From Prevotella sp. (GTDB lineage Bacteria; Bacteroidota; Bacteroidia; Bacteroidales; Bacteroidaceae), in contig JAGCZA010000125.1 of assembly GCA_017960525.1 (NCBI GenBank), forward strand, positions 1 through 52,931: a stretch of DNA of 52,931 nucleotides. The letters are read 5' to 3'. Both the position numbers and the translations under genes were made by a program. Numbering within the stretch: the stretch's first letter is position 1; each line of letters begins with the position of its first letter. The notes beneath the pieces were generated by a model that did not search any database, was not told the DNA's origin, and saw nothing but the letters and a program-made list of their open reading frames with translations. Of this stretch, positions 1-52,931 are shown piece by piece.

Positions 1-8
1 AACGGGTA

Positions 9-56
9 GTGGCGGCTTGTCCTCACGGATAAGCCGCCACCTGAGTTGTTTTTTTT
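9..56 (+). terminator. Rho-independent terminator of a gene left of the window
   Basis: A perfect 10-bp stem (GTGGCGGCTT at 9-18 with AAGCCGCCAC at 31-40) encloses a 12-nt loop. Eight T's follow at 49-56, 8 nt after the stem. It would end a plus-strand transcript entering from outside the window. The gap between stem and T-run is longer than usual, so termination is likely but not certain. Confidence 0.5.
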
Positions 57-113
57 ATTAACTCGACGGGCTGCACTAACATCCTCACGGACTTCGCCGC
101 CCATTAACAAAAC

Positions 114-154
114 AAAAAAGGCTGCCGCACACCACTTTCACGGCTGCGGCAGCC
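114..154 (-). terminator. Rho-independent terminator of the secreted protein/small protein operon
   Basis: Read on the minus strand, a perfect 10-bp stem (GGCTGCCGCA with TGCGGCAGCC, 120-154) is followed at once by six T's (complement of 114-119). It lies 15 bp after the stop codon of the small acidic protein gene, as expected for the end of that transcript. Confidence 0.75.
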
Positions 155-169
155 AAATGAGAAATCTAA

Positions 170-352
170 TTATTCTTCATCGTCATCGTCCCAGATGCTA
201 CTCTGGCGACGGGAACCGATTTGGTTGCCATCGCTAATATTCTCTCCAGTAACAGACAGAGTCTGTGCATTGGGGTCTGAGGCTGAAAGAAGCGAAGTAT
301 TAACTTTAACCTCTAAAATATCCAAGCTTGGTACAATATATGTCTTTTTCAT
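170..352 (-). CDS. Small protein with basic start and acidic DDDDEE end (60 aa)
   Basis: This 60-residue protein starts MKKTYIVPSLDILEVKVNTS and ends WDDDDEE. It has no transmembrane segment and no cleavable signal peptide that I can recognise. The opening, a lysine pair followed by TYIVPSLDILEV, resembles short Bacteroidales proteins of unknown function that I recall being encoded beside secreted-protein genes; this is memory and not checked. The gene starts 20 bp after the stop of the 770-aa secreted protein gene on the same strand and is followed directly by a strong terminator, so the two are very probably one transcript. The single-SASD stretch in the middle and the acidic tail are the only other visible features. 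I do not know its function. A chaperone-like partner or a peptide precursor are both possible guesses. Confidence 0.7.
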   Translation of the reverse strand: MKKTYIVPSLDILEVKVNTSLLSASDPNAQTLSVTGENISDGNQIGSRRQSSIWDDDDEE

Positions 353-372
353 TTTCGTTGTCCTCCTTTTCT

Positions 373-2685
373 TTACTTAATGATTACCTTTTTACCATTC
401 ACGATGTAGAGACCTTTTGTGGGTTGAGCCACACGGCGGCCCTGCAGATCATACACCTCTTCTGTGCTCTGCGATACTTTCACAGAGGAAATGCCAGTAG
501 CTTCGTTGGCAAACGAGATTGTAAGGGCACGAGATAGAGTCGTAAATGCCGAAGCAGCAACACTCACGTATGCCTTGCCGGCAGGAACGGTAACATTACT
601 CTCGGTTGTAAGCGGCAGGAATGTCAGGGCATCACTGGCTGCAGTAGCTTTCTTCATCACGAAGATGTAGTTGCCTGCAGCGTCACTCTTCAATGTTGTG
701 GCAGCAGTAACACCTGTCAGAGCGTTTCCTGAAACAGCTGATGCACCAGTCGTAGCAACTGGGATGGTGATCTGTGCATCAGCAGTACCCTTCAACAGCA
801 GGCCAGTACCCGCCTTTACTTTCGAAGTGTTCTCAACAAATGACAAAGTGGTACCACTCAATGTTGCAGTATAAGCCTTGAAATCAGTCAGGCCACTCAG
901 GTCAAGGTCGTAAGTGCTGGTGAAAGTAGAGTAGCCATTAGCACCTAGGGTAGCAGAAACAGTAGAAGGGGAATATACTTTGATGGTTCTCAACATTGTG
1001 TCATAACGATAGAGTCCAAAAGTAACATTACCTTTCTGAACAGTATTGAATGTCCCATTTCCATAATTGTTCCAGCCATTATAAACGACATAATCGTCTG
1101 CTGTACATCCGTTCACCGTAAAATTCATATTATTAGAACCACTATTAACAGCATCGTATGGAGTCAGCAAACCGAAGCCAATGTAAACTTGTGGTACACG
1201 CTGGTAGTAGTTTGAGATGGTAATTCCTTCAAGAACAGAAGAATTATCCGGATCACCAGCTATTGCACTCGTACTTTTCAACTTGTAGTAAGTTGCGTCA
1301 GCAGGAATAGCTGCAGCACGATTCGTCCAAAGATCACGAGGAGCTCCTGTAGCACTCTCCCAAACAGTTCCGTCAAAATCCGTAGCTTTCAAAGCACCAA
1401 AGTCAATAGTGTTACTCAAAACATACTTATTTGAAACAGTAAACGTGCTTGAACTGGAAGTGTAACCATCTGCAGATGCAGTTACAGTTATGCTACCCAC
1501 TTCAGTAAATGTATAGGGATTTGAAATATCAAAAGACGCTGTTGGTGCGCCCTCCAAAGCAGAGTTATCTGAAGAAAATGACACTTTGGGGTAATAGTAG
1601 CCATCTTCAGCCTTTACCATATCAGTAATTGTGATTACTGGGGCAGCAAGAGTTAATGCACCAGCGGTAACCGTTTGAGAGGCGATTGACGAGGATGTAG
1701 TTCCATTAGTATGCAATACGTATGCATAGTATTTTCCACTTGTAGCGTAAGTTACATCCACACTTGTAGATGTTGTAGATGTGTATGCCGAACTACCGAC
1801 TGCAGGAGCCTCTGCTGCAGGAGTGGTTGTATAATAGAGTGTCCCAGCATTGTCGGGATTAGATAACGTATAGATGCGGTTAGCACCGCTAACATTCTTG
1901 AATGTAAAAGTAGGTGGTGTAACAGAAACTGTCGCTGTATAGTCGTAAATGTCGAGATTATCAAAATATAGTTTTCCAGTGCCACGACCAACAAGTGAGC
2001 AAAATCCAGTTATAGTTGGCAAACTGGAAACCGTCTTAGTTCCTGTTGCGACAGTTGAACTTTCCCGAGAAATAGTATAGCTTACTGAAGAAGAAGAAAC
2101 AACAAGTGACAAATGATACCAATTTTCATCAAGTGTTACTGTAACACCTGTCGAATTAGAAAGATCGTTGATATACCATAATTGACTTTTACCAGAGGCT
2201 TTACCCTGTTGATATTCTTCATCTGTTCCTAGATCAATAGTAGGCTGTGATAAAGAGAAGATGTAATCCGAGCCTGAATAAGAATTTGTAGATATCAAGT
2301 TGGGGCCTGAAGTTGGAACAAGAAACTGAGACTGACTTCTATTCTCAACATTTCCTGAAACAAGTGCAAAGTCAAACTCAATATTATATCCTTTTTGAGT
2401 CATTGTTGCATCTAAATAGGCATCTGGCGAATAATTAAAAGTTACTGATTTATATGCGCCTCTATTTCCACTTTGTCCGTTGGAGCACTGAGCATATTTT
2501 CCATAAGCTTCATCTCCAGTCATTAATACAGCTGCACAATTGTTATTGCCTATCCAGTCTGTGGCATCTGCATTTTCATAATTCTGGGCGTTCAAAATGC
2601 GTTTAGTGCCATCTGCCCACGTGCTCATCCCTACGCACAGTCCTGCTGCTACGAGGAGAGATTTCATTAGTAGTTTTGTTTTCAT
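373..2685 (-). CDS. Secreted multi-domain protein with DLQGR-type C-terminal tail (770 aa)
   Basis: The protein has an N-terminal signal peptide (about residues 1-24, MKTKLLMKSLLVAAGLCVGM then STWA). Residues 30-270 look like a concanavalin/laminin-G-like beta-sandwich (alternating strands, phrases such as YNIEFDFALVSGN and GKLYFDNLDIYDY). Thr/Ser-rich Ig- or FN3-like segments follow (about 275-420) and then further beta-rich sequence. The end is the compact tail VYDLQGRRV...GLYIVNGKKVIIK, which resembles the type IX secretion (TIGR04183-like) sorting tail in form: a DLQGR turn, a GLYIV strand and terminal lysines. No catalytic motif is visible, so a binding or adhesion role is the best guess. 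It is expressed from its own promoter with a leader of about 195 nt, and a small acidic protein gene follows in the same transcript. The ATG at 2685 is preceded by an A/T-rich AACTAACAAAA stretch, typical of leaders here, with no strong ribosome site. Confidence 0.8.
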   Translation of the reverse strand: MKTKLLMKSLLVAAGLCVGMSTWADGTKRILNAQNYENADATDWIGNNNCAAVLMTGDEAYGKYAQCSNGQSGNRGAYKSVTFNYSPDAYLDATMTQKGYNIEFDFALVSGNVENRSQSQFLVPTSGPNLISTNSYSGSDYIFSLSQPTIDLGTDEEYQQGKASGKSQLWYINDLSNSTGVTVTLDENWYHLSLVVSSSSVSYTISRESSTVATGTKTVSSLPTITGFCSLVGRGTGKLYFDNLDIYDYTATVSVTPPTFTFKNVSGANRIYTLSNPDNAGTLYYTTTPAAEAPAVGSSAYTSTTSTSVDVTYATSGKYYAYVLHTNGTTSSSIASQTVTAGALTLAAPVITITDMVKAEDGYYYPKVSFSSDNSALEGAPTASFDISNPYTFTEVGSITVTASADGYTSSSSTFTVSNKYVLSNTIDFGALKATDFDGTVWESATGAPRDLWTNRAAAIPADATYYKLKSTSAIAGDPDNSSVLEGITISNYYQRVPQVYIGFGLLTPYDAVNSGSNNMNFTVNGCTADDYVVYNGWNNYGNGTFNTVQKGNVTFGLYRYDTMLRTIKVYSPSTVSATLGANGYSTFTSTYDLDLSGLTDFKAYTATLSGTTLSFVENTSKVKAGTGLLLKGTADAQITIPVATTGASAVSGNALTGVTAATTLKSDAAGNYIFVMKKATAASDALTFLPLTTESNVTVPAGKAYVSVAASAFTTLSRALTISFANEATGISSVKVSQSTEEVYDLQGRRVAQPTKGLYIVNGKKVIIK

Positions 2686-2880
2686 TTTTGTTAGTTAATT
2701 AATAAAAATAAGTTAATAAATAAGTGAGTTGTTCTCTTTCTTCCTTGGGAATCGTGGGTACACAAAAAAGCGACCTAAAGGTCTTGTTTTACCAACGATG
2801 TAGTTGCGGTCAGCCCTTGTTTCCTCCCTTTCGGATGCCGCCGTCACCACGGCAGCGGGAGTTGGCGCAGGTCAAATCGC
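2686..2880 (-). promoter_or_regulatory. Long 5' leader with an attenuator-like hairpin
   Basis: This gene-free stretch is the predicted leader of the 770-aa secreted protein gene. Read on the minus strand it contains GACC-TTTA-GGTC (complement of 2771-2782) followed by GC and six T's, which has the outline of a weak intrinsic terminator about 90 nt before the start codon. The 5' half is GC-rich with runs such as GGTGACGGCGGC, the 3' half is A/T-rich. I recognise no known riboswitch. Regulation by attenuation is an inference. Confidence 0.3.
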
Positions 2881-2884
2881 GGTG

Positions 2885-2914
2885 CAAAGGTAGACATAAA
2901 AAGTGAAACTGCAA
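2885..2914 (-). promoter_or_regulatory. Bacteroidetes-type promoter for the 770-aa secreted protein gene
   Basis: On the minus strand TTG (complement of 2912-2914) is followed after 19 nt by TACCTTTG (complement of 2885-2892). This fits the -33/-7 form TTG-N19-21-TAnnTTTG. The predicted start of transcription is near 2879, giving a leader of about 195 nt. Confidence 0.7.
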
Positions 2915-3021
2915 AACAATTTTGCATTTTTTATTTCCTTTTGTCTATTCGTATTCGTGCTTGTCTCTGACCCTTTCGGTCGGGGATACTTTCGCTCGAA
3001 AGTAAAAAAATCTCGATTTAT

Positions 3022-3052
3022 TTGGTGTTTAGCTCAATTATTCGTACCTTTG
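3022..3052 (+). promoter_or_regulatory. Bacteroidetes-type promoter of a candidate small RNA
   Basis: TTG at 3022-3024, 20 nt spacer, TACCTTTG at 3045-3052. No plausible coding gene begins downstream on the plus strand; instead a terminator hairpin follows 104 bp later. Confidence 0.7.
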
Positions 3053-3058
3053 CAACGT

Positions 3059-3201
3059 GAAAGGTGGAACCAAGTAGAGCCACGATGTGCGGAACGGTGG
3101 CATCTGCGTGATGATGAGCAATTCGACCTTGCCGCTTGGTTTCATTCACATTATAACTGACCGCTTGACTCTCCAGAGAGTTGGCGGTCAGTCTATATTT
3201 T
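3059..3201 (+). ncRNA. Candidate structured small RNA, about 143 nt
   Basis: The interval lies between a consensus promoter (3022-3052) and a strong terminator (3156-3201) and holds no convincing ORF. It can fold: GGAACCAAG (3066-3074) pairs with CTTGGTTTC (3135-3143, one G-U pair) as a closing stem. Inside it GCCAC (3079-3083) pairs with GTGGC (3097-3101). The 3' end is the terminator hairpin. I do not recognise it as 6S RNA, tmRNA, RNase P RNA or SRP RNA. Its 3' end meets the 3' end of the split ORF on the other strand (stop codon at 3193-3195), so it is at most about 9 nt antisense to it. Transcription and function are inferred. Confidence 0.5.
3156..3201 (+). terminator. Terminator hairpin at the end of the candidate small RNA
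   Basis: ACTGACCGC (3156-3164) pairs with GCGGTCAGT (3184-3192). An inner stem ACTCTC/GAGAGT (3168-3173, 3176-3181) extends it. CTATATTTT follows on the plus strand. On the minus strand the hairpin begins right after the stop codon of the split ORF and could also end that transcript, though without a T-run. Confidence 0.7.
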
Positions 3202-3719
3202 GATGTATCGCATACCGTTGAACTCTTTTTTGTCAGTCCGTCGAGTTGCGGTGATGAAGTTCACCCGTTTTACAATGTCGCGATTGATTTTGGTCGTTGG
3301 CCCAGCTTGCTCACGGTCGGGAAAGCCCAAGCACGCTTTGTTGTCCTCTCGCCTAATCGCAACCTTCATCTTGTAGTTCGGATGAACGATGAACTTAGAG
3401 CGTCCATCGGTATAAATAAAACATTCGCCATCGTAATACAAATCCATCTGGAATCTGCTTTGTGGAAAACGAATTAGTTCGTCAGGTGATACGACGAGGT
3501 CTTTTGCTTTCTTTGATGCCCGCATACGATGCTGCAACTGCTTGGCACTCATATACAGGCGGTCGCTACCTAACGAACACCATTGGCCTGGGCAAACTGC
3601 ATCATCCGTTCCTCCACCTCACCTATGTCAAAAGGCAGGATGGATGAGTAGCCCTTCTGCTGAATGTCTGCAAGGACTGTCTCAATGAGAGTCTCTACTG
3701 ATTGCGTTTCTACGTCCAT
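3193..3719 (-). pseudogene. ORF split by one base: possible disrupted toxin-like gene (about 49 + 119 aa)
   Basis: The 5' piece (3719 to 3570, 49 aa, MDVETQSVETLIETVLADIQ...) starts with an ATG that overlaps the stop of the upstream isomerase gene as TAATG. It ends at GTT CGT TAG. The 3' piece (3552 to 3193, 119 aa) is in the -1 frame. Reading CGT and then TTA GGT joins the two as ...QANGVR-LGSDRLYMSAKQ..., with no other stop and natural composition across the joint. The joined protein would be about 177 aa. The 3' piece has an HRMRASKKAKD segment, then PDELIRFPQ, DLYYDGECFIY and a late FITATR. That order faintly resembles BECR-type RNase domains found in phage and toxin proteins; this is a weak guess. 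Options are a true single-base deletion (pseudogene), a programmed -1 shift, a sequencing error, or two separate small genes. Confidence 0.5.
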
Positions 3720-4918
3720 TATTTGTGCCCAACGACTTCTTCCAGCAACGGCTGGTGGTGGCCGGGGATGATGATGTGGTGGTTGCCGATGGGGTTGGTC
3801 AGGAAGTAGGAGGCTTGTGCCTTGTCGGAAAGCTGGATGACTTGCTGGGTGCGGCAGAGGCCCGGTTTGGCTTGGTTTCTGACTAGCGTGCCCTCGGCTA
3901 TGAAGTGGCGGGAGAGGTCGCCGGAGACCTTGAAGAGCGTCACGGGGCCTTCCTTCATATAGCCCCTGATGCCCACGCCGATGCCCGACTCGAAGTGAGT
4001 GTCCAGCTCATAACGCTCCACCATGTTCAGCGGAATGGTGCAGTGGGCAAAGAGCATTTCGCCGGTTTCCGGATTGACAGTCGAGGGGTTGGCCTGGAAT
4101 CCGGTCAGCCCGGTTGTCGAGAGGGCGATTTTCATCGACAGCAAGGCCGGCACATCGCCCTCACAACCGGCCACGCACCCCTCGGCGTTGAGGCGTGCCA
4201 GGGCCAGGCATCCCGTGTTCTTGACGGCGGAAAGCAAGTCGAAGCAGCGCAGGGTGAAGCCTTGCAGCCGATGGCGGGCGACGAGCGTCTTCAACGCCCT
4301 GTAGATGCGGTCGGCCCCGGGCAAGGCATCGCTGACGGCATCTGGCGCAGAGGGTTCCGCCGTCGGCTCCAGGGGCGTGGCGGCGATGGTGTCGAGCAGT
4401 TCGTCCATCGGAATATCCACCAGTTCTATGCCCAGCCGGCTTTTCACCGCATTGTAGTCGGCACCGCTGGAAATGAGCCAGTCTGACGGCTCGCCGATGA
4501 TGCCCAGCCGGCAGCCTTCCATCTGACGTCTGGCCTCTTCCGCCTTTGCCAACAGCTGGATGCGGTTGGCGATGTAGGCAGGACTGCCGTGAAGAATCTC
4601 GCCGCCGATGTAGCGCTGGCGCAGATAGGAAAGGATTTCCATCGAGGCGGCCAGCGAATTGCTCTTGCCGGAAGTCAGCAAGTAGAAGGGGCGGGCGGAC
4701 TTTCCGAGCAGAGAGGGGAGCAGACGCTTGAAGATGCCCTCCGTGCCGCCCGTGCGCACATAAATCAGGTTGAGCGGATGACTGCCATAGTCGGAGTAGT
4801 CGCTGCCCTTGAAGAGGTAACCGACTCCCAGACTGCCCAGGAACGCTTTGGTTTCGGTGTCGACAACTGCCTCGTTGTGCAGTTCCGACGTCAGGGTGTA
4901 GATTGCAATATTTGTCAT
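3719..4918 (-). CDS. L-fucose isomerase-like sugar isomerase family protein (399 aa)
   Basis: This cytoplasmic protein has the layout of the fucose/arabinose isomerase superfamily but is shorter than FucI (about 590 aa). It has an N-terminal Rossmann-like part (YVRTGGTEG, LLTSGKSNSLAASMEILSYL near residues 55-95). A middle glutamate segment, GCVAGCEGDVPALLSM, and a C-terminal region with PSTVNPETGEMLFAHCT and VSGDLSRHFIAEG match positions that hold metal and substrate ligands in the family. It probably isomerises an aldose to a ketose, but the substrate cannot be read from sequence. Some family members act on other sugars, such as sulfoquinovose. A -7 element (4927-4934) lies only a few bases before the ATG, so the mRNA may be nearly leaderless. 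Its stop codon overlaps the start of the split ORF (TAATG). Window context with fucosidase and rhamnogalacturonan lyases suits a deoxysugar, by inference. Confidence 0.75.
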   Translation of the reverse strand: MTNIAIYTLTSELHNEAVVDTETKAFLGSLGVGYLFKGSDYSDYGSHPLNLIYVRTGGTEGIFKRLLPSLLGKSARPFYLLTSGKSNSLAASMEILSYLRQRYIGGEILHGSPAYIANRIQLLAKAEEARRQMEGCRLGIIGEPSDWLISSGADYNAVKSRLGIELVDIPMDELLDTIAATPLEPTAEPSAPDAVSDALPGADRIYRALKTLVARHRLQGFTLRCFDLLSAVKNTGCLALARLNAEGCVAGCEGDVPALLSMKIALSTTGLTGFQANPSTVNPETGEMLFAHCTIPLNMVERYELDTHFESGIGVGIRGYMKEGPVTLFKVSGDLSRHFIAEGTLVRNQAKPGLCRTQQVIQLSDKAQASYFLTNPIGNHHIIIPGHHQPLLEEVVGHK

Positions 4919-4926
4919 AGTGGCTG

Positions 4927-4934
4927 CAAATGTA
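4927..4934 (-). promoter_or_regulatory. -7 element close to the isomerase start codon
   Basis: TACATTTG on the minus strand matches TAnnTTTG. No TTG lies at the correct -33 distance. Transcription would start near 4921, only about 3 nt before the ATG at 4918. Confidence 0.4.
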
Positions 4935-4997
4935 GCAATTTAATTGCAAATTCCGTTCATTCCCGGGGCATTTTTAATTGTATTTAGGGCTTCGGTG

Positions 4998-5085
4998 GAG
5001 TTAGAAGGTATATAACTCAGAGTTAGAAGGCATGTAACTCAGAGTTAGAAGGTATGTAACTCAGAGTTAGAAGGTATATAACTCC
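4998..5085. repeat. Tandem array of four 22-bp palindromic units (motif A)
   Basis: Four adjoining 22-bp units begin at 4998, 5020, 5042 and 5064. Their consensus is GAGTTAGAAGGTATATAACT followed by CA. Each unit is an imperfect palindrome: GAGTTA, 9 nt, TAACTC. The units differ only at one or two central positions (TATATA, CATGTA or TATGTA) and at the last base. The array lies between the divergent isomerase gene and the DUF3990 cassette. The same core, TTAGAAGGTATATAACT, recurs three times at 46765-46827. Confidence 0.9.
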
Positions 5086-5087
5086 AA

Positions 5088-5109
5088 GTTTGGACGAACC
5101 AAATTTTCA
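5088..5109. repeat. Single copy of motif B (GTTTGGACGAACCAAA) with conserved 3' flank
   Basis: GTTTGGACGAACCAAA (5088-5103) is the reverse complement of the unit repeated four times at 27721-27808. It is followed by TTTTCA, as is the end of that distant array. It starts 2 bp after the motif A array, so two unrelated palindromic motifs meet here. Confidence 0.8.
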
Positions 5110-5160
5110 TTCTATTTTACGAAAAGTTGGGAAATCAGCTAAAGAAAAGGGAAGAAAAAT

Positions 5161-5191
5161 TTGGACGGTACGGAAAAAATGCCTACTTTTG
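5161..5191 (+). promoter_or_regulatory. Bacteroidetes-type promoter of the DUF3990 cassette
   Basis: TTG at 5161-5163, 20 nt spacer, TACTTTTG at 5184-5191. Transcription would start near 5198, about 23 nt before the first ATG. The rest of the gene-free stretch 4919-5220 is the motif A/B repeat block and A/T-rich sequence. Confidence 0.7.
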
Positions 5192-5220
5192 CATCGAGAC
5201 AATAAAAATGACAAGGTAGT

Positions 5221-5490
5221 ATGTGTAAGTTGGAAGATATATTGAAAACGGAACAAAAGGCGTTTCCGGCAGCACCTAAAAGGAGTCGCCGAGGATTAAG
5301 CTATGGCCATATAGAGTATAATACTGACTTGCTCTTTTTGTTTTCCAAGAAGATAGGGAAACCTTTGGACCAGGCCCTTGAATTGGTTCGTAGCGGCAAG
5401 GGGAAGACAGTTGTTGATAGTGCTTACCGCCGCAGGAGAGTAAAGACGCAACGAGAGATTGTAAAAGAACTGTGCGAAGCCACTGCCTAA
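5221..5490 (+). CDS. Unknown 89-aa protein, first gene of the DUF3990 cassette
   Basis: This small protein is basic at both ends (PKRSRRGLSYGH; YRRRRVKTQREIVKE) with a helical middle (EYNTDLLFLFSKKIGKPLDQALELVRSGKGKTVV). I do not recognise a named family with certainty. The central helices recall DUF3791-type proteins, which I remember being encoded next to DUF3990 proteins, but this is weak. It ends 3 bp before the DUF3990 start and shares a promoter with it, so an antitoxin, immunity or partner role is plausible by position only. The ATG at 5221 follows a promoter-proximal leader of about 23 nt with AAGGTAGT before it. Confidence 0.65.
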   Translation: MCKLEDILKTEQKAFPAAPKRSRRGLSYGHIEYNTDLLFLFSKKIGKPLDQALELVRSGKGKTVVDSAYRRRRVKTQREIVKELCEATA

Positions 5491-5493
5491 GAA

Positions 5494-5967
5494 ATGAGAC
5501 TCTATCACGGCACGGATATAAAGATAAACAGGCCTGATCTGTCATTCTCGAAGGCTCACAAGGACTTCGGACGGGGTTTCTACTTATCTCAGAACTCTCG
5601 TATGGCGAAAGACTGGGCCAAGTTGCATGACAGGAATAATGCGCATGTTAATACATACGATGTGTCCTTGGAGAAAATAGACTCTTGTACTCTTCGCATT
5701 AAACGTTTTGCATCGGCTACGGCTGAATGGGTGGAGTTTGTTTATAGCAACAGGCAGCTAAAGGACTATTCCCACACGTATGACATAGTGATCGGCCCAA
5801 TAGCGGACAACGGTCTCAATGAGATCTTCAACAACATAAGGCAGAAACGACTTTCCTATACCAATGCGGCAAAGGAATTACAGCTTCAGGGCTACAAAAA
5901 GCCTATTCAATATTGTTTCAACACCCCTGAAGCAATCAGCTTATTAAAATTTGAGAGGTATGAATAG
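5494..5967 (+). CDS. DUF3990 protein, ADP-ribosyltransferase-like (157 aa)
   Basis: The start MRLYHGTDIKINRPDL and the segment DFGRGFYLSQNSRMAKDWAK are the two hallmark blocks of DUF3990. They match the H and Y positions of HYE-type ADP-ribosyltransferases: YHGT supplies the histidine and GFYLS the tyrosine. Further on, TAEWVEFVYSNR and the segment DIVIGPIADN are typical of the family. A possible third catalytic glutamate is in TAEWVEFV or the following segment; I cannot fix it. DUF3990 is placed in the ADP-ribosyltransferase fold group, so transfer of ADP-ribose to a protein, RNA or DNA target is a reasonable inference, not a demonstrated activity. It is the middle gene of a three-gene cassette: 3 bp after the first gene, and overlapping the third by 8 bp. 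This layout suits a toxin with one or two antitoxin-like partners. Confidence 0.75.
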   Translation: MRLYHGTDIKINRPDLSFSKAHKDFGRGFYLSQNSRMAKDWAKLHDRNNAHVNTYDVSLEKIDSCTLRIKRFASATAEWVEFVYSNRQLKDYSHTYDIVIGPIADNGLNEIFNNIRQKRLSYTNAAKELQLQGYKKPIQYCFNTPEAISLLKFERYE

Positions 5968-6244
5968 CAAGCGAGAAACATTATTGAAGATCCAACTCAA
6001 TTCTATGCTGGACTATCTGGTCAATGAGTTGAAATACCCCTATTATGACTCAATGGGGATGGTGCTTTCTTCCGCAACTTTCCGTCGTCTTACAGAGAAC
6101 GACCTGTACCTGAATCAGGGAACGCTTTATGTCCTTGATGACTTGAAACAAGAGTTTGCAAATGCTCAGTCATTGCACGAATCACACGGGGCGGCAATTG
6201 ATTTAAATCAACGAATGGTCAGTAATGGGCAAAAATACACTTAA
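5960..6244 (+). CDS. DUF3791-like small protein, third gene of the DUF3990 cassette (94 aa)
   Basis: I start the gene at ATG 5960, preceded by GAGAGGT, rather than at the in-frame TTG 5951; it then overlaps the end of the DUF3990 gene by 8 bp. The protein is a helical unit (LLKIQLNSMLDYLVNELKYP, then a SATFRRLTENDLYLNQG turn) ending with LYVLDDLKQEF. The layout, an N-terminal helix for membrane-free protein contact followed by a short VLDDL segment, resembles DUF3791, a family often found beside DUF3990. The match is from memory and moderate. No DNA-binding motif is obvious. Its role as antitoxin or partner of the ADP-ribosyltransferase-like protein is inferred from overlap and order. Confidence 0.6.
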   Translation: MNSKRETLLKIQLNSMLDYLVNELKYPYYDSMGMVLSSATFRRLTENDLYLNQGTLYVLDDLKQEFANAQSLHESHGAAIDLNQRMVSNGQKYT

Positions 6245-6248
6245 AAGT

Positions 6249-6279
6249 TTGCGTGGGAACGAAAATGTGCGTAATTTTG
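6249..6279 (+). promoter_or_regulatory. Bacteroidetes-type promoter just after the DUF3990 cassette
   Basis: TTG at 6249-6251, 20 nt spacer, TAATTTTG at 6272-6279. It starts 5 bp after the stop of the last cassette gene and points to a terminator 43 bp further on. The bases after the -7 box, CAACGTG, are the same as after the promoter at 3045-3052. Confidence 0.55.
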
Positions 6280-6285
6280 CAACGT

Positions 6286-6346
6286 GTTTTTCATAGTATT
6301 AGATTTAAGGTTAACAAGGTTGGGTCACGGCGGTGACCCTTTTCTA
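6286..6346 (+). ncRNA. Possible very short transcript (about 60 nt) between promoter and terminator
   Basis: The interval from the predicted start (about 6286) to the T-run after the hairpin at 6322-6339 holds no ORF. It could be a small RNA, or the hairpin may simply end the DUF3990 cassette while the promoter is fortuitous. No other pairing than the terminator stem is evident. Confidence 0.3.
6322..6346 (+). terminator. Rho-independent terminator after the DUF3990 cassette
   Basis: GGGTCAC (6322-6328) pairs with GTGACCC (6333-6339) around a GGCG loop. TTTTCTATT follows. Confidence 0.75.
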
Positions 6347-6402
6347 TTATATGGTTTACACTTTTTAACCCATTAGCCTTTCCTATTTCAAACTTTTTTT
6401 CG

Positions 6403-6410
6403 TACATTTG
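6403..6410 (+). promoter_or_regulatory. -7 element upstream of aqpZ
   Basis: TACATTTG matches TAnnTTTG. The -33 position has TTT rather than TTG. The predicted leader to the ATG at 6495 is about 78 nt and A/T-rich. Confidence 0.45.
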
Positions 6411-6494
6411 CACCGATAATACGAAAAAACTGATACAGAATAAAGGAACATAATTAGTTTACTTATTATTTACCATTAAAAACTCAGATTAATT

Positions 6495-7172
6495 ATGAAA
6501 AAGTATTTGGCAGAAGCAGTAGGCACAATGGTGCTGGTACTGATGGGCTGCGGCGTGGCCGTGAGCCTGGGTTGCGACCCCGTGAACAACATTCCCGCCG
6601 TGGTAGGCACGGCATTGGCCTTTGGTCTGGCCGTGGTGGCTATGGCCTACACCATCGGCGGCATTTCCGGCTGCCACATCAACCCCGCCATCACGCTGGG
6701 CTGCTGGCTGACTGGCCGTATGGACGGCAAGGACGCCTTAGGTTATGTGTGCGGACAGGTAGTGGGCGCCTTCATCGGCTCGGCCCTACTCTACTGTCTC
6801 ACCGAGAACGTGGCCGGACTTGAGGGCACGGGTGCCAACGACCTGCAAGCCGGTGTGAGCATGCTTGGCGGTCTGCTGGCCGAAATCATCTTCACTTTCG
6901 TCTTCGTGCTCGTGGTGCTGGGAGCCACATCGAAGACCAACGGCGCCACCAACAACTTCGCCGGCCTGGCCATCGGCCTCTCGCTGGTGCTCGTCCACTT
7001 GGTGTGCATCCGCTATACCGGCACATCGGTCAACCCCGCCCGCTCTATCGCTCCCGCCGTGTTCCAGGGAGGTTCGGCCCTGGCCAACCTGTGGATCTTC
7101 ATCGTCGGCCCGCTGGTGGGTGCAGCCCTTTCCGCCGGTGTGTGGAAGATGATTCACCCCGACAAGAAATAA
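6495..7172 (+). CDS. aqpZ: Aquaporin Z-type water channel (MIP family, 225 aa)
   Basis: This is an inner-membrane channel with six predicted helices and the two hallmark half-helix motifs: GCHINPAITLG (about residue 62) and TSVNPARSIAPA (about residue 177), both with intact NPA boxes. The arginine after the second NPA forms the selectivity filter, and a histidine lies in the facing helix, which favours water over glycerol. Length is close to E. coli AqpZ (231 aa). The N-terminus MKKYLAEAVGTMVLVLMGCG is typical. A GH140-type gene follows 10 bp downstream, so the two are probably transcribed together, an unusual pairing for which I see no functional reason. Confidence 0.93.
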   Translation: MKKYLAEAVGTMVLVLMGCGVAVSLGCDPVNNIPAVVGTALAFGLAVVAMAYTIGGISGCHINPAITLGCWLTGRMDGKDALGYVCGQVVGAFIGSALLYCLTENVAGLEGTGANDLQAGVSMLGGLLAEIIFTFVFVLVVLGATSKTNGATNNFAGLAIGLSLVLVHLVCIRYTGTSVNPARSIAPAVFQGGSALANLWIFIVGPLVGAALSAGVWKMIHPDKK

Positions 7173-7182
7173 GCCCGGCAGA

Positions 7183-8613
7183 ATGAAGAAGACCTTGCTC
7201 ACTGTCCTGCTGGCCTTGCTGACGGCCACTGCCACGCAGGCGGCAAAGAAGCCCTGGGAGAACGGACGGCTGACCGTCAGGGGCCAGTATCTGGTCCACG
7301 AGAACGGTACGCCTTTCTTCTGGTTGGGCAACACGGCCTGGCTGCTGCCCGAAAGACTGAACCGCGACGAAGTGGAGTTCTTCCTCACCCGCGAGAGCGA
7401 GGAGGGCTACAACGTGGAGCAGATACAGGTGCTCGACTCCAACTATCCCACGTTCAACGTCTTCGGGCGGCAGGCCTTCGACGACAGCTTCGACTTCGAG
7501 CCATACACCCGGCCTGGCGAATACGGCTACTGGGACCATCTGGACTATATTGTTGAGATGGCCGAGCGGATGGGCATCTACATCGCTATGGACTGCATCT
7601 GGGGCGGACAGGTCAAACGGCTTACGCCTGAGAAAGCGGCGAAGTACGGTCGCTTCCTAGCCAACCGCTACAAAGACCGTCCGAACATCATCTGGATGAT
7701 TGGCGGCGACATTATGGGCGACAAGGGTATGGACTCGTGGGAGGCGCTGGCACGTGCCATCAAGGCCGTGGACAAGGTGCACCTGATGACCTTCCATCCC
7801 CGTGGGCGCACCACCAGCGCCTGGTGGTACAACGACCGCGAATGGCTCGACTTCAACATGTTCCAGAGCGGACACCGCCGTTATGGACAGCGCAACGGCG
7901 ACGGCGACTACACCATCCGCGACAATACCGAGGAGGACAACTGGCGCTATGTGGCCATGAGTTTCGGCGACAAGCAGGAGCAGATTGCCGGGCGCGAGGT
8001 GCGCGGCCCCCAGAAGCCCGTCATCGACGGCGAACCGTCGTATGAGGACATTCCTCAGGGGCTGCACGACTTCGATGCGCCGCGCTGGCAGGACTACGAC
8101 GTGCGCCGCTATGCCTACTGGGCCGTCTTTGCCGGCTGTTTCGGTCATACCTACGGCCACAACAGCATTATGCAGTTCATGCGTCCGGGCGTGCTTGGCT
8201 CGTTTGGCGCCAAGAAAGCGTGGTGGGATGCCTTAGAAGACCCTGGCTACAAGCAGATGAAGCACCTGAAACGGCTGATGAGCAGCGTGCCCTTCACCGA
8301 GGGCCGTTGCGACCAAACCGTCATCGCCAGCCCCAACGGCGAGCGCTACGACCGCATCATCGCCACCCGAGGGCAGGACTACCTGATGGCCTACAATTAC
8401 AGCGGCCGGCCTATGACGCTCGACCTGGCAAAGATTTCGGGCAAGAAAAAGAAGGTGTGGCTGATGAACCCCGCCGACGGCAGCCTGCAATATCTGGGCG
8501 AATATCCCAACGGGAAGGCTGACTTCGCTTTCGACGGCGCCTATCTGCGCGGCAGCGACCGCGTGGTCATCGCCATAGACAGCAGCAAAAACTATTTTGA
8601 CAAATGGCATTGA
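7183..8613 (+). CDS. Exported GH140-type glycosidase (DUF4038 with collagen-binding-like C-terminal domain, 476 aa)
   Basis: A signal peptide (MKKTLLTVLLALLTATATQA) precedes a (beta/alpha)8 domain of the DUF4038/GH140 type. Diagnostic segments are PFFWLGNTAWLLPERLNRDE, YLTREx-like FLTRESEEGYNVEQIQVL, RYKDRPNIIWMIGGDI, MTFHPRG and KPVIDGEPSYEDIP. The aspartate after IGG and the glutamate in DGEPSYE fit the catalytic pair of the family. The last 90 residues (YDRIIATRGQDYLMAYNYSG...) match the small beta domain called putative collagen-binding. The known GH140 member is a Bacteroides apiosidase acting on rhamnogalacturonan II side chains, so pectin apiose is the likely target, but related DUF4038 proteins may act on other sugars. 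The coding sequence overlaps the carbonic anhydrase gene by 10 bp. Confidence 0.82.
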   Translation: MKKTLLTVLLALLTATATQAAKKPWENGRLTVRGQYLVHENGTPFFWLGNTAWLLPERLNRDEVEFFLTRESEEGYNVEQIQVLDSNYPTFNVFGRQAFDDSFDFEPYTRPGEYGYWDHLDYIVEMAERMGIYIAMDCIWGGQVKRLTPEKAAKYGRFLANRYKDRPNIIWMIGGDIMGDKGMDSWEALARAIKAVDKVHLMTFHPRGRTTSAWWYNDREWLDFNMFQSGHRRYGQRNGDGDYTIRDNTEEDNWRYVAMSFGDKQEQIAGREVRGPQKPVIDGEPSYEDIPQGLHDFDAPRWQDYDVRRYAYWAVFAGCFGHTYGHNSIMQFMRPGVLGSFGAKKAWWDALEDPGYKQMKHLKRLMSSVPFTEGRCDQTVIASPNGERYDRIIATRGQDYLMAYNYSGRPMTLDLAKISGKKKKVWLMNPADGSLQYLGEYPNGKADFAFDGAYLRGSDRVVIAIDSSKNYFDKWH

Positions 8614-9122
8614 TAAAATCGTATAAAGGTCTTTCGCCCAAGTGGGGGAAGGACTGCTACTTCAGCGAAAACGCCACCATCGTGGGCGACGTGACTATGG
8701 GTGACGAATGTTCAGTGTGGTTCAACGCCGTGGTGCGGGGCGACGTGGCTCCCATCACCATCGGCGACCGTACCAACGTGCAGGACGGCAGTTGCGTGCA
8801 CGTGACCCACGACACAGGCCCCACACACATTGGCAGCGACGTGACCATCGGCCACAACGTGACCGTCCACGCCTGCACCATCCGCGACGGCGCCCTCATC
8901 GGTATGGGGGCCACGCTGCTCGACGGGTGTGAGATTGGGGAAGGGTCTATTGTTGCCGCTGGCGCCCTGGTGCTACAGAACACCAAGATTCCCGCCCACG
9001 AGATATGGGGCGGTGTGCCGGCCAAATACCTGAAGCCTACGCGCCCAGGCCAGACCGACAATGCCGCGCACTATGTGGCGTACTCAAAGGAATATCTCAA
9101 GGAGCAAGGGGAACTGTCTTGA
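8604..9122 (+). CDS. Gamma-class carbonic anhydrase family protein (172 aa)
   Basis: The protein is a left-handed beta-helix of hexapeptide repeats (for example ATIVGDVTMGDECSVWFNAV, then IGSDVTIGHNVTVHACTI). The zinc-binding histidines of the gamma carbonic anhydrase group are visible in CVHVTHD and IGHNVTVHAC. The C-terminal WGGVPAKYLKPT is typical. It resembles YrdA/PaaY-type proteins, cytoplasmic trimers; true hydration activity varies in the family. The ATG at 8604 lies inside the end of the GH140 gene (10-bp overlap), so translation is probably coupled. Its 3' end overlaps the 3' end of the convergent phytase-like gene by 26 bp. Confidence 0.9.
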   Translation: MALIKSYKGLSPKWGKDCYFSENATIVGDVTMGDECSVWFNAVVRGDVAPITIGDRTNVQDGSCVHVTHDTGPTHIGSDVTIGHNVTVHACTIRDGALIGMGATLLDGCEIGEGSIVAAGALVLQNTKIPAHEIWGGVPAKYLKPTRPGQTDNAAHYVAYSKEYLKEQGELS

Positions 9123-9993
9123 ACCAGTCGCGCAGGATGCCCTTTGACTGGTTCTGCGAGTCGGCAATGAGCAGCAACTTATGCCCGCCCAGGTGGCACA
9201 TTCCCTCGTAGTTGGCAAACTTACGGCTGAAGAGATTCAACCGTGTCTTAAACTGCAGGAGCAACCGCTTCTGCAGTTTTTCGTCTTCGGCAGGCTGCAC
9301 TTCGTAGATGCGGATGACGGTGGAAGCCCCTATCTTCAGCCGAGGCACTTTGATTTGCCGCTCCAGCACCAGCAGGCGACCGTCGGGCAGGGCGCACAGT
9401 TCCGCCACGCCGTGGAAATGCTTGCGGCTAATAGGCGCATCGGGGCTGTAGAGGTACTGGCAACGGGGCTTCAGGTCATTGCCGAAGGTCTGTATGCGCA
9501 GCAGCGAGTCGCCGGGCAGCGGCCTTTCGGTAGTGGTGAAGAAGAGTTGGCGCGTGCTGTCGTATGCCAGCGACTCCAGGCCGAAGTTCTTGTTGGCCTT
9601 TGCGAAGTGTGGCGGCATCTCCAGCCGTCGCCCCGTCAATTGACCTTCCAATGTGTACTCCAGCACCTCATTGTCCTTCTCACCAGAAATAAAGACGGTA
9701 TTGGTGGCAGGGCAGTAGCAGATGCCCTCGCCGTCGCGGTTAGGCTGTCCGCTGGAGCGGAACCCCTCGTCGGCTATGGCCGTAATGCGGCCTTTCACGG
9801 TATCGGTCTCGATGTTGAAGACAGAGAAGCCGTCCTCCTCCGACTTGTCGTTCACCACAGCATAGCGACCGGCCCCTATATGGCAGATGCCACTATAGTT
9901 GCCAGCCGCTATCTGTTTGGGAAAATGCTGCTGTGCTGCCGCTCCGAAAGGCAGCAGCACAGCGGCAATGACGATGGGGAAACGGTTTGTCAT
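9097..9993 (-). CDS. Exported phytase-like/esterase-like beta-propeller protein (298 aa)
   Basis: A signal peptide (MTNRFPIVIAAVLLPFGAAA) precedes a single domain with the layout of the 'esterase-like activity of phytase' family (PF13449): a YSGICHIGAGRYAVVND start, FRSSGQPNRDGEGICYCPAT, GLESLAYDS, a late HGVAELCALPDGRLLVLER and KFANYEGMCHLGGHKLLLIAD. These repeated acidic and glycine segments form propeller blades and probable calcium sites. The reaction is unknown; phosphate ester cleavage is only suggested by the family name. Its ATG overlaps the stop of the large PL11 gene by 4 bp (ATGA), so it is translated from the same mRNA. It has no DLQGR or dockerin-like tail, unlike its neighbour. 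Confidence 0.82.
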   Translation of the reverse strand: MTNRFPIVIAAVLLPFGAAAQQHFPKQIAAGNYSGICHIGAGRYAVVNDKSEEDGFSVFNIETDTVKGRITAIADEGFRSSGQPNRDGEGICYCPATNTVFISGEKDNEVLEYTLEGQLTGRRLEMPPHFAKANKNFGLESLAYDSTRQLFFTTTERPLPGDSLLRIQTFGNDLKPRCQYLYSPDAPISRKHFHGVAELCALPDGRLLVLERQIKVPRLKIGASTVIRIYEVQPAEDEKLQKRLLLQFKTRLNLFSRKFANYEGMCHLGGHKLLLIADSQNQSKGILRDWFKTVPLAP

Positions 9994-12900
9994 GGCCTCT
10001 TCTGGCCTGCCACCTTCTTTCCGCCGACGATGTAGAGGCCCTTCTTCTGCGGTGAACTGACCTTGCGCCCTTGCAGGTCGTAGGCATCGGAAGCGCCAAC
10101 AGAGGTGTTGTGCAGACTTTCGATGGCGGTGATGCCAGTCACACGCAGCTTACCGTCGACAAGCAAGGTCGAGGCGTCAAAGGCGTATGAGAGGGTTTCC
10201 GACTCAACCTTTACGAAGAAATTGCCCGTGTGGGTGCCACTGGTGAAGACAGTTATCTCATCGCCCACATTGAGCTTTCGCGTGGAGGGAATGACCACGC
10301 AGATGGTGTCGCCGTTATGCTTGACATTGCCCTGGACATCTATTTTGCTGTTGTTCGTAGCCGAGAGCTTGCAGCGTACCGTCGAGCCGGCGTTGAGCGT
10401 CAAGTTGCCCTTCAGGCGCAGCGTGCCAGGTATGGAGAGTATGCCGCCCGCGATGGTGCCGCCCTCGTTCACGGTGACGCTCTGCGCCAAGGCGTTGCCT
10501 TGCAGCGTGCCGCCGCTGTTCACGGTGATGAGGCCAGTGGTGAATGTGTCGGACGAAGTGTTGCTCAGTTCCAGCGTGCCGCCATTGACGGTGATGGGGG
10601 CCGTATGTCCTGGTGTTGCCAGTGTGAGTTTGCCTTCGCCCACCTTGACGACGCTCTTGGCCTTGAGCAGTCCGCTGAAGCGGGTGTCGGTGTTCAGATA
10701 GCCCACCTGGTAGGTGCTCTGTGAACCGCCGAGCACACCGTCGGTGGCGGTGCCTGAGAGCGAGCCTATCTTCAGCGTGGCCGTGGCCTCGCTGCCGCCG
10801 CCGCTCTGCATGAACGACAGAGTGGTGCCAGCTCCTACGACGAGCTTGGTCTTGCTCATGTCGGCTGCACTTGTCATCAGACGGAAGTTGCCGCCGTCGC
10901 CGATGGCGGTCAACTGGCCCTCGAACTGCGAGAAGTTGGCTCCAACATCACAGCGCACGTACTTGGTCTGGATGGTCAGGTTGCCACTGCCTTTTATCGT
11001 GCCATTGATTTTGCCGCGTGAGGAGCCTACAATCTTGTTCGTGGTGCCTTCCTGCACGGTGATGATATGGTTCAGCGTGGGCACGGTGGAGGTGGAGTTC
11101 ACATCTATCTGATGCACCTCGCCACCGGCCAGCAGCATCGGCGAGCCGCTCTTGCCGAAAGTGGCGTTCCAGGCTCCCTGTGCCACCTTGCCCTTCTTCA
11201 CGATGAGGCCGGCAAAGTTGTTGGTGCCGCCGTAGGAGAAGTTCAGTTGGCCCGCGCCGTCCTTGACGAGGTAGCCTGTGCCGCTGACCTGTCCTTTCAA
11301 CGAAAGCGAACTGTTGGACTGGGTAATCTTGATTGTAGCGGTATCGGTAAGGGTGATTTGGCGGTCGGTACCCATATTGTCCTTTGAGAGGACAAGCGTG
11401 CCGCCGTTGAGTTGCAAGTTGTTCTTGGCAGCGGTAGCCTCACCAATGGCACTCTTCTGTCCTCCGTCGTAGAAGTTAGGTACGGTGAGTATGCCGCCAT
11501 TAACGATAGTCTTGCCCGTGTAGTCGCTGTACTTCATATTGAGCGTCACGTCGGCATCCTGCGCTACGATCACGTCGCCCTCGCCGCTGATGCCGCCCTC
11601 GCCGTTGAGGATGTACTTGCCACTCTCGAAGGTGACACCGTTAGTGACCATCATTTCATTGACAGTAATGGTTTTCTGCAAACCCTGTGCACCAAACACA
11701 ACAGCATCGCCTGCAACAAACGCCGTAGAACCGTTGAAGTCGAAATTCTGTGTCTTATAGTCCCACACATTGCTCTCATAGCCATACCACAACACGTTCT
11801 GCTGCGGAGCACGGCTGCCATTGATGACTAGCACCAGCTTGTTGTCCTTCACCACGAGGTCGTAGTTGATGCCCTCTAGTCCGCGAGTCTTCAGCATCGA
11901 CGGGTCGCAGGTGAGCGTGCCGGTACACTCGGCAATGACATACTCAGCGGCATCCTTTGTCGTCAGGTTCACAGTAATGTAGTTGGTGTTTTTGAAAGTG
12001 AGGTCGCCCTCGACGCTTATGTAGCTGCTAAATGGCCTTGTGCCATAAGAATTGCCCATAAAGCCTGCTGTCACCTCTATATAGACATTGCCGGGTAGCG
12101 TCATACTCTTCTCCGACGTGATGACCCCCTCGACGATGGCATCCTCATCATCGATGGCGGTGCCGGGCAAAAGTCGGCAGCCCTCATAGTTGAGCGCACC
12201 CTCGAAAATAATGGTGTCCTTCAGGCAGACATTGCCGCTCAACGTGCCCTTTGCGCGTAGTTCCACAGGGCTGGCAATATCACCGCTCACCTGTAGCGTG
12301 CCCTCGCTAATGATGGTCTTGCCCGTGTGCTTCAGCCATCCGGCAAGGAAGGCCTTGCCCTGCATTGACTTGATGAGTTGGCCAGAGCCAGTAGTGACTA
12401 TGCCATTCGTGGCTCCAAAGTGGGCGCTACAGATTTCGTAGTCGTGGCCGCGTGGGGTCATCAGATAGATGGCAGGAGCGTTAAAAGGCTTGTCGACATA
12501 AATTATCTCGCTGTTGTCACCCGAAATGTCGAACATCAGGCTCTTGCCGTCGGCGTAGGTTGCTGACTGGGTCATGTCGAAAGTGGCAAAACCGCTTTCC
12601 ACGCTGTTGCCGCCCTTCCAGCGCAGGTCGGCGGTGAAAACCGGCGGCAGGGGTGGCATGGGCATGTCGCCGCCGAGGTAGAAGCCAGTGTTGGGGTGCT
12701 GGTAGTAGCCGCGTGTGGTGCAGTCGCCACGGTAGTGCGGGTCTTGCTGCAGGCAATAGATGCTATATTCTGTAGGCATGGCGGTGGTGTAGCCCACCAG
12801 TCCGGTGCAACTCTCGTCGTTCTGCTTGGCAAGGATGACCTCCTCGCGCCAGTCGCCTACCATATCGCCCATAAAAGCGGGGCGGGTGCCGTTGGCGGCG

Positions 12901-14639
12901 TGAGTGGCCCATGTGCTTTCCTGTGAGAACTCTACGAGGCGGGCCTTGTTCAGCACTTGTGTTACCATCAGGTTTGTGCCCCAACCGCTGCCGCCGGGTG
13001 ACGACAGTTCTTCGCGCTGCAGGTCGCCGTTCCACCACACGCCCTCGAACATCTGCTTGATGCCGCAGCCGGAGCGGGTGTAGTTGGTCTTTTCGCCCTT
13101 GCAGTCGTAGATGTAGTCGTCGGTGAAACTGTAGAGTTCGTAGCCTTTGCGCGAAGCGTCGACATCCATACAGGCACCACGCCCCACGTCGTAGACGCTG
13201 GGCAGATACCACTCCTTGATGCGCTCGGCGGTGCGTGCGTCGTAAATTAACTGGCCCAGAAGGGCGCTCTGCTGTATGGCATAAACCTCCAGGCCGGGGC
13301 GGTCGGGGTCGATGTCGCTGAGCACGTAACGGTCGCCGTGACCGATGCCTGGTGATGCGAACCAGCCGTTCTTGGGGTTCACCGAATAGCCGCCCTGTAT
13401 CATCTCGTCGGTACCATCGCCGTCGACATCGGCCACACGCAACTGATGGAATTCGGCCGGCCAGGGACGCTTGTCGTTGCGGCTCCAGGTCTTGTCGTGG
13501 TGCCAGTTGGTCGGCGTGCCGCCCGTCCAGTCATACTCCCAGGTGAAGACGTAGTTGTGGTGTGTTTTGTTGGTATCGCGGTCGAGGCACTCCATCACGA
13601 GCGAGGGGTGCAGGCCGTCGAGGTAGCAGATGGCGAAGTGGCCGTCCATGGCCGAATAGCCGTCGCTCATATAGTCGGCACGGTTGTCGCGGGTATAGCG
13701 GTCGGCACCATCAGTCACCTCATTGTATTTCAGTTCATTGCAGGCAATCTCCTCGCCCGTCAGACCATCGATGACGGAGACGTAGAAGGGGCGGTTGCGC
13801 TTCGACTGGGTGCGGTAGTCCACGATGCCGTCGCCATCGACGTCGGCTACTGTGCTGCCTTTGGCATACAGGCCCCAGGTCTCGTTTTTCTTGTCCCAGA
13901 AGCGGGTGCCGTCGCTGGCGCGTATCATCACCTCGCAACGTCCGTCGCAATTGATGTCGTAGGCCACCACCATATCGTTCTGGCCGCCGCTGATGTTTAC
14001 ATTGGGGCCCATATCGACAGTCCAGAGCAGGGTGCCATCGAGTCGGTATGCCTGAATCTTATGGGTGGTCGTGGCGGTGTTCTCCGTGTTGTCGGCATCG
14101 TCGGAGACGGCACTGGCATATAGGCGGTCGCACACCACGGCATCGAACTCACCGTCGCCGTCGGTGTCCATCGGCCAGACGAACTTGGTGCGGTAGTCGT
14201 TGCGGCGAATGACATTGTCGTCGAAGTTGAAGTCGAACCACACGTTGGGGTATGCCTGCGTCTTGTAGAGGAAGGGGGCACTCATCGGCCCTTCCTTGCC
14301 GTCGGGGCTGATGGCTGTCACGGCATATTCCGTATTGTTGGTGAGTGTGGCTTGCAGGCAGGTCACCTTTAGTGGTGTAGTGTTGATTTTGGTGTAACTG
14401 GCAGTACCTGCCGCCCGTTTATAGACGTTGTAGGTAGTGCCGTCAGGCTCTTGCGCCAGTTTGCGCCAGGAGATGAGCGACCCCTGACCGCCGGTGCTGG
14501 CGACGCTGCGAATGGTGCTGCCGGAACGATTGACGGCAACGACCCCTCGCCCCAGTGGCTGCTGAAGACGCTGGGCAAAAGTCAATGTTGGCAATGCGGT
14601 GAGTAGTGACAACATTGTCAAAGACAAGAATTTGTTCAT
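9990..14639 (-). CDS. PL11 rhamnogalacturonan lyase fused to autotransporter-like beta-helix repeats and DLQGR tail (1549 aa)
   Basis: After a signal peptide (MNKFLSLTMLSLLTALPTLTFA) comes an FN3-like domain (about 25-125). A PL11 catalytic beta-propeller follows (about 130-690), with calcium-loop repeats such as DTDGDGEFDAVVCD, DINCDGRCEV and DVDGDGIVDYRT, and the family blocks GHGDRYVLSDIDP and MGDMVGDWREEVIL. Normal PL11 proteins end near 620-650 aa. This one goes on for about 850 residues of right-handed-helix-like repeats (TIVNGGILTVPNF, LQLNGGTLVLSKD, ITVNGGTLELSNT, SVTVNEGGTIAGGIL). These have the form of passenger-associated (PATR) repeats. The end is YDLQGRKV...KGLYIVGGKKV, a sorting-type tail. 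The enzyme would cleave rhamnogalacturonan I by beta-elimination at the cell surface, while the repeat stalk may display it. It starts 34 bp after the rsh gene; no separate promoter is evident. Confidence 0.88.
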   Translation of the reverse strand: MNKFLSLTMLSLLTALPTLTFAQRLQQPLGRGVVAVNRSGSTIRSVASTGGQGSLISWRKLAQEPDGTTYNVYKRAAGTASYTKINTTPLKVTCLQATLTNNTEYAVTAISPDGKEGPMSAPFLYKTQAYPNVWFDFNFDDNVIRRNDYRTKFVWPMDTDGDGEFDAVVCDRLYASAVSDDADNTENTATTTHKIQAYRLDGTLLWTVDMGPNVNISGGQNDMVVAYDINCDGRCEVMIRASDGTRFWDKKNETWGLYAKGSTVADVDGDGIVDYRTQSKRNRPFYVSVIDGLTGEEIACNELKYNEVTDGADRYTRDNRADYMSDGYSAMDGHFAICYLDGLHPSLVMECLDRDTNKTHHNYVFTWEYDWTGGTPTNWHHDKTWSRNDKRPWPAEFHQLRVADVDGDGTDEMIQGGYSVNPKNGWFASPGIGHGDRYVLSDIDPDRPGLEVYAIQQSALLGQLIYDARTAERIKEWYLPSVYDVGRGACMDVDASRKGYELYSFTDDYIYDCKGEKTNYTRSGCGIKQMFEGVWWNGDLQREELSSPGGSGWGTNLMVTQVLNKARLVEFSQESTWATHAANGTRPAFMGDMVGDWREEVILAKQNDESCTGLVGYTTAMPTEYSIYCLQQDPHYRGDCTTRGYYQHPNTGFYLGGDMPMPPLPPVFTADLRWKGGNSVESGFATFDMTQSATYADGKSLMFDISGDNSEIIYVDKPFNAPAIYLMTPRGHDYEICSAHFGATNGIVTTGSGQLIKSMQGKAFLAGWLKHTGKTIISEGTLQVSGDIASPVELRAKGTLSGNVCLKDTIIFEGALNYEGCRLLPGTAIDDEDAIVEGVITSEKSMTLPGNVYIEVTAGFMGNSYGTRPFSSYISVEGDLTFKNTNYITVNLTTKDAAEYVIAECTGTLTCDPSMLKTRGLEGINYDLVVKDNKLVLVINGSRAPQQNVLWYGYESNVWDYKTQNFDFNGSTAFVAGDAVVFGAQGLQKTITVNEMMVTNGVTFESGKYILNGEGGISGEGDVIVAQDADVTLNMKYSDYTGKTIVNGGILTVPNFYDGGQKSAIGEATAAKNNLQLNGGTLVLSKDNMGTDRQITLTDTATIKITQSNSSLSLKGQVSGTGYLVKDGAGQLNFSYGGTNNFAGLIVKKGKVAQGAWNATFGKSGSPMLLAGGEVHQIDVNSTSTVPTLNHIITVQEGTTNKIVGSSRGKINGTIKGSGNLTIQTKYVRCDVGANFSQFEGQLTAIGDGGNFRLMTSAADMSKTKLVVGAGTTLSFMQSGGGSEATATLKIGSLSGTATDGVLGGSQSTYQVGYLNTDTRFSGLLKAKSVVKVGEGKLTLATPGHTAPITVNGGTLELSNTSSDTFTTGLITVNSGGTLQGNALAQSVTVNEGGTIAGGILSIPGTLRLKGNLTLNAGSTVRCKLSATNNSKIDVQGNVKHNGDTICVVIPSTRKLNVGDEITVFTSGTHTGNFFVKVESETLSYAFDASTLLVDGKLRVTGITAIESLHNTSVGASDAYDLQGRKVSSPQKKGLYIVGGKKVAGQKRP

Positions 14640-14673
14640 AAAGGTAGTTAGTAGTTAGTTAATGATAGTTGCT

Positions 14674-16986
14674 CTATATGATTTGGTGTATTTCCTGGAG
14701 ATCTTCGACTTTCTTGAGACTACCGATGATGGCCTTGACGTCGTCTCGGTCGTGTACGCGGAGGTCGATGCTCCCCTCGAAGATGCCGTCTTCGGTGGTG
14801 AATGTGATTTTTCGGATATCTACTGAGAGTTGGTTGGAGATGATGCGCGTGACATCGTTGACGAGTCCGCGCCGGTCGATGCCTGCCAGCCGGATGGTGG
14901 CATCGAAGAAGAGTTGCTTGTGCATATCCCATTTCACATCGAGGATGCGGTTGCCGTAACTGGCTTTGAGTTTGTCGGCTACGGGGCATTGCCGGCGGTG
15001 TATTTCGATGCGGTTCTGGTTGTCGATGAATCCGAGCGTGTCGTCTCCAGGTATAGGGTGGCAGCAGTTGGGGAAGATGTAGTTGCCGATGTTCTCCTCG
15101 TTGAGGTAAATGGGCTTCTTGCGGTCAATCTTTTCAGGAGTCTTGGATTGCGAATCGCCCTCAGGATTTTGGTCCTTTTTGGCTTTGACGAAGGGAACGT
15201 ATTTGCGCCATCCGCCGTCGCCTTTTCTCTTTCCTTTGAGTTCGTCGGAATCCTTCTCGCCAAGGATGATGCGCTTCTCACCAATATACTCGAAAAAGAG
15301 TTCACGGCGGTTGACTTCATGGAACTTCATCAATTGGTCGATGACGGACTGTTTTGACTCGAAGCCATTCTTGGCAAGCCACTGGTTGAGTTGCTCCTCG
15401 CCTTTCTTTTGCATTTCACGCTGACCGCGCCTGACGAAAGCCTGAACTTTCCCTTTGGCCTTGGCGGTAGTGACGAAATTGATCCATCCGGGCTTCACCT
15501 GCTGGGTCTTGGAGGCCAATATCTCGACCTGGTCTCCACTTTTGAGGTGATGGCTGAGTGGCACGAGTTTGTGGTTGACTTTGGCCCCGATGCAATGGCT
15601 ACCGAGGAAGGTGTGGATGGAGAAGGCAAAGTCGAGCACGGTGCAATTGGCCGGCATGGTCTTGATATCGCCCTTTGGCGTGAAGACGAATATCTCGCTG
15701 GAGAAGAGGTTCAACTTGATGGCATCGAGGAAGTCCATTGCATCAGGCTGCGGGTCGTCGAGTATCTCCTTGATGGTACGAAGCCACTGGTTCAACTCGG
15801 TGTCTTCTTCTGGTGACTGCAAATCATCTTCAGCAACTGATGAGACCTCGGAGGTTTCTGTGTTTTGTTGTGCGGATTGTGCAGAGGCTTTGTATTTCCA
15901 GTGGGCAGCAAGACCTTGCTCTGCAATGTCGTCCATACGGTCGGAACGTATCTGTACCTCTATCCAGTGGCCCTGACGCGACATCAGTGTGACATGCAAC
16001 GCCTGATAACCGTTAGCCTTGGGGTGGTTCACCCAGTCGCGTATGCGGTCTGGGTGGCTTTTGTAGATTTTGGTGAGTGCAACGTAAATGTCGAAGCACT
16101 CGTTGGCCTCTTCCTCCCTCTGCTTGGGGGTGAAGATGATGCGCACGGCGAGTATGTCGTAGATTTCGTCAAACGAGACATGCTTGTTCTGCATCTTGCT
16201 CCAAATGGAGTATGGCGTCTTGATGCGCTCACGTATCTCATAGTCGACGCCCATTTTTTGGAGTGCCTCTTCGATAGGCTCCTTGAACTGGTCGAAGGAC
16301 TGGTGGCGTGAGACCTTGGTGGCCTCCAGTTTCTTCTCGATGGCAGCATACTCTTCAGGGTGCTCGAATCGGAAACTGAGGTTTTCCAGTTCGGACTTGA
16401 TTTTGTAGAGTCCGAGGCGGTGGGCCAGCGGGGCATAGAGGTAGAGCGTCTCGCCTGCAATCTTGTACTGCTTGTTGGCAGGTTGCGATTCGAGCGTGCG
16501 CATATTGTGCAGGCGGTCGGCAATCTTGATAAGGATGACACGAATGTCTTCGCTCATAGTGAGCAGCAGTTTCTTGAAGTTCTCGGCCTGGGCCGATGCC
16601 TGTTCGCCGAAGATGCCGCCGCTGATTTTGGTGAGTCCGTCGACGATTTGCGCAATCTTCGGGCCGAACATATTCTCGATGTCCTCGACGGTGTACTCCG
16701 TGTCCTCGACTACATCGTGGAGCAGGGCGGAGCAGATGCTGGTGGAGCCAAGTCCTATCTCCGAGCATACGATTTGCGCTACGGCGATGGGGTGCATGAT
16801 ATAAGGTTCGCCAGAGAGTCGGCGCACGCCTTTGTGGGCCTGCCGCGCAAAGTTGAAAGCCTTAGTGATGAGGTCAACCTTCTTGCGGTGGCGCGAGTTC
16901 ATATAGTCTGTCCTGAGCCGGGCAAACGCATCGTTAATCATTTTGTCGTCGGCCTGTTCCTGCCGCATCATCTCGTCGTCGTCCAT
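14674..16986 (-). CDS. rsh: Bifunctional (p)ppGpp synthetase/hydrolase (RelA/SpoT family, 770 aa)
   Basis: The protein controls the stringent response. The N-terminal HD hydrolase domain keeps its metal motif (SALLHDVVEDTEYT, near residue 90) and the RLSGEPYIMHPIAVA start. The synthetase domain follows, with KMQNKHVSFDEIYDILAVRI and the substrate-binding HPKANGYQALHVTLM. Next come a TGS domain (ETFVFTP-like EIFVFTPKGDIKTMPANCTV), a zinc-finger-like segment with FPNCCHPIPGDDTLGF, and a C-terminal ACT domain (about 695-770). With HD residues intact, both making and breaking (p)ppGpp is expected. It starts 4 bp after the lytic transglycosylase gene on the same strand. In Bacteroidales I recall the order parA-parB-DUF5683-mltD-rsh; here the last three are kept but the par genes are absent from the flank. 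Confidence 0.95.
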   Translation of the reverse strand: MDDDEMMRQEQADDKMINDAFARLRTDYMNSRHRKKVDLITKAFNFARQAHKGVRRLSGEPYIMHPIAVAQIVCSEIGLGSTSICSALLHDVVEDTEYTVEDIENMFGPKIAQIVDGLTKISGGIFGEQASAQAENFKKLLLTMSEDIRVILIKIADRLHNMRTLESQPANKQYKIAGETLYLYAPLAHRLGLYKIKSELENLSFRFEHPEEYAAIEKKLEATKVSRHQSFDQFKEPIEEALQKMGVDYEIRERIKTPYSIWSKMQNKHVSFDEIYDILAVRIIFTPKQREEEANECFDIYVALTKIYKSHPDRIRDWVNHPKANGYQALHVTLMSRQGHWIEVQIRSDRMDDIAEQGLAAHWKYKASAQSAQQNTETSEVSSVAEDDLQSPEEDTELNQWLRTIKEILDDPQPDAMDFLDAIKLNLFSSEIFVFTPKGDIKTMPANCTVLDFAFSIHTFLGSHCIGAKVNHKLVPLSHHLKSGDQVEILASKTQQVKPGWINFVTTAKAKGKVQAFVRRGQREMQKKGEEQLNQWLAKNGFESKQSVIDQLMKFHEVNRRELFFEYIGEKRIILGEKDSDELKGKRKGDGGWRKYVPFVKAKKDQNPEGDSQSKTPEKIDRKKPIYLNEENIGNYIFPNCCHPIPGDDTLGFIDNQNRIEIHRRQCPVADKLKASYGNRILDVKWDMHKQLFFDATIRLAGIDRRGLVNDVTRIISNQLSVDIRKITFTTEDGIFEGSIDLRVHDRDDVKAIIGSLKKVEDLQEIHQII

Positions 16987-16990
16987 AATC

Positions 16991-18307
16991 TTACTTTACC
17001 CTGATTTCTTTACCTGCCTTAATATTGTTACCCTTTATGCCGTTGAGGCTGCGAAGTTTTGCCACAGTAGTGTGGTTGCGTTTTGCTATGGCGGAGAGCG
17101 TGTCGCCGCGTCGTACTGTCACACGGGTGCCGCCGCGTGCCGATGATTTCCGGCCACGAGTGCCCCTTGTTTGTACGGTTTTACCCTCGTCGACGGTCAC
17201 TTCTGTGCGTTTCTGGAGCACGTCGGAGGCATTGGCTACGAAGACCGAGTCCTGAAGGTCGATGAAGCGAGCCACATCGGCTACTGGCAGACGTAATGGT
17301 GAGGGCTTGGTGGCTCCCGGCACCATATCGCGCCGATATTGGGGGTTGAGTGTGCGCAGCACCTCAATATCGATGCCGCAGACCGTTGCGACCTGTCCGA
17401 AACTGACGTTGCGGCTGACCAGTATGGTGTCGGTCTTCACGGGGAGCGTGGTGGTCACCGGGCAGATGTTGTGCTCACAGTAGTAGGTCATCACGTAGTT
17501 GGCGGCGATGAATGCGGGCACGTAGCCGCGTGTCTCTCGTGGCAGATAGGGATAGATGACCCAATAGTCCTTTTCGCCTCCTGCCCGCCGGATGGCCTTG
17601 TTGATGTTTTCCGGGCCGCAGTTGTAGGCGGCAATGACCAGGTTCCAGTCGCCGAAGATACGGTAGAGGTCACGCAGATAGCGTGCTGCCGCCCAAGAAG
17701 ACTTCTGCGGGTCGCGGCGCTCGTCGAGCAGTGTGTTCACTTCCAGTCCGTAAGCCTTTCCTGTGCCCAGCATAAACTGCCAGAGGCCTGTGGCGCCAGC
17801 GCGTGAGACGGCATTGGGGTTAAGAGCCGACTCGATGACAGGCAGATACTTCAGTTCGAGGGGCAGCTGGTAGGCTTCGAGTGCCTCTTCGAAGATGGGC
17901 ATATAGAAATTGGCGGCTCCCAGCATAAGGCTCACGTGTCGGCGCAGACGGCCTGCATAGCGGTCGATGCAGCTCTGCACCACCTCGTTCCAGGGCATCT
18001 CCATCACCGTGGGCATACGGTAAAGCCGGTCTATGTACTCCTCCTTGGTGAAGGTAGGGTTCACGTCGGCGGTGCGGCAGTCGTTGTCGGGAGTCAAATA
18101 GGTGCGCACCATATAGAGGTTCATCAGGCTGTCCAGATAAGCCCCCATCGATTCAGGGAACTCCACCTCTTCGCCTTCACCCATCTCACTAACCATCTCT
18201 TCATCGTCTTCATCGTCGATGTCGGTCTCAATCTGTGCCCTTACGTTGCCCACACAAATGAACAGCAAAGCGCAAATTATTGTGATATATCTTGTAATTA
18301 TTTCCAT
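16991..18307 (-). CDS. MltD-like lytic transglycosylase with LysM domain (438 aa)
   Basis: A signal peptide (MEIITRYITIICALLFICVG) precedes an acidic linker. An SLT domain of family 1D follows, with the catalytic glutamate in LPVIESALNPNAVSRAGATG, then LWQFMLGTGKAYGL, DERRDPQKSSWAAARYLRDL and NLVIAAYNCGPENINKAI. A C-terminal LysM peptidoglycan-binding domain (TVRRGDTLSAIAKRNHTTVA...KEIRVK) closes the protein. One LysM only, where E. coli MltD has two. It acts in the periplasm, cleaving glycan strands to 1,6-anhydromuropeptides. It lies 16 bp after the DUF5683 gene and 4 bp before rsh, in the same operon. Confidence 0.92.
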   Translation of the reverse strand: MEIITRYITIICALLFICVGNVRAQIETDIDDEDDEEMVSEMGEGEEVEFPESMGAYLDSLMNLYMVRTYLTPDNDCRTADVNPTFTKEEYIDRLYRMPTVMEMPWNEVVQSCIDRYAGRLRRHVSLMLGAANFYMPIFEEALEAYQLPLELKYLPVIESALNPNAVSRAGATGLWQFMLGTGKAYGLEVNTLLDERRDPQKSSWAAARYLRDLYRIFGDWNLVIAAYNCGPENINKAIRRAGGEKDYWVIYPYLPRETRGYVPAFIAANYVMTYYCEHNICPVTTTLPVKTDTILVSRNVSFGQVATVCGIDIEVLRTLNPQYRRDMVPGATKPSPLRLPVADVARFIDLQDSVFVANASDVLQKRTEVTVDEGKTVQTRGTRGRKSSARGGTRVTVRRGDTLSAIAKRNHTTVAKLRSLNGIKGNNIKAGKEIRVK

Positions 18308-18323
18308 TTATCTTAGTGTTTGC

Positions 18324-19103
18324 TTAAAAGTTGATACTGCAGTTCACCCCCACCGCCGTGGCGTAGAGAGGGTTGGAAGTCATACCATTGCTCATCACGG
18401 CCGGACTGACCTTCAGGCTGAGGTCCTTGGAGATGTCAAACTCTGAGAGTTCGGCGTCCACGTAGGCATCGATGACCGAAATGGCGTAGATGCCTATCAT
18501 CACGAAAAAACTGAGGTCACGATAGCGGCGGTAGCGGTCTTTTCGCTTTTTGAAGATATCCTTGTAACGGTCCACATCGGCTTGCGTGTTGATTTGTCGT
18601 CCCAGATGCATGAACTTGTTGTAGTATTGGGTGTTCGGGTCACTATCCATCAGGTCGCGATAGGCCTGGGCATAGTCCTTGTACATCATATTGTTCCACG
18701 ACAGCGCATAGATGCATCCGAGGAATCCGCCGTAGACAATAGGCAATTTCCAGTACTTTCGGTTGTAGATTTGTCCTCCGCCCGGAATGACCAGAGCCAG
18801 CCAGAGCGCCCTCTGCGGATTGGGCCGCCATGTGGACCAGTCACGCCCTTGCCTGACAGGGGCCACCTGCTCTGCCACCATGCTCACGCCCTCCTCCAAA
18901 CCTTCGATGACCACCGCCGAGTCCTTGGGCATAGCCTCATAGAGCGAGTCCAGAACCTGCACCAGCGAGTCGGGCAGCTCGACCACATCGTCCTGTGCAT
19001 AGGCAGACAATGGCAAGAGACTGACCGCTACGGTAAGGAAATGCAAGGTCAGAAACCGCTTGAAAGCGGCACATCTGTATGACGAAAAATTCTTGTTGTT
19101 CAT
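18324..19103 (-). CDS. DUF5683 membrane protein (259 aa)
   Basis: I place the start at ATG 19103 (MNNKNFSSYRC...), because the upstream in-frame codons at 19172-19106 lie in and above the -7 element at 19116-19123. A signal peptide (RFLTLHFLTVAVSLLPLSAYA) comes first. The DUF5683 core follows: STWRPNPQRALWLALVIPGGGQIYNRKYWKLPIVYGGFLG, a charged loop rich in R/K/Y (DIFKKRKDRYRRYRDLSFF), and a second hydrophobic segment IGIYAISVIDAYVDAEL. The core is typical of Bacteroidales cell-envelope proteins encoded beside mltD and rsh. Function is unknown, with a role near the envelope or division suggested by gene order only. Confidence 0.85.
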   Translation of the reverse strand: MNNKNFSSYRCAAFKRFLTLHFLTVAVSLLPLSAYAQDDVVELPDSLVQVLDSLYEAMPKDSAVVIEGLEEGVSMVAEQVAPVRQGRDWSTWRPNPQRALWLALVIPGGGQIYNRKYWKLPIVYGGFLGCIYALSWNNMMYKDYAQAYRDLMDSDPNTQYYNKFMHLGRQINTQADVDRYKDIFKKRKDRYRRYRDLSFFVMIGIYAISVIDAYVDAELSEFDISKDLSLKVSPAVMSNGMTSNPLYATAVGVNCSINF

Positions 19104-19115
19104 AATTGGAAGTTG

Positions 19116-19123
19116 CAAAGATA
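19116..19123 (-). promoter_or_regulatory. -7 element of the DUF5683-mltD-rsh operon
   Basis: TATCTTTG on the minus strand, ending 12 bp before the ATG at 19103. The predicted leader is only about 6 nt. No TTG lies at the normal -33 distance. Confidence 0.45.
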
Positions 19124-19250
19124 CGAATTTTCCCGCAAATGCCTGCTGACAATTACAAAATCTTGTCAGCATTTAAGACTTTTTGTAACTTTGAAAGAAT
19201 TTGCGTAACTCTTTCCTTTGAGCATTTCGCAAAAAATGTTGTCAGGAAAT

Positions 19251-19281
19251 TTGGCAGTCTGCCCAAATTTTCTTACTTTTG
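19251..19281 (+). promoter_or_regulatory. Promoter of the acyl-CoA ligase gene with overlapping palindrome
   Basis: TTG at 19251-19253, 20 nt spacer, TACTTTTG at 19274-19281. An inverted repeat, AAATTTGG and CCAAATTT around 8 nt, covers the -33 box and part of the spacer, so a repressor could bind there; this is inference. Confidence 0.65.
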
Positions 19282-19321
19282 CATCACAAATGACTTCTGA
19301 TATTCCATAAAGAACGTTTCT

Positions 19322-21130
19322 ATGCAAATAAACAGTCATCTTTCGCACCTTATTCACGACGTGGCCGCACATTATGGCGACCGTGAGGCCCTGATATACA
19401 AGAATTTCGGGGGAAAGCAATGGAAATCGTGCTCTTGGCGCCAGTTTGCCGACATTGTGAGCCAGGTGTCGAATGCCATGCTGCAGTTGGGCATCGGCGT
19501 GCAGGAGAACGTGGGTGTGTTCTCGCAGAACTCCGTGCAGTATCTCTTCACCGACTTCGGGGCTTGGGGCATCCGCGCCGTTACCATCCCCTTCTATGCC
19601 ACGAGTTCGGAGCAGCAAATCCAGTTTATGGTCAACGACGCCCAGATACGGTTCCTCTTCGTGGGCGAGCAGGAACAGTTCGATAAGGCCCGTCGTGTCT
19701 TCGCCACCTGCCACACCCTGGAGCGTATCATCGTCTACGACCCTACCGTCCATCTTGACAGCGACGACCCGACGGTGATGTCGTTCTCCGACTTCCTGAA
19801 GTTGGGTGAGGGGCTGCCACGGAAGGAAGATGTGGCAAGGCTACAGCAGGAGGCCACAATGGACGACATTGCCAATATCCTCTACACCAGCGGCACCACG
19901 GGCGACTCGAAGGGCGTCATCCTCTCTATGGGGCAGTACTACGCCGCTATGGAGGCCAACAACAAATGCGTGCCCGTGGGCGAGAAAGACCGTGTGCTGA
20001 ACTTCCTGCCCTTCACCCATATCTTCGAGAAAGGATGGAAGATTCTGTGCATCACCGAGGGCGCCACGCTCATCGTGAACACCTATCCGCAGGAGGTGCA
20101 GCAGACTATGCGCGAGACGCATCCCACGTGTATGTGCTCCGTTCCCCGCTTCTGGGAGAAGGTGTACATGGGCGTGCAGGAAAAGATTGAGACCAGCGGC
20201 ACCGTGCAGCGCAAACTCTTCCGCCACGCCTTGGAAGTGGGCCGCAAGCACAACATTGACTATCTCTCGAAAGGCAAGCAGCCGCCGTTGGCCCTGCATC
20301 TGGAGTATGAGGTACTGAACAAGACCGTCTTCTCGCTCGTGCGCAAGGAACTGGGCCTGGAGAACGCCCACTTCTTCCCCACGGCGGGAGCCACCGTGAG
20401 CCAGCACGTGGAGGAGTTCGTCCACTCTATTGGTATTATGATGGACGTGGGCTACGGCCTCACCGAGAGCCTGGCCACCGTGAGTTGCAACCACATCGAC
20501 GAGCCTTACACCGTGGGCAGCGTGGGCATCCCCATCGAGGGCATCAGCGTGAAAATCAGCGACGAGGGCGAGATTCTGCTCAAAGGCCCCACCATCACCC
20601 GTGGCTACTACAAGCGCGACGACCTCACCCGTCAGGCGTTCACCGAGGACGGCTACTTCAAGACCGGCGACTCAGGCTACCTGAAAGGCCGCGAACTGTT
20701 CCTTAAAGACCGTATCAAGGACTTGTTCAAGACCAGCAACGGCAAGTACATCGCCCCGCAGATGATTGAGTCGAAACTGTTGGTAGACAAATACATCGAC
20801 CAGTTGGCTATCATCGCCGACGAGCGGAAGTTCGTCTCAGCCCTCATCGTGCCGGAATACCGGCTGCTGGAGGAATATGCCCGTCAGCACGACATCGCCT
20901 TCAACAGCCGCGAAGACCTGTGCGCCGACAAACGCATCAACCGTATGATGATGGAGCGCATTGAGACGCTGCAGCAGCAACTGGCCCACTACGAACAGGT
21001 GAAGCGGTTCACCCTGCTGCCACAGCCCTTCTCGCTACAGCGCGGCGAACTGACCAACACGCTGAAGATAAAGCGCCGCGTGCTGAACGAGAACTACAAG
21101 GCGGAAATCGACAAAATGTACGAAGAATAA
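19322..21130 (+). CDS. Long-chain fatty acid-CoA ligase (AMP-forming, 602 aa)
   Basis: This is an ANL-family adenylating enzyme. The P-loop motif ILYTSGTTGDSKGVIL lies near residue 190. Further family motifs are the MDVGYGLTESLATVSCN block, DGYFKTGDSGYL with the ribose-binding aspartate, and LKDRIKDLFKTSNGKYIAP with the hinge and the catalytic lysine region. The length and the FYATSSEQQIQFMVNDAQIRFLFVGE segment fit long-chain acyl-CoA synthetases of the FadD15/FAA type. It activates fatty acids with ATP and CoA at the inner face of the membrane, probably for lipid synthesis or repair since I see no beta-oxidation genes here. It has its own promoter, is convergent with the pyridoxamine kinase gene (14 bp apart) and no terminator is visible between them. 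Confidence 0.93.
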   Translation: MQINSHLSHLIHDVAAHYGDREALIYKNFGGKQWKSCSWRQFADIVSQVSNAMLQLGIGVQENVGVFSQNSVQYLFTDFGAWGIRAVTIPFYATSSEQQIQFMVNDAQIRFLFVGEQEQFDKARRVFATCHTLERIIVYDPTVHLDSDDPTVMSFSDFLKLGEGLPRKEDVARLQQEATMDDIANILYTSGTTGDSKGVILSMGQYYAAMEANNKCVPVGEKDRVLNFLPFTHIFEKGWKILCITEGATLIVNTYPQEVQQTMRETHPTCMCSVPRFWEKVYMGVQEKIETSGTVQRKLFRHALEVGRKHNIDYLSKGKQPPLALHLEYEVLNKTVFSLVRKELGLENAHFFPTAGATVSQHVEEFVHSIGIMMDVGYGLTESLATVSCNHIDEPYTVGSVGIPIEGISVKISDEGEILLKGPTITRGYYKRDDLTRQAFTEDGYFKTGDSGYLKGRELFLKDRIKDLFKTSNGKYIAPQMIESKLLVDKYIDQLAIIADERKFVSALIVPEYRLLEEYARQHDIAFNSREDLCADKRINRMMMERIETLQQQLAHYEQVKRFTLLPQPFSLQRGELTNTLKIKRRVLNENYKAEIDKMYEE

Positions 21131-21144
21131 GCGGCAGCCACGGC

Positions 21145-21969
21145 CTACAACAGGTCGAGGCACCGCTCAATGAAAATGCCACAGAGATGGTCTTCCACAT
21201 CACGGTTGCGGAAGATCATCTCTCTTACTACGTCCATCGCCTTTCGCGTGGACTGCTTGAGCGGTTCGCCTTTCATCAGATGGCCAATGAGGACGGCTGA
21301 GAAAATGTCGCCCGTGCCGTGGAACTGGCCAGGAATCTCCTGGTACTCCAAGAAGAAATAACTCCTCTGCGAACTGCCGTCAGGGCAATAGGAGCCGCAA
21401 ACAGCGTGTTTGCCCTCAATAATGCAACTGGTGACGAGTGCCGAATGGGCGCCGATGGCCGTCAGTTGGTCGAGCAACTGGCGGGCTTCCTCCTGCGTGA
21501 TTCCCTGCGGCTTGTATTGTACGCCAGCCAGATAGCACGCCTCGGTATAGTTGGGAATGGTGAGGTGGGCCACGCTCACCATTTCGCGCATCAGTTCGAC
21601 CTGTCGCTGGCCTATGCCGTTGTAGAGTTTGCCGCCGTCGCCCATCACGGGGTCAACCACGATGGCACAACCAAGTTGCCCCTGCTCGCGGCAGAACTGG
21701 GCCACCAAGCGCGCCTGCTCCTCGCTGAACATCAGGCCCGTGCAGATGGCATCGAAGTGGAAGCCCAGACGACGCCAAATGGGCAGCGTGTGGCGCATAT
21801 AGTCAGTGGTGTCGAGTTGGGTGAATTCGCCATAGTTCAGCGTGTTCGACACCAGAGCCGTCGGCAGATTATAGGCCGGAATACCCAGATAACTCAGGAT
21901 GGGCAGCATAGCAGCCATACCCACCTTGCCATAGCCGGCAATGTCGTTGATGAGGAGTACTTGCTTCAT
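21145..21969 (-). CDS. Pyridoxamine kinase (PdxY/ThiD-like, 274 aa)
   Basis: This is a ribokinase-superfamily enzyme that phosphorylates B6 vitamers in the salvage pathway to pyridoxal phosphate. The N-terminus LLINDIAGYGKVGMAAMLPI is the typical substrate-binding segment of Bacteroidales pyridoxamine kinases. VVDPVMGDGGKLY, IPNYTEACYLAG and the catalytic loop FHGTGDIFSAVLIGHLM (anion hole plus general-base aspartate) are all present. It is the last gene of an operon with the small membrane protein, CYTH and aldo/keto reductase genes (18 bp after the latter). Confidence 0.9.
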   Translation of the reverse strand: MKQVLLINDIAGYGKVGMAAMLPILSYLGIPAYNLPTALVSNTLNYGEFTQLDTTDYMRHTLPIWRRLGFHFDAICTGLMFSEEQARLVAQFCREQGQLGCAIVVDPVMGDGGKLYNGIGQRQVELMREMVSVAHLTIPNYTEACYLAGVQYKPQGITQEEARQLLDQLTAIGAHSALVTSCIIEGKHAVCGSYCPDGSSQRSYFFLEYQEIPGQFHGTGDIFSAVLIGHLMKGEPLKQSTRKAMDVVREMIFRNRDVEDHLCGIFIERCLDLL

Positions 21970-21987
21970 TTTATTGGGAAATGGGCC

Positions 21988-22938
21988 TCACAAGGGCTTG
22001 ACGCATTTCAGGTTCTTCTCCAACTGCTGGGTGCTGCTGGCGCCCACCAGCACGGAGGTGACGCCGCGCTGCTCCAGAATCCAGCGCAGGGCGTGCTCGG
22101 CCAGCGTCTCGCCACGGTCGTGGGCCTGCTCGTTGTAGCGGCGCAACCGCTGGAGCAGTTCGCTGGTGAGCATACTCTCCTTGAGGAACTTGCCCTTGGC
22201 CATACGCGAATCGTCAGGAATGCCGTTCAGGTAACGGTCGGTGAGCAGTCCCTGTGCCAGCGGCGAGAAGGAGATGAAGCCCACACCCTGCTCAGCACAG
22301 AAGTCAAGGATGCCCTCTTCCTGCGGCTCACGGTCGAGCATATTGAGGCGGCCTTGGTAGATGAGCAGACGGACATCGCGCTCCTTCAGATAGTTGTAGG
22401 CAAAGCGCGTGGCCTCCAAAGGCCAACGGGAGATGCCCACATAGAGAGCCTTGCCCTGACGCACAACGTCCACCAATGCCTGAAGGGTCTCCTCCAACGG
22501 CGTTTCCGGGTCATAGCGGTGGCTGTAGAAGAGGTCTACATAGTCCAGGTGCATACGCTGCAACGACTGGTCGAGCGAGGCCATCAGATACTTTCTGGAA
22601 CCCCAGTTGCCATAAGGGCCTGGCCACATATCGTAGCCGGCCTTGGTGGAGACAAACAGTTCATCGCGGTAGGGGCGGAAACTGTCGTCCATCAGGCGTC
22701 CCATCGTCTCCTCAGCTGAACCGTAGACAGGGCCGTAGTTGTTGGCCAGGTCGAAGTGGGTGATGCCGTGGTCGAAGGCGAAATGGGTGATTTCGCGTGA
22801 GCGCTCGTAGGGGTCCACGCTGCCGAAGTTGTGCCAGAAGCCCAGCGACACCTTGGGCAGCAACACACCGCTGCGCCCACAACGATTATACGTCATACCG
22901 CTGTCGTAGCGGTCGTCTGCTGCTTTGTAGGTAAACAT
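21988..22938 (-). CDS. Aldo/keto reductase, glyceraldehyde-3-phosphate reductase-like (316 aa)
   Basis: I start at ATG 22938 (MFTYKAADDRYD...); the longer frame opens inside the CYTH gene. The protein is a TIM-barrel NADPH-dependent reductase. The catalytic tetrad is visible: Asp and Tyr in HFDLANNYGPVYG, Lys in FVSTKAGYDMWPGPYG, His in YVDLFYSHRYDPETP. The GYDMWPGPYGNWGSRKYLMAS segment is characteristic of the YghZ/GprA group, which reduces L-glyceraldehyde 3-phosphate and methylglyoxal; GASSTQQLEKNLKC is the cofactor end. It may help detoxify reactive aldehydes. It starts 8 bp after the CYTH stop codon. Confidence 0.9.
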   Translation of the reverse strand: MFTYKAADDRYDSGMTYNRCGRSGVLLPKVSLGFWHNFGSVDPYERSREITHFAFDHGITHFDLANNYGPVYGSAEETMGRLMDDSFRPYRDELFVSTKAGYDMWPGPYGNWGSRKYLMASLDQSLQRMHLDYVDLFYSHRYDPETPLEETLQALVDVVRQGKALYVGISRWPLEATRFAYNYLKERDVRLLIYQGRLNMLDREPQEEGILDFCAEQGVGFISFSPLAQGLLTDRYLNGIPDDSRMAKGKFLKESMLTSELLQRLRRYNEQAHDRGETLAEHALRWILEQRGVTSVLVGASSTQQLEKNLKCVKPL

Positions 22939-22946
22939 AGTTGTTG

Positions 22947-23429
22947 TCAGTCTTTCCAAAGTTTATAAGGGAAAATTCGCAGATGGGAATTATAGTAGCG
23001 ACGGTCGCCCGTCACCTCGTCGCCTATGAACGGGGGCTTTGAGAAAGGCTCGTCGGGGGCGGCCAACTCCACTTCTGCCATCACCAGGCCATCGTTGTCG
23101 CCATAAAACTCATCGACCTCGAAAGTATGGCCGTCGCCGGCGTCCACCAAATAACGGGTCTTGTCTATAATACCAGGCTCGCAGAGACCGAACAACTGTT
23201 CAGCCTCTGCGAGCGTGATTTCTTTCTCAAACTCATAGCGGCTCAGACCGCCATCGACCGACGGCCCCTTGATAGTAAGAAAAGCCTGGTCGTCGCGCCG
23301 GCGCACACGCACAGTATGGCCGTGGCCGCTACAGATGTACCCCTGCTTGATGCGGTAACTCTTGCTGGCCAACTGCCTGTAACTGCCGTCCCTGACGAGG
23401 AACTTGCGCTCTATCTCGATGCCGCTCAT
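22947..23429 (-). CDS. CYTH domain protein (triphosphate tunnel enzyme, 160 aa)
   Basis: The start MSGIEIERKFLV carries the ExExK signature of the CYTH family. Alternating charged strands follow (YRIKQGYICSGHGHTVRVRR, FLTIKGP, RYEFEKEI, KTRYLV, FEVDEFYG, LVMAEVEL), each contributing acidic or basic residues that line the substrate tunnel and bind metal. Members hydrolyse inorganic triphosphate or make cAMP; for this short bacterial type triphosphatase activity is more likely. It is 6 bp after the small membrane protein gene and probably cotranscribed. Confidence 0.88.
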   Translation of the reverse strand: MSGIEIERKFLVRDGSYRQLASKSYRIKQGYICSGHGHTVRVRRRDDQAFLTIKGPSVDGGLSRYEFEKEITLAEAEQLFGLCEPGIIDKTRYLVDAGDGHTFEVDEFYGDNDGLVMAEVELAAPDEPFSKPPFIGDEVTGDRRYYNSHLRIFPYKLWKD

Positions 23430-23435
23430 AGTTGC

Positions 23436-23594
23436 CTATCCATACATATAGATGGACATCAGGCAGAACGCCAGGGCCACGACGATGAGCACGCCGAAAA
23501 TCCAGTTCACCACCTTGCGGCCTTCCTGCTCTTGTTTCTTCTCGTATGCACGCTGCTTGGCGTTCATCTTCTTTTCTTTTTCCTTGTTTGCCAT
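23436..23594 (-). CDS. Small single-pass membrane protein (52 aa)
   Basis: I start at ATG 23594 (MANKEKEKKMNAKQRAYEKK), since the promoter's -7 box at 23638-23645 excludes the longer frame. A strongly basic, helical cytoplasmic part (about 1-28) is followed by one transmembrane helix (VVNWIFGVLIVVALAFCLMSIYMYG) reaching the end. No family is recognised. Similar short proteins may be assembly factors or tethers, but nothing here decides. It is the first gene of the CYTH operon. Confidence 0.7.
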   Translation of the reverse strand: MANKEKEKKMNAKQRAYEKKQEQEGRKVVNWIFGVLIVVALAFCLMSIYMYG

Positions 23595-23637
23595 AGTTTT
23601 TCTAATGTTTTGTTTTGATGTTTTACTTTTCTGAGTG

Positions 23638-23667
23638 CAAAGGTACGAATAAGACAGCAAAAAGCAA
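23638..23667 (-). promoter_or_regulatory. Promoter of the CYTH-reductase-kinase operon
   Basis: On the minus strand TTG (complement of 23665-23667), 19 nt spacer, TACCTTTG (complement of 23638-23645). The predicted leader is about 38 nt. Confidence 0.7.
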
Positions 23668-23701
23668 AAGAAAAACTGAATTTTCTTTTGCTTTCCGCTG
23701 T

Positions 23702-23722
23702 AAAAGGCCTGTTTTCGGCCCT
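23702..23722 (-). terminator. Terminator of the Hsp20 gene
   Basis: On the minus strand AGGGCC pairs with GGCCTT around the loop GAAAACA, followed by TTTTAC. It lies 8 bp after the hsp20 stop. The stem is short and includes a G-U pair. Confidence 0.5.
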
Positions 23723-23729
23723 AAAAAGT

Positions 23730-24158
23730 TTATCCGATTTCTATTTGACGGCTCACTTTCACCTTCTGCTCCTCGTGCTTGGGCAGTTCCACGGTCAGTA
23801 CGCCGTGCTCCACATGCGCCTTGATTTGGTCTTTCTCCACGTCGTCAGGCAGAATCAGCGTCTGCTCGAACTTCGAGTACGAGAACTCGCGGCGCAGATA
23901 GCGGGTGTTCTTGTCCTCCTCCTTCTTTTCGTCCTTCTGCTCCATCTTGACGATGAGGTTGCCCTCGTCGTTGATGTGAACATTGAAGTCCTCCTTCTTC
24001 ATTCCTGGGGCGGCCAGTTCCACGATGTAGGCCTTATCGGTTTCCTTTACGTTGATGGCCGGTGCGGTGCAATTGGCCTTCGGCATAAAATCGGTGTCAA
24101 ACAAATCGTTGAAAACACTGGGCAGCCATGCTGCGTTACGTCTCATCATTGGTGTCAT
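23730..24158 (-). CDS. Small heat-shock protein Hsp20 (alpha-crystallin domain, 142 aa)
   Basis: The N-terminus (MTPMMRRNAAWLPSVFNDLFDTDF) is the flexible arm. The alpha-crystallin domain runs from about residue 36 to 128: PAINVKETDKAYIVELAAPGMKKEDFNVHI at its start and the hallmark AHVEHGVLTVELPKHE at its end. It is an ATP-independent holdase that keeps unfolding proteins soluble in the cytoplasm. Unusually for this window the start is preceded by a strong ribosome site, AGGAGGACAAAACT then ATG. An upstream 21-bp-spaced direct repeat (24255-24291) could be its stress operator. Confidence 0.93.
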   Translation of the reverse strand: MTPMMRRNAAWLPSVFNDLFDTDFMPKANCTAPAINVKETDKAYIVELAAPGMKKEDFNVHINDEGNLIVKMEQKDEKKEEDKNTRYLRREFSYSKFEQTLILPDDVEKDQIKAHVEHGVLTVELPKHEEQKVKVSRQIEIG

Positions 24159-24254
24159 AGTTTTGTCCTCCTAATTTGGTTTAATTATGTTTGTTTATGT
24201 TCATTGTTTTGACTTTCAATGACCATAAAGCAAAGTCGATGCCAACGCCAAAAG

Positions 24255-24291
24255 GGCGGACAAAATGGCACAACTGGCAGACAAACTGTCA
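24255..24291. promoter_or_regulatory. Two 16-bp direct repeats 21 bp apart upstream of hsp20
   Basis: GGCGGACAAAATGGCA (24255-24270) and GGCAGACAAACTGTCA (24276-24291) match at 12 or 13 of 16 positions and start 21 bp apart, two helical turns. The second contains the palindrome GACA-AAC-TGTC. They lie 97-133 bp before the hsp20 ATG, a suitable place for a heat-shock operator or activator site. The rest of the hsp20 upstream region is A/T-rich leader. Confidence 0.45.
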
Positions 24292-24310
24292 GCCGCCTGC
24301 CTTTTAGAGA

Positions 24311-27106
24311 CTATTTGGAAGCTTGGGCGGCAGTATTGATGACGCAGAGAATGTCGTCCCAGTCGACGTTGCCGTCGCCATTGGCATCTGCCTGTTGAGA
24401 AGATACTGAGGGCGAGACAGAACCCATGAAGCCGATAATAGCCAAGATGTCGGACACATCAACGTTTCCATCACCATTGACATCGGCGGGCGACAGAGGT
24501 GTCACGTCAGCGGGTTCGTAGATTCGCAGGGCTTTGAGTGCTCCGGTCTTATAGTTTGGGAATGTGAGATTGACACCAACGGGATTGTGCACCCACTTGA
24601 TGTCGAAGCTGGTGAGCGAGGCGCTTTGGTAGAACACATACTCGGCAAAGGCGTATGCCGAACCCTCGTCGGTGGTCATAGTGTAACCGTAGTTATTGGC
24701 CAACCCAACACCTTTGGCGTATGAATAGCGTGCTGCCAGTTTGGAATTCTGCACTATCAGCCCGGGAATGGCATTATAAGCCGCCAGTTTGCCATATTCC
24801 TGCCCCGACGGCAGCGAAGCCCAGCCCCAGGCGAAAGCGCCTGTACCGCTGACGGCATTGGCATAGATATCGAAACTGGTGAGGTCGACATCCTTCTGCA
24901 AGGCGTAGCAAGGAGCCAAGCTGATGCCTTCGGTAGGTTCAGAGTCGGTGTAGCCGTCGGCCACCACCTTGAACTGATAGACCGACTGTCCCGGTGGATT
25001 GAAGGTATCGCCCTCCATCGCCGTCCACTCCGCATCGTTGGCACCCCTATAGCAAAAGACGACCTTCTCCGGCTGAACCTTCAGCCCGCTATAGCTGGCC
25101 TTCAAAGTGCAGCCCGCTGTCTTCAGTCCGTTGTCACCATCTTTGAAGAACACAGCTGCCGATGGCACAGGCAGCTGCTCCTGCCGCACATAGACCTGCA
25201 ATCCGTAGGAACTGCGAGCGGCATCAGGCAGAAGGAGATAAGCCTGGTTCTCCATTGGCTGCTCGGCCTCGGTCTTGGTGAAAAGTGTGTTGCCGTGACT
25301 CGTGGCCAGCGTGAAGCTGCCAGCAGGAGCGACACCTGCGCCGACAACGGCAGTAAGCAGATTGTCGGCAGGCAGTGGCTCCGTTTCGCCCTGCACGACA
25401 GGCACATCCACCGTACACTCCTCGCCGATGAGCACCACTCCCGTGCCGGCAGGCACCTGCTTCACCTGCTCAATGAGTACATTGGCATCGTCTACGCCGG
25501 AGACGATATAAGCCTTGAAGAGGGCCTCGAAGGGAGAGAAGTCGAGCGCACGGTCGGAGGCGAAAGTCTCCATACGGTCGGCTCCGATAAGGACATTGAC
25601 TGTTTCTGGGGTCTTCACCTCAATCTTCTTCAGGTAGGCCGCCCCCGATGTCTGGAAACCGATGTGTGTGGGTAGTGTGACGTCGTGCCTCACACGGAAG
25701 GTGACAGTCCCCCCGCTGGTTCCCACCACGTCGGTCCCCACTACGTCGGCCAGCCCTTCGGAGTCCATACAAGTCTTTACGCGAATGGTTTCCTTTGCAC
25801 TTGCCAAAGTGAAGGTGACCAGCTGCCCGGCCTTGAGCTTTGGAATGAAGACAGTTGGGTCGCCGGTGACGAACACGAGCCATTTTTTCGCCGTGTTGAT
25901 GGCGATGCGGTTGCCTTGGGGCGACGAGAAGAAGAGGCCTTCGGTCTCAGGGATGACGTAGTTGTTGAGCGCAAAAAGCTGTTCCTCGTTGATGCCGCTA
26001 CTGCGCCGATAGCCGTAGTTGTGGCTGTTCCACTTTGAACCGCTGGCCAAGGCCACGTCGGCGGCAAGCGAGTCGTTGGTGGCCTGCGACCAGACGGTGA
26101 AGTCCCATTGGCGGTTGTCGGGCGAAGGAACCACCACGTCGTCCATCGGGCTTTCTTCTACCGCAAATTCCTCCACGTCGACCTGTGGGCCGCTGATGAG
26201 GCCGAGCTCCACGATGAGATTGTACATCTTCTTGCCCAGGTATTCCGTAGCCTGGCGGTCGAAGTGCAGATTGTCGGAGAGCAGCGTGGCGTTCTTCATG
26301 TCGATGACATAGCAGTTGGGGTCTTCGGCAGCCACCTGTTTCTGGGCGGCCTCCACCTCAGCGTTGTACTGGGTGGAGCGACGGCAAACCGTTCCGAAGA
26401 TGAACGGCAGCGTCAGGTCGGCCTCGTCGCCCGTCTTCTGGTAGATGGCATTGCGCATGAAGGCAATCATCGTCTTGAAGTTGGTATAGTATGCGCCGGA
26501 GGCATTGCGGTCGCTCTCGCCTTGGTGCCAGAGTATGGCCTTCACGTCGTAGCCTTCGTCCAATGCTGCCAGTGTACCGTCGACGAGCGAGGCAAAGCCC
26601 TCGGTAAGGTTCTTGGTGAGCGAATTGTAGTTGGCATACTCGGCCTTGGTGATGTCGTCGCCTTTATAGGCATAATGGGTCTGCATCCAGTCGGCATCGG
26701 CATACCAGACGGGCAGTTTGGCTGCCGTCACGCCGGGAGCGATGGCCGTGCCGCCGTAGGCACACTTGATGGCATAGAAGTTCTGCTTTACTGCCTGGTC
26801 TATCCAGTAGTTTGTCACATCACAGAAGGCGTAACGCTCGCCAAGTGCCATACTTCGCGTGCCGAAGACCTTCTGCGAGGGATTGCCGCAGATGCTGGCC
26901 CAGCGCAAGTAGGTGTAGGGACTGTAGGGCGAACTGCCCACCTTCATATAGTCTGGCAGATTGCTGACGTACTCGCGTCCGTCGGCATTCGATTGTCCTG
27001 CATAGAGGAACACAGGAGCCTTGGCCTGCGCTTTGGCATCAACAAAGAAACACCCCAGGAAGATGCCCAAAGTCAGGATTTTCAGGAGGAATCTGGACAA
27101 AATCAC
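24311..27106 (-). CDS. Exported sialate O-acetylesterase-like protein with dockerin-like tail (931 aa)
   Basis: A signal peptide (about 1-26) precedes an SGNH-fold SASA/DUF303 domain: [12 protein letters not shown] (nucleophile Ser near residue 39), [11 protein letters not shown] (oxyanion/Asn region) and the catalytic Asp/His pair in [17 protein letters not shown]. Next come beta-rich domains of unknown role (about 310-850). The protein ends with two DxNGDG calcium-loop repeats, [20 protein letters not shown] and [18 protein letters not shown], like a type I dockerin. It would remove acetyl groups from sialic acid or plant polysaccharides outside the cell. The start is a GTG at 27106 that overlaps the stop of def (GTGA), so translation of this exported enzyme seems coupled to peptide deformylase. 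Confidence 0.82.
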
Positions 27107-27666
27107 TTTCTCAATATAGGTTTGGTCTTATAGCCGCAACGGTAGCGTCCTTGGGTAAGGGCCTTCAGTTTGCTCTTGATGAGCTGCTTGCGCAGGGGAG
27201 AGATGTGGTCGATGAACATCCGCCCCTCCAAGTGGTCGAATTCGTGTTGCATCACGCGGGCCAGGTAGCCCTCCACCCATTCGTCGTGCTGCTGGAACTG
27301 CTCGTCCTGCCATTGCACGCGGATGCGCGTGGGTCGGGTCACCTTCTCGTGGATGGCGGGCAGCGAGAGGCATCCTTCTTCCGACGAGGCGGTCTTGCTG
27401 TCGTCGGTCTCCACGATGTGGGCGTTGATGTAGGCCTGGCGGAAGCCCTTGTATTCGGGATAGTCCTCGGCCAGCGGGTCGAGGTCGATGATGACCACAC
27501 GGATGTCGCGTCCTATCTGAGGAGCGGCCAGGCCAATGCCCTCCGAAGCCGCCAGCGTCTCCCACATGTCGCTAATCAGCTGGGGCAGTTCGGGGTAGTC
27601 GGGGGTGATGTCCTGCGCCACTTTGCGCAGCACCGGCTGGCCATATATATATATAGGTAATATCAT
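27103..27666 (-). CDS. def: Peptide deformylase (187 aa)
   Basis: All three metal-enzyme motifs are present: [10 protein letters not shown] (motif 1), EEGCLSLP with the zinc-binding cysteine (motif 2) and QHEFDHLEG with two zinc histidines and the catalytic glutamate (motif 3). It removes the formyl group from the starting methionine of new proteins. The start [17 protein letters not shown] is the usual Bacteroidales one. The codons for IYIY form a 13-nt alternating AT run (27643-27655). The gene follows ruvX after a gap of 194 bp that holds the motif B array. The downstream esterase start overlaps its stop by 4 bp. Confidence 0.97.
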
Positions 27667-27713
27667 TTCTGTTGAGAGTTAAAGATAGTGTTTCAAAATC
27701 GTCTGATTCCGCT

Positions 27714-27808
27714 TGAAAATTTTGGTTCGTCCAAACTCCAGGTTTGGTTCGTCCAAAGTGGCAGTTTGGTTCGTCCAAACTACGGGTTTGGTTCGTCCGG
27801 ATTTTCAC
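27714..27808. repeat. Tandem array of four 22-bp palindromic units (motif B) bounded by inverted 7-mers
   Basis: Units start at 27721, 27743, 27765 and 27787, exactly 22 bp apart. Each begins TTTGGTTCGTCC; the first three continue AAA followed by a variable 7 nt. With the preceding G the core GTTTGG-TTCGT-CCAAAC is a palindrome. The array is framed by TGAAAAT (27714-27720) and its inverse ATTTTCA (27801-27807). A single copy with the same TTTTCA flank is at 5088-5109. The array lies between ruvX and def, in a transcribed spacer if they form one operon. Confidence 0.9.
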
Positions 27809-27860
27809 CCTGCTCTGTTCGTCTGTCCATACAGGGTATGGGAGGGAGAAAGGCAAAGTG

Positions 27861-28277
27861 TCAGTGATGGACGGAGCGGAGATAGTCTTCCAGGAGGATG
27901 GTGGCGCTGATTTCGTCGACCAGCGCCTTGTCCTGGCGGGCCTTGCGGCGCAGGCCGCCGTCGAGCATCGCCTTATGCGCCAGCACGGAAGTGAAGCGCT
28001 CGTCGTAAAACTCGATGGGAATCTGCGGAACGGCCTTGCGCCACCGATTCACGAACTGCTGCACACGCGGCAGATTCTCGCTGGGCTGTCCGTTCAACTG
28101 GCGGGGCTCGCCGATGACTATCCGCTCCACCTGCTCACGGGCCACGTAGGCCTGAAGCCAGTCAAACAATTCAGACGTAGAGACAGTCACCAGCCCTCCC
28201 GCAATAATCTGCAGAGGGTCGGTGACTGCCAGTCCTGTCCGTTTCCGGCCGTAGTCGATGGAAAGAATCCTTGCCAA
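27861..28277 (-). CDS. ruvX: RuvX/YqgF family Holliday-junction resolvase-like protein (138 aa)
   Basis: An RNase H-fold protein starting ILSIDYGRKRTGLAVTDPL, which holds the first catalytic aspartate, followed by RIVIGEPRQLNGQPSENLPRV, FYDERFTSVLAHKAM and a final LVDEISATILLEDYL with the last acidic residues. The family acts on pre-16S rRNA ends or on Holliday junctions; the rRNA role is better supported in E. coli. It starts 12 bp after the SPOR lipoprotein gene, in the same direction. Confidence 0.93.
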   Translation of the reverse strand: MARILSIDYGRKRTGLAVTDPLQIIAGGLVTVSTSELFDWLQAYVAREQVERIVIGEPRQLNGQPSENLPRVQQFVNRWRKAVPQIPIEFYDERFTSVLAHKAMLDGGLRRKARQDKALVDEISATILLEDYLRSVHH

Positions 28278-28289
28278 GATGCCGCCTGC

Positions 28290-28787
28290 TTATCGGGTAA
28301 GGAAGAGCAGCCAGGCGTCAGGATAGGTGGCACGCAACTGGTCGCGGCTCTGGGCTGCATCTGCCTTACTGTCGAAGGTAGAGGCGATAACGCGATACAT
28401 ATTCCGCTCCTCGTTCTTCGCAATCTGAGCGTTGTAGCCGGCGTTCTTCAGTTTCTGCTGCAGGCCCTCGGCATTTGCAATGACCGAGAAGGAGCCAACG
28501 ACGACGCTGAAGTTCTTCAAGCCGCCACCATTGACCACCGACACGCGCTCTTGACGAACCGTCACGTTGTCGGCATTGTCCACCACCTGAGTGTCAGTGG
28601 CGGTGCGGGTCTCCACAGGAGTCACCACAGGCGTCTCAGTAGCCTGGGAGTTGGTGGACACCTGCTGCTGGGCAGCCTGGGCCTGAGCCTTCTCGTAGGC
28701 TTTCTTGTAAGCACTCTCACTGGATTTGCACCCAGTAAACGACAATGCGAGGCAGAGGCCTGCACACATCATTAAGTATTTCTTCAT
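28290..28787 (-). CDS. SPOR-domain lipoprotein (165 aa)
   Basis: I start at ATG 28787 (MKKYLMMCAGLCLALSFTGCKSS), which gives a proper lipoprotein signal with the lipobox LSFTGC; the longer frame adds an unlikely leader. A Gln/Ala-rich linker (EKAQAQAAQQQVSTNSQ) follows. The C-terminal SPOR domain (about 90-165: NFSVVVGSFSVIANAEGLQQ, NMYRVIASTFDSKADAAQSR) binds glycan strands lacking stem peptides. A lipid-anchored SPOR protein points to a role at the septum or in glycan sensing. It seems to head the ruvX-def operon. Confidence 0.88.
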   Translation of the reverse strand: MKKYLMMCAGLCLALSFTGCKSSESAYKKAYEKAQAQAAQQQVSTNSQATETPVVTPVETRTATDTQVVDNADNVTVRQERVSVVNGGGLKNFSVVVGSFSVIANAEGLQQKLKNAGYNAQIAKNEERNMYRVIASTFDSKADAAQSRDQLRATYPDAWLLFLTR

Positions 28788-28951
28788 AGTTTGCTTATTT
28801 AAATAAGATTGGTTAGATATTTTCGGCGAAATTACGAAAAAACACGCGAATAAGAGAAACAAATGGCGCAAAATCTGTATTAATTACGCAAAATAATGGC
28901 TTTTTAACAAAAAATCGCACTGACGATGCCGCTTTTATGGGAATAATTGCG

Positions 28952-28959
28952 TAAATTTG
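28952..28959 (+). promoter_or_regulatory. -7 element of the YtxH gene set
   Basis: TAAATTTG, about 46 bp before the ATG at 29006. There is no clear TTG at -33. Confidence 0.4.
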
Positions 28960-29005
28960 CCACTGGAAAACAAATTCATTATTATCACTAATAACGTATC
29001 TAACT

Positions 29006-29224
29006 ATGGACAACAGTATGAAAGGACTTGGCTACATTGGCGCATTCCTGGGCGGTGCCCTGGCTGGCGCAGCACTCGGAATCCTCGTGGCACCCGACAA
29101 GGGCAGCACCACACGTGAGAAAATCTCCAACACCGTGGAAGACTTCCTGAAGAAACACAACATCAAACTCAACCGCAAGGATGTGGGCGACCTCATTGAG
29201 GATTTGGAAGAAGCCGCAGATTAA
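29006..29224 (+). CDS. YtxH-type small membrane-anchored protein (72 aa)
   Basis: The glycine/alanine-rich hydrophobic start (GYIGAFLGGALAGAALGILVAPDKGSTTREKIS) is the YtxH signature: a single membrane helix followed by APxKG and a helical charged tail (about 37-72). In other bacteria such proteins are stress-associated, but their function is not defined. It is followed by a holin-X-like gene (41 bp) and a small helical protein gene, a trio I recall as common in Bacteroidales. Confidence 0.85.
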   Translation: MDNSMKGLGYIGAFLGGALAGAALGILVAPDKGSTTREKISNTVEDFLKKHNIKLNRKDVGDLIEDLEEAAD

Positions 29225-29229
29225 TTCTC

Positions 29230-29262
29230 AAATCGAAAATCGAAAATCGCAAATCGTAAATA
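29230..29262. repeat. Short AAATCG tandem repeat
   Basis: The spacer between the YtxH and holin-like genes contains about four imperfect copies of AAATCGA (period 7-8 bp). Such low-complexity repeats are common between Bacteroidetes genes. No function is visible. Confidence 0.7.
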
Positions 29263-29265
29263 GCA

Positions 29266-29613
29266 ATGCTGTCAAGTGACAAGAACGTAGAGACGCTGAC
29301 GCAACTCATAGAGATGCTGAAGCACAACTTCGAGTTGCGCACGGAGTACGCAAAACTCGATGCCACGGAGAAGATTGTGCGCCTGCTCAGTGCGGGCACA
29401 CTCGCAGTATTGCTTCTGATGATTTTCACAGCCACTATGCTGTTTGTCTCGCTGGCAGCGGCATGGTGGCTGTCACAGTTTATGGGACTTACTGCCGCGT
29501 TCCTCTGCGTGGCCGGCTTCTACGCCCTTGCGCTGGTGGTCTGCTACCTGTGTCGCAAGGCTTGGCTGGAGCGCCCACTGGTCAAGTTCTTGGCCAGAAT
29601 CCTGATGAGTTGA
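29266..29613 (+). CDS. Holin-X-like (PF07332) membrane protein (115 aa)
   Basis: An N-terminal amphipathic helix (about 1-45) precedes two transmembrane helices: LAVLLLMIFTATMLFVSLAA and FLCVAGFYALALVVCYLC. This is the layout of 'phage holin family' proteins of the PF07332 group, which are chromosomal envelope proteins and not phage genes. It follows the YtxH gene and precedes a small helical protein gene by 26 bp, so the three probably act together at the envelope. Confidence 0.8.
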   Translation: MLSSDKNVETLTQLIEMLKHNFELRTEYAKLDATEKIVRLLSAGTLAVLLLMIFTATMLFVSLAAAWWLSQFMGLTAAFLCVAGFYALALVVCYLCRKAWLERPLVKFLARILMS

Positions 29614-29639
29614 CGCCCCCATTAACACCCTAACCGTCT

Positions 29640-29903
29640 ATGGCAAAGAAGACGAAACAACGCTCCTACTCCTCACTGGAAGAGATTCTGATGCGCAAGG
29701 AGCAACTCACAGAGGTCATCCATTTGGAAGACCGTGAGATAAAGCGCCTATGGACTGACCTCACCACCGAGGAAGAAGGTGCGACGACGGGCAGTCAGAT
29801 TGGCAAATACATTTCCTACGGCGTGATGGCCTACGACGGCCTGATGATGATGCGCAAGCTGAAAAGAAACTATGGCAGCCTGCTCAGCATCTTCCGCCGA
29901 TGA
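29640..29903 (+). CDS. Conserved small helical protein of the YtxH trio (87 aa)
   Basis: The protein is charged and helical at the start (RSYSSLEEILMRKEQLTEVIHLEDREIKRLWTDL), with a Gly/Tyr-rich middle (IGKYISYGVMAYDGLMMMRKL) that could touch the membrane. No named family recognised. Its fixed place after the YtxH and holin-like genes suggests a shared role. It ends 22 bp before the S9 peptidase gene. Confidence 0.75.
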   Translation: MAKKTKQRSYSSLEEILMRKEQLTEVIHLEDREIKRLWTDLTTEEEGATTGSQIGKYISYGVMAYDGLMMMRKLKRNYGSLLSIFRR

Positions 29904-29925
29904 CTTAATCCTATTTACACATAAA

Positions 29926-32106
29926 ATGAACAGAATCGCAACATTATCGGCTGCGGCCCTGCTATTGGCGGCCTGTGGCACCAACGAAAAAGAAAGCAAC
30001 GAAGTGAACATAGAGAAACAGACCATCACCCTACAGGACGACCAGATGACACCCGAAGCCCTGTGGGCAATGGCGCGTATAGGCGGCTACCAGGCATCGC
30101 CAAACGGACAGCGCATCGTCTACCAGGTGGGCTACTACAGCGTGAAGGAGAACAAAAGCCACCAGGTGCTCCGAATGATGGACATCGACGGTTCTAATAT
30201 GTCCCAACTCACCACCGACGCCGACAACGAGACCGATGCCGCCTGGCTTGACAACGAGACCGTCGCCTTCCTCAAGGGCGGCGAGGTGTGGAAGATGAAA
30301 TTCGACGGAACTGCCCGCCAGCAACTTTCGCAGACCGAAGGCAAGGTGGAGGGCTTCAAGTTCTCACCCGACCTGAAGAAGGTCATTCTCCTGCAGTCTA
30401 TTCCTTTCCACGAGAGCATCAAGGAGAATCCCGCCGACCTGCCAAAGGCTACAGGAAGGCTGGTGACCGATCTGATGTACCGACACTGGGACCACTACGT
30501 GGAGTCCATACAGCACCCCTTCGTGTATAGTGTGGACGACGGTTTTGCCATCGCAGACACTGGCACCGACATCCTGGAGGGCGAACCATACGAGTGCCCG
30601 ATGGAGCCTTTCGGAGGCATCGAGCAGTTGGACTGGAGCCGCGACTCCAAGCAGATTGCCTACACCTGCCGTAAGAAGACGGGACTGGAATACAGCATTT
30701 CGACTGACTCCGACATCTTCCTCTATGATGTCGCCAGCGGCGAGACCAAGAATCTCTGCAAGCCCGACGGCTACACCGAGCCGGCCATCAACCCCACAAA
30801 GACGATGAAGGCACAGAGCGTGAACACCGCCGACAACCTGAAAAACCTGCCCGGCTACGACCAGAACCCGAAGTTCTCGCCCGACGGCAACTACCTGGCT
30901 TGGCTTTCTATGTCGCGCAACGGCTATGAGGCTGACCGCCAGCGCCTGTGCTGCCTCGACCTGCAGACAGGCGAAAAGACCTTCCTCACCGAGAGTTTCG
31001 ACTCAAACGTCGATGACTTCTGCTGGGCGGTCGACTCGGCGATTGTCTATTACATCGGCGTATGGCACGGCACAGAGAACCTCTACCGCACCGACCTGCA
31101 AGGCAATGTCAAACAACTCACCAACGACTGGGCCGACTGGGGTTCGCTACAGATGGTCAATACACCGACGCTGCAGATACTGATGGAACGCCACAGTTAT
31201 ACGGCGCCTGCCGACCTCTACGTGGTGACACCTGGCTACAGCATCGGCAATACCCGTATGACACAAATCACCAACGAGAATAAGGACATTCTCGACCAAC
31301 TGGCCAAGCCTTCCGTGGAGCAACGCTGGGTGAAGACCACCGACGGCAAGGAAATGCTCACCTGGATAGTACTGCCGCCACACTTCGACGCCAACAAGAA
31401 ATACCCCACCCTGCTCTTCTGCGAAGGAGGGCCGCAAAGTCCTGTCAGCCAGTTCTGGAGTTACCGTTGGAACTTCTTCATTATGGCCTCGCAGGGCTAC
31501 GTCATTGTGGCACCAAACCGTCACGGTCTGCCAGGCTTCGGACAGGAGTGGCTTGAGGAAATCAGCGGCGACTGGACTGGCCAGTGTATGAAGGACTACC
31601 TCGCTGCTATCGACGATGCCACACAGAACCTGCCATACGTCGACAAAGACCGACTGGGATGTGTGGGGGCTTCCTTCGGCGGTTTCTCCGTCTACTATCT
31701 GGCTGGCCACCACGAGGGACGCTTCAAGTGCTTCATCGCCCACGACGGCGCCTTCAACCTGGAGGCTATGTACACCGAAACGGAAGAGAACTGGTTCTCC
31801 AACTGGGAATACGACGATGCACCCTGGAACCCAGACCAGACGGCCAATGCCCGCAAGACCTACCAGAACTCGCCCCACCGCTTCGTCGACAAATGGGACA
31901 CGCCTATCCTCTGCATCCACGGCGAGAAAGACTATCGCATCAATGCCACTCAGGGTATGAGTGCCTTCAACGCCGCCCGCATGCGCGGCATCGAGGCTGA
32001 ACTGCTCATTTTCCCCGACGAGAACCACTGGGTGCTCAAGCCCCAGAACGGCATCCTCTGGCAGCGCACCTACTTCGACTGGCTTGCCCGCTGGCTGAAG
32101 CAATGA
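29926..32106 (+). CDS. S9 family prolyl oligopeptidase-like lipoprotein peptidase (726 aa)
   Basis: I start at ATG 29926 (MNRIATLSAAALLLAACGTN), which makes a lipoprotein signal with lipobox LLAAC; the longer frame would begin inside the preceding gene. An N-terminal beta-propeller follows (about 40-430; WD40-like PD40 blades such as ARIGGYQASPNGQRIVYQVG, KFSPDGNYLAWLSMSRNG). The C-terminal alpha/beta-hydrolase domain has the nucleophile in GCVGASFGGFSVYYL, the aspartate in CIHGEKDYRI and the histidine in FPDENHWV. It is likely anchored in the envelope and cuts peptides behind proline or alanine (dipeptidyl or acylaminoacyl peptidase type). argB lies 16 bp downstream. Confidence 0.9.
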   Translation: MNRIATLSAAALLLAACGTNEKESNEVNIEKQTITLQDDQMTPEALWAMARIGGYQASPNGQRIVYQVGYYSVKENKSHQVLRMMDIDGSNMSQLTTDADNETDAAWLDNETVAFLKGGEVWKMKFDGTARQQLSQTEGKVEGFKFSPDLKKVILLQSIPFHESIKENPADLPKATGRLVTDLMYRHWDHYVESIQHPFVYSVDDGFAIADTGTDILEGEPYECPMEPFGGIEQLDWSRDSKQIAYTCRKKTGLEYSISTDSDIFLYDVASGETKNLCKPDGYTEPAINPTKTMKAQSVNTADNLKNLPGYDQNPKFSPDGNYLAWLSMSRNGYEADRQRLCCLDLQTGEKTFLTESFDSNVDDFCWAVDSAIVYYIGVWHGTENLYRTDLQGNVKQLTNDWADWGSLQMVNTPTLQILMERHSYTAPADLYVVTPGYSIGNTRMTQITNENKDILDQLAKPSVEQRWVKTTDGKEMLTWIVLPPHFDANKKYPTLLFCEGGPQSPVSQFWSYRWNFFIMASQGYVIVAPNRHGLPGFGQEWLEEISGDWTGQCMKDYLAAIDDATQNLPYVDKDRLGCVGASFGGFSVYYLAGHHEGRFKCFIAHDGAFNLEAMYTETEENWFSNWEYDDAPWNPDQTANARKTYQNSPHRFVDKWDTPILCIHGEKDYRINATQGMSAFNAARMRGIEAELLIFPDENHWVLKPQNGILWQRTYFDWLARWLKQ

Positions 32107-32122
32107 TGACAGGGACAGAACG

Positions 32123-32917
32123 ATGAAACAAAAACTGACAATCGTAAAAGTTGGCGGAGCAGTCGTAGAAGACGATGAGCAACTCTCGCGGCTGCTTGCC
32201 GACTTCACGGCCATCAAGGGGCCGAAGATACTGGTTCACGGTGGTGGCCGAAGGGCGACAAAAGTGGCCGCGCAACTGGGCATAGAGACCCAAATGGTAG
32301 AAGGCCGCCGCATCACCGATGCCGCTATGCTCGAAGTAGTGACAATGGTCTACGGCGGACTGGTGAACAAGACCATCGTGGCGCGGCTTCAGGCCCTGGG
32401 CATTGATGCCATCGGCCTCACAGGTGCTGATGCGGGCATTATCCGATCGGAGAAACGGCCTCCCGTTGCCATAAAATCATCGCCGACGCTGGTGGACTTT
32501 GGCTTTGTGGGCGACGTGAAGCGCGTGGCCGCCGAGACCCTGGGGCACCTCATCGATGCCGGATTAACTCCCGTCATTGCACCACTGACCCACGACGGAC
32601 AGGGGCATCTGCTGAACACCAATGCCGACACGATGGCCTCGGAGACGGCCAAAGGACTGGCGACACTCTATGACGTGACGCTCGTCTTCGCCTTCGAGAA
32701 ACCTGGCGTGCTGCACAATGCCGACGATGACACGTCGGTCATCCCCGTCATCAACCACCAGGACTTCCTTACTTACCGCGCCGACGGCATCATCAGCGGC
32801 GGTATGCTGCCAAAGATAGAGAATGCCCTCGCCGCCGTGGATGCAGGCGTAAGTCGCGTGGTCATTACCCGTGCTGACGCCATCGACGGCACCCACGGCA
32901 CAAGCATCACCGCCTGA
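32123..32917 (+). CDS. argB: Acetylglutamate kinase (264 aa)
   Basis: This amino-acid-kinase-fold enzyme catalyses the second step of arginine synthesis. Visible motifs: TIVKVGGAVVEDDE (ATP lysine), LVHGGGRRATKVAAQLG (substrate loop), VEGRRITDAAMLEVV, IGLTGADAGII and INADxxA-like NTNADTMASETAKGL. Bacteroidetes kinases of this type may use N-succinylglutamate instead of N-acetylglutamate; I cannot decide here. It is 16 bp after the S9 peptidase gene and ends at a terminator hairpin. No other arginine gene is in the window. Confidence 0.93.
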   Translation: MKQKLTIVKVGGAVVEDDEQLSRLLADFTAIKGPKILVHGGGRRATKVAAQLGIETQMVEGRRITDAAMLEVVTMVYGGLVNKTIVARLQALGIDAIGLTGADAGIIRSEKRPPVAIKSSPTLVDFGFVGDVKRVAAETLGHLIDAGLTPVIAPLTHDGQGHLLNTNADTMASETAKGLATLYDVTLVFAFEKPGVLHNADDDTSVIPVINHQDFLTYRADGIISGGMLPKIENALAAVDAGVSRVVITRADAIDGTHGTSITA

Positions 32918-32940
32918 GAAACATCAGCCAAACCATCAAG

Positions 32941-33051
32941 AAAAGTGCAACTCATCACGAGCTGCACTTTCTTTTTACTATTGTCTATAGTAACGCTTAT
33001 GGTTAAGTATTGTAGATTTAAGGTATCGAAAGTTGGATTTTCTTGTTTTGC
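32941..33051 (-). ncRNA. Candidate small RNA between argB and lutC, about 110 nt
   Basis: A full promoter (33057-33086, minus strand) points into this gene-free stretch, which ends at the argB terminator hairpin and has no start codon with an ORF. On the minus strand TTACTAT-loop-ATAGTAA (complement of 32975-32993, 7-bp stem, 5-nt loop) precedes the terminator. If real, the RNA overlaps the argB 3' untranslated region as antisense. Expression is inferred. Confidence 0.4.
32942..32977 (+). terminator. Terminator of argB, possibly used in both directions
   Basis: AAAGTGCA (32942-32949) pairs with TGCACTTT (32963-32970), extended by CTC/GAG around ATCAC. CTTTTTAC follows on the plus strand. On the minus strand it is followed by TCTTG, a weaker tail. 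Confidence 0.75.
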
Positions 33052-33056
33052 ACTTG

Positions 33057-33086
33057 CAAAGATAGTGCTTTCCCCAGAAACTGCAA
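33057..33086 (-). promoter_or_regulatory. Orphan promoter downstream of lutC
   Basis: TTG (complement of 33084-33086), 19 nt, TATCTTTG (complement of 33057-33064). It lies after the lutC stop codon and points away from it, toward argB. Confidence 0.6.
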
Positions 33087-33160
33087 AATAATTATGCAAC
33101 TTTTTTACAGTCAAAGGCGAACTTTTTTGCTGTTTTCGTGCACACAATCCAACCTCTCTC

Positions 33161-33763
33161 CTAATCTGACAACAAAACGACAGTGACACCGCGTGCGGCC
33201 TGTGCACCATAGACCAGTGCCGACTCGATGTCGGCGGTCTTGCTGGGGCCGCTGATGAAGGTGCCGAACTTGTATTGCTGGAAGTATTCCGACGAGGCGG
33301 CGATGCGGTCGTACGCCTCGTGCATATTGTTCACCACGTCGCGCTGGCGGAGCACGATGACCAACTGCTGCGAGGCGAAGCAGACGGTTTTCTCCTTCAT
33401 CTGCTGAGGCACCCAGATGCAGGCGTTCTCAGCCACGCCGATTTTGCCCTCTATCACACCCACGTCCACACGCTCCAACTCCTCTACGGAGCAGTTGTCG
33501 GGGTTCAATTGGGCGTTGACGCCTTGCAGGTTGCTGGCAATGAGTTGGGCATCGGGGTAGGCCTGGCGCACCAAAGCGTTCAGGTCGTCGCCCACACGGG
33601 CCTCAATCAGACGTGCCCCCGCCGTAGTGGTAGTCTTCGTCTTGAACTCGGCCACCGGGTCTCCGTAGGTGATGGGCTTCAACTGTCCCAAATTGGGCAT
33701 ATCGTAGGTTTCGCGCACGTTCTTGCGAAGTGCAGACAGGATATTCTCTCTTGTGTTGCTCAT
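33161..33763 (-). CDS. lutC: LutC, lactate utilisation protein C (LUD domain, 200 aa)
   Basis: The protein has the LUD domain fold: MSNTRENILSALRKNV at the start, a middle VDVGVIEGKIGVAENACIWV and a final KFGTFISGPSKTADIESALVYGAQAARGVTVVLL. This last segment (SGPSKTADIE) is the hallmark of LutC/YkgG. With LutA and LutB it forms the cytoplasmic complex that oxidises L-lactate to pyruvate. It lies 12 bp after lutB at the end of the aldA-lutA-DUF559-lutB-lutC operon. Confidence 0.92.
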   Translation of the reverse strand: MSNTRENILSALRKNVRETYDMPNLGQLKPITYGDPVAEFKTKTTTTAGARLIEARVGDDLNALVRQAYPDAQLIASNLQGVNAQLNPDNCSVEELERVDVGVIEGKIGVAENACIWVPQQMKEKTVCFASQQLVIVLRQRDVVNNMHEAYDRIAASSEYFQQYKFGTFISGPSKTADIESALVYGAQAARGVTVVLLSD

Positions 33764-33775
33764 AGTAGTTTCGTG

Positions 33776-35206
33776 CTAACGTTCATACTTCAATTGCTTG
33801 CTCCAGATCTCATGGAAGGAATGGCTGGGGAACCGCATCATCTTGTGCCCAAACGCCCAGGGGTTCATTGAGTTGTTCTTCAGCGCATCGGGCAGCCAGT
33901 TCACGGCGGGCGACATCCACATAGCGGCCTTGTAGGCGGCGGGCATACCGAAGAGGAAGCCCATACCAGATGACATTGCCTTCTTCATCTTGTCGGCCTT
34001 GCCGAAGGCATCGAGTTGCTGGCGCCAGCGGTACACTTGTGTAGAGAGGTCTACCTTCACGGGACAGACATTGTCGCACGAACAGCAAAGCGAGCAGGCC
34101 GACACGTTATCGCTGTAGACCAGCGGGTCGCGCAGCATACCCAGGTTGATGCCAATGGGGCCGGGGATGAAGTAGGTATAACTGTAACCAGCCGACCGGC
34201 GGTAAACGGGACACGTGTTCATACAGGCACCGCAACGCATACACTTCAGCGTCTGCCAATGTTCCTGGTTGGAGAGGATACTGCTGCGCCCGTTGTCCAC
34301 AAGGATGATGTGCATCTCCCCGCCTGGGCGGGGGCCTCGGAAGTGGCTGGTGTAGACGGTGGTCTCCTGCCCTGTGCCGCAACGGGCCAAGAGGCGCTGG
34401 AACACGCCCATTGCCTTGTAGTTGGGGATGAGTTTCTCAATGCCCATCGACACGATGTGGAGTTTGGGAATAGAGGTCGACATATCAGCGTTGCCCTCGT
34501 TGGTGCACACCACCACATCGCCCGTCTCGGCAATGCCGAAGTTGGCGCCAGTCATACCACAGTCGGCTTCCATAAACTGCTGGCGCAGGTGCATGCGGGC
34601 CACGTAGGTGAGGAACGTGGGGTCGTTGGGGTCGGGCTGTGCAGATTGCGCAGCATACGAGACGGGGGGAGTGTAGGTGGCGGCGATTTCGTCGAAGTTG
34701 GGGATGAGTTTGCGGAAAGTGTTGCCGATGTCCTCGCGATGCACGTGGAGGGCAGGCATAACGATATGACTTGGCGCCAACTTCATCATTTGCAGGATGC
34801 GCTCGCCCAGGTCGGTCTCCACCACGTTGATGCCTTTCTGCTCCAGATGCTTGTTCAGGTGGCACTCCTCGGTGAGCATACTCTTGCTCTTCACGACCTT
34901 CTTCACGCCGTGCTGCTGCAGGATATCGTAGACAATCTGATTGTACTCTGCGGCATCCTTCGCCCAATGGACTTGGACGCCGTTGTTGGTGGCCGCCTGC
35001 TCGAACTGCTCCAGGTAGTCGGCCAGATGGGTCACCGTGTGTTTCTTTATCTGACTGGCGGCCTCGCGCAAGTCTTCCCACTCAGGCAGTGCCTTCGCCA
35101 TACGGTCACGTTTCTCGCGCACGCCAAAAAACGTTTTGTCGTGGCGTTCCACCACCTCCGGCCTCAGTTGATAAACCTCCGCCGCTTTAGCATGTAATGT
35201 ACTCAT
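33776..35206 (-). CDS. lutB: LutB, iron-sulfur subunit of the lactate oxidation complex (476 aa)
   Basis: An N-terminal LUD domain (about 60-290; VKSKSMLTEECHLNKHLEQ, GMTGANFGIAETGDVVVCTN) precedes two [4Fe-4S] binding motifs: CMRCGACMNTCPVYR and CSLCCSCDNVCPVKVD. A C-terminal helical domain (DUF3390-like, with FGKADKMKKAMSSGMGFLFG) ends the protein. It passes electrons from lactate inside the LutABC complex. The start ATG at 35206 has AAAGAAAG before it and lies only 9 bp from the inverted repeat of the DUF559 insertion. Confidence 0.93.
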   Translation of the reverse strand: MSTLHAKAAEVYQLRPEVVERHDKTFFGVREKRDRMAKALPEWEDLREAASQIKKHTVTHLADYLEQFEQAATNNGVQVHWAKDAAEYNQIVYDILQQHGVKKVVKSKSMLTEECHLNKHLEQKGINVVETDLGERILQMMKLAPSHIVMPALHVHREDIGNTFRKLIPNFDEIAATYTPPVSYAAQSAQPDPNDPTFLTYVARMHLRQQFMEADCGMTGANFGIAETGDVVVCTNEGNADMSTSIPKLHIVSMGIEKLIPNYKAMGVFQRLLARCGTGQETTVYTSHFRGPRPGGEMHIILVDNGRSSILSNQEHWQTLKCMRCGACMNTCPVYRRSAGYSYTYFIPGPIGINLGMLRDPLVYSDNVSACSLCCSCDNVCPVKVDLSTQVYRWRQQLDAFGKADKMKKAMSSGMGFLFGMPAAYKAAMWMSPAVNWLPDALKNNSMNPWAFGHKMMRFPSHSFHEIWSKQLKYER

Positions 35207-35215
35207 CTTTCTTTT

Positions 35216-35250
35216 TTAGCCCCCTAAGTTAGGGGGTTGGGGGTCTGAAC
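35216..35250. repeat. Left 35-bp inverted repeat of the DUF559 unit
   Basis: It includes the last seven codons and stop (TAG) of the DUF559 gene, read on the minus strand as TPNPLT-stop. It contains CCCCCTAAGTTAGGGGG. Confidence 0.9.
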
Positions 35251-35616
35251 GACCTCAGTTAATAATGTTATATACTCCCTAATTCTTTCTATCACACCTT
35301 CTAAATTACCCTCGACCTCGTCGTTCTTGAATCTCATAACACTTATTCTGTTCTGATTTAGAAACATTGTTCTTTCTTCATCCTTTTGACGGGCTTCCAA
35401 AGAATCGTGAACGGAACCGTCTAATTCAATGCACAAGCGTAATGAAGGGCAATAGAAGTCAAGGACATAGGGGCCAAACCCGTGTTGTTGCCGGAATCTA
35501 TAACCATCTAATTGCTTACCTCTGAGATGTTTCCAAAGCATTCGTTCTGTCGGCGTTTCAGAACGTCGAAGCAGTTGTCTGAATTCTTTAGTTACTGGAT
35601 GGTTAGAATAGTTCAT
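35224..35616 (-). CDS. DUF559 (Vsr-fold) endonuclease-like protein (130 aa)
   Basis: The protein shows the complete DUF559 pattern: TPTERMLWKHLRGKQLDGYRF, then RQQHGFGPYVLDFYCPSLRL with the catalytic aspartate, CIELDGSVHDSLEARQKDEER with the ExD pair, and ISVMRFKNDEVEGNLEGVIERI at the end. The fold is PD-(D/E)xK like the Vsr mismatch endonuclease; nicking or cutting DNA is inferred. Its C-terminus, QTPNPLT, is encoded by the flanking inverted repeat. It is codirectional with the lut genes and inserted in their operon. Homologues with similar Pro-rich ends occur in other bacteria as I remember, but this is unverified. It may be the activity that moves or keeps the unit. Confidence 0.88.
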   Translation of the reverse strand: MNYSNHPVTKEFRQLLRRSETPTERMLWKHLRGKQLDGYRFRQQHGFGPYVLDFYCPSLRLCIELDGSVHDSLEARQKDEERTMFLNQNRISVMRFKNDEVEGNLEGVIERIREYITLLTEVVQTPNPLT

Positions 35617-35632
35617 TATACAACTTTGGTTT

Positions 35633-35667
35633 GTTCAGACCCCCAACCCCCTAACTTAGGGGGCTAA
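35633..35667. repeat. Right 35-bp inverted repeat of the DUF559 unit
   Basis: Exact reverse complement of 35216-35250. It encodes the last residues of LutA (LAP) and its TAA stop. Confidence 0.9.
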
Positions 35668-36384
35668 GATTTGTGCAATATGGATGAAGCGGATGGGCAA
35701 GTGCTCCTTCTCGGCGATGCCCTGCATGTGCATGAGGCAGGAGGAATCGGGGCCTGTGACGTACTCGGCGCCGGTGGCGATGTGGCGTTTCACCTTGTCG
35801 ATGCCCATACAGCGGCTGACGGCCTGCTCCTCGACGGCGAACATACCGCCGAAGCCGCAACACTCGTCGGGACGCTCAGGCTCGACCACTTCGATGCCTT
35901 CGACCAGGTTCAGAAGGTCTATCACCTTATTATATTTAGGGATGTTGCGCTCCGAAGGCGACGACAGGCCCAGTTCGCGCACGCCGTGGCACGAGTTGTG
36001 TACGCTCACCTTGTGGGGGAAGCGGGCGGGCAGCGACGTCACTTTGACGACATCGTGCAGGAACTCCACGAGGTCCATCGTCTTTCCGGCGGCCTCGCAC
36101 TGGTGACCCTTCAGCATATTCGGGTGGAAGCAGCGCACGTATGCGGCGCAACTGGCCGACGGGGCGACCACATAGTCGTAATTGCGGAAGAGCAGGTCGA
36201 ACTTATGTGCCAGCGGGATGGCCTTCACCTCGAAGCCGGCGTTGCCCATAGGCTGGCCGCAGCAGGTCTGCTCCTCGGGGTAGTAGACATCGAGGCCGAG
36301 GCTCTTCAGCAGTTTAAATGTCGACACGCCCACCTCAGGGTAGAGCGCGTCGACATAACAGGGGATGAATAGTCCGATTTTCAT
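35656..36384 (-). CDS. lutA: LutA, cysteine-rich CCG-domain subunit of the lactate oxidation complex (242 aa)
   Basis: I start at ATG 36384 (MKIGLFIPCYVDALYPEVG), 1 bp after the aldA stop; the longer frame runs into aldA. Two CCG domains are visible: EEQTCCGQPMGN, with APSASCAAYVR, and NSCHGVREL with DECCGFGGMFAVEE and GPDSSCLMHMQG. These cysteines bind iron-sulfur clusters. It acts with LutB and LutC. The final codons (ILAP, stop) come from the inverted repeat of the DUF559 unit, so the original C-terminus was probably replaced by a few residues. Confidence 0.92.
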   Translation of the reverse strand: MKIGLFIPCYVDALYPEVGVSTFKLLKSLGLDVYYPEEQTCCGQPMGNAGFEVKAIPLAHKFDLLFRNYDYVVAPSASCAAYVRCFHPNMLKGHQCEAAGKTMDLVEFLHDVVKVTSLPARFPHKVSVHNSCHGVRELGLSSPSERNIPKYNKVIDLLNLVEGIEVVEPERPDECCGFGGMFAVEEQAVSRCMGIDKVKRHIATGAEYVTGPDSSCLMHMQGIAEKEHLPIRFIHIAQILAP

Positions 36385-36385
36385 A

Positions 36386-37822
36386 TTACTCCCAAGTGTC
36401 CAGATAAGTGACGTGGGTGACGAGGTACTCGTCGACGCCGTGCTTGCCGTCGGCACCGCCGATGCCGCTCTTCTTCATACCGGCGTGGAAGCCCTGGATG
36501 GCCTCGAAGTGCTCGCGGTTGACGTAGGTCTCGCCGAACTCCAGTTCGCGGCAGGCCTTCACGGCGGTGTTCAGGTCGTTGGTGAAGATGCTGCTGGCCA
36601 AACCGTACTCGCAGTCGTTGGCATAGCCGATGGCCTGGTCGAGGGTGTCGAACTCGATGAGCGGGATGACGGGGCCGAAGGTCTCCTCGTGGATGATGTC
36701 CATTTCCTGACGGCAGTCGTCGAGCACGGTGGCGGCGTAGAAGTAGCCTTTCTCCCCTACCCTATGGCCACCGCAGAGCAACTTGGCACCCTGCTTGATG
36801 GCGCGCTCCACCTTCTCGGTGACGCTCTCCAAGGCACGCTGCTCCACCAGCGGACCCATATCGACGCTCTCGTCGGCGCAGGGGTCGCCCACCTTCACGG
36901 CCTTCATCTTTTCGACCAGAATCTTTGTGAACTCGGCCTTGACCTCCTTCTGCACATAGACGCGCTCGGCGTTGTTGCAAATCTGGCCGTTGTTGCCGAT
37001 GCGGCTGTCCACAATCCACTGGGCAGCCTTCTCCAGATCGGCATCCTTCATCACGATTGCGGGAGCCTTGCCGCCCAATTCGAGCGACACCTTGGTGATG
37101 TTCTTCGAGGCGGCAGCCATAATGCTCTCGCCAGCGGCGACAGAACCCGTCACAGAGACGATGTCAATCTTCGGACTTCCTGCCATTTCGTTGCCGATGA
37201 CGCTACCCTTACCCGTCACAATGTTGATGACACCTGCGGGCAGGCCAATCTCGTCGACCACCTTGGCGAACTCGGTGCAGTTCTCCGGCGTGAGTTGCGA
37301 GGGCTTGATGACGATGGTACAGCCGGCGATGAGGGCAGCACCGGCCTTGCGGGCAATAAGGAAGAACGGGAAGTTCCAGGGCAGGATGCCGGCGACGACG
37401 CCAATGGGCTTCTTCGTCAGCAGGATGGTCTCGTTGGGGCGGTCGCTGGGAATGATTTCTCCCTCGATATGGCGGGCAAACGATGCCATATATTCAAAGT
37501 AGGCGATGGTGGCGCCGACCTCGATGCTGGCCCACGTGCGAGTCTTTCCCTGTTCGCGCATAATGATTTCGGTGAACTCCTTCTCACGCTTCTTGATGCC
37601 GTCGGCAATCTTCAGCAGATAGCCGGCACGCTCAATGGCGGGCTTCTTTGCCCAGGCCTTCTGGGCGGCACGTGCGGCATCGAGGGCGCGGTTCACATCC
37701 TCTATGGCACCTTCGGGCTGGCGGGAAATCACTTCCTCTGTGGAGGGGTTCAACACATTAATCCACTGGCCGTTTGAACTGGCGCAAAACTGGCCGTTAA
37801 TGTACATCTGTAAGTCTTTCAT
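36386..37822 (-). CDS. aldA: Aldehyde dehydrogenase, lactaldehyde/glycolaldehyde type (478 aa)
   Basis: An NAD-dependent aldehyde dehydrogenase. Motifs: GVVAGILPWNFPFFLIARK (cofactor and oxyanion Asn), VSVTGSVAAGESIM, the general-base Glu in VSLELGGKAPAIVM and the nucleophile Cys in NNGQICNNAERVYV. FGPVIPLIEFDTLDQAI and the last FHAGMKKSGIGGADGKHGVDEYL are typical of the lactaldehyde dehydrogenase AldA group. It directly precedes lutABC (1-bp gap to lutA), which would take L-lactaldehyde to L-lactate and then to pyruvate. L-lactaldehyde is the product of fucose and rhamnose aldolases, which are not in the window. Substrate is inferred from context. Confidence 0.87.
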   Translation of the reverse strand: MKDLQMYINGQFCASSNGQWINVLNPSTEEVISRQPEGAIEDVNRALDAARAAQKAWAKKPAIERAGYLLKIADGIKKREKEFTEIIMREQGKTRTWASIEVGATIAYFEYMASFARHIEGEIIPSDRPNETILLTKKPIGVVAGILPWNFPFFLIARKAGAALIAGCTIVIKPSQLTPENCTEFAKVVDEIGLPAGVINIVTGKGSVIGNEMAGSPKIDIVSVTGSVAAGESIMAAASKNITKVSLELGGKAPAIVMKDADLEKAAQWIVDSRIGNNGQICNNAERVYVQKEVKAEFTKILVEKMKAVKVGDPCADESVDMGPLVEQRALESVTEKVERAIKQGAKLLCGGHRVGEKGYFYAATVLDDCRQEMDIIHEETFGPVIPLIEFDTLDQAIGYANDCEYGLASSIFTNDLNTAVKACRELEFGETYVNREHFEAIQGFHAGMKKSGIGGADGKHGVDEYLVTHVTYLDTWE

Positions 37823-37863
37823 ACGTGTATTGGTTTTTAGTTAGTTGGTTAGAAAACTGCCCA

Positions 37864-37893
37864 CAAAGATACGAAAAGAAATTGAAATGCCAA
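37864..37893 (-). promoter_or_regulatory. Promoter of the aldA-lutABC operon
   Basis: On the minus strand TTG (complement of 37891-37893), 19 nt, TATCTTTG (complement of 37864-37871). Predicted leader about 36 nt, with a CTAACCAACTAACTAA run before the ATG. Confidence 0.75.
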
Positions 37894-37964
37894 TACATTT
37901 GTCGATTTTTTTGATAAATTAATAAATGAATCCAAACTGAAAGAATGGATTGACATTCCAAAAA

Positions 37965-38052
37965 GTTAAATCAATGACAATGATTTAACGTTCAATGTCA
38001 TTGATTTAATGTTCAATGTCGCTGTTTTAACGTTCAATGCCATTGATTTAAC
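37965..38052. repeat. Tandem array of 21-bp units (motif C) between divergent promoters
   Basis: Three 21-bp units start at 37981, 38002 and 38023, with a fourth partial one at 38044. The consensus is TGATTTAACGTTCAATGTCA followed by T. Each junction makes the palindrome TCAATG-N-CATTGA. An inverted copy, GTTAAATCA (37965-37973), faces the first TGATTTAAC (37981-37989). It lies between the promoters of aldA (minus) and the double esterase gene (plus). The remaining stretch 37823-38182 is leader and promoter sequence with no gene. Confidence 0.9.
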
Positions 38053-38120
38053 TTTGCCTCCGGCCGTCCATCCGCTTTGGTCGGAGCAAACGGGCCATCA
38101 CATTATTTCAAACCATATAT

Positions 38121-38151
38121 TTGGTTAGTTCAAATCATTTTATTACCTTTG
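38121..38151 (+). promoter_or_regulatory. Promoter of the double esterase-GH95 genes
   Basis: TTG at 38121-38123, 20 nt spacer, TACCTTTG at 38144-38151. Leader about 25 nt to ATG 38183. Confidence 0.75.
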
Positions 38152-38182
38152 CATCCGAAAACCATATAACTAAATAAAGACA

Positions 38183-39625
38183 ATGAAACGACTAACTACA
38201 CTTGCCGCTCTGCTGGCAGCATTGACCGCAGTGGCACAGACATCCAGGAAATTCACAGTAAACATCACGCCCGACGGCAAGGCCAATATGGTGGCCTATC
38301 TGCCGGAGAAGCCCACCGGCCGCGCCATCGTCGACTGTCCGGGCGGCGGCTACGTCCACCTGGCCATCCAGCACGAGGGCCACGACTGGGCCGAATGGTT
38401 CAACCGTCAGGGCATCGCCTTCTTCGTGCTCACCTATCGTATGCCGCAGGGCGACCGCACCATCCCGATGGGCGACGCACAACAGGCCATACGCACCGTG
38501 CGCGACTCGGCCAGCGTCTGGGGCATCAACCCCTACGACGTGGGCATTATGGGATTCTCCGCCGGCGGCCACCTGGCTTCGACGGTCTCCACACATAGCG
38601 AGTTCGACTGCCGCCCCAACTTCTCCATCCTGTTCTATCCCGTCATTTCGATGAACGAGCGCGAGAGTCACCAAGGCTCGTGCGAGAATTTCCTTGGCAA
38701 GGAGGGCGTGAAGGACGAGAAACTCGTCAAGGAGTTCTCAAACCAGAACGCCGTGCGCAGCCACCTCACCCCACCGGCCATCATCCTCACCGCTACCGAT
38801 GACGGTGCCGTGCCCGTGGTGACCAATGCCATTTCCTACTACACGGCTATGCGCCGCGCCGGCAATTTCTGCTCGCTCTATGTCTATCCCTCTGGCGGCC
38901 ACGGCTTTGGCTTCCGCGACAGTTGGCCCTATCACGACCAGATGCTCAACGACCTGCAGATGTGGCTCAAGTCGGTCAAGTCACCGCGTCAGGACGCCCT
39001 CCGCGTGGCCTGCATCGGCAACAGCATCACCCACGGTTCGGGCATCGATATGCAGGAGCAGCGCGGCTATCCCGCCCAGTTGCAGAAACTCTTAGGCAAC
39101 GGCTACCACGTGCGCAACTTCGGCGTGGGCGGACGGACGATGCTGCAAAAGGGCGACCACCCCTATATGATTGAGCAGGCCTGGCGCGACGCACAGGCTT
39201 TCCGCCCCGACATCGTCGTCATCAAACTGGGCACCAACGACTCCAAGGACTACAACTGGAACGCCCACAAGCAGGACTTCGAAGCCGATATGCAGGCGAT
39301 GATTGACACGCTGAAGCCGCTCACGCCCGTCCTCAACAAGAAAGGACGCCCGACAAAGAAGATGCAGCGGGCAGAAAAACCGCAAATCTTCCTCTGCTCG
39401 CCCATCAAGGCCTTCCGCGACAAGTGGGGCATCACCGACTCGGTCATCGTCAATGAGGTCATCCCCGCCATCCAGCGCGTGGCCGCAAAGAACAACCTCC
39501 AGTTCATCGACCTCCACCCCGTCGTCACCGACCGTGCCGATATGACTTCCGATATGATTCACCCCAACGAAAAGGGTGCCGCCAAAATGGCAAAGGCCAT
39601 TGGGAAAGTGATAAGTGAAAAGTGA
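38183..39625 (+). CDS. Exported double esterase: alpha/beta-hydrolase plus SGNH/GDSL domain (480 aa)
   Basis: A signal peptide ([19 protein letters not shown]) precedes a feruloyl/acetyl-esterase-like alpha/beta hydrolase (about 30-265). Its oxyanion segment is [10 protein letters not shown], the nucleophile is in [14 protein letters not shown], the aspartate in [10 protein letters not shown] and the histidine in YPSGGHGFG. An SGNH hydrolase domain follows (about 275-480): [13 protein letters not shown] (nucleophile Ser), [17 protein letters not shown] and a catalytic DMIHPNEKG. Both active sites look complete. Two esterases in one exported chain suggest removal of several ester types (acetyl, feruloyl) from one polysaccharide. 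The GH95 start lies within or just after its 3' end, so translation is coupled. Confidence 0.85.
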
Positions 39626-39645
39626 TAAGCGAAAGGTGAAAAAGT
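39606..39645. repeat. AAGTGA-type short repeat at the esterase/GH95 junction
   Basis: Imperfect copies of AAGTGATA/AAGTGAAA (period about 8 bp) span the esterase stop and the GH95 start, creating several in-frame GTG codons and making the exact GH95 start uncertain. Confidence 0.6.
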
Positions 39646-41996
39646 TTGTTTACACGTTATTGGCGGCTGTGCCGTTGTCGCTCTTGGCACAGCAGGCCCC
39701 GATGAAGTTGTGGTACACACAGCCCGCCACTTGTTTTGAGGAGTCTTTGCCTCTGGGGAATGGTCGCCTGGGGGCGCTCGTCTATGGCAACCCCGTCGAT
39801 GATGCGATTGTGTTGAACGACCTGACGCTCTGGTCGGGGACGCCGATTGACCCCGATGAGGACAAAGGCGCCAGCAAGTGGATTCCTGAAATCCGCAAGG
39901 CCCTGTTTGCCGAAAACTATGCCCTTGCCGATTCGCTCCAACTACACGTTCAGGGGCACAACTCGGCTTACTATATGCCTCTGGCCACGCTCCATATCCA
40001 GGATGCCAATGCGGGCGGCTTTAGTGACTACCGCCGAGAGTTGAGCCTCGACTCGGCTCTCGCGCACGTGTATTATAATAAAGGTGGTGTGCGCTATCAA
40101 CGCGAATACCTGGCCTCTGCCCCCGACCAACTCATTGCAGTACGTCTTTCGGCCTCAAAGCCAAAGAGCATCAACGTGCAACTGAAGTTCTCCTCGCTCC
40201 TTGAACATCAGGTGAAAACTGGCAAGGGCCAACTCACGGTGACGGGCCACGCAATGGGAAGGGCCGAGGAGAGCACCCACTTCTGCGGCATCGTCAGCGT
40301 AAACCATCGTGACGGCACCATCACCGCCACCGACTCGTCGCTTGTCCTCTCCAACGTGACTGAGGCCACCGTCTGTTTTGTCAACGAGACCAGTTTCAAC
40401 GGCTTCGACCAACATCCCGTGCGCAACGCCGCACCCTATCTGGAACGGGTGGCCAATCGGGCAAAGAAACTGCCTGGTCTCGCATACAAAGGCCTTCTTT
40501 CCCGCCATCTGGCCGACTACCGTCCGTTCTTCACCCGCGTAAAACTGAACCTCCAGTCCCGTCTGTCGTCATATTATGATGACATCCCCACCGACTCCCT
40601 CCTTCGCAGTTATGGCACCAGCCCTGAGCGCGACCGTTATCTGGAGACACTCTACTTCCAGTATGGCCGCTATATGCTCATCGGCTGCTCGCGCACACCC
40701 GCCGTTCCCGCCAACCTGCAAGGGCTATGGAATCCCTATATGCAGGCACCGTGGCGCGGCAACTATACCATCAATATCAATTTGGAGGAGAACTACTGGC
40801 CCGTCTTCGTGGCCAATCTGGCCGAGATGGCAATGCCGCTCGACGGATTCATCACCGCCCTTTCCCAAAATGGCCGCCATTCTGCCCAAAACTACTGGGG
40901 CGTGAGCCGTGGCTGGTGCGCCGGTCACAATAGCGACATCTGGGCAATGACCAACCCCGTGGGCGAGAAACGCGAAAAGCCCGAATGGGCCAACTGGCCT
41001 ATGGGCGGCGCCTGGCTGGTGAACACCCTCTGGGAGCGCTACCTGTTCACGCAAGATGAAACTTACCTTCGCCAAACCGCCTATCCGCTTATGAAGGGAG
41101 CCGCCGAGTTCTGTCTCGACTGGCTCGTCCCCAATCCCCACAATCCACAGGAACTCATCACCGCCCCAAGCACCTCGCCTGAGAACGAATACGTCACCGA
41201 CAAAGGCTATCACGGTATGACCTGCTACGGCGGCACCGCCGACCTGGCCATCATTCGCGAACTGTTCCAGAACGTCATCGCCGCCGGTTCTGTATGCGGC
41301 GATACCATCGCCGCATACCAAGCAGCCTTGCAGAAACTCCACCCCTACACCATCGGCAAAGAAGGCGACCTGAACGAGTGGTATCACGACTGGCGCGACT
41401 ACGACCCGCACCACCGTCACCAAAGTCACCTCATCGGTCTCTATCCTGGCAACAATTTGCCCAACTCCTTTTTCCCAGCCGCCGAACAGACGCTCATCCA
41501 GAAGGGAGAAAAGACCACGGGCTGGAGCACCGGCTGGCGCATCAACCTTTGGGCACGCTTGCACAAAGGCAGCCAGGCCTACCAAATCTATCGCAAACTG
41601 CTCACATACGTGTCGCCAGGGGCATCGCATTGGGGTGGCGGCGGTACCTACCCCAACCTCTTCGATGCCCATCCGCCTTTCCAGATTGACGGCAACTTCG
41701 GAGGCACGGCCGGCGTTTGCGAGATGCTGTTGCAAAGCAACTTTTCGCCTTCCACTCATCAGTTTTCGCTTGAGTTGTTGCCCGCCCTTCCCCAAGAATG
41801 GAGCAACGGCGAGGTGTCCGGCCTTCGTGCCCGTGGCGGCTTTGAGGTCAGCATCCGCTGGCAGTCAGGCAAGGTTGTAGAATCTGTCATCAAGAACTGC
41901 GGGCCGAAGGACGCACAAGTGACCGTCACGTACAACGGCAAGCAGGAAGTCATCAACATTAATAAAGGAAAAACAAAAACCGTCAGAGGCTCGTGA
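39636..41996 (+). CDS. Exported GH95 family alpha-L-fucosidase-like enzyme (787 aa)
   Basis: No ATG is available. I choose GTG 39636 ([20 protein letters not shown]), which yields a clean signal peptide; GTG 39615 would add seven residues and overlap the esterase gene by 11 bp. The N-terminal beta-sandwich starts [27 protein letters not shown], the family signature. The (alpha/alpha)6 catalytic barrel has the paired asparagines in [14 protein letters not shown], the general-acid glutamate in [11 protein letters not shown] and a late aspartate in [21 protein letters not shown]95 enzymes remove terminal alpha-1,2-L-fucose by inversion; some act on L-galactose in xyloglucan. It is the second gene after a promoter at 38121 and ends before a stem-loop. 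Confidence 0.9.
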
Positions 41997-42027
41997 TTCG
42001 GACGAACTGGTGAAAAAACAGTCCGAA
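41997..42027 (+). terminator. Hairpin after the GH95 gene, without T-run
   Basis: TTCGGAC (41997-42003) pairs with GTCCGAA (42021-42027) around 17 nt. It starts at the base after the stop codon. No T-run follows, so it may protect the mRNA end instead of terminating. Confidence 0.35.
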
Positions 42028-42080
42028 AGAAACCAAAATGTCATTAAAATGAACGATTTCACTCTCTTTTGAACAATTAT

Positions 42081-42113
42081 TTGAGCGGAATTGCAAAAGA
42101 ATCACTACCTTTG
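42081..42113 (+). promoter_or_regulatory. Promoter of the second PL11 gene
   Basis: TACCTTTG at 42106-42113 with TTG at 42081-42083. The 22-nt spacer is slightly long. Leader about 32 nt to ATG 42152. Confidence 0.55.
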
Positions 42114-42151
42114 CCGCGAATTATAATTATTTGAATGAAAAAAAACTACTT

Positions 42152-44467
42152 ATGAAAAAGATTCTACTGACCTTACCAATCGTCATTTTCCACTTCTCGT
42201 TTGCCCAGGCCCAGCTGCCAGTAGCGGTTGCCAAAGACCGGGCCCTCTGGGGTTCCATCGCTGCCGACCCATCCAGCGGGGCCATTTCGTTGGGTGACTA
42301 TAAGAGTGCCAACAACAAGATTCTGCTCTCGTGGCGTATGCTGCCCGGCGACACCGACAGCACGGCCTTTAACCTGTGGCGAAGCACCAACGGAGGAGAC
42401 ACGTGGTCGTGCGTGAACGACCCGTTCAAGACAGGCTCAAAAGGTATTCAGGCCACCAACTTCGCCCTTGCCCCCGGCTCGGCCAAGAAAGACCAGATGT
42501 TCCGTCTGACCTACGCCGACGGGACGAAAAGCGGAAGCGAGATGACCAGCAACGACTTCATCGGTGAATTCACTATGTCTTACGAGAACCAAATCAAGAA
42601 CAAACTGCCCTACGTGGAGATTCCTCTTCAAGACACGCAGGACTGTTCCAACTATCCCGACGAGTTCAAATATCAGGCCAACGACTGCTCGGTGGGCGAC
42701 CTGGACGGCGACGGACAGATGGAAATAGTGGTGAAGCGCCTGCTCACCTACTATAACAGCGCTGGAGAAGTGACTGGCACCAGCGAGGGTGCCGGCGACA
42801 GCGACATGCGCGCCCGCCACATCGCCATCTTCGAAGCCTACAAGTTGGACGGCACTTTCCTCTGGCGCGTCAAGTCGGGGCCGAACATCATCGCCGGCAA
42901 CTCGATTAACTTCGCCGTGGCCGACCTCGACGGCGACGGCTGCTGCGAGGTGGTGACCAAGACTGGCGAGGGCACCGTCTTCGGCGACGGCTACGAGATT
43001 CCCGACACCGACGGCGACGGCAAGGTGGACTACCGCGACATCTGGCCCGCAGGCCACTATACCGGCGACGGCCCCAAGGGCTACGGCGGCCCAGAGTTCT
43101 TTTCGGTCATCGACGGCAAGACGGGCCGCGAACTGGCACGCGCCAACTTCATCTGCCGAGGCAAGGAAGGCGAAACGCCTGCCGAACTGGCCAAGAATTG
43201 GGAACAGAACGACTGGAAATGGGACCCCCGCAAAAATAAATACCAATGGAAACTGGCCAACTCACTGCGTCTGGGCGTGGCCAAGTTCCAGCAGGGCAAA
43301 GGCTTGCAGATATTCCTGGGCCGAGGCGTCTATGGGCGCACGGTTGTGGAAGGGTGGCAGTATAATGGGCCGGACCAGGAGATGACCCGCCTGTGGAAAA
43401 TTGACACCGACGACAGCGGCGGCAAGGATGTGAACAAGGACGGCAAGCCATTCTCGGCATACGCCGGGCAGGGCAATCACGCTTTCAATGTGGCCGACCT
43501 CGACGGCGACGGCCTGGACGAGGTGATGTACGGCTCGTGCGCCTGGGACAACGACGGCACCGGCCTCTGGACGACTGGCTTAGGCCACGGCGACGCCAGC
43601 CACGTGGGCGTGTTCCAAAAGGGCTACGAGGGTCTGCAGGTGTACCATTGCTTAGAGAGCGGAAAGACCGAAGTGGCCCTGCACGACGGCAAGACGGGCA
43701 GCACCATCTGGGCCGTCGTGGCTGCCTCGGAAAACGACCAAGGACGTTGTATGGTGGCCGATGTAGACCCCACATCGCCAGGCTGCGAGTTCTGGAAATA
43801 CGGCAACGAACTGTACACCCAGGACGGCAAGGCACTGAATGACAGCGAAGGCAACCGCAAGAAGGAGAGTTCGGCCAATGCCGGCATCTGGTTCGACGGC
43901 TACCTGAACCGCCAAATGATCAATGAGGGCATCATCAACAGTTTCAGCCACGGACGCACGTTTACTATGTACCGCTACGACATTTCGTTCAACAACTCTA
44001 CGAAGTCGAACCCGGGCTGGTATGGCGACTTGCTCGGTGACTGGCGCGAGGAGGTCATCGTGCCCGATGCTACAAAACTGAAAAACCTGAAAATATTCTC
44101 CACCTGGTACCCCACGGAGCACCGCATCCCCTGGCTTATGCTCGACCACACCTACTATATGCAGTGCATACACGAGCAAGTGGGCTACAACCAGCCTACC
44201 AACGTGGGCTTCTATATGGGCAGCGAACTGACCGATACCGAGATTTGGGACGCTTTCGCAAAGGCCAATACCACCAATGAAGTGGTAGTGAAGGTGGGCG
44301 ACGTGAACGGCGACAAAGTCGTCGATGTGGCCGACATTGCTGCCATTATCTCAGTAATGGCCAACCCCGCACTGGCAGAGACATACCAACACCCCGACGT
44401 GAACGGCGACGGCATCACAGACGTGGCCGACATCGCCAAAGTGCTTACCATTATGTCGGGCTATTGA
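42152..44467 (+). CDS. PL11 rhamnogalacturonan lyase with dockerin-like tail (771 aa)
   Basis: I start at ATG 42152 (MKKILLTLPIVIFHFSFAQA), a clean signal peptide, rather than the upstream TTG. After an FN3-like segment the PL11 propeller runs from about residue 140 to 700: VGDLDGDGQMEIVVK, VADLDGDGCCEVVTK, DTDGDGKVDYRD, HAFNVADLDGDGLDEVMYG, TTGLGHGDASHVGVF and YGDLLGDWREEVIVPD. The D-x-D-G-D-G loops bind calcium. The end holds two dockerin-like repeats, DVNGDKVVDVADIAAII and DVNGDGITDVADIAKVL. Unlike the 1549-aa PL11 at 9990-14639, it has no repeat stalk and no DLQGR tail. It cleaves rhamnogalacturonan I backbones outside the cell. Confidence 0.9.
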   Translation: MKKILLTLPIVIFHFSFAQAQLPVAVAKDRALWGSIAADPSSGAISLGDYKSANNKILLSWRMLPGDTDSTAFNLWRSTNGGDTWSCVNDPFKTGSKGIQATNFALAPGSAKKDQMFRLTYADGTKSGSEMTSNDFIGEFTMSYENQIKNKLPYVEIPLQDTQDCSNYPDEFKYQANDCSVGDLDGDGQMEIVVKRLLTYYNSAGEVTGTSEGAGDSDMRARHIAIFEAYKLDGTFLWRVKSGPNIIAGNSINFAVADLDGDGCCEVVTKTGEGTVFGDGYEIPDTDGDGKVDYRDIWPAGHYTGDGPKGYGGPEFFSVIDGKTGRELARANFICRGKEGETPAELAKNWEQNDWKWDPRKNKYQWKLANSLRLGVAKFQQGKGLQIFLGRGVYGRTVVEGWQYNGPDQEMTRLWKIDTDDSGGKDVNKDGKPFSAYAGQGNHAFNVADLDGDGLDEVMYGSCAWDNDGTGLWTTGLGHGDASHVGVFQKGYEGLQVYHCLESGKTEVALHDGKTGSTIWAVVAASENDQGRCMVADVDPTSPGCEFWKYGNELYTQDGKALNDSEGNRKKESSANAGIWFDGYLNRQMINEGIINSFSHGRTFTMYRYDISFNNSTKSNPGWYGDLLGDWREEVIVPDATKLKNLKIFSTWYPTEHRIPWLMLDHTYYMQCIHEQVGYNQPTNVGFYMGSELTDTEIWDAFAKANTTNEVVVKVGDVNGDKVVDVADIAAIISVMANPALAETYQHPDVNGDGITDVADIAKVLTIMSGY

Positions 44468-44492
44468 CAATTCAAACAACACCAAAATAACT

Positions 44493-45047
44493 ATGGACGA
44501 ACAATTGAGACAAATTGGCGAGCGTCTGCGCGGACTGCGCGACGTGCTCGACATCCCCGTGGCCGACATAGCCCGTCTGTGCGGCATCAGCGAGGAGCAG
44601 TATGAAAAGATGGAAAGCGGCGACGGCGAACTCTCGGTGGCCAATCTTCAGAAGATTGCCAAGGAGTATGGCGTGTCGCTCGATGTGCTGATGTTTGGCG
44701 AAGAGCCGCACATGCGCCACTATTACCTGACACGCAAGGGACAGGGCCTGCACGTGGAGCGCCGCAAGGCATACAACTACGAGAGCCTGGCCAGCGGTTT
44801 TCGCGGACGCAAGGCCGACCCCTTCATCGTCACCGTGGAACCCAAGGCCGCCGATGCCCCCAAGGAGATGAACTCGCACGCCGGGCAGGAGTTTAATATG
44901 GTGCTCGAAGGAGAGATGGAACTGACCATCGGCGAGAAGGTGCTCACCCTCAGCGAGGGCGACAGTATCTATTTCGATGCCACGCAGCCCCACGGCATGC
45001 GCACCCTGAACGGGAAACAAGTAAAATTCCTCGCAATAATATTCTAA
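44493..45047 (+). CDS. XRE-type HTH regulator with cupin domain (184 aa)
   Basis: Residues 1-65 form an XRE helix-turn-helix (LRGLRDVLDIPVADIARLCGISEEQYEKMESG, then LQKIAKEYGVSLDVLMFG). A C-terminal cupin (about 105-184) has the barrel strands GQEFNMVLEGEMELTIGEKVLTLSEGDSIYFDATQPHG. Such regulators sense a small ligand in the cupin and control nearby metabolic genes. Its stop overlaps the start of the acyl-CoA synthetase gene (TAATG), so the two are coupled, and that gene is the probable target. It lies 25 bp after the PL11 gene and may be read from the same mRNA. Confidence 0.9.
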   Translation: MDEQLRQIGERLRGLRDVLDIPVADIARLCGISEEQYEKMESGDGELSVANLQKIAKEYGVSLDVLMFGEEPHMRHYYLTRKGQGLHVERRKAYNYESLASGFRGRKADPFIVTVEPKAADAPKEMNSHAGQEFNMVLEGEMELTIGEKVLTLSEGDSIYFDATQPHGMRTLNGKQVKFLAIIF

Positions 45048-46741
45048 TGTATCTCAACTCTCAACACAAAACAATGGTAGAAAGATTTTTAAAGCAGACA
45101 CACTTTGAGTCTGTAGAGGATTACAACAAGAACCTGGAATTTATCATTCCTGAAAACTTTAACTTCGCCTACGATGTGATGGACGTGTGGGCAGAGGAGA
45201 AACCCAACGGGCTGGCTCTGTTATGGACAAATGACCAGGGCGAGGAGATTCGCACAACCTTCGCCGAACTGAAGGAGCAAACCGACCAGGCCGCCTCTTA
45301 CCTGATGTCGCTCGGCATCGGCAAGAACGACCCTGTGATGCTCGTTTTGAAGCGCCGCTACGAGTGGTGGGTCATTATGCTCGCCCTGTGCAAGATTGGT
45401 GCCATCGTCATTCCCGCCACCCACATGCTCACGAAGAAGGACATTGTCTACCGCAACACCCGTGCCTCGGTCAAGGCTATCATTTGCGTAGACGATGCCT
45501 ACGTGACGGAGCAAATCCAACTGGCTATGCCGGAGAGTCCGACTGTGAAAGTTTACATCACCGTCACCGATCACGGCAAGCCCATCCCCGAAGGATTCCA
45601 CGACTGGCAGAGCGAATGGCAGCAGGCTCCGAAGTTTGTGCGCCCTGCCTTCGTCAACGAGAACGACGACACGATGCTGATGTACTTCACCAGCGGCACC
45701 AGCGGCGAGCCGAAGATGGTGGCCCACGACTATCTCTACGCTATGGGCCATCTGACTACAGGCGTGTTCTGGCACAACCTGCACGAGGGTTCGCTCCACC
45801 TCACCGTGGCCGACACTGGCTGGGGCAAGGCCGTCTGGGGCAAGTTCTACGGCCAATGGTTCGCCGGCGCAACGGTGTTCGTCTTCGACCACGAGAAGTT
45901 CAACGCCGACACGCTGCTCCGGCAGATTGAGAAATACCGCGTGACATCGTTCTGCGCACCGCCCACCATCTACCGCTTTATGATTCGCGAGGACCTGTCC
46001 AAATACAACCTTTCGTCGCTCGAATACTGCACCACCGCCGGCGAGGCGCTGAACCCCGCCGTGTTCGACAAGTTCCTTGAAAAGACAGGTATCAAGATGA
46101 TGGAAGGTTTCGGACAGACAGAGACCACGATGACGCTGGGCACTTTCCCCTGGATGACGCCGAAACCCGGCTCGATGGGCATCCCCAACGCCCAGTACGA
46201 CATAGACCTGATTCGCGCCGACGGCACAAGTTGCGAGGACGGCGAGAAGGGCGAGATTGTCGTCCGCATTGGCGACCGCAAGCCCATCGGCCTGTTCAAA
46301 TATTATTACCGCGACGAGGAACTGACCCGCGAGGCCTGGCACGACGGTATGTACCACACGGGCGATATGGCCTGGCGCGACGAGGACGGCTACTACTGGT
46401 TTGAGGGCCGTATTGACGATGTCATCAAGTCCAGCGGCTACCGCATCGGCCCGTTTGAAGTGGAATCGGCCCTGATGACCCATCCTGCTGTCGTCGAGTG
46501 TGCCATCACAGGCGTACCCGACGACATCCGCGGTATGGTGGTGAAGGCCACCGTCGTTCTCGGCAAGGAATGGAAGGACAAGGCCGGCGACGCCCTCGTC
46601 AAGGAGTTGCAACAGCACGTCAAGCAAGTGACAGCCCCCTACAAATACCCTCGAATCATCGAGTTTGTAGAAGAACTGCCCAAGACCATCAGCGGCAAAA
46701 TCCGCCGCGTGGAAATCCGCCAAAAGGACAGTAAGCAGTAA
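45047..46741 (+). CDS. AMP-forming acyl-CoA synthetase (medium-chain/acetyl-CoA synthetase-like, 564 aa)
   Basis: An ANL adenylating enzyme. The P-loop motif is MYFTSGTSGEPKMVAHDY (near residue 225). EGFGQTETTMTLGTFPW is the A5-type motif, MYHTGDMAWRDEDGYYWF holds the ribose-binding aspartate, RIDDVIKSSGYRIGPFEVE the hinge, and LPKTISGKIRRVEIR the catalytic lysine. The layout fits the ACSM/medium-chain group. The start ATG 45047 overlaps the stop of the XRE-cupin gene; ATG 45074 (MVERFLKQTHF) is also possible. The acid it activates is unknown. The regulator-ligase pair is common in gut bacteria as I recall. A long hairpin follows. Confidence 0.9.
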   Translation: MYLNSQHKTMVERFLKQTHFESVEDYNKNLEFIIPENFNFAYDVMDVWAEEKPNGLALLWTNDQGEEIRTTFAELKEQTDQAASYLMSLGIGKNDPVMLVLKRRYEWWVIMLALCKIGAIVIPATHMLTKKDIVYRNTRASVKAIICVDDAYVTEQIQLAMPESPTVKVYITVTDHGKPIPEGFHDWQSEWQQAPKFVRPAFVNENDDTMLMYFTSGTSGEPKMVAHDYLYAMGHLTTGVFWHNLHEGSLHLTVADTGWGKAVWGKFYGQWFAGATVFVFDHEKFNADTLLRQIEKYRVTSFCAPPTIYRFMIREDLSKYNLSSLEYCTTAGEALNPAVFDKFLEKTGIKMMEGFGQTETTMTLGTFPWMTPKPGSMGIPNAQYDIDLIRADGTSCEDGEKGEIVVRIGDRKPIGLFKYYYRDEELTREAWHDGMYHTGDMAWRDEDGYYWFEGRIDDVIKSSGYRIGPFEVESALMTHPAVVECAITGVPDDIRGMVVKATVVLGKEWKDKAGDALVKELQQHVKQVTAPYKYPRIIEFVEELPKTISGKIRRVEIRQKDSKQ

Positions 46742-46760
46742 TCTGCCAAATACACCCGGC

Positions 46761-46835
46761 AGATAGTTATATACCTTCTAAGTGGGAGTTATATACCTTC
46801 TAACTCCCACTTAGAAGGTATATAACTTTTATCTG
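46761..46835. terminator. Bidirectional terminator-like hairpin built from motif A copies
   Basis: Two direct 22-bp motif A copies (46765-46786 and 46787-46808) and one inverted copy (46809-46827) form a perfect 26-bp stem: 46765-46790 with 46802-46827, loop 11 nt. An outer CAGAT/ATCTG pair lies at its ends. It lies between the convergent acyl-CoA synthetase and CotH genes and overlaps the first bases of the CotH stop region. Plus-strand tail TTTTATCTG follows. The core TTAGAAGGTATATAACT is the same as the array at 4998-5085. Confidence 0.8.
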
Positions 46836-49225
46836 GAAGCGGCGGCCATTGCCGAAATGACGGTTGCAATGTCGGCCACGTCCACTTGACCGTCGCCATT
46901 GGTGTCGGCCACATCGGTAGCAATATCCGACATTCCTGACATATAGGAAATGATAGACGAAATGTCGGCTACGTCCACGTGTCCATCGCCGTTCACGTCG
47001 CAGGCAATTGTGGCGGCATCGACCTTCGGCACGAGCCAGGCCGCGTTCACGCAGGCATTGCTGCCCCAGTTCACCTTCAACACGTGCAGATGGACAAAGT
47101 CATCGACCCGCGTCACACCCTCGTTGGTGGTCACGGTCTTCAAGTCTTCCAGCGGTAAAACGATGGCTCCGAGGTCGCTATCCCAGTAGTTGTTCCCCTC
47201 ATTGAACGAGACGACAATCTGCTTGTACGGCCCGTGGTCTGTCAGGCGGTTGGCCAGCACGCGCAGGCCGCTGCCGCTGCCACGCAACACAAGGCTCTCA
47301 TAACGTGAGAGGTCGGCATACTTGTTCCACTCCACATTGCCGAAGCCAGCAATCGCCGTACCTCCACCGGCATTGACGCCCATATTCCAGTCTACATTGA
47401 CTTTCTTGTCAAGCGGCTGCGAGTCAATGGCATTGCCATCCCACTCGTGGAACATCTGTGACATCAGGCGTTCCCAGCCTTCGGGCGCCTCGAAGTCGTC
47501 GACATTCACGAAGGCTGTAATCTGGTTAAGCACATTGTCGCTGCGATAGGGGAAATACTGCGTCAGCAGCCGCTGGCGCTCGGCCTCGTAATGGTTGTCC
47601 ACGGTGTAGAGTTGGCCTGCCGACTGCCACTTGTGCACATCGCGGCGATAGTCGCCCCAGCGGGCGGCCTCGGCGTAGAGGGCCTTGGCGATGACGGCGT
47701 GCAGGCTGTCCCACACCTCCACCACACTGGCCTGGCCCAACGGCCCGTTTTCAGCAAAGACAACCTTTGCGCGGCGCAGATAGCGGCGGGCGAAATTGTC
47801 GTTGCGGAGCAGATTGTGGAAGATGCCTGTGGGGAACGACGAGCCGTTGTTCTTGTTCAGCACGTTCTCCCGCACATTCTCCTGTATAATCTCCGAGTCC
47901 CAGCAAAGGAAGCGGAAGCCCTGGCTGTCGGCTCCACGGCGGCGCAGGGCGTACCAGTTGTGGTGGTCCCAGTCGGTATTGCCGCCATACTGGTTGATGA
48001 GCATATAGTCGATGAAGTTGTCGATGTCGAGCAACGAGTCCTGCAACTGCTGGTAGGCTTCGTCCGGGGTGATGCTGCTTTGGGAACCGCCGACGATGGC
48101 AGCCAAACTGGTCATCATCCTCCAGGCGTCGAGTGTGCCTTCAGCGGCCTCGATGTGATTGCCTCCGTCCTCCTCAATCTTGACGACATCGATATCGTCC
48201 TTCTTGCCACCCAAATAGTCTTTGCCAAACTGGTCGTCCACGCGCTCGGCCAAATTGTAAAGGCCCCAATACATACCATTGATGAAAAGGTTCACGTAAA
48301 GGGCGTTCACGCTGGTGCGGCCCATACGGCGCTGCATACGGCGTGCCCAAACGTCGCGGCTGTACTGGGCTTTCTTGCGGTTGCCCTCGTCCCAATGCTG
48401 CCAGGAGTTGCCGAAATGGCAGCGCAGCACCAACTGGTCGAACTTCTGCGGCTCATCTTCGCCGAAGAGCGGGTACTTGAGCGACTTGGGGCCATACTGC
48501 TCTTTGAACACGAGGCGGAAGGAGTGCTTGGGGTTCTTCTCGGCCAGTCGCCCGTGACCACCGTGCAAGCGCAGTCCGCAGGTAGTGGAGAAATCCAACT
48601 GGCCGGCCGGGCCGAACATCTCCACACTGGCAGGGCGTGTCCACCCGTGGCCTGTGCCATCGCCCACCGGCGGGCCAGTGAAAATGTAGATGCCGCCACG
48701 CACGGAGTCGTTCTCGTGGCTGAACAGATTGTCGCGGTCGGTGACAATGCTGACCACGGGGAGCGACTGCAAGCCCTCAACAATCTTGGGGCGCAGGATG
48801 GGGTCTTCAGTCATTTCGGGGTCCATCTCATAGTCGGCCTGCGCCGTACCGTTGATGGTGGTGTAGCGTCCCCACGTTGAGGGATAGCCCTCTGGCGTGT
48901 TGCTCTGACTGAGAATATCGTCGACAAAGAGGTAGGTGGCCGTCAACACAGGCGAGACACAGGTGCCGCCCTCGAAAACCGCAGCCCTAACGATGGTCGT
49001 AGAACTGACGTTGAGAGGGGCGGAATAGAGAGGACTCGCGGCTGTCGGCTCACTGGCGTCGAGGGTATAACGGATGTCCTGCCCGGCAGGCGACGTGATG
49101 GTCAGCAAGAAAGGTTCCTCGCAAAAGCCGTGCTGCTGGCTGAAAACAGGCTGCTGGGCCTGCATCCGCCACGGGGCGAGGATACAGGCCAGCAGGACTA
49201 TGATGAAAAAGAATCTGGTTCTCAT
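46829..49225 (-). CDS. Exported CotH-kinase-like protein with dockerin-like tail (798 aa)
   Basis: I start at ATG 49225 (MRTRFFFIIVLLACILAPWRMQA), a signal peptide 5 bp after the GH98 stop. A chitobiase/HEX C-terminal-like beta domain (about 25-95: ITSPAGQDIRYTLDASEPTA) comes first. A CotH-kinase fold follows (about 150-500): NPKHSFRLVFKEQYG, NALYVNLFINGMYWGLYNLAERVDD, NTDWDHHNWYALRRR and CWDSEIIQEN. A lectin-like segment (about 600-720) and two dockerin-like repeats (CDVNGDGHVDVADISSIIS, DTNGDGQVDVADIATVIS) end the protein. CotH proteins phosphorylate spore coat proteins in Bacillus; the role of exported Bacteroidales members is unknown. It is paired with the GH98 gene in one operon. Confidence 0.85.
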   Translation of the reverse strand: MRTRFFFIIVLLACILAPWRMQAQQPVFSQQHGFCEEPFLLTITSPAGQDIRYTLDASEPTAASPLYSAPLNVSSTTIVRAAVFEGGTCVSPVLTATYLFVDDILSQSNTPEGYPSTWGRYTTINGTAQADYEMDPEMTEDPILRPKIVEGLQSLPVVSIVTDRDNLFSHENDSVRGGIYIFTGPPVGDGTGHGWTRPASVEMFGPAGQLDFSTTCGLRLHGGHGRLAEKNPKHSFRLVFKEQYGPKSLKYPLFGEDEPQKFDQLVLRCHFGNSWQHWDEGNRKKAQYSRDVWARRMQRRMGRTSVNALYVNLFINGMYWGLYNLAERVDDQFGKDYLGGKKDDIDVVKIEEDGGNHIEAAEGTLDAWRMMTSLAAIVGGSQSSITPDEAYQQLQDSLLDIDNFIDYMLINQYGGNTDWDHHNWYALRRRGADSQGFRFLCWDSEIIQENVRENVLNKNNGSSFPTGIFHNLLRNDNFARRYLRRAKVVFAENGPLGQASVVEVWDSLHAVIAKALYAEAARWGDYRRDVHKWQSAGQLYTVDNHYEAERQRLLTQYFPYRSDNVLNQITAFVNVDDFEAPEGWERLMSQMFHEWDGNAIDSQPLDKKVNVDWNMGVNAGGGTAIAGFGNVEWNKYADLSRYESLVLRGSGSGLRVLANRLTDHGPYKQIVVSFNEGNNYWDSDLGAIVLPLEDLKTVTTNEGVTRVDDFVHLHVLKVNWGSNACVNAAWLVPKVDAATIACDVNGDGHVDVADISSIISYMSGMSDIATDVADTNGDGQVDVADIATVISAMAAASR

Positions 49226-49230
49226 TATTT

Positions 49231-52200
49231 TTACTGGGCAATACTCCGGGCTGCCGCTGCCATTGCGGAAATGACAGTTGCTATATCGGCCACATCCACC
49301 TGGCCGTCGCCATTGGTGTCGCAATCAGCGAGAGTGAGACTGGAACTTGCTGCCATAAAGGTAATGATGGATGCGATGTCAGCAACATCGACATTACCAT
49401 CGCCATTCACATCGCAAGGATTGGCCGGCTCAACTTTTCTAAGCGTGCACTCTAAAAGCAGATACTCGTCGAAACCGCCGCTGGGGTCGGTGAAACTGAT
49501 GACGTAGTTGCCTTCCTTGGAAACAGAGAACTCCAGTTTGCGCAGCGTGGCCGAGGCGACACTGGCCGAACTGTTGCCATTGACATTGGGCGAAGCTGTA
49601 AATGTGGTAGTGGTGGCAATGGCAGTACCCGCATTGTAGTCAAGGATGCTCAACTGGTACTTGGGCGTGCCCTTCCAGGCGGCCATAGCGTATGACAGGA
49701 TGTAGTCACCCTTCTCCAGCGTGAGCGGATAGGCAGACTGACGGCCAAACTCCGCCGAATTTTCACGCCAGTAAAGGCCCTTGCCCTGGTAGCCGCTGAA
49801 GCCCACCATAGTGCGTGCGCCCTGGCTGTAGATGTTGGGATATTCGTGCACCTCGTTGCCGCCCTGCACACAGCGCCAGCCGGTCGGGATGGCTCCGGCG
49901 ATGACGTTCTGGAAGTCGAGTTTGGCAATGACACCAGCCTCCTCATAGACGGGCTCCAGGGTCACATTGTCATCGGGCATAATAAAGGTCACCTTGCGGG
50001 CACCGTCCACCTTGATGGTTTTACCCATCGTGTAGTAGATGGAATTGACGAGGCGCAACTCCTTCAACTGGTAGCCATCTTCTGCAGCCACAGTAAAGAT
50101 GACGGTGTCGCCCTCGGCTGCCATATTGACGTTGGGTGTCACGGTGCCTTGCTCTGTCTGGCGTACGGTGATAAGGAACTTTTCTGCCTCCATATCGGCA
50201 GGCATATAGATAATCTGGTCGATGGTAAGGCCAGTACCGCCGGTGTTGGTAATAACCAAGTCGTTGGTGCCCTCATTCAGCGGGGCAGACACCTTCACCT
50301 TGCGCCAGTCGTTCTTGGCCACCTTCTCGCAGGCTACGGTGTTAGCCGTGCCATTGACGGTCACCTTGATGTTACCAGCCTTCGATGTGTTGCAGTAGCG
50401 GATGTAGATGTCGTAGTCGCCGCCCTGCTGCAGATTCAGTTGGTGGCGGAGGGCAGCCGTGGTGGTGGTGCCCATTTCCACATAGCCCATACCGGCAAAC
50501 TCGGAGTAGTCGGGGGCGCACCAGCCTGAATGGGTCAGAGCCACGTTCTTCACATTCTTGTAATCCATATTCTCTGCCTCGATGACGATAGGGCCGACAT
50601 AGGATTCAGGCTGCTGCGGGATGGGCAGGGCCTCAACGGGAAGAATGTCAGTCAGTCGGTCGGTGGCTGCACCAGCACACTCGATAATCACATCAGCGGG
50701 GCCATAGTGCTTCACATTCAGAGTAAAGGTCCCGGTTTCCTCATTATAGCTCTTTGTCATAGTGGCGCTGCCTATGCCGTGCTTCACAATCTTGGCTGTA
50801 GGCTGCGACGTAGCGCCTACGACAACGATGGTGTCGGTACGCTGGGCTGTGGAGTCGCTGCGGAAGTTGTTCAAGTAGAACTCTATGCGGTCGGCATACT
50901 CGCGGATATGCCCGCTCGACAACCTGGCGTAAGTCAGCTTCAGCGAGTCGCAGGTGTTATAGTGGAGAGGGATGGCAGCCTTGGCCGTCTTTTTCTCGTT
51001 CAGATAGGAGTAGGGAGTATAGGTGACGAGGTGGTTGCGGTAACGGTTCACAAAGAGGTCGCCCTTCGACACCTCGGGGTACCGCTTGTTGAACTCGTTG
51101 ACCTTAGTGGTTTGGGAAACGCTGGCGTAGGAAGACTTCTTCTTCTTCACGGGGATGCTGTTGGCAATGTCATCATAGTAGCCGATGACAAGGGGGATAG
51201 TGCCATAGCGGCCTGTCTTCTTGAAGTAGCACAGGTTGTCCATCCACTGGCCATTGCCACGGTTGAAGGGGTCGGTCTGCTTGTATAATCCATCGTAGAG
51301 GCTGCCCCAAACAGCATATTTGTTCTCGTCGCTGCCGCTGGTCACATCGTTCTGGATGGCAATCTTGATGTTGCCCACCACTTCCTCGCGGGTGGGGATG
51401 TAGAGGTGGCCGTTGATAATCTGGCGGAACATGTCCATCCAAACACCACGGAAGTTGGGGAAGGTGCCCCAGTTGCGGCGGGTATAGCCGTCGACAGTCG
51501 TGTTGTTCTGGTTCTGGAAGTCCTCGGTCCAAATGAGTTCCGGGCCGTCCCACACGGCACCACCGTTCACGCAGGTCTGCTCCATCACCGTGCCGATGCC
51601 GGCAGCACCAGGATATTTCTTGCCGTGGCCCTCGCCCAAAATGGCGTCGAGGGCACCGTTCCAGCCGCAGTTGTCATAACGCACACCGTAGTTCTTGGCC
51701 AGACCGCTGACAAAGGGTCCCCACGTCACGCTCTCGTTGGCATACCAACAACTGCTGGTGGTGTACTTATAAAGCCACACACAGGCTTCAGGATAGTCCT
51801 TGCAGGCCTGCAGGAGGTTCTTGTTGCGCTTCATCATGCCCATAGGATTCAAGCCATGACTCCAAATGTTGCCACAGAACGAGATGGTGAGGAAGCCGCC
51901 ATACTGGTGGTGCATAGGCACGAGCTTGGCAAACAGGGCGATACGCGAAGCCTGCGAGCTCGAGCTCTCATCGCCGGCCTCGTCGAAGCCCCAGAACTGC
52001 TCGGCGTAGTTCCATCCGAGGAAGTTTGGATATGCCTTGAAGAAATACTCAAAGGTCTCCAGGTCGTCGTCCTGGATATGGGTGTGGCCGCCACTGGCAG
52101 GCTGGCAAGTGAACCACATGTTGTTGGCCTGGCAGACCGATGCCCACGACTTGTAGGTACGCACGGCGCAACGCGGCATACGGTACATGTTCAAGTCCTT

Positions 52201-52422
52201 GTCGTACTGGCACGACAGAGAGAGGTTCATGCAGACGTAGGGTTTGATGTCATCAGGAATGAGGTCAATGATTTTCTGCGGGTCGGCAGAGTTCCAAACG
52301 TCGATGTGAACGAGCCACAGGGGATGCTGCGAGTCGATAGGCCGGCGCTCCTGGGCCGACAGCGAAAGGGCGGCACTGAACATCAGTAATGCCACAGCCA
52401 GTTTGCGGAAAAGATTTCTCAT
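49231..52422 (-). CDS. Exported GH98 family endo-glycosidase with CBM-like, repeat and dockerin-like domains (1063 aa)
   Basis: A signal peptide (MRNLFRKLAVALLMFSAALSLSA) precedes the GH98 catalytic domain (about 30-400). Its signature WLVHIDVWNSADPQKIIDLI and DDIKPYVCMNLSLS is at the start, with the acidic segments LGWNYAEQFWGFDEAGD, GWNGALDAILGEGHGKKYPG and ELIWTEDFQNQNN. The rest of the protein has beta domains, a CBM6-like module (about 615-770; VIEAENMDYKNVKNVALTHSG), an InlB/Flg_new-type repeat (about 780-860; TVTPNVNMAAEGDTVIFTVAAEDGYQL) and two dockerin-like repeats. GH98 enzymes are endo-beta-galactosidases releasing blood-group A/B oligosaccharides, or endoxylanases; this substrate is undecided. 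It has its own -7 element and heads the GH98-CotH pair. Confidence 0.88.
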   Translation of the reverse strand: MRNLFRKLAVALLMFSAALSLSAQERRPIDSQHPLWLVHIDVWNSADPQKIIDLIPDDIKPYVCMNLSLSCQYDKDLNMYRMPRCAVRTYKSWASVCQANNMWFTCQPASGGHTHIQDDDLETFEYFFKAYPNFLGWNYAEQFWGFDEAGDESSSSQASRIALFAKLVPMHHQYGGFLTISFCGNIWSHGLNPMGMMKRNKNLLQACKDYPEACVWLYKYTTSSCWYANESVTWGPFVSGLAKNYGVRYDNCGWNGALDAILGEGHGKKYPGAAGIGTVMEQTCVNGGAVWDGPELIWTEDFQNQNNTTVDGYTRRNWGTFPNFRGVWMDMFRQIINGHLYIPTREEVVGNIKIAIQNDVTSGSDENKYAVWGSLYDGLYKQTDPFNRGNGQWMDNLCYFKKTGRYGTIPLVIGYYDDIANSIPVKKKKSSYASVSQTTKVNEFNKRYPEVSKGDLFVNRYRNHLVTYTPYSYLNEKKTAKAAIPLHYNTCDSLKLTYARLSSGHIREYADRIEFYLNNFRSDSTAQRTDTIVVVGATSQPTAKIVKHGIGSATMTKSYNEETGTFTLNVKHYGPADVIIECAGAATDRLTDILPVEALPIPQQPESYVGPIVIEAENMDYKNVKNVALTHSGWCAPDYSEFAGMGYVEMGTTTTAALRHQLNLQQGGDYDIYIRYCNTSKAGNIKVTVNGTANTVACEKVAKNDWRKVKVSAPLNEGTNDLVITNTGGTGLTIDQIIYMPADMEAEKFLITVRQTEQGTVTPNVNMAAEGDTVIFTVAAEDGYQLKELRLVNSIYYTMGKTIKVDGARKVTFIMPDDNVTLEPVYEEAGVIAKLDFQNVIAGAIPTGWRCVQGGNEVHEYPNIYSQGARTMVGFSGYQGKGLYWRENSAEFGRQSAYPLTLEKGDYILSYAMAAWKGTPKYQLSILDYNAGTAIATTTTFTASPNVNGNSSASVASATLRKLEFSVSKEGNYVISFTDPSGGFDEYLLLECTLRKVEPANPCDVNGDGNVDVADIASIITFMAASSSLTLADCDTNGDGQVDVADIATVISAMAAAARSIAQ

Positions 52423-52460
52423 ACTATTAATTGTATTACTTATTTATTAATATCTGGCTG

Positions 52461-52468
52461 CAAAGGTA
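52461..52468 (-). promoter_or_regulatory. -7 element of the GH98-CotH operon
   Basis: TACCTTTG on the minus strand. Transcription would start near 52455, 33 nt before the ATG at 52422. No TTG at the normal -33 place. Confidence 0.5.
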
Positions 52469-52549
52469 CGAAAAAAGATTGGAACTCCTTTACATTCAGG
52501 TAACAATTGTTTCCGTGTACGTATCTAATAGCAGAGAAACCACACAGAC

Positions 52550-52586
52550 ACAAGACACGGATGCCTGTGGGGCACCCGTGTCTTGT
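52550..52586 (-). terminator. Strong hairpin after the partial secreted-protein gene
   Basis: ACAAGACACGG-A-TGCC pairs with GGCA-C-CCGTGTCTTGT, 15 paired bases with one mismatch, loop 5 nt. It lies 23 bp after the stop of the partial gene. There is no T-run on the minus strand. Confidence 0.5.
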
Positions 52587-52609
52587 CAGTATATGTAAGA
52601 TGTTAATTC

Positions 52610-52931
52610 TTACTTCACAATCATCTTCTTGCCTTCCTGGATGAGCAGGCCCTTGGCCTGGCCATTCACACGCTGGCCGCTCAGGTTGTAAACAGCGCTC
52701 TTGTTGCCAGCAACCTGGATGTCCTGGATGCCGTCGCTGTCACCGCCATTGATGGCGAACTCAACGTCAACAATGGTTGCGCCTCCACCAAAGGTGGCAA
52801 AGCCCTGGTCCTTGTTGTTCGACAGACCGATGCCGAAGATCTTGCCAGTACCGGTAAGACTGGCGGGGTCAGCCTTCAGGTTGATGCTGATGAGCCTGCC
52901 CTTGGTGCCAAGCAACGGGGTCTTGTCGCCC
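52610..52931 (-). CDS. C-terminal part of a secreted protein with NLSGQR-type tail (runs off the window)
   Basis: The frame stays open to the window edge, so only the last 107 residues are visible: GDKTPLLGTKGRLISINLKA, a glycine-rich stretch (KIFGIGLSNNKDQGFATFGG), then IVDVEFAINGG and a linker GDSDGIQDIQ. The end, AVYNLSGQRV...KGLLIQEGKKMIVK, is the same sorting-type tail as DLQGR in the other secreted proteins, with N and S in place of D and Q. The region before the tail resembles a cohesin-like or lipocalin-like beta end (INLKADPASLTGTGK...VVDVEFAI), a pattern that recalls cohesin/dockerin-partner domains, but this is too short to assign. Confidence 0.75.
   Translation of the reverse strand, partial: GDKTPLLGTKGRLISINLKADPASLTGTGKIFGIGLSNNKDQGFATFGGGATIVDVEFAINGGDSDGIQDIQVAGNKSAVYNLSGQRVNGQAKGLLIQEGKKMIVK

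Follow-up and report, generated by a model that had tools for sequence, protein, structure and literature searches.

A DUF559 gene between inverted repeats in the lut operon

The window analysed here, meaning the whole stretch of 52,931 nucleotides from Prevotella sp., contains a 452-bp unit lodged between lutA and lutB. The unit, its parts and the adjacent host genes are as follows:

35216..35667, no strand: whole unit, made up of two inverted REP-like ends and a DUF559 gene; 452 bp; 16 of 17 other genomes have nothing inserted at this junction
35216..35250, + strand: left REP-like end, with the palindrome CCCCCTAAGTTAGGGGG at 35220-35236; its G-rich head faces inward and the DUF559 stop lies inside it
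35633..35667, - strand: right REP-like end, the exact reverse complement of the left end, with its palindrome at 35647-35663; the lutA stop lies inside it
35224..35616, - strand: DUF559 endonuclease gene, 130 aa, Pfam PF04480 (E 5.6e-32)
35656..36381, - strand: lutA, CCG domain, the host gene on the upstream side of the unit; the right repeat supplies its final codons and its stop
33776..35206, - strand: lutB, the host gene downstream of the unit, LUD and 4Fe-4S domains

The two arms (35216-35250 and 35633-35667) are 35 nt each, 100% complementary and separated by 382 nt, and each contains the palindrome CCCCCTAAGTTAGGGGG, with a G-rich stretch on its inner side. The perfect 35-bp inverted repeat that the original prediction had described around the DUF559 gene is therefore present, as are the stop codons it had placed there: the DUF559 frame ends at 35224, within the left repeat, and the lutA frame at 35656, within the right one. 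Pfam agrees with the gene names, assigning the CCG domain to lutA (in two stretches) and the LUD and 4Fe-4S domains to lutB. The accompanying view that insertion left the operon genes intact fails for lutA, whose C-terminus reads ILAP* as compared to ILAAGL* or similar in relatives; the last few residues were thus replaced, and the gene is not untouched. Neither an intron nor an intein appeared within the unit's 452 bp. When 521 positions of the window were scanned for inverted repeats (300-bp flanks around a 330-bp centre), a score of at least 15 was obtained only at the DUF559 unit, the median being 8.

The window also holds short arrays in which units of 21-22 bp (e.g. GAGTTAGAAGGTATATAACTC and TTTGGTTCGTCCAAAC), partly palindromic, are repeated in tandem, at 4998-5107, 27721-27798, 37971-38051 and 46765-46829; some of these units recur inverted and far apart. 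Repeats at 24339-24488, 44299-44436, 46857-47002 and 49271-49417 read as DVNGDGxxDVADI-type peptides, which we take to be dockerin-like.

The lutA-lutB junction is empty in relatives

LutA was matched in 27 of 40 related genomes searched, and 17 loci were compared besides the window's own. In 16 of the 17, namely L172-L186 from 15 genomes of the genus and L187 from a different family, lutB follows lutA immediately, with a stop-to-start distance of -4 to 36 nt, as had been expected of two normally neighbouring genes. The 17th junction (L188), whose genome belongs to a different family within the order, has a 126-nt spacer with other, different repeat-like palindromes. An ancestral position of the unit at this site is ruled out by these empty junctions: relatives do not always carry the gene here but lack it, and its mobility is not refuted on that account. 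LutA identity to the 16 empty-junction relatives is only 59-74%, which makes the insertion boundary approximate; compared with such diverged relatives, no target-site duplication was seen at lutA-lutB.

Gene-less copies of the repeat are dispersed through the source genome

The exact repeat core occurs in 33 copies in the source genome, compared to 0 for the reversed control. Among the loci read (L003-L062, which do not include all 33 cores) we found 14 distinct gene-less inverted pairs of 111-154 bp, resembling REPINs or MITEs; they and the unit are what was kept of a list of 17 pairs, from which one duplicate and one composite entry were dropped. Ten of 13 pair-bearing loci sit between codirectional ORFs (ORFs of at least 120 aa), and at nine of those ten the upstream frame ends inside the repeat or within about 13 nt of it. 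Folded as single-stranded DNA, one gene-less pair reached -44.3 kcal/mol (z -11.8); single arms folded unexceptionally (z -1.3 and -1.8).

Within a family otherwise made of gene-less REPIN-like pairs, the DUF559 unit is the member that carries a gene. The earlier idea of a self-contained selfish unit must be recast accordingly: it is an inserted, mobile unit, given the empty junctions and the repeats that flank DUF559 genes at several other sites, and its 35-bp ends are also present at other places that have no DUF559 gene, which likewise leaves mobility unrefuted; what does not stand is that it is only self-contained.

The window-type gene keeps its palindromes at other sites

A protein-only search of GTDB genomes yielded 18 relatives, 62-78% identical to the window's gene. 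The palindrome lies on both sides (at most one mismatch) in 17 of the 18; at L064 the left copy is truncated, with only its inner part remaining and the outer part missing. These relatives occupy several different neighbourhoods, some of them common to more than one species. In one orthologous pair (L065/L066) dN/dS was 0.078, and DUF559 is under purifying selection in that pair.

We then compared gene and repeat across 150 genomes of the genus, defining a window-type gene as one with at least 59% identity over at least 117 aa. Eight genomes have such a gene. At least five exact cores were present in seven of these eight versus 6 of the 142 others, a count that is preferable to that of any core (8/8 versus 20/142), into which the two copies that come with the gene itself bring some circularity; Fisher tests ignore shared ancestry. 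The six genomes with at least five cores and no window-type gene are G141 (48 cores), G144 (39), G056 (17), G116 (13), G120 (6) and G112 (5), and a laxer search of these six revealed no window-type remnant above 48% identity. G116 is a single contig at 99% completeness, compared with 62-81% for the remaining five. Within the window clade, the inward orientation of the repeat heads gave a weak signal (5 changes on the tree versus 12.9 in shuffles), since the labels of L104 and L126 were taken from trimmed arms and few columns underlie the tree.

Flanking palindromes accompany many DUF559 genes of the genus

A DUF559 match was found in 87 of the 150 genus genomes. We scored the flanks of 92 loci, comprising the source genome's two and 90 high-scoring matches rather than all matches. 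An inverted-repeat score of at least 15 in 300-bp flanks was reached at 68 of the 92 (median 22.5). The same threshold was reached in 0/62 same-locus controls, in 24/276 combinations of left and right flanks from different loci and in 0/19 lutA loci of relatives; together with the window scan, these controls rule out chance as the source of the flanking repeats. The 68 genes thus lie within inverted pairs of REP-like palindromes, and the window unit is one instance of an association that extends to much of the family in the genus and to some of it outside.

By eye, the genus repeats belong to different families that share one architecture, in which a C-rich head adjoins a G+C-rich palindrome; TGCCCCCGAGGGGGCT is an example REP of another DUF559 family. 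Across the 68 loci, protein identity correlated with repeat sharing (r 0.40, reached by 0 of 2000 permutations), and the correlation persisted below 60% identity (r 0.20, 1 of 2000), in a Mantel test that ignores shared ancestry. Judged from these sequence comparisons, repeat and protein diverge together in the genus, each DUF559 lineage having its own REP. A second repeat core was detected in 23 of the 150 genomes and is absent from the source genome. The highest number of cores of this second family, 38, was counted in G097, although the two DUF559 loci read there both lack it.

Some DUF559 units lie in frame within housekeeping proteins

At 9 of the 92 genus loci, the DUF559 domain is flanked on each side by 60 or more residues of the same frame. 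Elsewhere it precedes a longer frame, in frame with it (20/92), follows one (3/92) or stands alone (60/92); in-frame insertion into protein genes is a property of other DUF559 units and not of the window copy. Pfam identified a host in four of the five in-frame proteins scanned (MazG, an epimerase, a DegT aminotransferase and an ABC transporter) and in the fifth (L001) nothing beyond DUF559 and a related model, MTES_1575. Further in-frame hosts are presumably guanylate kinase, IspF and MetH.

The L001 protein (605-2371) is the source genome's second DUF559, in frame in a 588-aa ORF. That ORF also contains several more in-frame repeat peptides (PPLGGLGA, PPLKGG), from another palindrome family.

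A loop in the editing domain of leucyl-tRNA synthetase (LeuRS) is a recurrent site of inserts of varying length in many Prevotella-type genomes (L301-L370). LeuRS was matched in 126 of the 150 genomes, and the 69 that were read comprise 30 from the search and 39 added, partly for their long frames; L369, a duplicate locus of G144, was dropped. In these 69, the loop has at most 16 residues in 45, 17-25 in 11, 26-99 in 12 and a DUF559 unit in one (G089); several of the 26-99-residue inserts show REP-like palindromes by eye. Pfam places DUF559 between parts of LeuRS in G089 and finds none in G132, where the site is empty. Flanks of the two genomes are 93% identical on both sides, and against them the G089 unit represents a net gain of 483 nt, with about 15 nt of host sequence replaced and no target-site duplication.

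DUF559-palindrome pairs in the wider phylum and in other phyla

Across the wider phylum, 61 of 118 genomes had a DUF559 match. The score reached 15 in only 7 of the 29 loci returned by this search (controls 2/53), a weaker signal that is partly explained by divergence of the two arms. In three other phyla, 9 of 17 loci reached it (controls 1/34), the 17 having been chosen by hand among the 40 listed of 44 records; the nine that reached it are three from Deinococcus, two from Pseudanabaena and one each from Sphingobium, Sphingomonas, Novosphingobium and Sinorhizobium. E. coli ycjD fell below the score, with palindromes on its 3' side only. A 40-nt repeat from beside ycjD is present in 5376 of 5426 E. 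coli genomes, at a median of 19 places each.

Several individual loci deserve mention. Downstream of ycjD in E. coli K-12 (L269, 1500-2260), sequence similar to the 3' end of the gene is repeated, next to several palindromic repeats. On three Deinococcus plasmids (L264, L374 and L377) the DUF559 gene occupies different places among hpa catabolic genes, and on Sinorhizobium meliloti pSymB (L372) it lies between inverted copies of a repeat of more than 110 nt.

The DUF559 protein is related to homing endonucleases

A profile of 34 relatives, searched against the PDB, matched an endonuclease-like protein (3hrl, E 4.9e-31) and a mobile intron protein (3r3p, E 4e-5), the latter of which we take to be I-Bth0305I. 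The 3r3p match supports a sequence relationship to EDxHD homing endonucleases; matches to toxin B subunits (E 0.15 and worse) were taken as chance. Invariant residues include R17, E24, D53, E64, D66 and H70. NCBIfam returned the DUF559 model alone, below its cut-off, and PADLOC gave weak matches, one to a methyl-directed restriction enzyme (1.3e-6) and the other to DpdF (6.7e-6).

In the literature, a passage of PMC9403480 places DUF559 with EDxHD homing endonucleases, and part of PMC12907096 calls a Caulobacter DUF559 protein a Vsr-like nuclease. The portions consulted of the open-access literature, including PMC12306157 and PMC3943268, yielded no link between DUF559 and REP-like repeats; most subscription journals and preprints lay outside that scope.

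Discussion

We propose, with a probability of roughly 0.6, that DUF559 proteins, relatives of EDxHD homing endonucleases, are dedicated mobilisers of cognate REP-like repeats, analogous to the RAYT-REP partnership but built on an unrelated nuclease. Under this proposal the window unit would be the autonomous copy of a REPIN-like family, with the DUF559 endonuclease as its sole protein; its two flanking palindromes would serve both as the ends of the unit and as recognition sites, and the dispersed 111-154 bp inverted pairs would be non-autonomous satellites sharing those ends. The protein may recognise the REP as a hairpin, a cruciform or a duplex and cut or nick at the ends, leading to insertion or break-repair copying of the DNA between the inverted pair. 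New sites would often be codirectional gene junctions or tolerated in-frame positions, and insertion would cost a few host bases and leave no target-site duplication. The anatomy of the unit, the empty sites, the recurrent flanking, the joint divergence of repeat and protein, the purifying selection in L065/L066 and the in-frame insertions are observations; recognition, cleavage and mobilisation by the protein are what we infer here. Several results speak against the proposal: six genomes have at least five cores and no window-type gene, including the single-contig G116; the score was reached at only 7 of 29 loci in the wider phylum and was missed at 8 of 17 in other phyla, ycjD included; and the second repeat family peaks in G097 without accompanying either DUF559 locus read there.

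The closest parallel is REP/REPIN elements with their RAYT (TnpA-REP, REPtron). Like them, the DUF559 unit has one nuclease gene between inverted palindromic repeats and its family includes inverted pairs scattered without the gene; in both systems every gene lineage goes with a repeat of its own (for RAYTs, compare a passage of PMC6006769). The two differ in the flanked gene, which is a Y1/HUH tyrosine enzyme there and DUF559 here, in the several different sites at which the DUF559 unit sits, and in the arms examined, which are C- and G-rich and by eye lack a GTAG tag. Compared with EDxHD homing endonucleases such as I-Bth0305I, with which the sequence similarity to 3r3p is shared, DUF559 units have no intron or intein, end in REP-like palindromes, have gene-less satellites and occupy gene junctions or in-frame positions in proteins. 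MITEs likewise combine short gene-less copies, inverted ends and a longer gene-bearing relative; however, no DDE transposase was found with the DUF559 repeat ends, and the two empty sites examined (lutA-lutB and LeuRS) show no target-site duplication, unlike MITEs and DDE insertion sequences. Rickettsia palindromic elements and other palindromic units also lie in frame within unrelated proteins, according to parts of PMC10969869 and PMC3733652. Some DUF559-type inserts differ from the Rickettsia elements in carrying their own nuclease gene.

The main rival, which we consider unlikely, holds that the repeats are spread by something else and serve as landing pads: a homing-type DUF559 gene would enter existing inverted pairs, using their arms as homology. 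It would account for the mobile intron protein 3r3p being, besides 3hrl, the nearest characterised PDB relative by sequence, for the greater number of gene-less pairs than units in the source genome, for genomes with cores and no gene, and for a LeuRS loop occupied by repeats alone in some genomes and by a DUF559 unit in another. Against it, no repeat pair is left at lutA-lutB in the 16 relatives or at the LeuRS site of G132, many gene-less pairs persist, and no other mover of the repeats was found. A second rival has the repeats moved by a RAYT, a Y1/HUH transposase, with DUF559 as its cargo: RAYTs are described as the known movers of REPs in a section of PMC6006769 and Y1_Tnp matches occur in 10 of 14 core-bearing genomes. 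Yet none of 20 Y1 loci read has the palindrome (at most 3 mismatches) within about 1.5 kb on each side, and 4 of the 14 genomes, all four incomplete, have no Y1 match, among them G149 with its 35 copies. As far as these counts allow, we reject a RAYT as the mover and regard this explanation as very improbable.

It is also very improbable that the repeats are regulatory or terminator hairpins insulating a selfish or defensive nuclease gene and spreading by ordinary recombination between repeats. The palindromes can indeed fold into hairpins, the weak PADLOC matches (restriction enzyme, 1.3e-6; DpdF, 6.7e-6) hint at defence, and part of PMC12907096 describes a Caulobacter DUF559 protein that works as a nuclease of the Vsr-like kind. 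Such a role leaves in-frame insertion within host proteins unexplained, however, and sits poorly with repeats that are dispersed without the gene and with the lack of such flanks at other window positions and at lutA of relatives.

Mobilisation of cognate repeats by DUF559 remains our preferred reading. Its extension is more tentative, falling a little short of an even chance: DUF559 nucleases may make up a new mobilising class with no relation to known transposases. In several bacterial phyla they would spread their cognate REP-like palindromes, also those of families with no known mobiliser, and deliver them in frame into essential proteins. CGTC REPs, for instance, are said in a portion of PMC3733652 to lack a dedicated transposase. 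If the extension is true, the repeat beside E. coli ycjD would be the product of a DUF559-type mobilising nuclease. For at least some of the REP-like repeats that have no known mobiliser, the common DUF559 family could be the missing partner, and essential proteins would acquire in-frame insertions from DUF559 units.
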